Shown here in pieces: positions 1-43,090 of a stretch of 43,090 nucleotides of DNA; the first letter of the stretch is position 1; every line of letters begins with the position of its first letter. The translations under genes were made by a program, and so were the position numbers. A model generated the notes under the pieces. The model did not search any database. It saw nothing but the letters and a program-made list of their open reading frames with translations, and was not told where the DNA came from. This stretch comes from Actinomycetota bacterium (GTDB lineage Bacteria; Actinomycetota; Geothermincolia; Geothermincolales; RBG-13-55-18). Location: assembly GCA_030019255.1 (NCBI GenBank), contig JASEFK010000008.1, positions 1 to 43,090 of the forward strand. The letters are read 5' to 3'.

Positions 1-50
1 TGCCCAAAAATGCCCATCTACCTGGTATTTTGGAAATGCAACTGTAGAAG

Positions 51-666
51 ATGAGCTACAGGAAGGAGCCCGTCTACATAGCCCTGGGGATCGACCCCGA
101 TGGGGAAAGGGAAATATTGGGCTTCTGGGTGTTCGGAGGGGAAGGGGAATCCTCCTCCGCCTGGCGGGAGATCTTCGGAGAGCTTAAGGAAAGAGGGGTG
201 GAGCGCATATAGATCGTGGTCACAGACGACCTCCCGGGGATAGAGGAGGCCATATCCTCCGTCTTTCCCGCGGCCGACCACCAGCTATGCATCGTGCACG
301 CCATGAGAGGCTCCCAGAGGAAGGTGAGGAGAAGGGACTGGAGGAGAGGTATCCGCCAGGCTCAAGTCCATCTATGGGGCCTCCCGCTTCGAGGAAGACG
401 AGGCTCGGCTCGAGGAATTTTCGGAGGCCTGGAAGAAGCGCTATCCCTCCCTGGTGCGCTACTGGCGGGAGAACTTTCACCATCTCACCGTTTTCTTGAA
501 ATACCCCGAGGCGGTGCGCCCCTACATCTACACTACCAACCAGCTGGAGAGGATCAACAAAGAGGTGAAGAGGAGATGCCGGGTCATCGAGGTCTTCTCC
601 TCCGAGGCCAGCCTGAGGTCCATCCTCCACATCATCCTGAGATCCGAGAATGAGAAGCTTGCTTAG
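51..666 (+). pseudogene. IS256-family (Mutator-type) transposase, C-terminal remnant, broken
   Basis: Conceptual translation from 51 gives the C-terminal half of an IS256-type DDE transposase. It shows an I-V-V-T-D-D-L-P-G segment carrying the second catalytic Asp (about 213-239), a C-x2-H motif in CIVHAMRG, and the family tail YWRENFHHLT...YIYTTNQLERINKEVKRR. The reading frame is broken twice: a TAG at 210-212, then a frameshift between about 320 and 358, after which the protein continues in another frame to the TAG at 664-666. The N-terminal half, including the first catalytic Asp, lies outside the window or is lost. Only about 205 codons remain of a usual 400 or so. It is not expected to be active. 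The family call is secure from the motifs; the exact frameshift base cannot be fixed by eye. Confidence 0.85.
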
Positions 667-711
667 CGGATGCCTAGGGGGTTTCGGAATCTGGAATGGG
701 AGGAAGGCTGA

Positions 712-740
712 TGTGCGGACACAGAAAACTTGACGCTGCC
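712..740 (+). repeat. Probable right end (terminal inverted repeat) of the IS256-type remnant
   Basis: The bases 712-740 end in ACAGAAAACTTGACGCTGCC, which resembles the AACTTGAC-type ends of IS256-family elements. They lie 46 nt after the transposase stop, where a right end would be expected. The left end is outside the window, so pairing cannot be tested here. If right, the element stops about 10 bp from the stop codon of the glycosidase-like gene that follows on the other strand. Confidence 0.35.
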
Positions 741-749
741 GCTTCTGTA

Positions 750-2822
750 CTAGCGCTGAACTTGCTGCAGTATTGGATAATCCGGATTTGCGGCTTGCCT
801 CTCCTTGTATTTTGCCCATGCCGGATGGGGGGTACCATCATACCTGAAAAGACCAAAATAGGTCTTATCCCATGACCTTCCCGGGGGTTCGTCCATGTCC
901 TTGTAAACCCATATCTTTTTGCAGCCCGCCGCCCACAGGCCATCAAGCCCTTTGCTGCTCAGTGCTTCAGCCTGCCCGGTTTCGCTATAGGCTTGAGGAG
1001 CATTTTCCGCATAATGGGGCCAGCCTATCTCGGTCACTACCAATTCTTTCTTCAACCCCATTCCTTGTAAAAAAGCGTTCAATTTTCCATAAAATGCGCC
1101 CCACAGTTCCGGCAGGCCGTAAGGATGAACGGCGATCATGTCGCAATAGGTCGCCAAACCCAACCAGGTCTTTAAGTTAAAAGCCTTTTCGCATGACGGG
1201 GCCAGAAGTTCCGAGGCGTTCCTGAAGCAGATATCCTGCGCGAAAAAGTCCAGGTTCACCTGCGTCTGGACCTGACCCTCGTTTTTCAGGACAAGGTACT
1301 CTCGAACGGAATAATCCTCCGCCGAAACCGGTAATCTCCATTCCGTCGCCGGAAATTCCATGCCCTCAAACCTGGCTTGGCCATACCACCGGCCGGGAAA
1401 GGAAAAAACCAGATTCCTTTGAGCCAGGATGGGCATGTCCGCAATTGCTTCTATGGATAGTTCGCTCTCCGAAAGTGCGCTCTCATACAATCGACGGATG
1501 TCCCGCTCCAACGCCAATACATGATAGTTGAAGGCTTCCAACGAAAGCGTGGAAGTTACCTCTTCTTTTGTCTCGTTACGGTATCTTATCCTTACGTCGG
1601 CCGTTTCCCGGTTCGGGTTATACAGTAAAAGCTCTTCCCGTAGCTCATAGTCACTACCGCTTCCTTCCAGACTAATGACCTCTGCACTTTCATCATCCAT
1701 CATTTCCGCATGACCCCTTGTGCCATCCTCAAGATATACATGCAGGCAGGCGGATACCGGGTTTTCACTGAAGACCTTAATGATTTCGCCGCAAGGTTCA
1801 CCAATCTTTTCTCCGTCCCCATCAGGCAGGCAAACAGTGGACAGTGAAGCACGAGCCACGGGTAACTCCAAGAAAATCCCATTGTCCGAGCCCTCCCCCA
1901 GGCTCACGGATACCCATGTGTCTTCCTCGGATTGGTTCGTCAGGACAAGAAAGGTCTTTTTTCGGCTCGAAACGCCGGGCGCGAGGAAGTACCAACTGTC
2001 ACTTCCTTCGTCCCCTTCGTGGGTGTCCTGATAACATGCTTGCCCGTAGGTGAACCCCACCACCCTTTCCGCCGTGATTGGGCTTTCGGATGAAAGCCGA
2101 ACGCTCACGCCCCTGCCAGGCAATTCATAATCCCCGAAGAGATAGCCGTACAGCTCCCCCCCTTCGTCGGGGTTCTCGATGTAGCTGTTGATCAGGGCAC
2201 CGCAGATGACCTTGGCCGTGGGATCCGCTTTCTTTATCGCTGCGTATGCAAGACGGATCAGCTGTAGGTAATCTTTCTCCACCTGGCCGCCAAAATGGAA
2301 AACGTTGAAGCGGCGGAACGCCTCGGAATCCCTATCCCAACCCGGTTCGTTCCATATCTCGTAGAAATCGACCACCTCGCCGTACCTCTCCGCCAAGCTC
2401 ATGCAGAAATCGTACCAGTCCCGCAGATTTTTCGGAGGAGCTTTCCCGGCGAACTCGCCGTATTTCGGATCCCTGGCCCAGACCGGGACCGGTCCGCCAA
2501 CCAGGAAGAGGATGCTCCGCGCCCCGTCGTTTAGAGCGGCGTTCACCTGCCGATCATAATACGACCAGTCGAATTTTCCCCGCGCCGGCTGTACCTTTTC
2601 CCAGCGCACCTCCATCTTGTAATGCCTTATCCAGCTCCTCTCCGACCGCGGAACCTTGCGGCACAACCCATTGGCGTAATTCGGCACATCCAGCCCCAGG
2701 ATGATCCAATCGGACACATCCCTTTCCGCCGCAACCCTTCCGGTACAAAGGACTACCCACAAGATACAAATGAAGGAGGTGAAGACCATGAGAGTGGACC
2801 AAATGAATTTATGCGTCCTCAT
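750..2822 (-). CDS. Exported glycosidase-like TIM barrel interrupted by divergent WYFAEG-type repeats
   Basis: 690 aa with an N-terminal signal segment (residues 1-31, hydrophobic 8-26). The N-terminal half of a clan-A-type glycoside hydrolase barrel follows (about 36-235), with the acid/base motif F-Y-E-I-W-N-E-P at 153-160 (Glu159). The C-terminal half (about 570-675) holds the probable nucleophile in V-V-T-E-I-G-W-P (Glu598). Between them, about 240-565, lie roughly three divergent copies of the beta-rich repeat seen in the proteins at 13052, 20030 and 40237; traces are DSWYFLAPG, EELLLYNPN and REYLVLKNE. It probably cleaves or remodels an extracellular glycan; the substrate is unknown. 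It lies 4 nt after the upstream GT-C-like gene and is surely co-transcribed with it. AGAGGTGAT upstream of the ATG serves as ribosome site. It is a paralogue of the 13052-15235 gene with the same insertion position. Confidence 0.75.
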   Translation of the reverse strand: MRTHKFIWSTLMVFTSFICILWVVLCTGRVAAERDVSDWIILGLDVPNYANGLCRKVPRSERSWIRHYKMEVRWEKVQPARGKFDWSYYDRQVNAALNDGARSILFLVGGPVPVWARDPKYGEFAGKAPPKNLRDWYDFCMSLAERYGEVVDFYEIWNEPGWDRDSEAFRRFNVFHFGGQVEKDYLQLIRLAYAAIKKADPTAKVICGALINSYIENPDEGGELYGYLFGDYELPGRGVSVRLSSESPITAERVVGFTYGQACYQDTHEGDEGSDSWYFLAPGVSSRKKTFLVLTNQSEEDTWVSVSLGEGSDNGIFLELPVARASLSTVCLPDGDGEKIGEPCGEIIKVFSENPVSACLHVYLEDGTRGHAEMMDDESAEVISLEGSGSDYELREELLLYNPNRETADVRIRYRNETKEEVTSTLSLEAFNYHVLALERDIRRLYESALSESELSIEAIADMPILAQRNLVFSFPGRWYGQARFEGMEFPATEWRLPVSAEDYSVREYLVLKNEGQVQTQVNLDFFAQDICFRNASELLAPSCEKAFNLKTWLGLATYCDMIAVHPYGLPELWGAFYGKLNAFLQGMGLKKELVVTEIGWPHYAENAPQAYSETGQAEALSSKGLDGLWAAGCKKIWVYKDMDEPPGRSWDKTYFGLFRYDGTPHPAWAKYKERQAANPDYPILQQVQR

Positions 2823-2826
2823 GATC

Positions 2827-4992
2827 CTATATCACCTCTGAGATCCTGTAGATCTCGAAAGCCTCCAAGTGATACACCCGTTTCCGGGGGCGGGAGACGA
2901 AACTCTGCTCCAACATCTCCTCCCGCCAGAAAAGCCTGCTCACCAAGTCATATCGAAGACCTTCTTGCACGGGGATGGAGATGATCTTGGTCTCCGGCCG
3001 CCATAATATATAGGCGGGCCTCCGAGGGAAGTCCAGGTCCCGGAGCAGGGAGACGAACTCCTCTTTGCCCAGGGTGAAGTTGTCCACCAGCCAGAGGTTC
3101 TCCACGTCGAAAAAGCACTTGAGGGGGACGCCGCATATGTCCCCGGCATGATGGTCCATGATGATCACGCCGCCTTCCGGAATGCTTTCCGCCATCTCCT
3201 TGAAGAGCTCGTACTGGTTGCCCCCCTCCTGCAGGCCGAAAGCGGGTTGGGAAACGGAGATGAAGAAGGTGGCCAGGTAGAGAACTGCCCCCGCCCCCGC
3301 GATCCTTCCCGCCCAGCGAAATAACTTGCTATACTTCAGCTGCACCAGGAATCCGGAAACTGTCTTTATCGCGTAAACGGTCATGATCAACCCCAGGGGT
3401 AGGACTACGGGTATCAGGCGTCTCATGGTGAGGATGTGCATGGGAGTGCAGCGTAAACTCAGAGAATAGACTATGGTAAAGGTCAACCCCACGACCGCGA
3501 ACATGCGCGAAGAGAAGTCCTTGCGCAGACAGATAAAGAGGGCATAACCAAGAAAGACGGCCACAACCCCCACCCACGAGAAGTACCAGGCCCATCTGAT
3601 CAGGGTTTCATTGTTGTAGGTAGGGCCTACGATGGCATTTATCTCCCCATAGCTCCCATAGGTCTGAGGTTCATTGGGGCGGATAAAATATAAATAAGCA
3701 AAATAGGCACCCAATCCCGCATAAAATAGTGATACCGAAATATGTCTCACACGCAGAAAAACCTTCGCCAGAGCGGGTTTCAGTTTAAGACCATACCTCC
3801 TTCCAAAAGCGAACAATATGAAATATATGGATACGAGGACAAAGCCTGGGAAATCGAACAACATGCGAACCGGTTTATCGTAAGACTGGAAGAGGCGCAT
3901 GAAATAAGGTTTGGATATGAGGTAATCAATCAAAGCGCATGATATACCTCCTCCGAGGAATACGAGAAAAAATATAAGATCCGCCGTATCGAATTTTGAA
4001 AAAATCCTTTTATAAAGATAAAAAGCTAGAATAGGAGGAACTATCATGAAAAAATCAATGCGGCAGAGAAAACCAGCGCATAAAAGCGCAGCCGAAGCCG
4101 TTGCCAATCCCAGGGCTTCCTTCTTCCGGCCGGACCGCTGTGCTTCCAGGTATGCCACATGACAAAGAACCGCGGAAATCAGGAGCGCCGCATTCATCAT
4201 CTCGCTGCTGGTATATCTGGAGAAGTAAAGAAAAAGGGGCGATATTAATGCGAGAAAGACCGTGATACATGCCCAGCCCTTTCCCAGCCAGCGATGCCCC
4301 ACCAGGTATAAGCCCCCCAGGGTCAGCAGGCTCACCCAGGTTATAGCCCAAAACATATTCTCCAAGCCAAGAAAAAGCGCGAAGACGGCCATGAGGGAGG
4401 GCCAAAGATAGAGGAACTGAGGCTTTATTTCCCCCTTCTCGAAATCTGTTATAAACAAAGCCTTATTTTGGTAAGCCTCGATAGGTACTTCGGGGTTTTC
4501 GTTAGGTCGGAAGACCAATTCCCTACTCTCAGGAGACACCTGCATAACCAGGGAGTCCTTTATGGATATGCTCCCTTTTCTGGCCATATAGGCAGCTATG
4601 TTTGGGTAAATACCCACATCTGACCATCCATATATTATCCTGGACGGAGGAGAGATAACCACAATGATGAAAGCTACGACCAATAAGACCATGAGAGCAT
4701 GAATCAAATTCGGCTTCAATCTACCATTTCTGTTCCTCCCGGTGATAAAACTCAATCCAAGGGCCGGTAAAAGCACGAGGAACAAAAGGTTTAAGAGCTT
4801 TAGGGAGCCAATGGAGGCAAGGAAGAGGGCTCCCAGCGAGCTAATCACAGTTCCTAACACGAAAATCAGGTAGATCCTTTCCCATTGGCGGAGAGAGTCA
4901 CGGCCGAGGACTCTGGTGAATATCCAACCAGGAAAGACAATAAAACCACCCAGGGCGATGATCCTAAGTATCAGCATAACCCCTCTTGTCAT
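2827..4992 (-). CDS. Polytopic GT-C-type glycosyltransferase-like membrane protein
   Basis: 721 aa with about 12-13 hydrophobic segments from residue 5 to about 600, then a soluble C-terminal tail of about 120 residues. After the third or fourth helix a loop carries Y-G-W-S-D-V-G-I-Y-P (Asp125). This fits the catalytic acidic loop of GT-C enzymes (GT39/GT83-like), which transfer sugars from polyprenyl-phosphate donors on the outer face. A later R-Y-T-S-S-E-M motif is also common in this group. The acceptor is unknown. It is first in a two-gene operon with the glycosidase-like gene 4 nt downstream. Two in-frame ATGs lie 15 nt apart at the start and neither has a well-spaced ribosome site. Base composition is visibly AT-richer than the neighbours, especially 3600-4900, hinting at separate origin. 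Specific family is uncertain. Confidence 0.7.
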   Translation of the reverse strand: MTRGVMLILRIIALGGFIVFPGWIFTRVLGRDSLRQWERIYLIFVLGTVISSLGALFLASIGSLKLLNLLFLVLLPALGLSFITGRNRNGRLKPNLIHALMVLLVVAFIIVVISPPSRIIYGWSDVGIYPNIAAYMARKGSISIKDSLVMQVSPESRELVFRPNENPEVPIEAYQNKALFITDFEKGEIKPQFLYLWPSLMAVFALFLGLENMFWAITWVSLLTLGGLYLVGHRWLGKGWACITVFLALISPLFLYFSRYTSSEMMNAALLISAVLCHVAYLEAQRSGRKKEALGLATASAALLCAGFLCRIDFFMIVPPILAFYLYKRIFSKFDTADLIFFLVFLGGGISCALIDYLISKPYFMRLFQSYDKPVRMLFDFPGFVLVSIYFILFAFGRRYGLKLKPALAKVFLRVRHISVSLFYAGLGAYFAYLYFIRPNEPQTYGSYGEINAIVGPTYNNETLIRWAWYFSWVGVVAVFLGYALFICLRKDFSSRMFAVVGLTFTIVYSLSLRCTPMHILTMRRLIPVVLPLGLIMTVYAIKTVSGFLVQLKYSKLFRWAGRIAGAGAVLYLATFFISVSQPAFGLQEGGNQYELFKEMAESIPEGGVIIMDHHAGDICGVPLKCFFDVENLWLVDNFTLGKEEFVSLLRDLDFPRRPAYILWRPETKIISIPVQEGLRYDLVSRLFWREEMLEQSFVSRPRKRVYHLEAFEIYRISEVI

Positions 4993-5120
4993 CCCCGAAC
5001 TTCATTCCCAATGTGCATCAGCTTCCCGGATGTGTTATCTTCTGCTGTTTCCACATCTTTTCGCCATCGAAGACCATCCTTGCACGAAAGATCGATGTCA
5101 GGCTCCCTGCAGAGATTGGA

Positions 5121-6041
5121 TTATAGGCTGTTTTTACCACGGTTTATCTTTGAATGGGACCTGATCTTCCGTAGCAACCAGGTCAGGGCGAAACGGGCGC
5201 CCAGTCCGGCCAGGACCAGGGGGGCGAGAAGCGCGCCCCGCCACCCGGCGTAGCGACGGCGGAAGAACACGTACATGCTGCGGTGGTGCTCGTAAAGCAT
5301 GCGCGTGGACTGTTGGGAGCTGGCTTTCCCTATGTGGTGGACCAGGGAGAAACCCGGGTGGTACACCACCCCGTACCCGGCGGCGCGCAGGCGCCAGCAA
5401 AGGTCCACGTCCTCCACGTACATGAAGTAGGCCTCGTCGAACCCTCCCACCCGCTCCGCGGCCTCCCGGCGCAGGAGCATGGCCGCCCCGGAGACCCAGT
5501 CCACTTCCCGGGGCTCCCCACCCTCCAGGTCCTTCATCTGGTAGGACCTGGTAAGGGGGTTGTCCGGCCATATCTCCCCCAGGAAGCCGTGCACTACGTT
5601 CTCCAGCATGGAGGGGAAGCGGCGGCAGGACATCTGCCGCGTGCCGTCAGGGTTTAGGACCCGGGGCCCCAGGGCCCCCACGCGGGGATGCTCGTCCAGG
5701 TAGTCCAGGAGGACCTCCAGGCCCCCCTCCATGAACTCCACATCGCTGTTGAGGATGAGGACGTAGGGACGGTCCACGGCCCTGAGGCCCGCGTTGCAGG
5801 CCGAGGCGTAGCCCGGGTTGCCAGGGTTCTCCACCAGGCGCACCCAGGGGAACTCCTCCCGGACCATGCGCTGACTCCCGTCCGAGGACCCGTTGTCCAC
5901 CACCACCGCGGGAAGCCTTCCCAGCCTCTCCTCCAGCGTGCGGAGGCACCGGCGCAGGTCCTCCCGCGTGTTGTAATTGATGATCACCGGGGCCACCTTG
6001 CTCCCCGGGTCTGGCCCCGGCGCTCCCTTCTCCTCAGCCAC
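5121..6041 (-). CDS. GT2 family glycosyltransferase, rhamnosyltransferase-like
   Basis: 306 aa GT-A fold enzyme. Nucleotide-sugar binding is shown by V-V-V-D-N-G-S-S-D-G (46-55), the metal-binding region by L-N-S-D-V-E (97-102), and the acceptor/base region by G-G-F-D-E-A-Y-F-M-Y-V-E-D-V-D (199-213). This pattern is typical of WbbL-type rhamnosyl or related transferases that extend lipid-linked glycans on the cytoplasmic face. A C-terminal hydrophobic stretch (about 270-292) may attach it to the membrane. The start is GTG, overlapping the end of the upstream GT2 gene by 8 nt, with AGGGGG six bases before it, so translation is probably coupled. The sugar transferred cannot be read from the sequence. 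Confidence 0.85.
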   Translation of the reverse strand: MAEEKGAPGPDPGSKVAPVIINYNTREDLRRCLRTLEERLGRLPAVVVDNGSSDGSQRMVREEFPWVRLVENPGNPGYASACNAGLRAVDRPYVLILNSDVEFMEGGLEVLLDYLDEHPRVGALGPRVLNPDGTRQMSCRRFPSMLENVVHGFLGEIWPDNPLTRSYQMKDLEGGEPREVDWVSGAAMLLRREAAERVGGFDEAYFMYVEDVDLCWRLRAAGYGVVYHPGFSLVHHIGKASSQQSTRMLYEHHRSMYVFFRRRYAGWRGALLAPLVLAGLGARFALTWLLRKIRSHSKINRGKNSL

Positions 6042-7017
6042 CAGCTTCCCCCTTCTGTCGCATCCACCTTCTCCACCGGCCGTTCAGGTACCCGGCCATC
6101 TTGGCCACGTCCACCCCCGCCAGGAGGAAGGGAACCGCCGCCGCGGCCGCGGCCTTCTCCGTGAGGGTCCTCCCCCAGAGGAAGACGGGGATGCGCCTCC
6201 ACCGCCGGCCCGCGTAGAGGCACGCCGGGAGAGCGGCCAGGGGGAGGAGACGCCTCGTGCGCCGCACGCAGGCCGCTCCGAGTAACGCCCCGTAAACGGC
6301 GAAGCGGATAAGGTGCCGGTGGGGATACATCCCGGATTCCCCGTCTCCCCGGGCATAGAGAAAGTACTGACGCAGGAGGGAGGGGAGGTCGGGACGCATG
6401 CGCCAGTAGACCACCGCCTCCGGCCGGAAGACGTGCCTTATCCCCAGTTCCCTCCAGCGGTGGTTGAAGTACATGTCCTCCCCGATGTCCAGCCATTCCG
6501 GGTAGCCCCCCGCCCTCTCCCAGACCTCCCGGCGGAAGGCCAGGGAGCGCGAGGAGGGCATGAAGCGCTCCCCTCTCACCTGGTGGGGGAGTGGAAGGGT
6601 CACGCAGGCCGAGAGGGCTTGGAACCAGCTCCCCTCAAGGGGCTGGTAGAAGCCCGCAACCAGCTCCACATCGGGGTCCTCCCGGAAGGGGGCCACCAGA
6701 TTCTCCAGCCAGGCCGGGTCCAGCACGCAGCCCGCGTCGGTCACGGCGACGATATCGTGCCTCGCCAGGGAGACGGCCAGGTTCCTCCCCCGGGCTATGT
6801 TGCTCCCCGGAAGGACCTCCACCCGCGTCGGAAAGGGGGCCTCCCCGGCCAGGCGGCGCAGGGCCTCCGCGGTCCCGTCCCGGGAACCTCCATCCACCAC
6901 CACCACCTCGTCGGGAGGTTGGGTCTGGGAGAGGATGCTCCTCCACCACTGCGACAGGGTGTCCGCCTCGTCGAGGACTGTGGCCACCAGGGAAACCGGC
7001 GGTCCCGCCTCCGGCAT
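6034..7017 (-). CDS. GT2 family glycosyltransferase with C-terminal membrane segments
   Basis: About 327 aa. Motifs: V-V-V-D-G-G-S-R-D-G-T (39-49) for donor binding, V-T-D-A-G-C (92-97) with the metal-binding Asp94, G-E-D (179-181), and an LRQYFLYARGDGE stretch (215-227) matching the Q-x-x-R-W-like acceptor region. One or two hydrophobic segments follow (about 238-256 and 285-310), suggesting membrane association. An open frame continues upstream to ATG codons at 7146 and 7149 that overlap the previous gene, but GGAG five bases before the ATG at 7017, and similarity starting at PVSLVATVL, favour the shorter form. The 8 nt overlap with the next GT2 gene places both in one operon with the GT4 gene upstream. 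Confidence 0.8.
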   Translation of the reverse strand: MPEAGPPVSLVATVLDEADTLSQWWRSILSQTQPPDEVVVVDGGSRDGTAEALRRLAGEAPFPTRVEVLPGSNIARGRNLAVSLARHDIVAVTDAGCVLDPAWLENLVAPFREDPDVELVAGFYQPLEGSWFQALSACVTLPLPHQVRGERFMPSSRSLAFRREVWERAGGYPEWLDIGEDMYFNHRWRELGIRHVFRPEAVVYWRMRPDLPSLLRQYFLYARGDGESGMYPHRHLIRFAVYGALLGAACVRRTRRLLPLAALPACLYAGRRWRRIPVFLWGRTLTEKAAAAAAVPFLLAGVDVAKMAGYLNGRWRRWMRQKGEAGG

Positions 7018-7138
7018 ACCTTCTCCCCCGCCGGCATGGGAAGCGGTAGGGATATCACCCCCGATCCATTTCCGCCTCCCCGAAGGCCCCTCTCTCATCA
7101 CGTCGAAGCTCCCAGTTCCCAAGCCCTCGTCTCCCTGC

Positions 7139-8302
7139 CTATCCATCATCGCCCAGGACCCGGTCGTATACCTCCCGGACCTGGCGGGCGGCGCGCTCCC
7201 AGGTGAACATCCTCGCCCGCTCCCGACCCTTTTTCACCAGCACATCCCGGAGGGCCGGGTCCCGGAGGAGGGTCTCCACCCGCTCGGCGATCTCCTCCGG
7301 GTCCAGGGGGTCCTCCACCAGCAGGGCGGCGTCGCCCACCACCTCCGGCAGGGAAGCGCGGTTGGAGGTGACCACTGGCACCCCGCAGGCCATGGCCTCC
7401 AGGGGCGGTAGGCCGAAACCCTCATATATGGAAGGAAATACCAGGGCATCCGCCTGCATCAGCAGGGATTTCAGGCGTTCGTCGGGCACGTACCCGGTGA
7501 AGACGATGTCCTCCTGCATCCCCAGGTCCGTCACCCGGCGCATGAGCTTCCGGTACTCGGTGTTGTTTAACCTCCCCAGCCCTCCGCCGCCGATCACCGC
7601 CAGCCGGTGCCAGAACCCCTTGCGGCGCAGGAGGACGAAGGCCTCCACCAGGGTGGCCAGGTTCTTTCGCGGGTGCAGGTTCCCTATGTAGGCCAGGTAG
7701 GGAGGCTCCAGGCAGTAGGCGCGCAGGGCCAGCTCCCTCTCCTCCGGGCCCGGTTCCCGGTAGAAGGCCGGGTTGAGCCCGGGGTAGACCACCACCAGTT
7801 TCTCCTCGGGCAGGCGGTAAACGTCCATGAGCTCCTCGGAGGTGAAACGGGAATCCGTAAGGATCATGCTCGATCTCTCCAGCAAACGGGGCAGGGACTG
7901 GATGAAACGCCGGATCCCCTTGCTCTGCATCTCGGGGAAACGGACGAAGTTGATGTCGTGCACCGTGGCCACCAGCTTCGCCCTCCGCAGGGCGGGAGCC
8001 TGGTAGTTGGTGGCGTGGAAGATGTCGAAATCCCCCACCAGCCTCTCGGCCGGAAGGACAACGGTCCGCTTCCAGAGATGGTAGTAGAGGAGGTTGGCCG
8101 GGAGGTTGAAGCCCCGTATCTCCACCCCCGGTAGCTCGGGAGCCAGTGCCCGCAGGCGGTGTCCGGCGCGCATTGACAAGGCCAGGAGCCCCGCCTTCAA
8201 GGCGGGGTCGACCTTTAGGAGGTGGGTGAGAAGGTTCTCGGTGTAATGCCCTATTCCCGTCTTCTCCAGAAGGAAGGGGGTCCCGTCGAAGATGACCCTC
8301 AT
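7139..8302 (-). CDS. GT4 family glycosyltransferase (mannosyltransferase-like)
   Basis: 387 aa with the two-Rossmann GT-B fold of family GT4. The N-domain shows a glycine loop T-G-I-G-H-Y (15-20) and V-A-T-V-H-D (111-116). The C-domain shows [10 protein letters not shown] (205-214) and the E-x7-E donor-binding motif E-G-F-G-L-P-P-L-E (Glu294, Glu302). The nearest named relatives by pattern are WbaZ/MtfB-type mannosyl or glucosyl transferases of surface polysaccharides; the actual sugar is unknown. It sits 28 nt after the small EamA-like gene and upstream of two GT2 genes, all in the same direction, so it is part of a four-gene glycan unit. Confidence 0.85.
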
Positions 8303-8330
8303 CCGCCACCCGCCTTTCCCGGTATCCGCC

Positions 8331-8750
8331 TCAGGGGCTGGCCTTGCTCCACTGTCCCCAGTTGATGAGGATGATCCCCAACACGATGGCCGCCACCCCC
8401 AGCCAGTTGAGGCCGATTATCTCCCGGCCCTCAAAGAACTTGTCGTAGAACATGACCACGATGTAGGTGAGGCTCACGAAGGGATAGGCCACACCGAGAG
8501 GCACGTCGGTGAGCACGATCAACCAGAAGAGGGCCGAGGCCACGAAGAGGACCAGTCCCAGGATGACCATCCAGGTGGTGGCAATCTCCTTGATGAAGGT
8601 GGCCGGCTTGCGCAGGAGCTCCCCGGCGTTCATCCCCGTGCGATCCTTTACCTCGGTCATGCCCCGCCGCAGGCATATCTGGCCGCCGATGGCCAGGGCC
8701 ACGCTGATCAGGATGACAAGGTAAGACATGGGTTTAACGGCCGCTTCCAT
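8331..8750 (-). CDS. Small EamA/ArnE-like four-helix membrane transporter or flippase
   Basis: 139 aa with four predicted membrane helices (about 9-27, 57-80, 83-103 and 111-132) and the P-L-G-V-A-Y-P-F motif of the EamA/SMR superfamily. ArnE/ArnF-type members flip undecaprenyl-linked sugars; others export small compounds. Position at the head of a GT4-GT2-GT2 operon favours flipping of a lipid-linked sugar, by inference. GAGGAGG lies six bases before the ATG at 8750, which decides the start; a longer frame to 8834 has no such site. A second EamA-like subunit would normally be expected for an ArnEF heterodimer and none is seen here. Confidence 0.75.
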   Translation of the reverse strand: MEAAVKPMSYLVILISVALAIGGQICLRRGMTEVKDRTGMNAGELLRKPATFIKEIATTWMVILGLVLFVASALFWLIVLTDVPLGVAYPFVSLTYIVVMFYDKFFEGREIIGLNWLGVAAIVLGIILINWGQWSKASP

Positions 8751-8848
8751 CGTTCCTCCTCGTTCCATTGCGCCGGGAAATTCCCGGCGATGATACGCCG
8801 GAATCCTTTTTCTGGCGCGTCTTTCCCGTCCCAAGCGATGCCGAAGGT

Positions 8849-8854
8849 ATTATA
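8849..8854 (-). promoter_or_regulatory. Possible -10 element (TATAAT) upstream of the EamA-GT4-GT2-GT2 unit
   Basis: On the minus strand 8854-8849 reads TATAAT inside an AT-rich island that stands out from GC-rich surroundings, about 100 nt upstream of the start at 8750. No good -35 hexamer is found at 16-18 nt. The position is reasonable, but the evidence is one hexamer. Confidence 0.25.
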
Positions 8855-8920
8855 ACAGCCGGGGGCGACGGCTATTCCGTGCCTCGTTGCACCGTCCGAG
8901 TCAGCCACTTCCCAGCGGGC

Positions 8921-9811
8921 TCACTTCGCCTCCACGCAGACCGCCGGCTTCTCGATGGGAAAGGGAGGCTGCTCCCCATAGCCCTGGAAGACCACCAATA
9001 AGGTGTAGGTCATCCCCATCCCCTGTTCGTTGTACTGCGTGCCCAGGCGCACCCGGACGGGAAGCAGGCTTTCCTCCCCGATCCACACCTCCACCCGCAG
9101 AATCTCATCCAGCCATTCCGGGCCCAGGTCCTGGTAACCCTCCAGGAGGGATGTATCCTCCTGCGAGCGTAACTCGAGAAGGTCCCGCCCACTGAGGTCG
9201 AAGGCCAGGTGGGCGCACCGCACGCCCTCCGCCTCCTCCAAACCCAGCCACTCCACCTCCCGGTCGGCGGTGGTCACGCGGTCCACCAGCTTCAGGTAGT
9301 CGAAGAAACGGTTCCGGTCCTCCGGGGGGGTATAGTGCACCCAGCCTTCCACTCCCAGCTGTTCCAAAAGCTTCTCCCCCTTGACGTAAGCGGTTTTTCC
9401 TCCATCCAGGGTGAGATAGGAGAAGGAGTTGGACCCGCCTTTCTCCTCCCCGATATCGCTTCGCACTTCTTCCCGGTACTCGTACCTCTCCCGGTCCGGA
9501 AGGATCATCTCCCCTTCCGCCCGCAAGGAACGGGTGAGAGTGCCCCGCTCGGTACGGAGCACGTTCTCCGCTTCCTGCCGGAAACGGAGGTAACCCCCGT
9601 TGAGGGTGTATTCATGCGCCGCGCGGTTGCATTCCCGGAGCCATTCCACGGGCGTCCTGCCTCCGCCGCATCCCGTAAGCCAGAGGGCCAGGGGAATGAT
9701 CACCGCCGCCAGCACCGCTTGCAGCAAGCGGCCGTAGGGGCTGCCCCCCTTCCCGGCCGATGCGCCGCCCGCTGCCCCATGGTGGAGCCCGGATCCAGTC
9801 ATTACCTCCAT
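8921..9811 (-). CDS. Lipoprotein, possibly LppX/LprG-like (LolA-type fold)
   Basis: About 296 aa. A hydrophobic segment ends in the lipobox W-L-T-G-C (Cys at about residue 48), followed by G-G-G, so a lipid-anchored extracytoplasmic protein is likely. The mature part is rich in alternating beta strands (EGEMILPDRERYEYRE, FSYLTLDGGKTAYVK, HLAFDLSGRDLL, LPVRVRLGTQYNEQ). Together with the stretch LEQLGVEGWVHY this resembles LppX/LprAFG or LolA-type carriers that hold acyl chains or glycolipids. That fold assignment is inference. The start is uncertain: ATGs at 9811 and 9802 are both possible, and the frame stays open to 10024, so the leader is unusually long whichever is used. The gene is divergent from ugd and could share its regulatory region. 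Confidence 0.6.
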   Translation of the reverse strand: MEVMTGSGLHHGAAGGASAGKGGSPYGRLLQAVLAAVIIPLALWLTGCGGGRTPVEWLRECNRAAHEYTLNGGYLRFRQEAENVLRTERGTLTRSLRAEGEMILPDRERYEYREEVRSDIGEEKGGSNSFSYLTLDGGKTAYVKGEKLLEQLGVEGWVHYTPPEDRNRFFDYLKLVDRVTTADREVEWLGLEEAEGVRCAHLAFDLSGRDLLELRSQEDTSLLEGYQDLGPEWLDEILRVEVWIGEESLLPVRVRLGTQYNEQGMGMTYTLLVVFQGYGEQPPFPIEKPAVCVEAK

Positions 9812-10133
9812 ACTGTCTCCATACTCCGCCTCCCGATAACCCTCCTCCCGGTTCTGCCGGGAGGAGAGATAACGCTGCCGCATGTCCGCCTTGAGGATAT
9901 TTTCTATCATTTCGGCGGCCCCGGAAAACCCAGACCTCCCTCTGCCTTCCGCCCTGAAGGAGAGCGGGGACCGGCAGCGGTCACAGGGTTGGGGGTTACG
10001 ACTTCTTTTTTGTGACACGGGCACGACCCGCGTGTTAAAGTTTTCTCCATGTCGTAGAATATCTTACCAAAGCCCAACCTCGATGGACTGCGTACCCTGG
10101 AGGCCGCAGCCCACATCAGGAGGTCGAGAGGCC
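9812..10133. other. Divergent intergenic region between lipoprotein and ugd
   Basis: About 320 bp separate the two divergent starts. The lipoprotein frame remains open through most of it, so part may be coding if an earlier start is used. An AT-richer patch at about 10032-10068 (TTAAAG, then TAGAATATC) could hold the ugd promoter, but spacing to consensus boxes is poor. No RNA gene or operator is recognised. Confidence 0.3.
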
Positions 10134-11417
10134 ATGAAGATCGCGGTCATCGGCATGGGTTACGTGGGGCTGGTCACCAGCGCCTGCCTTGCGGACATGG
10201 GCCATACGGTGACCGGCGTGGAAAAGGATGCCGGGAAGGTGGAGCTCCTAAGCCGGGGGGAGCCCACCATCTACGAGGTGGGGCTTCCCGAGCTCTTGGA
10301 GCGCACTCTAGACCGTACCCTCTCCTTCACCACTGACCTCCCGGAGGCGGTCCGGGAGGCGGAGATCATCTTCATCACCGTGGGCACCCCCCAGAGCGAG
10401 GATGGGAGCGCAGACATGACCTACGTCACCCAGGCGGCCATGGAGATCGCTCCCGCGGTCACGGGGTACAAGGTCATCGTCAACAAGAGCACCATGCCCG
10501 TGGGCTCCACCCGCCTGGTGGAGAGGATCATCCGGGAGCGAGCGGGGGGCGAGGAGTTCGACGTTGTCTCCAACCCGGAATTCCTCCGCGAGGGAACCGC
10601 GGTGCGCGACTTCATGCATCCCGACCGCATCGTCATCGGCACCGACAGCCAGAGGGCGGCGGGGATCATGACCGAGCTCTACCGGCCCTTGAACGCCCCC
10701 CTCCTCATCACCGACCCGGCCAGCGCGGAGATGATCAAGTACGCCTCCAACGCCTTCCTGGCCACCAAGGTCTCCTTCATCAACGCCATCGCCAACATCT
10801 GCGAGGCGGTGAACGCCGACGTGAAGGAGGTCGCCCTGGGCATGGGTTACGACCGCCGCATAGGCTTCGAGTTCCTGCGTTCCGGGCCGGGATTCGGGGG
10901 TTCCTGCTTTCCCAAGGACTGTCGGGCCCTCATCCAGATCGCCAGGAACTCCGGTTACAACTTCTACCTCCTGGAAGGGGTCATGCAGGTCAACCGGGAG
11001 CAGATGGAACTCATGGTGCGCAAGGCGGAGCGCATGCTGGGCGGCCTGGAGGGCAAACACATTGCCGCCTGGGGGCTGGCCTTCAAGGCGGGGACCGACG
11101 ACGTGCGGGAGTCCCCCGCCCTGGAGATCGTGCGCATGCTCATGGAGCGGGGCGCCCGGGTGGTGAGCTACGACCCCCAGGCCATGGACAATGCCCGGAA
11201 GTCCTTGCCCCAACTGGAACTGGCGCAAAGCCCCCTGGAGGCGGCGAGGGGCGCCGAGCTCCTGGTCATCCTCACCGACTGGGACGAGTTCAAGCTCATG
11301 GACTTCCAGGCCGTGGGAGAGGTCATGCGGGAGAGGAGGATCCTGGATACCAGGAACTGCCTGGAACCCATCTCCGTCCGCCGGCTGGGCTTCGTCTACG
11401 AGGGCGTGGGCCGCTGA
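10134..11417 (+). CDS. ugd: UDP-glucose 6-dehydrogenase
   Basis: 427 aa cytoplasmic enzyme that oxidises UDP-glucose twice with NAD+ to UDP-glucuronate, a precursor for acidic surface glycans. The N-terminal Rossmann fold shows G-M-G-Y-V-G (7-12). The catalytic motif G-F-G-G-S-C-F-P-K-D gives the nucleophile Cys258. The conserved N-K-S-T-M-P-V-G-S-T (117-126), SNPEFLREG (146-154) and D-P-A-S-A-E-M-I-K-Y (194-203) are all present, as is the C-terminal UDP-binding domain with G-L-A-F-K-A-G-T-D-D-V-R-E-S-P. Length is typical. The start is the ATG with AGGAGG ten bases upstream; the frame is open to 9882 but that part is not homologous. It is the only clear nucleotide-sugar enzyme in the window. 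A UDP-sugar other than glucose, as in TuaD/WecC relatives, is less likely but possible. Confidence 0.93.
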   Translation: MKIAVIGMGYVGLVTSACLADMGHTVTGVEKDAGKVELLSRGEPTIYEVGLPELLERTLDRTLSFTTDLPEAVREAEIIFITVGTPQSEDGSADMTYVTQAAMEIAPAVTGYKVIVNKSTMPVGSTRLVERIIRERAGGEEFDVVSNPEFLREGTAVRDFMHPDRIVIGTDSQRAAGIMTELYRPLNAPLLITDPASAEMIKYASNAFLATKVSFINAIANICEAVNADVKEVALGMGYDRRIGFEFLRSGPGFGGSCFPKDCRALIQIARNSGYNFYLLEGVMQVNREQMELMVRKAERMLGGLEGKHIAAWGLAFKAGTDDVRESPALEIVRMLMERGARVVSYDPQAMDNARKSLPQLELAQSPLEAARGAELLVILTDWDEFKLMDFQAVGEVMRERRILDTRNCLEPISVRRLGFVYEGVGR

Positions 11418-11735
11418 GCCCGGCTCCCCGCCGTTCACGGAAAACGCTCCCGGGCTCCGGGTACCACCTTCGGAGATTCCTCGCCGGCAAGGTGCCTTAC
11501 CGTCGCCTTCCTTCATCCTCCATGGGTATCGCCAGCCGGCTTTTCGGGTTCCAGAAAACCTCGGGGCAAGCCCCCCAGCCGGGGTGCCCAAAATTACGGG
11601 CAACTCGGGGGCAAGGGTTTCCCGGGTTGCCAGGCTCAATCTCCTCCGGGAGCGCGATCCTTCCCGTGCTCCAGTACCTGGCGGGAGGTTATCCAGGACA
11701 CCGGAACCCTGCTCGAAGGGCGCGGAAACCCAGCC
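11418..11735. other. Convergent intergenic region between ugd and a GT4 gene
   Basis: 318 bp without a credible gene. It contains an 8-bp inverted repeat GAGCCCGG/CCGGGCTC (11416-11423 and 11450-11457) directly at the ugd stop, and an 11-bp stem-loop at 11599-11631. Both could end transcription from the convergent genes. Nothing else is recognised. Confidence 0.5.
11599..11631 (-). terminator. Stem-loop, possible terminator of the GT4 gene
   Basis: 11599-11609 (GGCAACTCGGG) pairs with 11621-11631 (CCCGGGTTGCC) over 11 bp including one G-U pair, with an 11-nt loop. Read on the minus strand it is followed by CGTAATTTT, a weak T-rich tract. It lies about 105 nt after the stop of the GT4 gene at 11736. 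Confidence 0.35.
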
Positions 11736-12851
11736 TCAGTCCTCCAGGACCTCCCGGTAGGCTTCCAGGGTGAGTCCCACCGTTCGATTCCAGGAATATT
11801 CCGAGGCGCGCCTCCTCCCCAGTTCAGCCAGCTGGTCGCGTAGTTCTCCATCTCCTATCAAACGGCGGAGGGCCTTGCGGATGTCCATGACGTCCTCCGG
11901 GTCCACCAGGAAGGCCGCTCCCTCCGCCACCTCCCGCAGGGAGGAGGTGCGGGAGGTGATCACCGGGACGCCGCGGGCCATGGCCTCCAGAACCGGGAGC
12001 CCGAAACCTTCATACAGGGAAGGGTAAACGAAGAGGAACGCGCCCCGGAAGACGGCCTCCAGTTCCTGGCGGGGGAGGAAGCCCAGCCAGCGCACACCGT
12101 CCTGGGAGAGCACGCGGGAGAGCTCCCACCTGCCCAGCCATCCCCGCGCCCCCACCAGGACCAGCCCCTCCGTCCGGTCACGGTAGGGGGGATCGAGAGA
12201 GGCATAAGCCTGCACCAAGCGGGACAGGTTCTTGCGTGGCTCGATGGTGCCCACGAAGAGCAGATACCCGGGCCGAAGCCCGTGTTTGGCCAGGACCTTT
12301 TCCACCTCCTCCCTGCCCGGGCGGGTCGGCTCCTCCACTCCCAGCGGAACCACCCTCACCCGGGGATCTCTCCTACCCGTCAGTGTGCGGAGGTCGTCCG
12401 CCGTGGCCTTCGAATCCACCAGGAGGGAGCGGGCCCTGCCCAGGATGAGATCCAGTCCCCGGCGGTGGAAGAGGCGCCACTGGGCGGGGAAGGCACCGGG
12501 GAAACGCACCACGCACAGGTCGTGGACGGTGGCCACCAGGGGAGCCCGGGAGGGTGGGTAAACCAGGGAGGGCGTGTGCACCAGGTCCAGGTGGCCTAGA
12601 TACCTCTCCAGGAAGGGCCTACCCACGGTATGCCAGAGGATCCCGGTCGCGTCCCTCCGTCCCGGCAGGCGCCTCATGACCACTCCCTCAACGCTCGGAA
12701 AGGGGTCGGCATCCGGCGGCCCATGGTAGGGGAGGAGCAGCTCGACCCCGGACAGGCCTTTCGCCAGGCCGGGCACCAGGTTACGGATATAGGTCCCGAT
12801 CCCACCCGGCTGGCGGTAAAAGAGCTGATCGGCGAAGAGGGCTACTCTCAC
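11736..12851 (-). CDS. GT4 family glycosyltransferase
   Basis: 371 aa GT-B fold. The N-terminal glycine loop is Q-P-G-G-I-G-T-Y (14-21); V-A-T-V-H-D-L (106-112), F-V-G-T-I-E-P-R-K-N (199-208) and the E-x7-E motif E-G-F-G-L-P-V-L-E (Glu281, Glu289) follow. It resembles the GT4 enzyme at 7139-8302, including I-E/L-H-P-R-K-N-L, and probably adds a hexose to the same glycan. GAGGTG six bases before a GTG at 12851 fixes the start better than the ATG at 12893. It stands alone on this strand: the next upstream gene ends with or near 15235 and no gene follows within 300 bp. Confidence 0.85.
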   Translation of the reverse strand: MRVALFADQLFYRQPGGIGTYIRNLVPGLAKGLSGVELLLPYHGPPDADPFPSVEGVVMRRLPGRRDATGILWHTVGRPFLERYLGHLDLVHTPSLVYPPSRAPLVATVHDLCVVRFPGAFPAQWRLFHRRGLDLILGRARSLLVDSKATADDLRTLTGRRDPRVRVVPLGVEEPTRPGREEVEKVLAKHGLRPGYLLFVGTIEPRKNLSRLVQAYASLDPPYRDRTEGLVLVGARGWLGRWELSRVLSQDGVRWLGFLPRQELEAVFRGAFLFVYPSLYEGFGLPVLEAMARGVPVITSRTSSLREVAEGAAFLVDPEDVMDIRKALRRLIGDGELRDQLAELGRRRASEYSWNRTVGLTLEAYREVLED

Positions 12852-13051
12852 GGTTTCACCTCGTGATCCGCGCCAGCACGTCATCATCCCCAAGACGGCT
12901 TCCTTCCTTATCCGCCGTTATCCGACCAGCGCCACCACGTACATCCTGCAACCCGTCAATCCGAAGTGATGTTCACCCGGGCAGCGGCGGTTCTGCCGCG
13001 CCGTCTCTCCGTTCCACTAATTTCCCAGTGCGGAACTACGGTTCCCCCGCA

Positions 13052-15235
13052 TCAGGGGAGGGAAGCGGGCAGGTTGGGATAGTCGGGGAAATAGGTCTGC
13101 TGCCATTGCTTGTACATATTCCACGCCAGGCAGGGAGTGCCGTCGTACCTGAAGAGCCCGCAGTAAATGTGGTCCCAGGAGGTACCGGGGTCCTCATCCA
13201 TCATCTGGTATATCCATATCTTGCGGCATCCGTTCTGGAGGAGAGAGTTGACGCCCACCGGCCCGACGGCCTCCGCCTGCTGCTGCTCATTGAAGGAGCC
13301 GGGCTCGGTATCGCTGTAATGCGGCCATCCGGCCTCGCTGACCACCACCTCCTTGGTGACCCCCCTTGAGCGCAATGCATTAACTACGTTGGCGTAATAC
13401 CTCCCCCAGTCGGGAGGGAGCTTGTAGGGGTGGGCGGTGACCATGTCGCAGCTCCCCCGGAATCCGATGACATGGTTCAGGTACAAGGTGGCCCTCGAGT
13501 GGGGGGACAGGGTAAGGGTGCGCTTCAACGTCTCCCCCTTGCTCATCATGAAGTTTACGGTCACCTGTACTGCATCTCCCTGGGGATTCTGGAGGCACAG
13601 GTATTCTTCTATGGAAAATCCCGTGCACCCTTCCGCGAAATACCATTGGGGCTGAGGGGAAAGAGTGCCCATGGTAACGTGACCTCCCCTTCTGCTCCCC
13701 GCGTAGTTGAAGTACATGGGGCGCTCGGCCACGATGGGCACCTCGGAGTGGACCTTGATGGACACGTCGCCGTGGGGGTTGTTGTGGACCCCGATGCCCT
13801 CGGCGTCCCCGTGCACGGCCACCGTCCGGCGGGAACGCGGACCTACCTCCACGGTCTTCTGCACCGTCTGGCCGTCGCCGCAGTAGTATTCGATGATCAC
13901 CTGGGCTTTCCGGGTGGGGTCCGGGTTCTGGAGGCAGAGGTAGGTGTTGAACCCGGGACGGGTGCAGCCCTCCGCGAAGTACCAGACGCTGGCGGGGGCG
14001 GTGGCGCCCAGGGAGTCGTGGCCTCCCGCCCACATCCCCGCGTAGTTGAAGTACATGGGGCGCTCGGCCACGATGGGCACCTCGGAGTGGACCTTGATGG
14101 ACACGTCGCCGTGGGGGTTGTTGTGGACCCCGATGCCCTCGGCGTCCCCGTGCACGGCCACCGTCCGGCGGGAACGCGGACCTACCTCCACGGTCTTCTG
14201 CACCGTCTGGCCGTCGCCGCAGTAGTATTCGATGATCACCTGGGCTTTCCGGGTGGGGTCCGGGTTCTGGAGGCAGAGGTAGGTGTTGAACCCGGGACGG
14301 GTGCAGCCCTCCGCGAAGTACCAGACGCTGGCGGGGGCGGTGGCGCCCAGGGAGTCGTGGCCGTCATCCCAGGAGTAGTTGTAATTGAAGTACATGGGGC
14401 GCTCGGCCACGATGGGCTGCTCTGCATCCACCACCACCGAGACATCCTGTCCGGGACGGTTGACGTCGTCGAAGAGAAGGGCGTAGAGGTCGGTCCCCTT
14501 GTTCGGATCGGGATCGTTGACGCACTGCAGGTCCCCGCAGACCACGATGCCCGAAGGATCCTTTTCCTTTATGGCCTGGTAACCCAGCTGGAGGAGGGGC
14601 AGGTAGTCGGTCTCCACCTGGCCCCCGAAATGATAGACGCCATAGTTTCGCCAGGCGCTGGAATCCCTGTCCCACCCGGGCTCGTTCCATATCTCGTAGA
14701 AATCCACCACCGAGCCGTAACGCTCGGCCACCCGGGAGCAGAAATCGTACCAGTCGCGGAGGTCGCGGGGCGGGGCCTTGTCCGCGAAGCTCCCATAGGA
14801 TGGATCCCGCGCCCATTCCGGCGTGGCGGCGGTGAGCAGGAGCATGAGGGAGTCCGTGCCGTCAGCCAGGCGGGCATTTATTTCCTGGTCGAAGTAGGCC
14901 CAGTTGAACTCGTCCTGCCTGGGCTCCGCCTTGGCCCAGGTCATGAGCACCTTGTGGTGGCGCACCCATTGCCTCTCGGAATGGGGGATGCGGGGGCTGA
15001 TGCGGCCCACGTAATCCCTGGCGTCCAGGCCCAGGATGACCCAGTCGGCCACGTTGCGCTCGCTGGCGGCCACCGCCGCGCCGCCGTCGCTTATGGTTAC
15101 CAGAAGGAGATTGGACGCGGACGCCAACAGGAAAACGGTGCACAGAACAATGGATGCCAGGAGGGCGGAAGACCTGTTTCCCATCCCCCTTATCATCCTC
15201 ACGCTCTTTTTTCTTGTTCCCGTTTCCGGGGACAT
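13052..15235 (-). CDS. Exported glycosidase-like TIM barrel with an inserted array of WYFAEG repeats
   Basis: About 727 aa. A hydrophobic signal segment (about 22-47) is followed by a clan-A-like barrel half with FYEIWNEPGW (acid/base Glu185) and a C-terminal half with V-V-V-S-E-A-G-W-P (nucleophile Glu634). The array of about 110-residue repeats lies between them, about residues 250-575. It begins mid-repeat at DVSVVVDAEQPIVAERPMYF, runs through two nearly identical full copies (WYFAEGCTRPGF...AERPMYFNY), and ends at SRATLYLNHVIG just before the barrel resumes. At DNA level 13696-14023 equals 14035-14362. It probably acts on a cell-surface or extracellular glycan. No sortase, SLH or other wall-anchor motif is visible. 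The start is uncertain: ATGs at 15235, 15196 and 15184 are possible, and AGGGAG favours 15235. Paralogue of 750-2822. Confidence 0.78.
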   Translation of the reverse strand: MSPETGTRKKSVRMIRGMGNRSSALLASIVLCTVFLLASASNLLLVTISDGGAAVAASERNVADWVILGLDARDYVGRISPRIPHSERQWVRHHKVLMTWAKAEPRQDEFNWAYFDQEINARLADGTDSLMLLLTAATPEWARDPSYGSFADKAPPRDLRDWYDFCSRVAERYGSVVDFYEIWNEPGWDRDSSAWRNYGVYHFGGQVETDYLPLLQLGYQAIKEKDPSGIVVCGDLQCVNDPDPNKGTDLYALLFDDVNRPGQDVSVVVDAEQPIVAERPMYFNYNYSWDDGHDSLGATAPASVWYFAEGCTRPGFNTYLCLQNPDPTRKAQVIIEYYCGDGQTVQKTVEVGPRSRRTVAVHGDAEGIGVHNNPHGDVSIKVHSEVPIVAERPMYFNYAGMWAGGHDSLGATAPASVWYFAEGCTRPGFNTYLCLQNPDPTRKAQVIIEYYCGDGQTVQKTVEVGPRSRRTVAVHGDAEGIGVHNNPHGDVSIKVHSEVPIVAERPMYFNYAGSRRGGHVTMGTLSPQPQWYFAEGCTGFSIEEYLCLQNPQGDAVQVTVNFMMSKGETLKRTLTLSPHSRATLYLNHVIGFRGSCDMVTAHPYKLPPDWGRYYANVVNALRSRGVTKEVVVSEAGWPHYSDTEPGSFNEQQQAEAVGPVGVNSLLQNGCRKIWIYQMMDEDPGTSWDHIYCGLFRYDGTPCLAWNMYKQWQQTYFPDYPNLPASLP
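13696..14362. repeat. Perfect direct repeat, about 328 bp, period 339 bp, inside the glycosidase-like gene
   Basis: Bases 13696-14023 and 14035-14362 are identical by eye over about 328 bp, joined by an 11-bp variable segment, giving a 113-codon period. The repeat encodes one whole module copy. Such identity in coding DNA points to a recent duplication or ongoing gene conversion, and the tract could expand or contract by recombination. Confidence 0.9.
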
Positions 15236-15666
15236 TTTCCGATTCTCCCTTCCCTTCACCTCGAGCATCACCCATTCTCCGGTTTCACTTCCCGCCACCA
15301 CCACGGGAGGGGGGTCCCTGGATCACTTCCCGCCCTGCTTGTCTCCTCCCTTTAACAATCTATCCTCCGACCCGACATCCATCCCCTTCCACGCCTTCTC
15401 TCGACCATTAGTTCCTCCGGCGCGGCACCCCGACCCGCGCGCCGGGACCTCGATACTGCGATCTATTATAAACCCATGACAGGACATTACAGGGCAATCC
15501 TTGTTAAGTTAGACGCACGAAGCCCATTCTTGGAATCGTGATTCCAGGCAAAAGCCTCGGATTGGAAGAAGAACTCATGAAAAATCCGACTAACGAAACT
15601 CTTTCTCCGGGCCAGGAGCAGGTCATCCCGCGAGGGGAGGCGGCAGCTCGGGAGTCTCAACGGGAC
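15236..15666. other. Intergenic region upstream of the glycosidase-like gene
   Basis: 431 bp between two minus-strand genes. The glycosidase frame stays open to 15304. The rest is C-rich with no convincing gene. The only recognisable signal is a TATAAT on the minus strand at 15465-15470. The segment 15470-15600 is AT-richer than the surroundings. Confidence 0.4.
15465..15470 (-). promoter_or_regulatory. Possible -10 element upstream of the glycosidase-like gene
   Basis: The minus strand reads TTTATAATAGATC here, a consensus TATAAT. It lies about 230 nt before the favoured start at 15235. A TTGCCC occurs 21 nt upstream, too far for a normal -35 spacing. Offered as a weak candidate. Confidence 0.3.
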
Positions 15667-17400
15667 TCAGCCGTTTCTGGCCCGGGAATCCCCTCCGGCG
15701 TAGGATTCCAGGAGGCGTTCGTAGGTTTCCACCAGGGTATTCCAGTTTCTCTCGCGGCGCACCTTCTCCCGCCCTCTCTCCCCCATTTCGGAGGCTTTCA
15801 CCCCGTTGTTGAGCAGCTCCCAGGCATAGCGCACATAATCCTCGGCATCGGCACAGAGGTAACCGTCGACCCCATGTTCTATCTGTCCCCGCGCCGCGGC
15901 GCAATAGACGTTGCCCAGCACGGGCTTGCCCAGCAGCCGGGCCTCGTTGAGCACCAAGCAGTAACTCTCGTTCAGGGAGGGAAAGATGAAAAGGTCGCAG
16001 GCAGCGTAGGCGTCGAGCAGTTTCTCCCGGGGGAGGGGTCCCGTGTAGACCACCCCCTCGGATGGCAGCGGCTCCCCGTCATCGTCCGGTCCCACCATCA
16101 GGAGAAGAGCATCCAGACCCCTTTCCCTGAGGCGATGAACGGCGGCGACGGCAGTGGGGTAACCCTTGGAGGCGTTCTTTCTTCCCACCCAGAGGAGCAC
16201 CTTCCTCCCTTCCAGCCCGTACTCCAGGCGGAAATGGTTCCCGTCGACTTGCTTTGAGGAATATTCTTCCAGGTCAAACCCAGGTCCCACGCAAAAGGCC
16301 GGAAAGCCCCAATCTTCCATTATCTCCTGGATGACGGGGGAGTTGGCCTCCACCCCCGTCGCCTCCCGCATGGCCCGGTAAAAGTCCGCCCAGTAGTGGT
16401 TGTAGTCGCGGGGATGGAAGAGGGGAACGGCCACGAAGGGCTTTCCCGCCTTGCGGGCGGCCTTCCATGCCATTACCATGGTGGTGACGGGCACCATGGC
16501 CCCCATCACCAGGTCGCAACGGCGTGCGGCGCGACGTGCTTCCCTTTCCAAGCGCGGTGAGCGGGGCCCGATGAGGTAGTCACGCCACTTCGCCAGGCGC
16601 CGCGGCCGGTTTTCCACCACCGCCCAGAGAAGCCTCCCCAGGAGTTCCTCGGGAGCGGTGCGCATGAAATCCTCCCAATCCCTGCCCAGCGCCAGCTCCC
16701 TCCGCCTGCCGCCATCCAGGAGGTAGATGCGGCGCAGGGCCACCCCCAGCTCCCTGCCATCCCCCGGAGGTTGAATAGTCCTCTCGCACTCCAGCATCAC
16801 CTCCAGGAGGTTCCGGCGGGAAAAGCTCAGCCGGAACTCCTCACGCCTTCCCGGCGCCAGGGTGAACTGCCTGCGTTCCCCCTTATCCAGGACGATTCCG
16901 AGTTTTCCACCCCAGGGGGAATGGAGCTCCACGCCAAATCCTTCCATCCCCTTTCCTCCGGCGATGAGCTTGGCCCTTTTCCGCGTCCAGCGCGCCGGAC
17001 CGTCCTCCCATTCCTCCAGCCGGTGCCACCCGGAAAGGAAACAATGTTCCTCCGTCCCGGCCAGGTTCTCGCCCAGGAGGTGGACAAAGCGTTCTTCTTG
17101 CCTTTCCTTCTCCAGGTACTCGAGCAGTCGGGCGGACCTGCGCGCCCCGCGTCCGGGCCGGGGGTTTTTCACCGGGAAGCGACGCACCTCCACGCCCCGG
17201 TCCCGTTCCGGCCCCGGGGGAAGCAGGTTGTCCCACAAGAAGTAACCCAGGGGAGAGGAGATCATGCACAGGGAACGGGTGGTAAGCACCACCACCTCGT
17301 GACCCCTGGACGCCAGGCGGGTCACGAGCTCCCGCAGGAACCTCTCGCCACCCCCGTGGACTCCCTCGCCGTACCGATGGGTCACCAGGAGAATGCGCAT
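15667..17400 (-). CDS. GT4 glycosyltransferase with an inserted beta-rich domain
   Basis: 577 aa, about 180-200 longer than a usual GT4 enzyme. The N-domain begins MRILLVTHRY with the glycine loop V-H-G-G-G-E-R (14-20). After about residue 85 an extra region intervenes. Its core (about 117-230) reads as a beta sandwich, with S-G-W-H-R-L-E near its start, P-A-R-W-T-R-K-R-A in the middle and R-E-L-G-V-A-L-R-R-I-Y-L at its end. The GT-B fold resumes with L-L-W-V-G-R-K-N-A-S-K-G (402-413) and the E-x7-E motif E-S-Y-C-L-V-L-N-E (Glu478, Glu486). The inserted domain matches in layout the C-terminal domain of the neighbouring GT2 protein, and may bind a sugar chain. The start ATG at 17400 has AAGGAAGGTGAGG upstream. 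It is 82 nt downstream of the GT2 gene and likely co-transcribed. Confidence 0.8.
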   Translation of the reverse strand: MRILLVTHRYGEGVHGGGERFLRELVTRLASRGHEVVVLTTRSLCMISSPLGYFLWDNLLPPGPERDRGVEVRRFPVKNPRPGRGARRSARLLEYLEKERQEERFVHLLGENLAGTEEHCFLSGWHRLEEWEDGPARWTRKRAKLIAGGKGMEGFGVELHSPWGGKLGIVLDKGERRQFTLAPGRREEFRLSFSRRNLLEVMLECERTIQPPGDGRELGVALRRIYLLDGGRRRELALGRDWEDFMRTAPEELLGRLLWAVVENRPRRLAKWRDYLIGPRSPRLEREARRAARRCDLVMGAMVPVTTMVMAWKAARKAGKPFVAVPLFHPRDYNHYWADFYRAMREATGVEANSPVIQEIMEDWGFPAFCVGPGFDLEEYSSKQVDGNHFRLEYGLEGRKVLLWVGRKNASKGYPTAVAAVHRLRERGLDALLLMVGPDDDGEPLPSEGVVYTGPLPREKLLDAYAACDLFIFPSLNESYCLVLNEARLLGKPVLGNVYCAAARGQIEHGVDGYLCADAEDYVRYAWELLNNGVKASEMGERGREKVRRERNWNTLVETYERLLESYAGGDSRARNG

Positions 17401-17482
17401 GGCCTCACCTTCCTTGCCGGGAGGCGGGAAATGGGCCCCGCCGACCACAATCCCCCCGGGGATCGGATATCCGCCTCCAACA

Positions 17483-18940
17483 TCAACCTCGCAACTCCAG
17501 GGAAATCACGGCGACGCCCAGCTTGCGCAGGTCCTCCAACCCCAGTACCTCGCGGGGGTGGAAGGGGTTGAGGGCCTCTATCTCCACTTCCCTCGCCCTG
17601 CTCTCCTCTACCCGGGGCAGGGGAAGGCGGTGAAGGCTCACGTGGTTGGGCACTTCGATGACCCCCACCTCGCTGCCATCCACCCTGATGACGGCCCGCG
17701 ACTCCCCGCCAGGATGGCCCATGCGGGTGCGGAGCAGCAATTCCCTCCCCCCTCCCCTGGACTTCAGGAAGGCGCGGGCTTTTTCACCCGTCCAGCGATA
17801 TACCAGTCCGGTGCCGTCTTTCTCCCTCTCGTACCACCCTTCGACCAGGCTCTCTTCGCCTTTTTTGCCCATCACCGCTTTGCGAGGATAGGAATCCCGG
17901 GACATTGACGAGAGGCGGCCCTCCTTTGCCTTGCGAAGACCATGGTTGGGAGGGTTGCCCACCCGGGGGTGCAGCAATCCCATTCGGATCAGCTCCCCGT
18001 CCGTACGCTTTCTTCCGCAGGCCACCTTCGCCCTGTGACGCAGGGTATCTGGAAGGTAAAGGAGATTCCAAGCCAGGGCCTGGATCATGCGGCCCCGTAT
18101 CTGCCACTTCTCGCTTCGGGAAAGGGCCCTCTCTCCTTCGCTCCGCACCTGGCGGAAGAACCAGTGGAGGTACTCACGGAACAGCCAGCCCAAGGTATCT
18201 CTCTCCAGGTTCTTGATCCACGACCGCAGCCTTCCCCGCTCGTAATGGTACTTGTTGAAGGTCATGCCCCCGCCCAAGGTGGTGTTCCGGCGATGCCACG
18301 CCGAGGCGTGGGGCTCGTAGAGCACCCTATACCCGTGGAGGTTCAGGCGCCAGCCCAGGTCCGCATCCTCGTAGGCGTAGCGGAGCCGCTCGTCGAAGCC
18401 TCCCACCTCGCGCAGGATCTCCCCACGCACCATCATGGCTGCGGTACAGGCATAGATGACCGGGAGCGGATATTGAAACAGGCAATCACCCTCCCCCGAA
18501 AACCCCCGGTCCCAGGCGTGACCCAGGAGATTGATCATCCCTCCCGCGCCGTTTATCCTGCCCGGCGGTTCAGTGGAGAGAAGGCGCGAGGCACAGGCGG
18601 CCAGGTCACCGCCCTCCAGCGCGAAGCGGTTCAGCATGGCCTCCTCCCAGTCGGGGAAGAGCTCCACGTCGTTATCCAGGAAGGCGATGAACCGTCCCTG
18701 GGCCTGGGCGGCCCCGAGGTTCTTGGCCGCCGCGGGACCCAGGTTACGCCGGTTGACGATGAGCTTGACTTCCGGGAACTGCTCCCGGACCAGCTCCGCG
18801 CTCCCATCATCTGAGCCATCATCGACCACGATTATCTCCCGCGCCGCCGGGGAAGACTGGGAAAGCACCGATTGCAGGCAGGAAGGAAGAAGGTCCTTTC
18901 CCCGGTAACTGGGTATGACGTAACTTACCTGCACTTCCAC
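17483..18940 (-). CDS. GT2 glycosyltransferase with a C-terminal beta-rich domain
   Basis: 485 aa. The GT-A domain (1-300) has I-V-V-D-D-G-S-D-D-G-S (37-47), F-L-D-N-D-V-E (87-93) and G-G-F-D-E-R-L-R-Y-A-Y-E-D-A-D (180-194), the pattern of GT2 enzymes that extend surface glycans. A basic linker (300-360) leads to a domain at about 363-484 that opens with V-E-G-W-Y-E-R-E, has L-V-Y-R-W-T-G-E-K-A in the middle and ends L-R-K-L-G-V-A-V-I-S-L-E-L. The same layout is inserted in the adjacent GT4 protein. The start is GTG with GGAGG about ten bases upstream. It is first of a two-gene unit with that GT4. The sugar added is unknown; the added domain may hold the acceptor chain. Confidence 0.82.
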   Translation of the reverse strand: MEVQVSYVIPSYRGKDLLPSCLQSVLSQSSPAAREIIVVDDGSDDGSAELVREQFPEVKLIVNRRNLGPAAAKNLGAAQAQGRFIAFLDNDVELFPDWEEAMLNRFALEGGDLAACASRLLSTEPPGRINGAGGMINLLGHAWDRGFSGEGDCLFQYPLPVIYACTAAMMVRGEILREVGGFDERLRYAYEDADLGWRLNLHGYRVLYEPHASAWHRRNTTLGGGMTFNKYHYERGRLRSWIKNLERDTLGWLFREYLHWFFRQVRSEGERALSRSEKWQIRGRMIQALAWNLLYLPDTLRHRAKVACGRKRTDGELIRMGLLHPRVGNPPNHGLRKAKEGRLSSMSRDSYPRKAVMGKKGEESLVEGWYEREKDGTGLVYRWTGEKARAFLKSRGGGRELLLRTRMGHPGGESRAVIRVDGSEVGVIEVPNHVSLHRLPLPRVEESRAREVEIEALNPFHPREVLGLEDLRKLGVAVISLELRG

Positions 18941-20029
18941 CTTTTCCGTTCCTCCAGCCCGTCCCTTCGCCGTGCCCTACCTTTCCATTGCCATCGCCCA
19001 TTCCCCGTGCGCTCTCAACCCAGTGGTGGACCTCCCGACCATCGCGTCCAAGGCCTTCAGCACCGTTTCCATATTCCTGAACATGCTCTAGACCCTTTCT
19101 TGGTTCACCCGCCTCGGGTTCGGAAACACGTCCCTGAGGACTTTCCGGGAGACCAGACGGGAACCCCGCACCACTATTGCGTACCCCGGACCGGCGCCCG
19201 CAGAAAGCGCTTAGAGGCGCTCATAAAAACTTACCCCACCGGGGCGAAATATTTCAAATCCACCCGGTTCAGCCGGGATGATATGGTGGTCTCTCTACTT
19301 TTTTCAGCCAGGTGCACTAGTGGCGGATAAGGAAGGCCGGTGTTTGAGCAGGGATGATATGGTGGTCTCTTTATCTTTTTCGAACCTAGAAGTGCCCACT
19401 GAAATGATAGAGCATCTTACCTTCCCTCCCGTGCCCGCTCCGTCCCCCAAATTCCCTCGCTTCCCTGCCCTCCGTCCGGGCAGGTCTTTCAAGGCTGGTC
19501 TCCTCCGCCGCCCCTAACCCTGCATCCTAACCCCCCTTCCATTTGTCGCCTGAGAAGATGGTCGACCACGTGGAAATACTTCACGGGTTCACCCTCGGGC
19601 CCATCCAACGGCATCCCTTTCCTCCCTCCACCCTCCCCGCTGATTCCACCTGGAATGCGCCTTCCTTAACCCGCACGGACGCCCGTCCGCCGCGGTGCGC
19701 CCTGGCAATGAGCGCCGCACAGGCCAACGCTTGCTCGTAAACCCGGCGGACTCCACGCTCCCTTTCGTCTCAAGCGACCAAAATGAGGTGTCGAAGATGA
19801 AGTTGAGGACGGGAAGCCCTTCCCGTGCCTGGGAAGACGAGAACCAGGTCCCGTCACGGGGAAACATGTCTTTCCCCACCCTCCGCCCTCCGGGCAACGG
19901 TGGAGAGCGGGTTAGCCTCGAGGTACTCGGGGTTTCCCGTCCCCGGGGGCGGAGCGGCAGTGACCGAGCTGCTGACCCAGCCGAGGTAGGCCAGAAAGGG
20001 GAAGCAAGAACATCGGGAGGCGAGAGCGA
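18941..20029. other. 1.09-kb region without a convincing gene
   Basis: This divergent region separates a minus-strand GT2 gene from the plus-strand propeller gene. Open frames inside are short, overlap each other on both strands and lack family resemblance or ribosome sites, so none is called. It contains a 20-bp exact direct repeat 76 bp apart (19275-19294 and 19351-19370), each copy followed by a pyrimidine-rich tract, and a small CCCC-ACC-GGGG hairpin near 19232-19245. It may be decayed mobile DNA or a long regulatory leader. Promoters for both genes should lie here but no consensus pair is clear. Confidence 0.5.
19275..19370. repeat. 20-bp direct repeat, 76-bp period
   Basis: GGGATGATATGGTGGTCTCT occurs at 19275-19294 and again at 19351-19370. 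Similarity continues a few bases on each side (AGC before, T/A-rich pyrimidines after). Paired subterminal direct repeats of this kind occur at ends of some insertion sequences, for example IS21-like ones, but no transposase is present, so origin is unproven. Confidence 0.8.
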
Positions 20030-22846
20030 ATGAGGTGGCCGAAAGCGGATTCAGACCTTATCCGAAGGGCAACGGCGATTCTTATCCTGGTCTTCCTGCT
20101 ACTTACCTGGCCCGCTGTCTCCTTCTCCCCCGTGCTCGAGAGCGGGGGTTGGGCGGTCGCCAATCCGCCGGGTTGGACCCAGGTCTGGGCCCTGGACACA
20201 GGGAGCATGTTCAAGCACGCCTCCCCCACCCTGGCAGATATCGACGGCGATGGGACCCAGGAGATCCTGGTGGGGAACACCAATGGCGTTTTCTACTGCC
20301 TGGACCACAACGGTAACATCCGCTGGGCCTACAACACCGGGGCCACCATCCAGTCCACCCCGCTGGCCGTGGACTGCGACGGCAACGGGACCCTGGAGAT
20401 ATTCTTCGGGAGCTACAACGGCTACGTCTACGGTCTGAACTACCTGGGTCAACCGCTTTCCCACTGGGGATGGCCCAAGTTCGCCGGCACCGCCTACGGT
20501 TACCGAGAGGTGTTTCCATCCCCTTCCAGCGGTGACCTGGACGGGGACGGTGACCTGGAAATCGTGGTGGGCAACTGGGGGACCTTCGTCACCGCCTGGC
20601 ATTACCAGGGACAGCTAATGTGGCAGTACCAGAACCATGATTCCATATGGTCCTCCCCGGCCTGTGGGGACATCGACCTAGACGGCAGGGACGAGGTGGT
20701 CATCGGCGCCGACTGCTGGAGCGGGCCCTACTGGCCGTGGCCCCGGGGCGGGCTGCTCTACGTCTTCGAGGAAAATGGGTCCATAAAGGCCGGGTTCCCC
20801 AAGACCCTCCCCCAGGTCATATGGTCCTCCCCGGCCCTCGCCGACCTGGACCGCGATGGGTTCCCGGATATCGTGGTGGGCACCGGCCTTTTCTGGCAGA
20901 ACACCAACCCGGGGCTTTCTACCTACCTCTCCTACGCGGACGGGAAACACGTATACGCCTTTAATTACCGTGGCGAGAACCTGCCCGGCTGGCCGGTGAA
21001 CACGGGGGACAACGTCTTCTCCTCCCCGGCGGTGGCCGACCTGGACGGGGATGGTTATTTCGAGGTGGCCTGCGCATCCATGGATTCATGGGTCTACTGT
21101 TGGGAACATGACGGCAGGGAGAAGTGGAAGCAGCGCCTCTTCGCCGTACAGAAGATGGGCTCCCCGGCCATAGCCGACATCGACGGCGACGGGGACATGG
21201 AGGTCCTCATGGGGGAGGGACAGCACCTGGCGGCCTATGATCCCTCGGGACAGAGGATACTGGAGGTGCACACCGGGCAGAACGTCTTCAACTGCCCGGC
21301 GGTGGGGGACCTGGACGCCGACGGCCTGACCGACGTGGTGGTGGCCAACGGCATGGATGGCGAGACGGGCAGGGTCATCCGCTACGAGGCCGGAAAGTGG
21401 AACCCTCAATTGGCGGCCTGGCCCATGTTCCGCCGCTTCCCGGATCACCGCGCCTGCTACCCCCACCAGGAGGTGCCCGACCTCTGGTCGGCCTCGGAGG
21501 TGCGCAGCCGTTCCTACCTGGCCGAAGGGTACACAGGAAACGGGTTCCAGGAGTTCGTACTTCTTATGAACCCCAACCCCGAGCCGGCTGTGGCCCAGCT
21601 GCGTTACCTCCTGGGGAGCGGCCTTTCCGTGGTCAAGGTGGTGAACGTCCCCGGGAGCTCCCGCTGCACGGTGTTGGTGAACCATTCCGTGGAGGGTCAG
21701 GACGTGAGCACGGTGATGCTCTCCGACCGGGCGGGCATCATCGCCGAACGCTCCCTTTACTTCCGTTATTCCGGAAGCCACGGGACCTGGGTCGGGGGCC
21801 ACGATGTCATGGGCACGGATACCCCGCGGCAGGAATGGTACTTCGCCGAGGGATGCACGCGGCCCGGCTTCCATACCTACCTCTGCCTGCAGAACCCGGA
21901 TCGTTCCGTGGCCGCCCCCGTGACCATCGAGTACTACTGCGGGGACGGGGCGGTCATCGTCCGGGAGGTGACCCTCCGCCCCGGTTCCCGGTTCACGGTG
22001 GCCGTGCACCAGGACGGGCTGGGCATCGGGACCCACGACGGGCCCCGGGGCGACGTTTCCATCAAGGTGACCTCCCAATTCCCCATCGTGGCCGAGCGGC
22101 CCATGTACTTCAACTATGCCGGGGTCTGGGACGGGGGCCACGACGCCATGGGGGCGGCCCAGCCCTCCCAGGAGTGGTATTTCGCCGAGGGATGTACCAG
22201 GCCCGGTTTTCACACCTACCTCTGCCTGCAGAACCCGAGGGAGGCCCCGGCGGAGGTGACCCTCGAGTACCTCTGCGGGGACGGGGCCAACATCACCCGC
22301 CGGGTCACGGTGAAGGCCCGCTCCCGCTACACGGTGGCCGTGCACGGGGACCGGGAGGGCATCGGGGTGCAGGACAGCGCCCGGGGGGACGTGTCCATCC
22401 GGGTGACCTCCGACCGTCCCATCGTGGCCGAGCGGCCCATGTACTTCAGCTACGCGGGGGCCTGGGACGGGGGGCATGACGTGACCGGCTGTACCTCGCC
22501 CTCCCCGGCCTGGGTCTTCGCCGAGGGTTGCACCCGGCCCGGCTTCAACACCTACCTCTGCCTGCAGAACCCGGGGGAGGCCCCGGCGGAGGTGACCCTC
22601 GAGTACCTCTGCGGGGACGGGGCCAACATCACCCGCCGGGTCACGGTGAAGGCCCGCTCCCGCTACACGGTGGCCGTGCACGGGGACCGGGAGGGCATCG
22701 GGGTGCAGGACAACGCCCGCGGTGACGTCTCCATCCGGGTGACTTCCGAGGTGCCCATCGTGGCCGAGCGGCCCATGTACTTCAGCTTCAATGGGAATGT
22801 GGGAGGCCACAACACCATGGGCTTCCCCGGGGAGCAGGGATACTAG
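20030..22846 (+). CDS. Exported FG-GAP/VCBS-type calcium propeller with four WYFAEG repeats
   Basis: 938 aa. An N-terminal hydrophobic segment (13-33) directs export. Residues about 50-475 form a beta propeller of eight FG-GAP-like repeats, each with a D-x-D-x-D-G-type calcium loop (about residues 70, 115, 169, 214, 272, 337, 383 and 427; for example DLDGDGDLE), often preceded by SSPA. Four module copies follow, starting at about 494, 603, 716 and 828, with Y-L/F-A-E-G-x-T, L-C-L-Q-N-P, S-R-x-T-V-A-V-H and A-E-R-P-M-Y-F. The last copy ends with G-G-H-N-T-M-G and a short tail. Probably an adhesive or structural surface protein. GGGAGG nine to ten bases before the ATG supports the start. It converges with the CoA-ligase gene, leaving only 22 bp between stops. 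No wall-anchor signal is seen. Confidence 0.82.
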   Translation: MRWPKADSDLIRRATAILILVFLLLTWPAVSFSPVLESGGWAVANPPGWTQVWALDTGSMFKHASPTLADIDGDGTQEILVGNTNGVFYCLDHNGNIRWAYNTGATIQSTPLAVDCDGNGTLEIFFGSYNGYVYGLNYLGQPLSHWGWPKFAGTAYGYREVFPSPSSGDLDGDGDLEIVVGNWGTFVTAWHYQGQLMWQYQNHDSIWSSPACGDIDLDGRDEVVIGADCWSGPYWPWPRGGLLYVFEENGSIKAGFPKTLPQVIWSSPALADLDRDGFPDIVVGTGLFWQNTNPGLSTYLSYADGKHVYAFNYRGENLPGWPVNTGDNVFSSPAVADLDGDGYFEVACASMDSWVYCWEHDGREKWKQRLFAVQKMGSPAIADIDGDGDMEVLMGEGQHLAAYDPSGQRILEVHTGQNVFNCPAVGDLDADGLTDVVVANGMDGETGRVIRYEAGKWNPQLAAWPMFRRFPDHRACYPHQEVPDLWSASEVRSRSYLAEGYTGNGFQEFVLLMNPNPEPAVAQLRYLLGSGLSVVKVVNVPGSSRCTVLVNHSVEGQDVSTVMLSDRAGIIAERSLYFRYSGSHGTWVGGHDVMGTDTPRQEWYFAEGCTRPGFHTYLCLQNPDRSVAAPVTIEYYCGDGAVIVREVTLRPGSRFTVAVHQDGLGIGTHDGPRGDVSIKVTSQFPIVAERPMYFNYAGVWDGGHDAMGAAQPSQEWYFAEGCTRPGFHTYLCLQNPREAPAEVTLEYLCGDGANITRRVTVKARSRYTVAVHGDREGIGVQDSARGDVSIRVTSDRPIVAERPMYFSYAGAWDGGHDVTGCTSPSPAWVFAEGCTRPGFNTYLCLQNPGEAPAEVTLEYLCGDGANITRRVTVKARSRYTVAVHGDREGIGVQDNARGDVSIRVTSEVPIVAERPMYFSFNGNVGGHNTMGFPGEQGY
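22239..22712. repeat. 138-bp exact direct repeat, 336-bp period, inside the propeller gene
   Basis: Bases 22239-22376 and 22575-22712 are identical by eye and encode the central part of the third and fourth modules (from EAPAEVTLEY to GIGVQD). Flanking parts of the same modules differ, so identity is patchy, which fits gene conversion or a recent duplication followed by selection at the edges. Confidence 0.85.
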
Positions 22847-22868
22847 GCGGGAAAGCGACCGGTTAACG

Positions 22869-24299
22869 TCACCCCGCTTCGTGGTTCCCGCGGGCGGCGC
22901 GGGAATACTGCAGATAGGCCCGCATGACCAAGACGCAGGAGCGCAGGTCGGTGTACACGGGGATACCGAATTCCCGCAATCTTTCTTCGTAGTGGCCGAA
23001 GAAGCGCAGGTCCCCGAAGACCCAGGAGACCGCCGCCTTCCCGCTCTCCCGGACCAGCCTTCCTACCTCCTCGAAGGGAAAATATTCCAGCAGGCGGGAG
23101 GCGAAGGGGAGAAGGATCACCCCGTCTACCCGTGAATCGGCCAGCACGTGGCGCAGCACCTCGGAGAAGGCCGTAAGCCCCCTCTTCTCGATAGTGGGCC
23201 AGATGTCCACCGGGTTGGAGGGCGGCATCCACTCCGGGAAGATCCCCGCCAGGGATTCAAGGGTAGATCTCTCCAGCGCGGGCACGGAAAGCCCGGACTC
23301 CCGCAGCATGTCCGTGGACACCACGCCGCCTCCCCCGGTGACCGTCACCACCGCCACCCCGTCTCCCCGCGGGGAAGTGAGGCGGAAGGGATCGGGGTGC
23401 AGGGAGAAGGCCTTCCCCAGGTTCATGAGGTCGTGGAAGTCGTGCACCCGCACCACCCCGGCCTGGCGCAGGGCTCCCTCCACCACCTCGTCGGAGCCGG
23501 CCATGCTGGCGGTGTGGGAAAGGGCGGCCCGGGCCGCCTCCTCATAGCGCCCCCCCTTGAGCACCGCCAGGGGCTTGCGTCCCCGCATGCTCCCGGCCAC
23601 CTCCAGGAAGTCACGGCCCCGTTCGATGGACTCCAGGTAGGCCACCACCGCCCTGGTCTTGGGGTCACGGGAGAGGTACTCCAGCACCTCCACCTCGTCC
23701 ACGTCTATCTTGTTACCGATGGCGCAGGCCTTGCTCACCTGGAAAAACCCGGAAAGGACGTATTGGAACATGAACCCCGCCGCCAGCATCCCGCTCTGGG
23801 CGATAATGCCCAGGTTGCCCGGCTTCAGGCGCTCGTGGGCCCTGGGGGCGCGCATGAAGGGGGTGAAGATGAAGGGATCGGTGTTCACCAGGCCGGTGCA
23901 GTTGGGGCCCCACAGCCGCATGCCTGTGCGTGAGGCTATCTCCAGGCAGCGCCGGGTGAGCTCCCTGCCCTCCTCCCCCACCTCGGCGAAACCCCCCGAC
24001 TCGATGACCGCGGCCTTCACCCCCGCCGCCGCGCAGTCCTCGAGCACCCCGGGGACGGCGGCGGCGGGGACGAAGACGATGGCCAGGTCCACCTTCCCGG
24101 CCAGTTCCCGCACGGTGGGGTAGCATTTCACTCCCAGGATCTCCTCCCTCCCGGGGTTCACCGGGTATACGGGGCCGGCGAAGGACTCCAGCATGTTGGC
24201 TAGGAGGTTGTAGCCTCCCTTGGCTTGGTCAGCGGAGGCGCCCACCACGGCCACGCTGCGGGGGGCGAAGAAGTAGTCCAGTCCGTTGCCACGATTCAT
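22869..24299 (-). CDS. ADP-forming acyl-CoA synthetase alpha subunit (CoA-binding and ligase domains)
   Basis: 476 aa. It has the CoA-binding Rossmann domain (V-A-V-V-G-A-S, 16-22), the P-V-N-P motif (46-49), W-G-P-N-C-T-G (130-136) and Q-S-G (168-170), then the succinyl-CoA-ligase-like domain. S-H-T-A-S-M-A-G-S (261-269) carries the probable phosphorylated His262. The family converts acyl-CoA, ADP and phosphate to acid, ATP and CoA. The ATP-grasp beta part, fused or adjacent in most relatives, is absent here and no partner gene lies nearby. The usual S-H-T-G is S-H-T-A, a small change. The ATG at 24299 follows GGAGGG; the longer frame to 24383 is unlikely. Its link to the glycan genes is unclear; it may be an unrelated metabolic gene. 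Confidence 0.85.
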   Translation of the reverse strand: MNRGNGLDYFFAPRSVAVVGASADQAKGGYNLLANMLESFAGPVYPVNPGREEILGVKCYPTVRELAGKVDLAIVFVPAAAVPGVLEDCAAAGVKAAVIESGGFAEVGEEGRELTRRCLEIASRTGMRLWGPNCTGLVNTDPFIFTPFMRAPRAHERLKPGNLGIIAQSGMLAAGFMFQYVLSGFFQVSKACAIGNKIDVDEVEVLEYLSRDPKTRAVVAYLESIERGRDFLEVAGSMRGRKPLAVLKGGRYEEAARAALSHTASMAGSDEVVEGALRQAGVVRVHDFHDLMNLGKAFSLHPDPFRLTSPRGDGVAVVTVTGGGGVVSTDMLRESGLSVPALERSTLESLAGIFPEWMPPSNPVDIWPTIEKRGLTAFSEVLRHVLADSRVDGVILLPFASRLLEYFPFEEVGRLVRESGKAAVSWVFGDLRFFGHYEERLREFGIPVYTDLRSCVLVMRAYLQYSRAARGNHEAG

Positions 24300-24529
24300 G
24301 ACCCTCCCTCTCCTTTCCTCGACGAAAGTACGATAAGCGGAGCGACGAAAAAAATATATTGCATCAGCCGAGGAAAGCGCCAACGGGAACCCATTGCCGC
24401 ATCCGCGGCCTCCCGGGGGCAGGACCCTACGCCTTCCCAGCCGCCTCCCAAAAACGACTTGGAGGGCAACATCCTTCCCGAAGCGGCTTGAGTCCCCGGC
24501 TAAAAGGGATCGTGCGTCAGCCGCGCCAC

Positions 24530-27088
24530 TTAATCGGAGCCATCTCCTACCTCCACCTCCAGGACCAGCACCTCGCCGAACCAGTGGAAACCCTCGTCGG
24601 TGAGGCCCACGAAAAGCTTGTATCGGCCAGGGATGTCAGGGGGCCTTACCAAGGTGGGGAGGAGGACGGACTGACCCGGGGAGAGGTCGCAGGGCAGGGT
24701 GCCCCTCTGTTCCTCCCACACCGGGCCCTCCCTCTCGAAGCGCATGGCCAGGTGCACCAGGCCCTCCGGTCGGGTAATCTCCTCCTCCCGGTCCTCGCCT
24801 GCCGCCAAAAGGTAGGTGTCCCCTTGGTTGGTCACCCGGAAAAGGAGAGGGAAGAGGCCGTCGGGAGCGGGAATGCGTATAACCCCGTCTTCGCCGAGGT
24901 ATTCCAACCGGCCGTCCAGAAGAGAGGGGTCCTTGGAATCGGGCATCTCCCGTACCTCCACCGAGAAGGTGAACTCCCGGGTTCCCAACACCCCGCCCTC
25001 CAGGAACAACCGCATGGTGTAGAGGCCGTTCCGGGAAGGCGTCCTCCGGCAACGCAGAGGCAGAGCCTGGCTCTCCCCCGCCTGCAGGAAGAAGGGAGCG
25101 CCGAAGGTACCCCTTTCCTCCAGGACTACCTTCCCCTCCGCGTCGGTGAAGACCAGGTGGAAAGGCTGTGGTTCCTCCTCCACCATGATCACCGGATGAG
25201 ACGAGGGGTTGCTCACCGTAAGCCCCAGGTTGAAGGCCCGACCGGGCGGAACCGCTTCCGGGGCCTGTGCCTCCACCCGGAAATCTTGCGGCGAGGACCT
25301 CTCCCCCGTTTCCACCTTAAGCACCCACCGGTCCCCGAAATCAGCGGCCAGGGAAAGGCCGGGCAGGGAGAGCAGGCGGGTCCGGTATTCCTCCTCCCGC
25401 CCGGAAGGGACTAGATCCCAGTCCCAGACCACGTGGGTTATCCCCAAACCGCGCAACAGATCCAGGCACCTCTCCGAGGGAAATCCCTGCATCTCGTAAA
25501 AAATCCTGTTGTAATAATATGGAAAATAGCCGCTGTACCCGTTGGCCGTCCGCCTCCAGTGATAAGTACTGAAATAGACACGCAGGCCCTCCTGCAGGCT
25601 GAAGGCCCGGGGATCCCGGGGGAGGAAATCGAGCAGGCGGTCGTAGCGATGCTCCTCTCCCAGGGGGAGGGTGGGCAACTCGATGATCCTGGCCTCTTCT
25701 CGTTGCGCCAACCAACCGTAGACCGACGGGACTCCCCTTCCCGCAGGGACGTCCGCCAGGCTTACGGGCAGGTTGATGTTCTCCGCCATGAGCAGGACCA
25801 GGAGAATCATCCCCCACAGCCTGAAATTCCATATTTTACCGCCAACTTTCCCCACCCGGTCAATCACTCGGGCCGTGCCGTAGCCGCTCAAAACGGCCAA
25901 GGCCAGGGCGATGAGAACGTAAAAGCGGGCCGGAACCCGGATGAACCTCAGCATGCCCAGCCGGTAGGGGATCATGTACAGGGCGTTCCAGGCGCCTCCT
26001 ACCTCGGGTCCCATGGCCAGAAGGAAGCTGACCGCGGCCAACAGGAGGAAATAGAGCGGCATGGAACGGGAAAAGCCATCGCCCGGCGGCCCGTTCGTTT
26101 TCCCCTTTCTCCGCGCCCGCAGCAATCCCAACAGAGCCAGCACGACGACGATCACCCCGGGGAAGAGTACCCTCTCGCCGCCCCCCTCACGGAAAAAAGG
26201 AAGGAGACGGCCATAGAGCAGGTTATTTCCCAGGGTGGTGAGGTAGTCTCCCGCCCGGGCGGAATATACCCTGATCTCCGTCAGGTTGCGCTCGAATCCT
26301 GGCAGCCGCCCGTGGGCACGCAGGTAAGGTAAGGCGAAAGGGGTCACCAAAAGCAGGACCGCCGCCAAAGTTGCAACCACTCCGCCCAGTCGAACCCATT
26401 CCACACGGGTACGGGAGAAGGCGGCCTTCCACAACCACATAATCCCGACGGCCAGGAAGCAGAAGACCAAATAATGCCAGGAAGAAAGGGACTGGGCCAA
26501 GAGAAAGAGGCCGAAGAGGAAGAGGTTACAGCGGCCGCCGTCCCTCAGGTACCGGTAAAGGTATAGAACCGCGAAAGGCAGGAAAGGGGAGAACATTATC
26601 TGAAGGTGGGTCAGCTGGCTGAACTTGTAGGTGCAAAAGGCAAAGAAGAAACCACCGACCAGGCTCGCCCACCTGCTCCCAGTCAACTCCCTCGCTAGCA
26701 GGTAGCACCCCAAGCCGGAGAGCGCCAAGCCAAGGAGGAAGAGGAAATTGTAGGCCAGGAGTGGGTTGTGGAAGACCACGTACACAGGGGCGGCCAGGAG
26801 GGCCAAGGTGAAAAGATGCTCGGAATAGGCCAGCACATCGCGGGAGGGGTACATGATGTTGGCCTGGAAGAGGTGGGTGGGGCGGGTGAAGATGGTTCTC
26901 GCTCCCCAGGATAATATCCAGGAATTTAGGCAAGGGTCCCCCGTGTCCCCGGGAATCGAACGATGCGCGCGGATGACCAGCGGCCAGGTGAAGATCACCG
27001 CAAGCAGGAGGAAGAAAAGGAATACCCCGAGGTATTCCCGGTACCTGCGGGAGAGAAAACCCTCGACCCAATCCTTTACCACGTCCAT
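24530..27088 (-). CDS. Large GT-C-like membrane protein with extracytoplasmic C-terminal beta domains
   Basis: 852 aa. About 11-12 membrane helices fill residues 20-460. The first outer loop has G-D-T-G-D-P-C-L-N-S-W (47-57) and then L-F-Q-A-N-I-M-Y-P-S-R-D and Y-S-E-H-L-F, an acidic-loop pattern of GT-C-like proteins using polyprenyl-phosphate sugars. Residues about 470-600 form a soluble domain (YFSTYHWRRTANGYSGYFP). The remaining 250 residues are beta-rich, Ig-like stretches (AFNLGLTVSNPSSHPVIM, PLLFRVTNQGDTYLLAAG). It probably glycosylates an exposed acceptor; this is inferred. GGGAGG abuts the ATG at 27088, so the GTG six bases on (27082) may be the true start. It is divergent from its paralogue at 27841. 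Confidence 0.7.
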   Translation of the reverse strand: MDVVKDWVEGFLSRRYREYLGVFLFFLLLAVIFTWPLVIRAHRSIPGDTGDPCLNSWILSWGARTIFTRPTHLFQANIMYPSRDVLAYSEHLFTLALLAAPVYVVFHNPLLAYNFLFLLGLALSGLGCYLLARELTGSRWASLVGGFFFAFCTYKFSQLTHLQIMFSPFLPFAVLYLYRYLRDGGRCNLFLFGLFLLAQSLSSWHYLVFCFLAVGIMWLWKAAFSRTRVEWVRLGGVVATLAAVLLLVTPFALPYLRAHGRLPGFERNLTEIRVYSARAGDYLTTLGNNLLYGRLLPFFREGGGERVLFPGVIVVVLALLGLLRARRKGKTNGPPGDGFSRSMPLYFLLLAAVSFLLAMGPEVGGAWNALYMIPYRLGMLRFIRVPARFYVLIALALAVLSGYGTARVIDRVGKVGGKIWNFRLWGMILLVLLMAENINLPVSLADVPAGRGVPSVYGWLAQREEARIIELPTLPLGEEHRYDRLLDFLPRDPRAFSLQEGLRVYFSTYHWRRTANGYSGYFPYYYNRIFYEMQGFPSERCLDLLRGLGITHVVWDWDLVPSGREEEYRTRLLSLPGLSLAADFGDRWVLKVETGERSSPQDFRVEAQAPEAVPPGRAFNLGLTVSNPSSHPVIMVEEEPQPFHLVFTDAEGKVVLEERGTFGAPFFLQAGESQALPLRCRRTPSRNGLYTMRLFLEGGVLGTREFTFSVEVREMPDSKDPSLLDGRLEYLGEDGVIRIPAPDGLFPLLFRVTNQGDTYLLAAGEDREEEITRPEGLVHLAMRFEREGPVWEEQRGTLPCDLSPGQSVLLPTLVRPPDIPGRYKLFVGLTDEGFHWFGEVLVLEVEVGDGSD

Positions 27089-27840
27089 CCTCCCGTAAGT
27101 TTATAACATCGCATCGGTGGGAAAAGACCGACCGTCAAGGGGTCCGGTTCGGGGATCCGCTCGCCTCCAAGGCCTTCTCCCTCTCGGCGCAACCTTCCGC
27201 CGGGCGTCGCGGCCTCTCCATAATCTTTCCATAATAACTGCATAATAAATGACGGGGCTGGCGCGTGGGAGGTCCGATTCCGACCGTCGGGGGGAACATC
27301 CCTCAGGTTTTCCGTGTCCCATTTTCAGCACCATCTTGGAGATATGCGGGCGGGAAGAGGCAATGAAGTGGAAAGACCGGACGACGGACGGACGCCCGGC
27401 AGCAGCAAAAGGCGCCGGGCGACAAGGCCTTCCCATAATCCACGCCGAACTGGCGCGTGGGAGGTCCGGTTCCTACCGTCGGCGAGAAGGAGAGGGGAAG
27501 CACCCTCCAACCCGGGAGAACGGCGCCAGCTTCCGCGCGATTCCCGCCGTTCTTCGAGGAAAAAGAGCTTCAGGTGCGAATTAATTTAGAGAAGTTCTTT
27601 CACCGGCAAGGTTCTTCCGGCGACGGGAGGGCGAAGGGAAAGCGATCCCGGAGCCTGGATTTACATGACCGGAATGCGGCGGCTCTGCCCGCGGGGAACC
27701 TTCCCGGCGCTGGTGGAACTTTCCCGGTGTGGTGATTGTTCGGCCATTTTAAGCGGAAATCAGGGAATCGCTCGAGCCCTAGCGGTGAACCGTCCGGAGA
27801 TTCCGACCGGGTGAAAACGGGGACGAGGAGGAGAGAGAAC
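27089..27840. other. 752-bp divergent intergenic region between GT-C-like paralogues
   Basis: No convincing gene. The upstream extension of the right-hand gene (27736-27840) is open but lacks similarity. The region holds a 33-bp near-exact direct repeat (27258-27290 and 27450-27482), each preceded by CATAAT at 10-11 nt. An AT-rich TTATAAAC lies just before the left-hand gene at about 27100-27107. Promoters for both large genes are expected here. Confidence 0.5.
27258..27482. repeat. 33-bp direct repeat pair, 192-bp period
   Basis: 27258-27290 and 27450-27482 match in 31 of 33 positions (consensus core CTGGCGCGTGGGAGGTCC, then RTTCC, K, ACCGTCGG). Both copies follow CATAAT at 10-11 nt. They may be operator-like sites or remnants of a short mobile element. 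Confidence 0.75.
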
Positions 27841-30744
27841 ATGAAAACGCTCCGCGAGCATCTGTTGGTCATCCTCCTGTTCCTGGTCCTGGTCTTTCTC
27901 TTCACCCTTCCCTTTTCCATCCACATCGGCGACCACGTCCTGGCCATCCCCGTGGACAACCTGCTCAACGCCTATATTATGGCCTGGGACGCTCACGCCC
28001 TGGTCACCAACCCGGCGGCCCTTTTTCAGGCCAATTTCAACTATCCCTCCAGGGACGCCCTGGCTTTTTCTGAACATCTTTTCACCCTGGGACTCCTCAG
28101 CCTACCCATCCGCCTAGTGAGCAGGAACCCCATACTTGCTCACAACCTCTTGCTCCTGATCTGCTTCGCCCTCTGCGGTTATACCATGTACCTTTTGGCC
28201 AAGTACCTGACCCGCAACCGCCTGGCGGCCTTGGCGGCAGGTTTCTTCTTCGCCTTCGTGCCCTACCACTTCTCCACCATCGTCCACGTCCACGTCACCC
28301 TGTATTTCCTCCAGCCCCTGGTGCTCCTTTTCCTCATCCGTTACTTCGAGGAAGGAGGGAAACGCTTCCTTTTCGGCTTCGGGCTGGCCTTTCTCTCCCA
28401 GGCCCTCCTCAGCTGGTACCAGCTCGCCTTCTCCACCATCCCCGTGGCCTTTTACCTGGTGTGGCGTCTCTTCCTCATCCGCCGCCGGCAGCACTTGGCG
28501 GCTCTGGTCAAAGTGGTACTGACGCTCATCTTATGCCTGCTGCTGGTGATACCCTTCGCCCTCCCTTACCTTAGGCTGCGAAAAAACGTGCCGGAAAGCG
28601 AGAGTTCTCCCGCCGAAAACCCCATCCTGGAGGCCAAGCCAGCCGATTACCTCCGGGTGATAGACGAAAACCTTCTCTATGCCAACCTCGGCATCCTCAA
28701 GAAAGGACATATCGGAGAGGGCAATGCCCTTTTCCCGGGATTTGCGGTCATCCCCTTGGTCCTCCTGGCATTAATTTCCATATCTCGCAGGAGGCGCGGC
28801 TGTAACATCCTGCTCCCGGAGCGAGACCTAACCCCCGCCGCTCGGGATATTCCTTCCCCGCGAAAGCCGTCCGGCGTCGATGTCTCCTTCCCGGGAAGCG
28901 CGTTCCTGGGAGACGAAAGCTTTCTTCCCCGGGGAGGAGGATTTCCCGACTCCTTGAAACCCTCGGAAATCCCCGGCCCCTCCTCCGCCAGGTGCGTATC
29001 TCCCTTAGCGGAAGACGGGGAAGCGAACCCCGCCGGGCACACTCCTTCCGCCCTCGCTGAGGGAACGGAATCCACCGAGGGCAACCATCGGCCCGGGTGC
29101 CGTTCGAACTACGGCGGTGCGGCGAAAAAATACCCGGGCGGCGGTGCGGGAAACCCCGGGTGGATGATGAAACCCAGGTCCTATATCGTCTTCTTTCTCC
29201 TTTTGGCCGCTTTCTGTTTCGTCCTCTCCGCGGGCAGGAAATTTATGGGGTTTGAAAATTTTCTCTTCCGGGCCCTGCACAGGCTTCCCATATACAGCCT
29301 GGTGCGCTTTCCCATTCGCTACCATATCGTGGTAGTACTTTCCCTGGCCGTGCTTTCCGCTTACGGCATCGCTTACCTCCACCGGCTGCTGGAATCCCGG
29401 GGAAGACGCCTGGCGGCTTTCGCCGCCGTCTCCACGGTAATGGCCCTTATGCTCGTCGAGTTTTCCGTCCTTTTCATGCCCTTCGAGCCCGTCCCGATGG
29501 GTCCCGCCGTGCCTGAGGTTTACCGCGACCTGGCGGGAATGGAGAGAGGCGTGGTGCTGGAAGCCCCCACCCCCACCCTTGTGAACTTCAGCGACTACGA
29601 GGATCCCCTGGTCATTAGCTACGGCAGCTTCGATAACATGCTGGTGGCGGCATCCCGTGAGCAAGCGGCCACCTACTACTCCACCTATCACTGGCAGAAA
29701 ATAGTAAACGGGATGAGCGGATATTACCCCCTCTTCTACCGGCGGGTCTTGGCGGAGATGCTTTCCTTTCCCAGCAGTCGCTCTCTCTCCTTCATGCGCG
29801 CGCTGGGAGTCCGGTACCTGATAGTTCATTGGGATTATTTTCCAGGGAAGTCCGGGGAGACGGTGCGCGCTCACCTGGAGACCATTCCGGGCCTGGTGAT
29901 ACTCCGGGACTATCCACCGGACATCACCCTTTGCGCCCTGGAGGGCACGGAGACCCTCCTCGCCTCCGGACTGGAGAGGAGGGTCTTCCTCCCCCTGGAG
30001 GTGAATCCTGGAGAGTCCTTCAACGCTTCCCTGGGAATTTTCAACCCCTCCGAGCGGCCCTTCCTCAACACCGACGAGTACCGCATGCACCTCAACCTGA
30101 GCTGGAAGGACGCCTCGGGACAGGAGGTGCTGTCCGAGGAGGTATATTACTATTTCCCCTTCTACATCCATCCCTGGGAGGAGAAGGTCACCGGCTTCCA
30201 GGGTCGAGCTCCCACCCAGGAGGGGCGCTACGAGCTCACGGTCACCGCCCTGGATGGACCCCTGCAGGGGGAGGTGTGGAGAGCACCCGTCACCGTAACC
30301 CCGGTGCCCCCGGGAGGCGACGGGGAGGGCCTCGCCGGCATCCTCACCCTGGACCTTGCCACCCTCGGGAAAAAGGACATCGCCTCCCGCGATACGGACG
30401 GCACGGGGTCGGAGGTGATCCGGCTGCGCCTCGAGCCAGGGGAGCTCTTCTCTCTCCCCGTCCAGGCCGCCAACCTGGGCACCTCCGGCTGGGTCCGGTA
30501 TCTCCCCGGGGAAACCGGTCGGGTGGAGGTTACCGCCTTCTGGAACCCGGAGGAGGCGCCGGAGCTGCGCGCCGTACAGCACGGGCTGCTCCCCTGCGAC
30601 ATGTCCCCCGGACAGCAAGCGGCCTTCTCCGTGGCCCTGCAGGCACCTCTAAGCCCGGGTGATTACAACCTTACCCTGGCCCTCAACTGCCTCTACGTCG
30701 CCCAAATATCAAAGCCGGTCACCGTGCGGGTGGAGGTACGTTAA
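27841..30744 (+). CDS. Large GT-C-like membrane protein with a soluble insertion and beta-rich C-terminus
   Basis: 967 aa paralogue of the protein at 24530-27088. Shared pieces include P-V-D-N-L-L-N-A-Y (37-45), L-F-Q-A-N-F-N-Y-P-S-R-D, F-S-E-H-L-F-T-L, the YYSTYHWQK...GMSGYYP region and a C-terminal beta part (ASLGIFNPSERPFLNTDEY). Membrane helices run from residue 6 to about 317, then resume at about 446. Between them sits a Gly/Pro/Ser-rich segment of about 125 residues that the paralogue lacks at this length. GAGGAGG nine bases before the ATG at 27841 sets the start. It is monocistronic, followed by 169 bp and then the convergent end of the wzm operon. Predicted to transfer sugars outside the cell; donor and acceptor are unknown. 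Confidence 0.7.
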   Translation: MKTLREHLLVILLFLVLVFLFTLPFSIHIGDHVLAIPVDNLLNAYIMAWDAHALVTNPAALFQANFNYPSRDALAFSEHLFTLGLLSLPIRLVSRNPILAHNLLLLICFALCGYTMYLLAKYLTRNRLAALAAGFFFAFVPYHFSTIVHVHVTLYFLQPLVLLFLIRYFEEGGKRFLFGFGLAFLSQALLSWYQLAFSTIPVAFYLVWRLFLIRRRQHLAALVKVVLTLILCLLLVIPFALPYLRLRKNVPESESSPAENPILEAKPADYLRVIDENLLYANLGILKKGHIGEGNALFPGFAVIPLVLLALISISRRRRGCNILLPERDLTPAARDIPSPRKPSGVDVSFPGSAFLGDESFLPRGGGFPDSLKPSEIPGPSSARCVSPLAEDGEANPAGHTPSALAEGTESTEGNHRPGCRSNYGGAAKKYPGGGAGNPGWMMKPRSYIVFFLLLAAFCFVLSAGRKFMGFENFLFRALHRLPIYSLVRFPIRYHIVVVLSLAVLSAYGIAYLHRLLESRGRRLAAFAAVSTVMALMLVEFSVLFMPFEPVPMGPAVPEVYRDLAGMERGVVLEAPTPTLVNFSDYEDPLVISYGSFDNMLVAASREQAATYYSTYHWQKIVNGMSGYYPLFYRRVLAEMLSFPSSRSLSFMRALGVRYLIVHWDYFPGKSGETVRAHLETIPGLVILRDYPPDITLCALEGTETLLASGLERRVFLPLEVNPGESFNASLGIFNPSERPFLNTDEYRMHLNLSWKDASGQEVLSEEVYYYFPFYIHPWEEKVTGFQGRAPTQEGRYELTVTALDGPLQGEVWRAPVTVTPVPPGGDGEGLAGILTLDLATLGKKDIASRDTDGTGSEVIRLRLEPGELFSLPVQAANLGTSGWVRYLPGETGRVEVTAFWNPEEAPELRAVQHGLLPCDMSPGQQAAFSVALQAPLSPGDYNLTLALNCLYVAQISKPVTVRVEVR

Positions 30745-30913
30745 GGCCGGAAGGCCGAAGCAGTATGCCGTGAAGTATCCGGACACAAGCGTTGTGACCA
30801 TCCGGGTGTAGACTCGTCGGGGCCAGTAAGACCCTGCTGAAGGATCAGCCCCTCCAATCCCCAGGCAGTAACGCGAATGGACAACGTCGGCCCACCGTAA
30901 CTTTCTGCGAAGA
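30745..30913. other. Convergent spacer with short hairpins
   Basis: 169 bp between converging genes. It begins with GGCC-GGAA-GGCC and has CACAA-GCG-TTGTG flanked by ATCCGG direct repeats (about 30777-30808). No T-tract follows, so a rho-independent terminator is not clear. Its texture differs from nearby coding DNA and it may be a scrap of a mobile element; no family is recognised. Confidence 0.3.
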
Positions 30914-31993
30914 TCAGCCGGCCAAGGCCTCCAGGTAATCCTTCAGTTTCTCCTCGGTGCGGGCCGCGTCGAATTCTCGAAGCCTCCTATCCATGCGTCC
31001 CGCCAGCGCTTCCCTCAACGGCCGGTTGGTGACCATCTCCTCCATCACCTCCGCCAGGAGGGGGACGTCCAGCCGGCCGAAAGTCACCCCCGCGTCCCCA
31101 AGGGTGTAGGGGACGGCGGCAGCACGGCGGGCCAGGATGGGGACCTTGAAGAACATGCTCTCCAGGAGGGGGACGCAGAACCCCTCGTGCAGGCTGCAGG
31201 TGACGAAGAGGTGGGCGGACCGGTAGTAGGCTCGGAGGTCCTCTTCGCTCACCCCCTCCGACCCCCCGGGGATGGAGACCCTGCCCTGCAGCCCGTAAGC
31301 CCTCACCCTCCTCGCCAGCTCCTCGGTATAGTCCACGGACCACGAGGTTCCCACCAGGAAGAGGCGGGAACCGACGTTTATGTAATGGTGATAGAAGGCG
31401 AAGAGGTCGATGAGGTCCTCCACCTTCTTGTTGGGGACCAGCCTTCCCACGAAGAGCACGTTCACCCTCCCATCCCCAAGTTCCTCGTGAAGGTGAGTAT
31501 TGTATTCCCCTCCCAGCTTCTCCAGGTCCATGAAGATGGGAAGCACTCCCGTCCTTCCCTCCTCGAAGCCCGCCTCCACCAGCTCCCGCCGGTTGTACTC
31601 CGAGTCCCCCAGGGCGAGGTCGCATCCCCGAAGGCGGGGCAATAGCTCCCTTCCCCTTCGGCATACCTCGGCCAAGTGAGCATCGTAGGGCTCCAGGAGC
31701 TCCGGGGGGGTGATGTTGTGATAGATGAAAACGCGGCGGTTGCGGGTCTCCAGGTAGAGTCGGTGATTGTCGTCGTAGACCGAGTAGTGGAAGAGCAGGA
31801 TGTCCTCCTTCGACCTCATGAAACGACGGTAGGTCTTAAGGCCCTCGTTGAGCGGGGCCATGACCGCGTCGTTGCTCGAGGCGTAGACGTGGCTCTCCCA
31901 GCCCCAGGAGCGCAGGATTTCGTGGATGCGCACGACCTGGTTGGTCACCGCGTCCCCGAACTGCAGGCGGGCGCAGACCTGGTGGACCCGCAT
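30914..31993 (-). CDS. GT4 family glycosyltransferase, last gene of the wzm-wzt operon
   Basis: 359 aa. GT-B fold with an early motif G-D-A-V-T-N-Q (13-19), Y-H-N-I-T-P-P-E (91-98), L-G-D-S-E-Y-N-R-R-E-L (128-138), L-F-V-G-R-L-V-P-N-K-K (180-190) and the E-x7-E motif E-G-F-C-V-P-L-L-E (Glu270, Glu278). It is a clear paralogue of the GT4 protein two genes upstream (32991-34112). The start ATG overlaps the upstream TGA as T-G-A-T-G, so translation is coupled. These enzymes probably add residues to the chain exported by Wzm/Wzt. Such YHNITPPE-type GT4 enzymes are often found beside Wzm/Wzt; that link is from memory. Confidence 0.85.
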   Translation of the reverse strand: MRVHQVCARLQFGDAVTNQVVRIHEILRSWGWESHVYASSNDAVMAPLNEGLKTYRRFMRSKEDILLFHYSVYDDNHRLYLETRNRRVFIYHNITPPELLEPYDAHLAEVCRRGRELLPRLRGCDLALGDSEYNRRELVEAGFEEGRTGVLPIFMDLEKLGGEYNTHLHEELGDGRVNVLFVGRLVPNKKVEDLIDLFAFYHHYINVGSRLFLVGTSWSVDYTEELARRVRAYGLQGRVSIPGGSEGVSEEDLRAYYRSAHLFVTCSLHEGFCVPLLESMFFKVPILARRAAAVPYTLGDAGVTFGRLDVPLLAEVMEEMVTNRPLREALAGRMDRRLREFDAARTEEKLKDYLEALAG

Positions 31994-32994
31994 CACCGGA
32001 CCTCCTCCTCGGCCGCCGGCCGGGGACCCGCGGACCTGCCATCCTCCCCGCCCTCGGGCTTCAGCCCTTCCAGGAAATCCCTGCTCCCGAGCCGGAGTTC
32101 CCGGACCTCAAAATGGTGCCTTTTCAGCATGGCGGCAAGCACGGCGGCGGTATGCGGACGCGTCCATCCTTCCCGTTCCACCACGCCGACTCCGGGGGGA
32201 AGGTTACGGGCTACCAGCACCCTGCCACCCTCCGGCAGGCGGCCCGCCAACCAGCCCAGCACCTTCTCCAGCTCCCGGGCGGGAAGGAGCTCCGGGCGGG
32301 TCAAAAGGCACACCTCCGCCCCGCGGTCCGCCAGCTCGAGCAGGTCGGCAAAACGGGTTCCGCACCAGGCGGGGAGCATAAGGCCCTGGGCCCTGGCCAC
32401 CGTCTCCTCCGAGGTATCCAGGGCCAGGACCAGGCTGGCCCTTTCCCGCAGGACCTCCAGGAGTTCCACGGACGGGATGCCTAGCACCAGGCAATAGGAA
32501 CCGTTGCAGGCTTCGGCCACTTCCTCGAGGGTGTTCCGGTCCCACGGCTCGAAGGACAGGGCGTAGTGGCCCAGCTGCTCCTCCCCCTTTAAGGGCACCT
32601 CCTCCTCCCGGCCGTAAACCTGCAGGAAACATAGTATGAGACCCTTGCTGAGGTAGGAATTGAAGAGCTGTTGCTGCTGCACGTACCCTTCACACACGGC
32701 GCGTATGAAGCGGGTCTGGAGGCGCCTGAGGAAGGACTCCAGCCGCCCCTTCCTCTCCCCTTCCCGGGCCAGGTCGGGGGGAGGCTCCAGGTTAGCCCCG
32801 CTCTCGTAGAGGGCGCGGTTCAGCTCCTGCACCTCCTCCACCATGGCGCAGCGGCTGTCCGCGAGCTCGTCCCTGGCGCTCCTCCCGAGGAGGCGGAGGA
32901 GGCCCTCCGGGTAGAGCCCCGCCCTCCTACGGGCCTCCGATTTTCCCACCAGTCCGTGCTTATCTAGCTCCCGCCCGTTGACGTAGATGGTCAC
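31993..32994 (-). CDS. Methyltransferase-like protein with an eroded SAM site
   Basis: 333 aa. The N-terminal half is helical, with the pattern E-A-R-R-R-A-G-L-Y (20-28) and F-I-R...Q-Q-Q-Q-L-F-N (96-112) that recurs in the protein at 35364-36473 and in O-antigen methyltransferase-like proteins. The C-terminal half has a Rossmann-like alternation, but the glycine-rich SAM loop is replaced by C-L-V-L-G-I-P-S-V (168-176); the second-strand acid is kept (L-A-L-D, Asp193). Catalysis is doubtful, and a structural or chain-length role is possible. The start is GTG, sharing four bases with the stop of the upstream GT4 gene, and the gene is coupled to the downstream GT4. Fold assignment is inference. 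Confidence 0.6.
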   Translation of the reverse strand: MTIYVNGRELDKHGLVGKSEARRRAGLYPEGLLRLLGRSARDELADSRCAMVEEVQELNRALYESGANLEPPPDLAREGERKGRLESFLRRLQTRFIRAVCEGYVQQQQLFNSYLSKGLILCFLQVYGREEEVPLKGEEQLGHYALSFEPWDRNTLEEVAEACNGSYCLVLGIPSVELLEVLRERASLVLALDTSEETVARAQGLMLPAWCGTRFADLLELADRGAEVCLLTRPELLPARELEKVLGWLAGRLPEGGRVLVARNLPPGVGVVEREGWTRPHTAAVLAAMLKRHHFEVRELRLGSRDFLEGLKPEGGEDGRSAGPRPAAEEEVR

Positions 32995-34112
32995 GTGGAC
33001 TCCTTCCCGCTCCCTCGCGCCACCATTCCCTCCCCTCCTTCCGGAGAGGCGAAACGGTCTATCACCTCCCGCAATCGGGCAGCGAAGACCTGGGGATGGA
33101 AATCCTCCAGCCTCCGGTACTGGGCGGACACGATGCGCTCCCGCATGAGGCGGTCCCGGTCCAGCCTCCCCAGAAACTCCGCCAGGAGAGGATAGTCCTT
33201 CTCCTCGAAGAGCACCCCCGCGCCCCCCATGGTCTCAGGGACCGCACCGGCGGCGTAGGCCAGGACGGGAACCCCGAAGTGGAAGGCTTCCAGGAGGGGG
33301 ACACAGAAACCCTCGTGCTCGCTCATGGAAAGGTAGTAATGCGCGCCCAGGTAACAGGCCTTGAGGGTGGAATCGCTGACCTTGCCCAGGAAATGGACCT
33401 TGCCCAGAAGTCCCAGCCTCTCGGTCAGGGAGAGGAGCGCCGTCTGGTAGGTGGCCAGGTGCATGCCGGCTATAAGCAGCCTCGAGCGGGCGTTGACCCC
33501 ATAGTGGTAGCAGGCGAAAAGCTTGATGACGTCCTCCACCCGCTTGTTGGGGACCACCCGCCCCACGAAGAGGAGGTTGGTCTTGCCGTCTCCCAGGCGG
33601 CGTAAAAGTGCCCGGTCCTCCTCCACCTTGTCCAGCTTGTTCAGGGGCGGGTTTATGGGCAGCACGCCCGTCCTCTCCTCCGGGAATCCCGCCTCCACCA
33701 GCTCCCGCCGGTTGTAATCGGAATCCCCGAGGGCCAGGTCGCAGTTCTTGAGGCGGGGCATGAGCTCCCGGCCCATGCGGCACAGGCGGACTGCCTCCGG
33801 GTAGAAGGGATCATAGAACTCCGGGGGGGTAATATTGTGATAGATGAGCACCTTGCGGTTCTCGGACTCCAGGAAATAGCGGTGGTTGTCGCAGTAGATG
33901 CCGAAATGGTAGATGAGCAGGTCCTCCTTCTGGTGCATGAACCTGCGGTACTCGGTGTCGAACTCCGCGAACCTCTTGCCGTAATCGTCCATGTCGAAGG
34001 CGTAGAGACGGGAGTCGAAACCCCAGGAGCGGAAGAGCTCGTGCATGGAGAGCGCCTGGTTGCTGATGGCGTCCCCGGGGTCCAGCCGAGCCAATAACTG
34101 GTGGATCCTCAT
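32991..34112 (-). CDS. GT4 family glycosyltransferase
   Basis: 373 aa. Motifs are G-D-A-I-S-N-Q (13-19), Y-H-N-I-T-P-P-E (91-98), L-G-D-S-D-Y-N-R-R-E-L (128-138), L-F-V-G-R-V-V-P-N-K-R (181-191) and E-G-F-C-V-P-L-L-E (Glu267, Glu275). About half of the aligned residues match the GT4 protein at 30914-31993, so the two arose by duplication around the methyltransferase-like gene. The open frame continues to 34331, but the ATG at 34112 overlaps the upstream stop as A-T-G-A and has AGGAAGAGGAG before it, which decides the start. It ends with a four-base overlap into the next gene. Confidence 0.85.
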   Translation of the reverse strand: MRIHQLLARLDPGDAISNQALSMHELFRSWGFDSRLYAFDMDDYGKRFAEFDTEYRRFMHQKEDLLIYHFGIYCDNHRYFLESENRKVLIYHNITPPEFYDPFYPEAVRLCRMGRELMPRLKNCDLALGDSDYNRRELVEAGFPEERTGVLPINPPLNKLDKVEEDRALLRRLGDGKTNLLFVGRVVPNKRVEDVIKLFACYHYGVNARSRLLIAGMHLATYQTALLSLTERLGLLGKVHFLGKVSDSTLKACYLGAHYYLSMSEHEGFCVPLLEAFHFGVPVLAYAAGAVPETMGGAGVLFEEKDYPLLAEFLGRLDRDRLMRERIVSAQYRRLEDFHPQVFAARLREVIDRFASPEGGEGMVARGSGKEST

Positions 34113-35308
34113 CTCCTCTTCCTCTCCCCCTCCTCCAGCACCTCCTGGAAGCGTTCCACTATGTGGTCCCAGGTATAGTTTTCCAGGAGGTACTTCTTCC
34201 CCCTCCTCCCCATGGCCAGCCTGGTCTCCGGATGGTCCAGGAGGAACTCCAGGGCCTCGTGGAAGGTGGGGTAGTCCTCGAACCACAGCCCGCCGCCGCT
34301 CCGCTCTACGTGGTAGCGGGTCACGGCGCACTCCCCGTGGACCAAGCAGGGGACCTCCGCCAGCCAGGCCTCCATGAGGACCAGGGAGAGGCTCTCCCGC
34401 ACCGAGGGCTGGCAGACCACGGCGGCGGCGGCGTAGGCGTCCCGCTTGTCCCGCTCGTTGAGGTAGCCGAGGTCCACGATCTGGTTGCGGAAGCTCATGG
34501 GGATGTCCACGGACCCGGAACCGGCCAGGACCAGCTTCACTTCCCGACCGCTGTTCTCCAGGTAGTTGCAGAAATACCTCACCAGCAAGGGGGTGTTCTT
34601 GGGCTTCTCCCGGCGCCCGGTGTAGAGGAGGAAGTCCCCCTTCAGGGAATAGATGTGCCGGAAACGCTCCCCGTCGGCATGGTAAGGATAGAGCGCCGCT
34701 CCCCCCACCACCTTCCCCGGGATGTCCGGGCCATAGAGGCGCCGGGCCAGCTCCATCTCCGGGGGGGTGTTGAACATGATGCCCCGCACCGAATACATCA
34801 TGCGGCGGAATATCTCCAGCCGGGCATAGGGCTCGTCGTGCAGGCAGGGGATCACGTAGGACTTCTCCGGGACGGTCTTTATCCCCCAGTAGGTGGTCCC
34901 GAAGAGGTAGGGGATGAAGACGAAGGCCCGGTAGTCATCGGCGTGTTTCTCCAGGTAGGAGAGAAGTCCCTCGCTGCACACCAGGCTACGGCACCAGAAT
35001 TCCTGCCTGGCGAAGGGGATCCTCTTCCCCTCCACTATCCTGCGCTCCAGGCGGTGGAAACGGCGGGTCAGCCGGGTGCGGTCCCAGGGGAAGCGGCGCA
35101 CGGTCACGCCGTTGATGACCTCCAGCGGATCGGAGAAGCGCTCCTTGCCCTCCCGCCGGTTGAGGTCCACGGCGTCGGTGGTCAGGATCTCCACCGGCCA
35201 TCCCCGCGAGTGCAGTTCCTCCACCAGCATGCGGGTCAGCACCTCGGCTCCCCCCACCACCGTCCGACCGTAGCGGGGAGGGACGAAAGCCACCTTCTCG
35301 CCCTTCAA
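34109..35308 (-). CDS. GT4 family glycosyltransferase
   Basis: 399 aa, more distant from its two GT4 neighbours. The N-domain has V-V-G-G-A-E-V-L-T-R (17-26), and the C-domain has L-L-Y-T-G-R-R-E-K-P-K-N (about 229-240) and E-S-L-S-L-V-L-M-E (E-x7-E, about 307-315). The start codon is TTG with GGGGAGGAC just upstream, a rare start that nevertheless has the best ribosome site. Downstream it shares four bases with the next GT4 gene. Expected to act early in building the glycan carried by Wzm/Wzt; the sugar is unknown. Confidence 0.83.
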   Translation of the reverse strand: MKGEKVAFVPPRYGRTVVGGAEVLTRMLVEELHSRGWPVEILTTDAVDLNRREGKERFSDPLEVINGVTVRRFPWDRTRLTRRFHRLERRIVEGKRIPFARQEFWCRSLVCSEGLLSYLEKHADDYRAFVFIPYLFGTTYWGIKTVPEKSYVIPCLHDEPYARLEIFRRMMYSVRGIMFNTPPEMELARRLYGPDIPGKVVGGAALYPYHADGERFRHIYSLKGDFLLYTGRREKPKNTPLLVRYFCNYLENSGREVKLVLAGSGSVDIPMSFRNQIVDLGYLNERDKRDAYAAAAVVCQPSVRESLSLVLMEAWLAEVPCLVHGECAVTRYHVERSGGGLWFEDYPTFHEALEFLLDHPETRLAMGRRGKKYLLENYTWDHIVERFQEVLEEGERKRR

Positions 35309-35363
35309 GTCCTCCCCTCCTCGTATCCCGTGAGCGTCAACGTGATCCGCACTCCATCCGCCT

Positions 35364-36473
35364 TCAGCGACGGGCCTCTACGAGGTAGCGGCGCGGAGCG
35401 AAGAGCGCCTCCTCCAGGTCCTGGAGCTCCAGTCCGTCGCTCCCCAGCCTCTCCATCCAGGCCCGTCTCTCCTCCCCTCCGAAATGGTCCAGGAAGGTCA
35501 CCTCCACCTCGCGGAACCCGGCATGGTGAAGAAAGGCCTGCATGGTCTCCGGGTGGACGAGTCGCTCCAGGCTGGGGTCGGCGAAGGCTTCCTCCGTACC
35601 CAGGACCGAGCGCGGGTAGTGGTTGAGGATGACCAAGGAGCCAGTCTTCTCCACCCGGGAGGCCAGGGCGCTCAACACCCACAGCAGGTCCCCAAGGCTG
35701 CCCCTCTCCCCCAGGTCCCGCAGGAAGACCGCCGGGAGGGAATCCACGGGCACCGCCTCCAGGTAATCCAGGGAGGAGGCCTGCTGCACCCGGAGCTTCT
35801 TCTCCTGGCAGATGCGCACCAGGCGGGAGTCCTCCTCCACCCCCAGGGCCTTCCTGCCCTCCTCCCTCGCCGCCTCCAGGAATTCGCCCCTGCCGCACCA
35901 CAGGTGGATGATCTCGACATCCGGCGGGAACCTCCTGGCCGCCTCGGCCAGGTGCTCGCGAGCTTCCTCCCCCAGGCCCAGCTCCACCCAGGCGTAATAC
36001 CTGTCCACCCCACTGCGATAGCCCCTTTCCCTTTCCCGCTCGATGATCTCCTTGAAGATCTCCAGGGCCTTGAGCACCTGGAGGTTAAACCGCCTCTGTT
36101 TCTCGAAGACCGCGTCCATGTAGGGGGTCATGAAACGGCGGATGACCTTCTTGGCCAGGAGGATGAAGGGACCCAGGGGCGTGCGCCTCGCCCCGATGGG
36201 ATAATAGCTGCTCACCACGGCGAAATGGCGGGCCAGCTCCACGTTGAAAATGATCTCGTGCAGGGGATCCTGGATGGTCACCTCACCCCGCTCCCCCAGG
36301 CGCATCTTCTCCAACTCGGCGAGGGGGAGCTCGCGGTAAAGCCCTGCCGCCCGCTTTTCCTCCACCCGTCTCCTGATGTCCTCCATGATGCGGTGGACGT
36401 CTACCCCCTCGAGGTCCGGGGGGATGCTCACCGCCTCCTCCATCTCGACCCCTCTATCTTCTCTCTCCTCCAT
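35364..36473 (-). CDS. O-antigen-type methyltransferase-like protein with altered SAM motif
   Basis: 369 aa. N-terminal V-D-V-H-R-I-M-E-D-I-R-R-R-V (24-37) and a mid-region F-E-K-Q-R-R-F-N (123-130) are the signature layout of methyltransferase-like proteins encoded beside Wzm/Wzt. WbdD, which caps O-antigen chains, is a better-known member of the wider group. The Rossmann part reads I-I-H-L-W-C-G-R-G-E-F-L (188-199), where the family norm is D-L-G-C-G-R-G-E-F-L; the Asp and first Gly are changed to His and Trp. G-V-E-E-D (211-215) and the end P-E-T-M-Q-A-F-L-H-H-A-G-F-R are kept. It may bind SAM weakly or be structural. ATG at 36443, with AGAGGGG, is an alternative start. It lies 63 nt after wzt. 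Confidence 0.72.
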   Translation of the reverse strand: MEEREDRGVEMEEAVSIPPDLEGVDVHRIMEDIRRRVEEKRAAGLYRELPLAELEKMRLGERGEVTIQDPLHEIIFNVELARHFAVVSSYYPIGARRTPLGPFILLAKKVIRRFMTPYMDAVFEKQRRFNLQVLKALEIFKEIIERERERGYRSGVDRYYAWVELGLGEEAREHLAEAARRFPPDVEIIHLWCGRGEFLEAAREEGRKALGVEEDSRLVRICQEKKLRVQQASSLDYLEAVPVDSLPAVFLRDLGERGSLGDLLWVLSALASRVEKTGSLVILNHYPRSVLGTEEAFADPSLERLVHPETMQAFLHHAGFREVEVTFLDHFGGEERRAWMERLGSDGLELQDLEEALFAPRRYLVEARR

Positions 36474-36536
36474 GGCTGGTGTTCACCGCCTTTCCGTCCC
36501 CTTTTCGGCTCGCGCCCCAAAGCGCCCCTGCGCCGC

Positions 36537-37751
36537 TCACCCCTCCGTAGCGATCCTTATCCGGCACTCCATGGTGAGATAGCCAGAATCCCTTCCCGGG
36601 GAGGTGACATCGAAGAAATATTTCTTGTCCAGCCAATGGTAATTCACCTGGCCGTCCCGGGTATGAGCGGCCACGGAAACGTAATATCTGCCGTCCAGCA
36701 TGGAGAGACTGGGGATGGTGAACTCCACCACCCCGCTTCCCTCCACCCTGGGGATGTCCACCTCCCGCAGCCGGGTGTTGGTCCCGAAGACCATGAGCCC
36801 CAGGCGGTCGTAGAACCCGAAGCCGAAGACCGGGTCCTCCACCGGCTTGCGTGCCGTGTAATGCAGCCTGAGCACCAGGGGCTCCCCGGTGCGAAAGACC
36901 TGCGAGGGCCGGCCCTCCCCGTCCAGGAGCTGCACGCGCTCGATGACGATGTCCCGGTTGCCGAACTCGCTCCCCTCCGGCTGGGTGCTCATGGCCTCGT
37001 GGTAGGCTTCCACCACCTCCTGGGGCTCGCCCAGCATCTTCACCCGGCCACGCTCCAGCCACAGCACCCGGTCGGAGATGGCGGCGGCGAGGTCCGCGTT
37101 ATGGGTGACCAGGACGATGGTTTTCCCGCCCTCCTGCAGCCTGGAGATGCGGTCCAGGCACTTGGCCTGGAAGGATTCGTCCCCCACCGCCAGCACCTCG
37201 TCCACCAGCAGGATGTCCGGGTTGATGTTGATGGCGATGGAGAAGCCCAGCCGCACGTACATGCCGGCGGAATAGTTCTTCACCTGGTTGTCGATGAAAG
37301 GCCCCAGGTCGGAGAAGTCGATGATCTCCTGGAAGATGGGCTCCAGGTCCCTTTTCCTGATGCCCAGGATGGAGGCGTTGAGGTAGATGTTCTCCCGGCC
37401 CGTCAGGTCGGGGTGGAACCCGGCCCCCAGGTCCAGCAGGGCGGCAATGGTCCCGTGGGCGGCGATGCTCCCCCGGTTGGGCTTCATTATCCCGGTCATC
37501 AAGCGCAGCATGGTGGATTTCCCCGACCCGTTGGGACCGATGACGGAAAGCGTCTCCCCCCGGTAAACGGTGAGGTCCACGTCCTGCAGGGCCCAGAAGA
37601 GCTCGTAACCGCGCTTGCGCCAGTTGACCACCTTCTCCTTCAGGGAGCGGTTGACGTCCCGGTAGAGGCGGAAGCACTTCCCCACCCCCCGCAACTCCAA
37701 GGCGGGGACGTCCGAGACGGTGCGCGCTCCGATCTCCCTGGTTATCGTCAT
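36537..37751 (-). CDS. wzt: Polysaccharide ABC exporter ATPase with C-terminal glycan-binding domain
   Basis: 404 aa. The ATPase domain (about 15-250) has Walker A G-P-N-G-S-G-K-S (72-79), the signature Y-S-A-G-M (160-164) typical of Wzt/TagH rather than L-S-G-G-Q, Walker B L-L-V-D-E (181-185) and switch His217. Residues about 263-400 form the Wzt-C beta sandwich (VFRTGEPLVLRLHY, FGTNTRLRE, DGRYYVSVAA). In Wzt proteins with this domain it binds the modified end of the glycan before export. The stop-start overlap A-T-G-A with wzm (4 nt) shows coupling. Together with Wzm it moves a lipid-linked polysaccharide across the cytoplasmic membrane. The sugar recognised is not readable. Confidence 0.92.
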   Translation of the reverse strand: MTITREIGARTVSDVPALELRGVGKCFRLYRDVNRSLKEKVVNWRKRGYELFWALQDVDLTVYRGETLSVIGPNGSGKSTMLRLMTGIMKPNRGSIAAHGTIAALLDLGAGFHPDLTGRENIYLNASILGIRKRDLEPIFQEIIDFSDLGPFIDNQVKNYSAGMYVRLGFSIAININPDILLVDEVLAVGDESFQAKCLDRISRLQEGGKTIVLVTHNADLAAAISDRVLWLERGRVKMLGEPQEVVEAYHEAMSTQPEGSEFGNRDIVIERVQLLDGEGRPSQVFRTGEPLVLRLHYTARKPVEDPVFGFGFYDRLGLMVFGTNTRLREVDIPRVEGSGVVEFTIPSLSMLDGRYYVSVAAHTRDGQVNYHWLDKKYFFDVTSPGRDSGYLTMECRIRIATEG

Positions 37752-38566
37752 ATGAACTCCGCGAACCTCCCCTCCAGGCGGCAGAACAGGTAATAGCCGG
37801 ACACCAGCAGGAAGAGCGAGAGGACCACGGTATACAGGAAGCCCTCCACCGAGAAATAGGCGGCCTGCGGCCCGTTCAGGGGTGAATTATAGGTGATGCG
37901 TTGCCAGAGGAGGACGATGTGGGCCATGGGGTTTAGCATGTAAATCCTCTCCGCCCAGGCCGGGAAGCTCTCCTGGATGAAGGAAATGGGATAGACCACC
38001 GGGGTAATCCAGAACCAGGCCAGGAGGGCTATCTCCGTGAAGTGCTGGATATCCCGGAAGAAAACGTTCAGTGCCGAGAGGTAGAGGGAAAGCCCGGCCG
38101 TGAAGACCAGCTGCAACAGCAGGAGCAAGGGCAGGGCGAATATCCAGGGTGAGAGGTGCACGCGGAAAAGGAGTAAAAAGATCACCAGCACCAGCTCCTG
38201 GAGGAGGAAGTGGAAGGAGGCCGCCCCGATGTAGGAAAAGGGCAGCACCTCCCGGGGAAAGTAGACCTTCTTCACCAGGTCGGCGTTGTTCACCACCGCG
38301 CTCACCGACTGCATGAGGCTAAGGGAGAAGAAGTTCCAGGGCAGGATACCCGCCAGCAGGTAGAACTCGTAACGGTTCATCCCGAGGGCCCGCAGCTTGA
38401 AGATGATGCCGAAGGCCACGTAGTATACGGCCAGCATCATCACCGGGTTGACCATGGACCACAGGAACCCGATGAATGAGTTCTTGTACTTGACCTTAAC
38501 CTCCTTGATGGTGAGGTTATAGAGCAGCTCCCGGTAGAAGAACAGCTTCCTAAGATATTCCCTCAT
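37748..38566 (-). CDS. wzm: Polysaccharide ABC exporter permease
   Basis: 272 aa ABC-2 type permease with about six membrane helices and the cytoplasmic N-terminal helix Y-R-E-L-L-Y-N-L-T-I-K-E-V-K-V-K-Y-K-N-S (positions 11-30). The motifs P-W-N-F-F and N-P-M-A (late) are typical for Wzm/TagG. It forms the channel with Wzt. First gene of the seven-gene operon. No ribosome site is visible before the ATG at 38566, so the mRNA may be leaderless or the initiation weak; the nearest AT-rich -10-like site is about 265 nt upstream. Presence of this pair argues for ABC-dependent, not Wzx/Wzy, export of the main glycan. Confidence 0.92.
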   Translation of the reverse strand: MREYLRKLFFYRELLYNLTIKEVKVKYKNSFIGFLWSMVNPVMMLAVYYVAFGIIFKLRALGMNRYEFYLLAGILPWNFFSLSLMQSVSAVVNNADLVKKVYFPREVLPFSYIGAASFHFLLQELVLVIFLLLFRVHLSPWIFALPLLLLLQLVFTAGLSLYLSALNVFFRDIQHFTEIALLAWFWITPVVYPISFIQESFPAWAERIYMLNPMAHIVLLWQRITYNSPLNGPQAAYFSVEGFLYTVVLSLFLLVSGYYLFCRLEGRFAEFI

Positions 38567-38930
38567 GATTACATGACGTTAATGCACCACTGGACCGCTG
38601 CACAAGTCACCACCGGCCCCGCACAGGTCCTTTTTCTTTCCCTCGCTCCGCTGAGACAAAGGCCGTTCCCATCCCTTCCTCCCTCCGCCGGCACGAAGAC
38701 TATTCCGGCCCGGTTCCTTCCCATAGGAAAGCTCGCGACCCTTTCATCATGACCGCATGTCGGACCTCACTACCGTCCCCGGAGGACGACCGAAGCCACC
38801 CGGCTCGACCCGTCCCTGCCGCGGCCATGGATTATAATATCACCCGGCCCTCACATCTCTTCCAAAAGGCGCCGGGGGGAGGCGCGGACGGGGATATCGC
38901 GGGCCGCCTATGGAAGAGGAGGTTACCCAA
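38567..38930. other. Divergent intergenic region between wzm and a methyltransferase gene
   Basis: 364 bp. It contains the AT-rich ATTATAATAT at 38831-38840, which gives a TATAAT on both strands and could serve either direction. No gene or RNA is recognised. An upstream ATG at 38910 is in frame with the methyltransferase but is not favoured. Confidence 0.4.
38831..38838. promoter_or_regulatory. Bidirectional -10-like box
   Basis: ATTATAAT provides TATAAT on the plus strand (38833-38838) and on the minus strand (38836-38831). The plus-strand gene starts 93 nt later and wzm about 265 nt away on the other side. No consensus -35 boxes are found at proper spacing. Confidence 0.3.
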
Positions 38931-40184
38931 ATGCGAGCTGTACGGCGGGAAGGCGCGGGAGGACCGGGGCGCCTGGTCGGCCGCGCTGGGCGGTGGTTCA
39001 GGCGCCGGCTGCGCAAGGCCCTCTTCCGGATCCTGCCTCGGGAGGCGGTTTATCATAGGGTGCGCACACCGGAATTCTATTCCCGGGATTACTTCGACCG
39101 TAAGAAGGATCCCCTGCGGGAAAGCGGTTACGGAGAAGCCCTCACCTACCGGGAGGAGTTCCGCGAAGTGGCGGAATTGGTCCGTGACCTCTTTCGGCCC
39201 AGGCGGGTCCTGGACGTGGGATGCGCCAAGGGATTCCAGGTCCTGGCCCTGCGCCGGGAGGGGATGGAGGCCTGGGGAATAGACATCAGCGATTACGCCG
39301 TCAGCGATGCGCCGGCGGAGGTGGAGCCCTACCTCAAGGTGGAGGAATACCGCAAGGTCCATTTCCCAGACGGGTACTTCGACCTGGTGCTGGCCATGGA
39401 GGTCCTGGAGCACATCCCGCCCACGGAGATCCGGCAGGTGGTGGAGGAACTGCGGCGTCTCACCTCCCGCTGGGTATGGGCCACCATCCCTTGTTACGGC
39501 TCCAACCCCTATGGACCGGACGGATGCCTGGAGGGCAAGATCCAGCCCGATCGCATCAACTATTACCGGAAGCACGTCGTGGACCTGGCCTCCTTCCGCC
39601 ACCTGGTGCGGGACATCGAAGGCTACCCCATCCACGGACACCTCATAGCCGCCAGCTTCGACTGGTGGACGGCCCTCTTCACCTCCCTGGGCTTCTTGCG
39701 CCGGGGAGACCTGGAGATGGAGATAAACCGCCGCCTGGGCCCCGCCGCGGAGGGCGCCTGGAACTGCCTGGTATTCGAGAAGATCTCGCTTGATTCCCGG
39801 GCCGAGACAGAACCCGTGAGCCTGGTGTTGAAGGACTTCCGATCCGAAGGCAACGGGAGGTGGAAGGCCCACCTGCCCTCCTTGCCGCCCGGGATGCACA
39901 CCCTGGAAATGGAACTGCAGGTGCAATGGATGAACTGGCGCAAGCCGGACGAGGACCGCCTTCTGTCCATGCGCTGTCTCTCCACGCAGGGAGACCAGGT
40001 CTACGGGGTGCGCCTGGTGACCTACGGGGAGGCCCGCAAGAGGAAGAAAGGCCGCATACTGCCCGTGGAAATGACCCTCGCTTTCCCGGAGGCGACCCGG
40101 GCCGTGCTCGAGTTGTCCATGGCCGATGAAAGTCGGCTCCAGCCCCTCCGCTCCGAGTTGACCGGTTCCAAGCCGGAAACCTGA
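38931..40184 (+). CDS. Class I SAM-dependent methyltransferase with C-terminal beta-rich domain
   Basis: 417 aa. The SAM site is intact: V-L-D-V-G-C-A-K-G-F-Q (about 93-103), the second-strand acid in G-I-D-I-S, then F-D-L-V-L-A-M-E-V-L-E-H-I. A core of about 280 residues is followed by about 130 residues with alternating strands (LKDFRSEGNGRWKAHLPSL, LEMELQVQWMNWRKP, VEMTLAFPEATRAVLELSM) that suggest a beta sandwich. It may methylate a sugar or cap the chain that Wzm/Wzt exports. GAGGAGG nine bases before the ATG at 38931 decides the start. It is transcribed away from wzm and converges with the SpoIID gene, 52 bp between stops. It contrasts with the two methyltransferase-like proteins of the operon, whose SAM loops are altered. 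Confidence 0.8.
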   Translation: MRAVRREGAGGPGRLVGRAGRWFRRRLRKALFRILPREAVYHRVRTPEFYSRDYFDRKKDPLRESGYGEALTYREEFREVAELVRDLFRPRRVLDVGCAKGFQVLALRREGMEAWGIDISDYAVSDAPAEVEPYLKVEEYRKVHFPDGYFDLVLAMEVLEHIPPTEIRQVVEELRRLTSRWVWATIPCYGSNPYGPDGCLEGKIQPDRINYYRKHVVDLASFRHLVRDIEGYPIHGHLIAASFDWWTALFTSLGFLRRGDLEMEINRRLGPAAEGAWNCLVFEKISLDSRAETEPVSLVLKDFRSEGNGRWKAHLPSLPPGMHTLEMELQVQWMNWRKPDEDRLLSMRCLSTQGDQVYGVRLVTYGEARKRKKGRILPVEMTLAFPEATRAVLELSMADESRLQPLRSELTGSKPET

Positions 40185-40236
40185 TGCTTCCCCCAAAGGT
40201 GTAACCCGGTCATATCCGCGGTAGCCGGGGAGTTGC

Positions 40237-42741
40237 TCATGGACCGGTATAGCCTTCGGCGAAATACCAGTGCATGGAGGTGCCGGCAAGTCCCTGGGAG
40301 GCGTGGCCGCCCCTCTTCCCCCCGTAGTCGAAGTACATGGCCCGCTCCACCACCACTCCCTTTCCGTTGATCTCCTCCACCTGAACGGAGACGTCATCGG
40401 AGGGGATAAGATCGTCCACGTGCAGGGTATAGCGGGAGCGGGGGGCCAGGTCGGCGTAGACCTCCTTCTGCAGACCTCCCTGGGTAAAGAGGGAGATCCT
40501 CACCCGCGCCGCCTCTCCGAGAGGGTTGCCCACCAGTACGTACTCGTCGAACTCGCCTCCCGTGTAACCTTCCGCCAGGAACCAGCGGCTCGCCGTTTCT
40601 CGGGAACCCATGGCGCAGCTCCCGTCCTCCTTGCCGGAATAGTTGAAGTACATGGCCCGCTCCGCCACCACCGGGCGGTCGCTCTCCAGGGTTACCGCCA
40701 ACTCCGAGCGGGGGAGATAGTCGTCCACGTGGAGGGTTAGGCGTGAACCGGGGGCAACGGTCTTATTCACGGTAAGCACCTCTCCCCCGCCCTGGGGAAG
40801 CAGGTGAAAACTCAGCGTGGCCGGCTGGTCTCCAGGGTTGCCCACCAGTATCCAGGTGTCGAAATCTCCCCCAGTGTAACCCTCCGCGAAGTACCAGCGC
40901 GTGGAAAGTTCGGGAGAACCCTCCGCGGTGTGTCCCCCCTTCCTGCCCTGGCTGTCGAAGTACATGGCCCGCTCCACGGCCAGGGGGCGGTCCGAGGTCA
41001 CGGAGGTGGAAAAGGCGCAGGCGGAGAAACCCTCCTGGGCGTCCACGCTCAGGGTGACCCGGGAGGAAGCCGGAATTTCCAGGCCCAGGTTCCGGGTGTA
41101 ACCGTCTTCACGCATGAGACGGACGTCCGCATGGGCGGCTTGCGATCCCGGATTGTATAGGAGGATCCAGGTATCGAAGGCCAGGGCGGTGTACCCCTCG
41201 GCTAAATACCAATTATTGGAAAGCGAGGGGACTCCCGGGCTGCAGGAGCCGCCGTCCAGGCTCCCACGGTAGTTGAAATACATGGCCCTCTCGGCGACGA
41301 TATCCCGGTCGGCCTCCACCTGCACCGCCACCTCCTCGCCATCCAGGTGGTCGTTGACCCGTATCGTCCTGCGGGTGAAGGGGGGGAGTTCCACCGCCGC
41401 CTCCGCCGTTTTTCCGCCGCCGGTCATCCTCACCACCGCGTTGGCCGTGCTCCCGGAGGGGTTGGCCAAAAGGACGTACTCATCGAAGTTCTCCGACCGC
41501 AGGCGAACCATGGCGCTTCTCAGGCCGAGGAGGGAACGCAGTTGTTCGCCAGAGACGGTGACCCTTCCGGCGCTGCCGTTGAAGACCGCCCATCTCACCC
41601 TCCCGCTGGGGGTACGGCTGGAGAGATCAATGGAATAGAGAGTCCCCACGTAGGTACCGGAACTGGCGTTCAGCCGGGATTCTATCTCCTGACGGGACAT
41701 GGTCACCGTCCAGTGGGCGTAGGGATTGGCGGAATCCATGCAGTAGGGGTCAGGCATCCCCCTGAGGTAGGGCACGGGGCTTCCGCCCCACACGTCCTCG
41801 TTGTTGTCCGTGTGTCCCCCGCAGGAGGAGGAATAGAAACACTGGGCCACCTGTCCCTGGTAGGTGAGCACTTTCCCCGCCGTGGCGTCCACGGCCTGCA
41901 CCCACCCGCTGTCCTTCTCCTTGTCATAGCCCTGATAGTACTGGCAGTGCACCTCGTCACAGAGGTTGAAGTTGGAGGAGGCATGCTTGTTCATGAAGCG
42001 CACCGCGTAGGATCGGGCCGCTACCGCCTGGGCTCTCACCGCCTCCTTGGGCCAGCTCCCCGGCACCTCGGCCACCCCCTTCAGGTAGGTCTCGAACCAG
42101 GAGATGAGGATGGCCCGCAAGGCGTAGGGGGAACCGTACACGTTGAGTTCCAGGGGCGTGATGGCGGTCAGGTGGCTCAGGCGGCGGTTCCCGTTCTGGG
42201 GCAGGCGGAGTATGTTGCCCTCCGCCTCTCCCCTCACGTAGACGGGGTTCACGGGCCCCCCGTAGGAGGTCCCGTTGAGGAGGGAGCCGTCGGGCCGGTA
42301 GATGAGAAAACGGCCATCCGCGCTCGGCCTTATCTTCCAGGTGCTTCCCTGGCTAATCTTGCCTTCCGGTATATCCCCTCCCGGGTTGGTGAAGAGGACG
42401 AAGGAGCCACTATCCGCGGTCAGCTGTACCTCGCTCATGCCCTCAAGGAGACCCACCCGGATGGAGGAAGGGCAGGCCCAGCTGGTAACCTGCGTCCCTT
42501 GGAAATAATAGGTGAGAATCTGCTGATAGTTGAACCCCGCCGCCGCCATTCCCCGGGCCCCGTACTGGCACATGCCCACGCCGTGTCCCCAGCCTGACCC
42601 GTCGAATACGTAGGTCTCGCGCAGCGCTGACGCCCTTTCGTTGCCCATAGGAAAGATAAAAAGAGCGGCCGCGAGAACCACCGTGGCCGACGCGCCCGCA
42701 AAACGCCGGAGACGACCTGGTCGCGAACTCGTTGTTCTCAT
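40237..42741 (-). CDS. Exported SpoIID/LytB-domain protein with WYFAEG repeats
   Basis: 834 aa with a signal segment (13-32). The SpoIID/LytB domain covers about 44-412. G-S-G-W-G-H-G-V-G-M-C-Q-Y-G-A (48-62) is at its N-terminus rather than its C-terminus as in Bacillus SpoIID; this permuted order occurs in actinobacterial members. The likely catalytic Glu225 lies in V-A-E-V-P-G-S-W-P, followed by A-Q-A-V-A-A-R-S-Y-A and C-G-G-H-T (307-311). SpoIID-type enzymes are lytic transglycosylases on peptidoglycan. From about 417 comes the module array: the first copy lacks the WYFAEG strand, three fuller copies follow, and the protein ends on an isolated W-Y-F-A-E-G-Y-T-G-P. The array may anchor the enzyme or bind glycan. 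No terminal wall-sorting motif. The start has AGGAAGG about 12 nt upstream. Confidence 0.83.
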   Translation of the reverse strand: MRTTSSRPGRLRRFAGASATVVLAAALFIFPMGNERASALRETYVFDGSGWGHGVGMCQYGARGMAAAGFNYQQILTYYFQGTQVTSWACPSSIRVGLLEGMSEVQLTADSGSFVLFTNPGGDIPEGKISQGSTWKIRPSADGRFLIYRPDGSLLNGTSYGGPVNPVYVRGEAEGNILRLPQNGNRRLSHLTAITPLELNVYGSPYALRAILISWFETYLKGVAEVPGSWPKEAVRAQAVAARSYAVRFMNKHASSNFNLCDEVHCQYYQGYDKEKDSGWVQAVDATAGKVLTYQGQVAQCFYSSSCGGHTDNNEDVWGGSPVPYLRGMPDPYCMDSANPYAHWTVTMSRQEIESRLNASSGTYVGTLYSIDLSSRTPSGRVRWAVFNGSAGRVTVSGEQLRSLLGLRSAMVRLRSENFDEYVLLANPSGSTANAVVRMTGGGKTAEAAVELPPFTRRTIRVNDHLDGEEVAVQVEADRDIVAERAMYFNYRGSLDGGSCSPGVPSLSNNWYLAEGYTALAFDTWILLYNPGSQAAHADVRLMREDGYTRNLGLEIPASSRVTLSVDAQEGFSACAFSTSVTSDRPLAVERAMYFDSQGRKGGHTAEGSPELSTRWYFAEGYTGGDFDTWILVGNPGDQPATLSFHLLPQGGGEVLTVNKTVAPGSRLTLHVDDYLPRSELAVTLESDRPVVAERAMYFNYSGKEDGSCAMGSRETASRWFLAEGYTGGEFDEYVLVGNPLGEAARVRISLFTQGGLQKEVYADLAPRSRYTLHVDDLIPSDDVSVQVEEINGKGVVVERAMYFDYGGKRGGHASQGLAGTSMHWYFAEGYTGP

Positions 42742-43090
42742 CTCCTGATCCCGCCTTCCTGCTCGAAATAACGCCTGATTTTTGGAGAGCTTTTCTCCTC
42801 CTTTGGTTCCCCTCTTCCTAAACCGGAGAAATCGTGAGGGAAGCCGGCTTTTTCATCCCCTTATTTTCCTACTCTATCCCTTTTTCCTTCCCAGGGTGGC
42901 CATGATCCCACCTCCAGCCTATGGATGCCATTGCCGATCTCGCGGCTCTATCTTTATCTTTCCATGGGACTTACCACTCATATCTTCGGCGCTTTGAGCC
43001 GGCATACCTTATTGTCATCTCGAGGCCTCTTTCAATGTCATCGCGAGGAGCGGAGCGAGAAAGCGATCTCCTCCGGTCCAACAACGTCAT
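42742..43090. other. Region upstream of the SpoIID gene
   Basis: 349 bp. Short open frames overlap and are not called. On the minus strand it includes a GGAGA-aaagc-TCTCC hairpin near 42785 and long purine-rich tracts; it presumably carries the leader and promoter of the SpoIID gene. I compared it with common riboswitch cores by eye and saw no clear match. The last 80 bases hold a dispersed-repeat sequence. Confidence 0.4.
43013..43090. repeat. Dispersed palindromic (REP-like) repeat, cut by the window edge
   Basis: Bases 43036-43070 begin TGTCATCGCGAGGAGCGGAG and continue through AGCGATCTC; ATCGC pairs with GCGAT across the unit. It matches the well-known bacterial intergenic repeat of the form GTCATTGCGAGGAGC...GCAATCTC. 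A partial copy precedes it (TGTCATCTCGAGG, 43013-43025), and CGTCAT at 43085-43090 may begin another. No repeat-associated transposase is in the window. Confidence 0.65.

Follow-up and report, generated by a model that had tools for sequence, protein, structure and literature searches.

Organization of the locus

The window (the whole stretch of DNA that was analysed, 43,090 nucleotides from an Actinomycetota bacterium) contains genes for a UDP-glucose dehydrogenase, at least nine glycosyltransferases, a Wzm/Wzt-type transporter and a SpoIID protein with a DUF5719 domain, and, judged from its sequence, is a cluster for the synthesis and export of a surface polysaccharide. It also codes for a predicted glycosidase of 750 amino acids (13052..15304, reverse strand, as are all its parts described below), starting at a GTG codon. 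An alternative ATG start at 15235, with the purine-rich AAGGGAGAA upstream, would give a protein of 727 amino acids. Residues are numbered here in the 750-residue frame, which equals the ATG-based count of an earlier, sequence-only reading plus 23 (Glu208 corresponds to 185 and Glu657 to 634). Close to the N-terminus there is a hydrophobic segment resembling a signal peptide (LLASIVLCTVFLLA...AVAA-S; residues 44-80, 15065..15175), recognized from the sequence alone.

The catalytic barrel is encoded in two parts. The first one (residues 88-282, 14459..15043), delimited by an AlphaFold model with DSSP assignment and by a profile match to PslG, extends from β1 to α5 and contains a putative acid/base residue, Glu208, in the motif YEIWNEPGWD at the end of β4 (codon 14681..14683; invariant in a 21-row alignment). 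The second one (residues 614-750, 13055..13465), delimited by the same model and by alignment, extends from β6 to α8; barrel sequence picks up at CDMVTAHPY, and the putative nucleophile, Glu657, lies on β7 in the motif SEAGWP (codon 13334..13336; invariant in a 22-row alignment). Between both parts, in the α5-β6 connection, there is an insert of 331 amino acids (residues 283-613, 13466..14458), defined by its matches to PF18986 and to half-unit HMMs and by its absence in two relatives (L053 and L055), that contains three DUF5719 units, of which one is split. The sequence-only reading, which placed the N-E-P glutamate before and the S-E-A-G-W-P glutamate after an insertion of about 325 residues, agrees with this arrangement, in which Glu208 and Glu657 flank the insert.

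Four elements follow one another inside the insert, all assigned with the half-unit HMMs: the C part (second part) of the split unit (residues 286-308, 14381..14449), a first nested unit (residues 328-421, 14042..14323), a second nested unit (residues 441-534, 13703..13984), which also appears as a TRF repeat of period 339, and the N part (first part) of the split unit (residues 554-610, 13475..13645), which matches the last N parts of its orthologues best.

A PslG-related, probably catalytic barrel

In the AlphaFold model of the protein (built with 23 aligned homologues; mean pLDDT 80.4, pTM 0.79) the eight β/α elements appear in order, β1-β5 before the insert and β6-β8 after it. PslG is the best match in the PDB both by profile (E 1.7e-8) and by fold. 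A homologue with a one-unit insert aligns with PslG in Foldseek over 454 columns (E 2.8e-13, TM 0.55-0.59), covering both flanks of the insert, with an identity of about 14-22% in the fold alignments, and both glutamates are invariant in all intact homologues. Because of the element order in the model, the PslG match on both sides of the insert and the invariance of both glutamates, the two parts are taken to be one catalytic domain of clan GH-A type, as modelled. This is also what the sequence-only reading proposed, a single clan-A-like barrel, and its opposite, two halves that do not form one barrel or motifs that belong to unrelated folds, was looked for and not found. The second barrel part, used alone as a profile against the PDB, gave no significant match.

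No curated glycoside hydrolase family of Pfam or NCBIfam matches above its cut-off: GH42 (0.003), GH5 (0.03), GH39 (0.022, in one member only) and GH10 (0.0019 at best) are all below threshold. The earlier reading suggested searching the barrel with the insertion removed; this was done with a natural homologue lacking the insert (L053), and still nothing was above the cut-off. The barrel would work like PslG, yet it is filed in no named family, and its glycosidase activity is predicted from sequence.

To our knowledge, an Asn residue ahead of the acid/base glutamate is nearly universal in clan GH-A. It is kept, as N-E-P, in the window protein and in the whole of its family (f1). In a deeper clade, families f4-f7 (L057-L069), the motif reads WQEPGWD instead of WNEPGWD, this Asn being replaced by Gln, or by Gly in L067. 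These substitutions would suit a barrel that does not catalyse in some family members and serves there as a scaffold or for glycan binding; both glutamates are nevertheless invariant throughout and the window protein and f1 conserve N-E-P, which makes this explanation improbable.

DUF5719 and the ASRT superfamily

DUF5719 (PF18986) is found three times in the insert (Pfam E 2.2e-16, 60.3 bits against a gathering cut-off of 26.2), and 21 of the 23 members of the alignment match this family (E <= 0.1). In addition, 12 of the 23 match the Pfam family ASRT (PF07100), and the relationship between DUF5719 and ASRT is also seen in profile matches to PDB entries 1nc7 and 2ii7 and in Foldseek matches to 2ii7 and 2ii8. 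The ASRT superfamily was defined by De Souza et al. (2009; PMC2739507), who described a Trp in the first strand and an Asn in the second one, predicted sugar binding, and noted dyads and tetrads, ASRT itself being a tetramer. Among 73 units from the inserts, the Trp is present at the start of strand 1 in 94% and the Asn at the end of strand 2 in 100%. The ligand-lining His of the SHEshChhN signature (of the ASRT-like subfamily) is absent, with E or N at its position, and the Cys is present in 49% of the units; other ASRT/ASRAH subfamilies also lack this His (PMC2739507). DUF5719 units thus share with the ASRT/ASRAH domains (TM1070, 1nc7; 2ii7; PF07100) sequence, fold, the strand-1 Trp, the strand-2 Asn and the tendency to form dyads and tetrads, and DUF5719, a β-sandwich domain, is a probable sugar-binding family, as far as its sequence tells. 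The copies of ASRT and DUF5719 described before are whole domains, whereas in the insert one domain is split and permuted, with the barrel between its parts. No mention of DUF5719 was found in the papers searched.

DUF5719 is also present in proteins with an ordinary arrangement, and these appended (linear) arrays were used for comparison (n=21; genome-wide L092-L111, also 20030-22846 and 40237-42741 of the window). One of them is the C-terminal tetrad of an FG-GAP propeller protein (20030..22846, forward strand), which reads N-first according to Pfam and the half-unit HMMs. Genome-wide, the carriers of appended tetrads include an amidase, an L,D-transpeptidase, a SpoIID protein, a subtilase, an M28 peptidase and phosphoesterases, and, because it is appended to such diverse exported proteins, the DUF5719 tetrad seems to be a module for the attachment of such proteins in general. 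The same genome also encodes a clan-A glycosidase unlike PslG (L108, G000:C6:26461-27996) that contains DUF5719 at its C-terminus in the ordinary arrangement.

A circularly permuted array

Separate HMMs were made for the N part (the first five strands) and the C part (the last strands) of DUF5719. With them, the inserts read C-N-C-N..., beginning with a C part in 21 of 22 cases and ending with an N part in all 22, whereas the linear arrays of the same genome have the order N-C-N-C... and none of the 21 begins with a C part (Fisher p 2e-11 against the inserts). The sole insert that is not C-first is that of L069, whose first C part is degenerate, and a paralogue in the window is partly resolved by the HMMs. 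This contrast between both kinds of arrays indicates that the array of the insert is, by its sequence order, circularly permuted, with one DUF5719 unit split around the barrel. A different division, in which each whole domain would consist of a C part and the N part that follows it, was considered and is disfavoured, given that stand-alone ASRT and 21/21 linear arrays run N then C.

The homologue L050, which carries the split unit only, was modelled with a pLDDT of 87.5 and a pTM of 0.89; the strands of both parts mostly have values of about 87-97 and there is one disordered linker (residues 221-235), as would be expected for a permuted domain predicted to fold together with the barrel. The split and the nested units also differ in their history. 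The N part of the split unit matches the last N part of the orthologues and behaves as a slow-changing orthologous element across f1. The nested units of f1 are homogenised within genomes, being similar to one another and to the appended arrays of their own genome, as expected from tandem duplication or gene conversion. In the deeper clade the four unit positions are individually conserved, with 0.64-0.73 within positions and 0.48-0.61 between them.

The linkers joining a C part to the following N part are nearly always 19 residues long, and this also holds for the additional linker required by the permutation; exactly four units are present in 16 of the 21 linear arrays and in 13 of the 22 inserts. 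One explanation is that the DUF5719 tetrad is a closed, ASRT-like ring made by a single chain with a fourth linker of equal length, that the ring was re-opened inside one unit and that the barrel was spliced there, so that the barrel is inserted into the split domain and the split domain into the barrel, at adjoining loops. The copy number varies between one and five, and a four-membered ring is therefore not obligatory; the proposal is a tentative one, for which we would give somewhat less than an even chance. If true, a whole pseudo-oligomer would have been circularly permuted in nature, with a surface-binding platform held rigidly on the back of an enzyme.

Distribution and age of the architecture

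A paralogue of 690 amino acids with the same architecture is encoded in the window (750..2822, reverse strand; insert at about 1134-2129). End-to-end alignment shows 38% identity with the glycosidase over the whole length (E 1e-160) and the same split, and its units are so degenerate that Pfam misses them. The position of the insert is shared by about 20 more homologues from other genomes, and glycosyltransferases flank most of the homologues tested. Of 31 genomes of the class that were searched, 27 contain a close relative of the first barrel part, and a phylum-wide search of 396 genomes found no close member outside the class (E gap from 1e-38 to 1e-26). Named records among the relatives belong to Candidatus Solincola, Candidatus Geothermincola and other Actinomycetota MAGs, and NCBI taxonomy places Solincola within Candidatus Geothermincolia.

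There are 22 full-length inserts, all at the same site, which vary in length by steps of about 107 residues; several other homologous loci stop at contig ends inside the array. One unit is present in L050 and L068, two in L043, three in the window protein, its paralogue, L041, L044 and L047, four in L049, L051, L052 and, with two exceptions, the deeper-branching members of the class, and five in L069. L053 and L055 have an uninterrupted barrel (...LLTDPEHRAQDWCDAFSLHPY...), and they may have lost the insert or never have had it, since the barrel tree, which lacks a settled root, fits either. At the junctions (near 14455 and 13465) the insertless relatives read HR-AQD-WCDAF, compared with NRPGQD-VSV...(insert)...CDMV in the proteins with an insert; the common R..QD could be the mark of an ancestral recombination point.

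The two nested units of the window protein share 328 identical nucleotides (an exact repeat, window 13696-14417), which, going by this identity, is a very recent duplication or gene conversion. Since an exact repeat of this length is shared by the nested units in a draft assembly, the count of three is doubtful and may be too low, with four units as a possible true number. The repeat, the draft state of the assembly and the contigs that end within the array would also suit a recent or artefactual chimera, in which a repeat gene was joined to a glycosidase gene. For the architecture this was rejected, as the junctions agree in about 20 independent genomes and in the paralogue with 38% identity; a chimera is almost certainly not the explanation, and copy number alone is left exposed to assembly error. 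As far as comparison of the homologous sequences goes, the interrupted architecture is real, old and class-wide in Candidatus Geothermincolia.

Location of the insert and proposed function

In the AlphaFold/DSSP model the insert takes the place of the α5-β6 turn, in line with the idea of the sequence-only reading that the array leaves the barrel through a loop and comes back. A (β/α)8 barrel has its α-to-β connections at the N-terminal ends of the strands and its catalytic residues at the opposite face, where β4 and β7 have their C-terminal ends. The insert, lying in such a connection, would therefore sit at the back of the barrel, on the side remote from the active site, which makes gating unlikely. 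That reading had supposed that the array could position or gate the active site: positioning, understood as anchoring, is plausible, and gating does not fit the topology. Three points described above go beyond that reading: the circular permutation of the array, the class-wide occurrence of the insert and the second copy of the architecture at 750-2822.

We favour, as a rather probable function, that of an exported PslG-related endo-glycosidase of clan GH-A, probably retaining, with a permuted DUF5719 sugar-binding module in the α5-β6 connection that holds it in the surface glycan. The enzyme, encoded in a surface-polysaccharide cluster, would bear this ASRT-like module, predicted to bind sugar, in such a way that the second part of the split unit leaves the barrel and its first part returns to it, the other units being accommodated in the linker of the split unit. 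The units would form a fused pseudo-tetramer, like the tetramer of ASRT, on the back of the barrel. The array would then keep the enzyme attached to the cell-surface glycan, and the cleft would meanwhile cut or trim the polysaccharide made by the neighbouring glycosyltransferases. PslG, an endo-glycosidase of Pseudomonas aeruginosa, is encoded in an exopolysaccharide cluster and is thought to trim the polysaccharide or to set its chain length; by analogy, a polysaccharide-trimming or chain-length-setting role is the most likely one for the enzyme described here.

Other roles of the array can be envisaged. It could fold over the cleft, controlling access of the substrate and shaping the active site, as might be thought from its location between both catalytic glutamates in the sequence and from the tandem CBM inserts of GH10 xylanases, which are in a loop of the catalytic face and help on insoluble substrates (PMC7848910). 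The insert is, however, in the α5-β6 connection, an α-to-β connection on the opposite face, and the number of units goes from zero to five among relatives with unchanged catalytic motifs, so that we regard such a role as very improbable. An anchor in the cell-surface glycan is more likely than an active-site gate. A larger, although still minor, probability is given to an array that would be a mere spacer or stalk keeping the barrel off the wall, in which binding has been lost and conservation reflects folding. The variation in steps of about 107 residues, the degenerate units of the paralogue and the homogenised internal units are all compatible with a spacer; the predominance of exact tetrads (16 of 21 linear arrays), the individual conservation of the unit positions in the four-unit clade and the return of both ends of the array to the barrel, which makes for a poor stalk, argue against it, and we consider it unlikely.

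Relation to known systems and biological meaning

The PslG structures (PDB 4zn2, 5bx9 and 9g17) have the same clan-A type barrel, an N-E-P acid/base motif and a polysaccharide-cluster setting, but not the DUF5719 insert. The Xyn10C-like GH10 xylanases of Bacteroidetes (Pm25, BACINT_04215) are a direct precedent for the interruption of a glycosidase barrel, with one to three CBMs placed in their β3-α3 loop (PMC7848910). These enzymes are likewise interrupted by β-sandwich sugar-binding modules, family-wide and with intact catalytic glutamates. Their insert is on the catalytic face and precedes both glutamates, whereas here it is in α5-β6 and lies between them; moreover, their modules belong to CBM4/CBM22, no permutation has been described for them, and they are encoded in a locus for the uptake of secreted polysaccharide and not in a synthesis cluster. 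The present enzyme differs from these xylanases in the barrel face used, in the family of the inserted domains, in their permutation and in its biosynthetic setting. In phospholipase C-gamma, a TIM barrel is interrupted by a multi-domain array flanked by the halves of a split PH domain, and the insert is autoinhibitory. That array also begins and ends with parts of one split domain, although its domains are unrelated to those described here and it functions in eukaryotic signalling.

The relatives form a well-sampled natural series, with 0, 1, 2, 3, 4 or 5 units in one fixed loop, in which it can be followed how a catalytic barrel tolerates, and makes use of, a domain array of large size. Thanks to the permuted insert, the idea of a pseudo-tetramer could be tested with a single structure. 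The DUF5719 tetrads of the exported proteins of Candidatus Geothermincolia, comparable in their logic to the SLH or CWB2 triplets, are a candidate for a new cell-surface attachment system.
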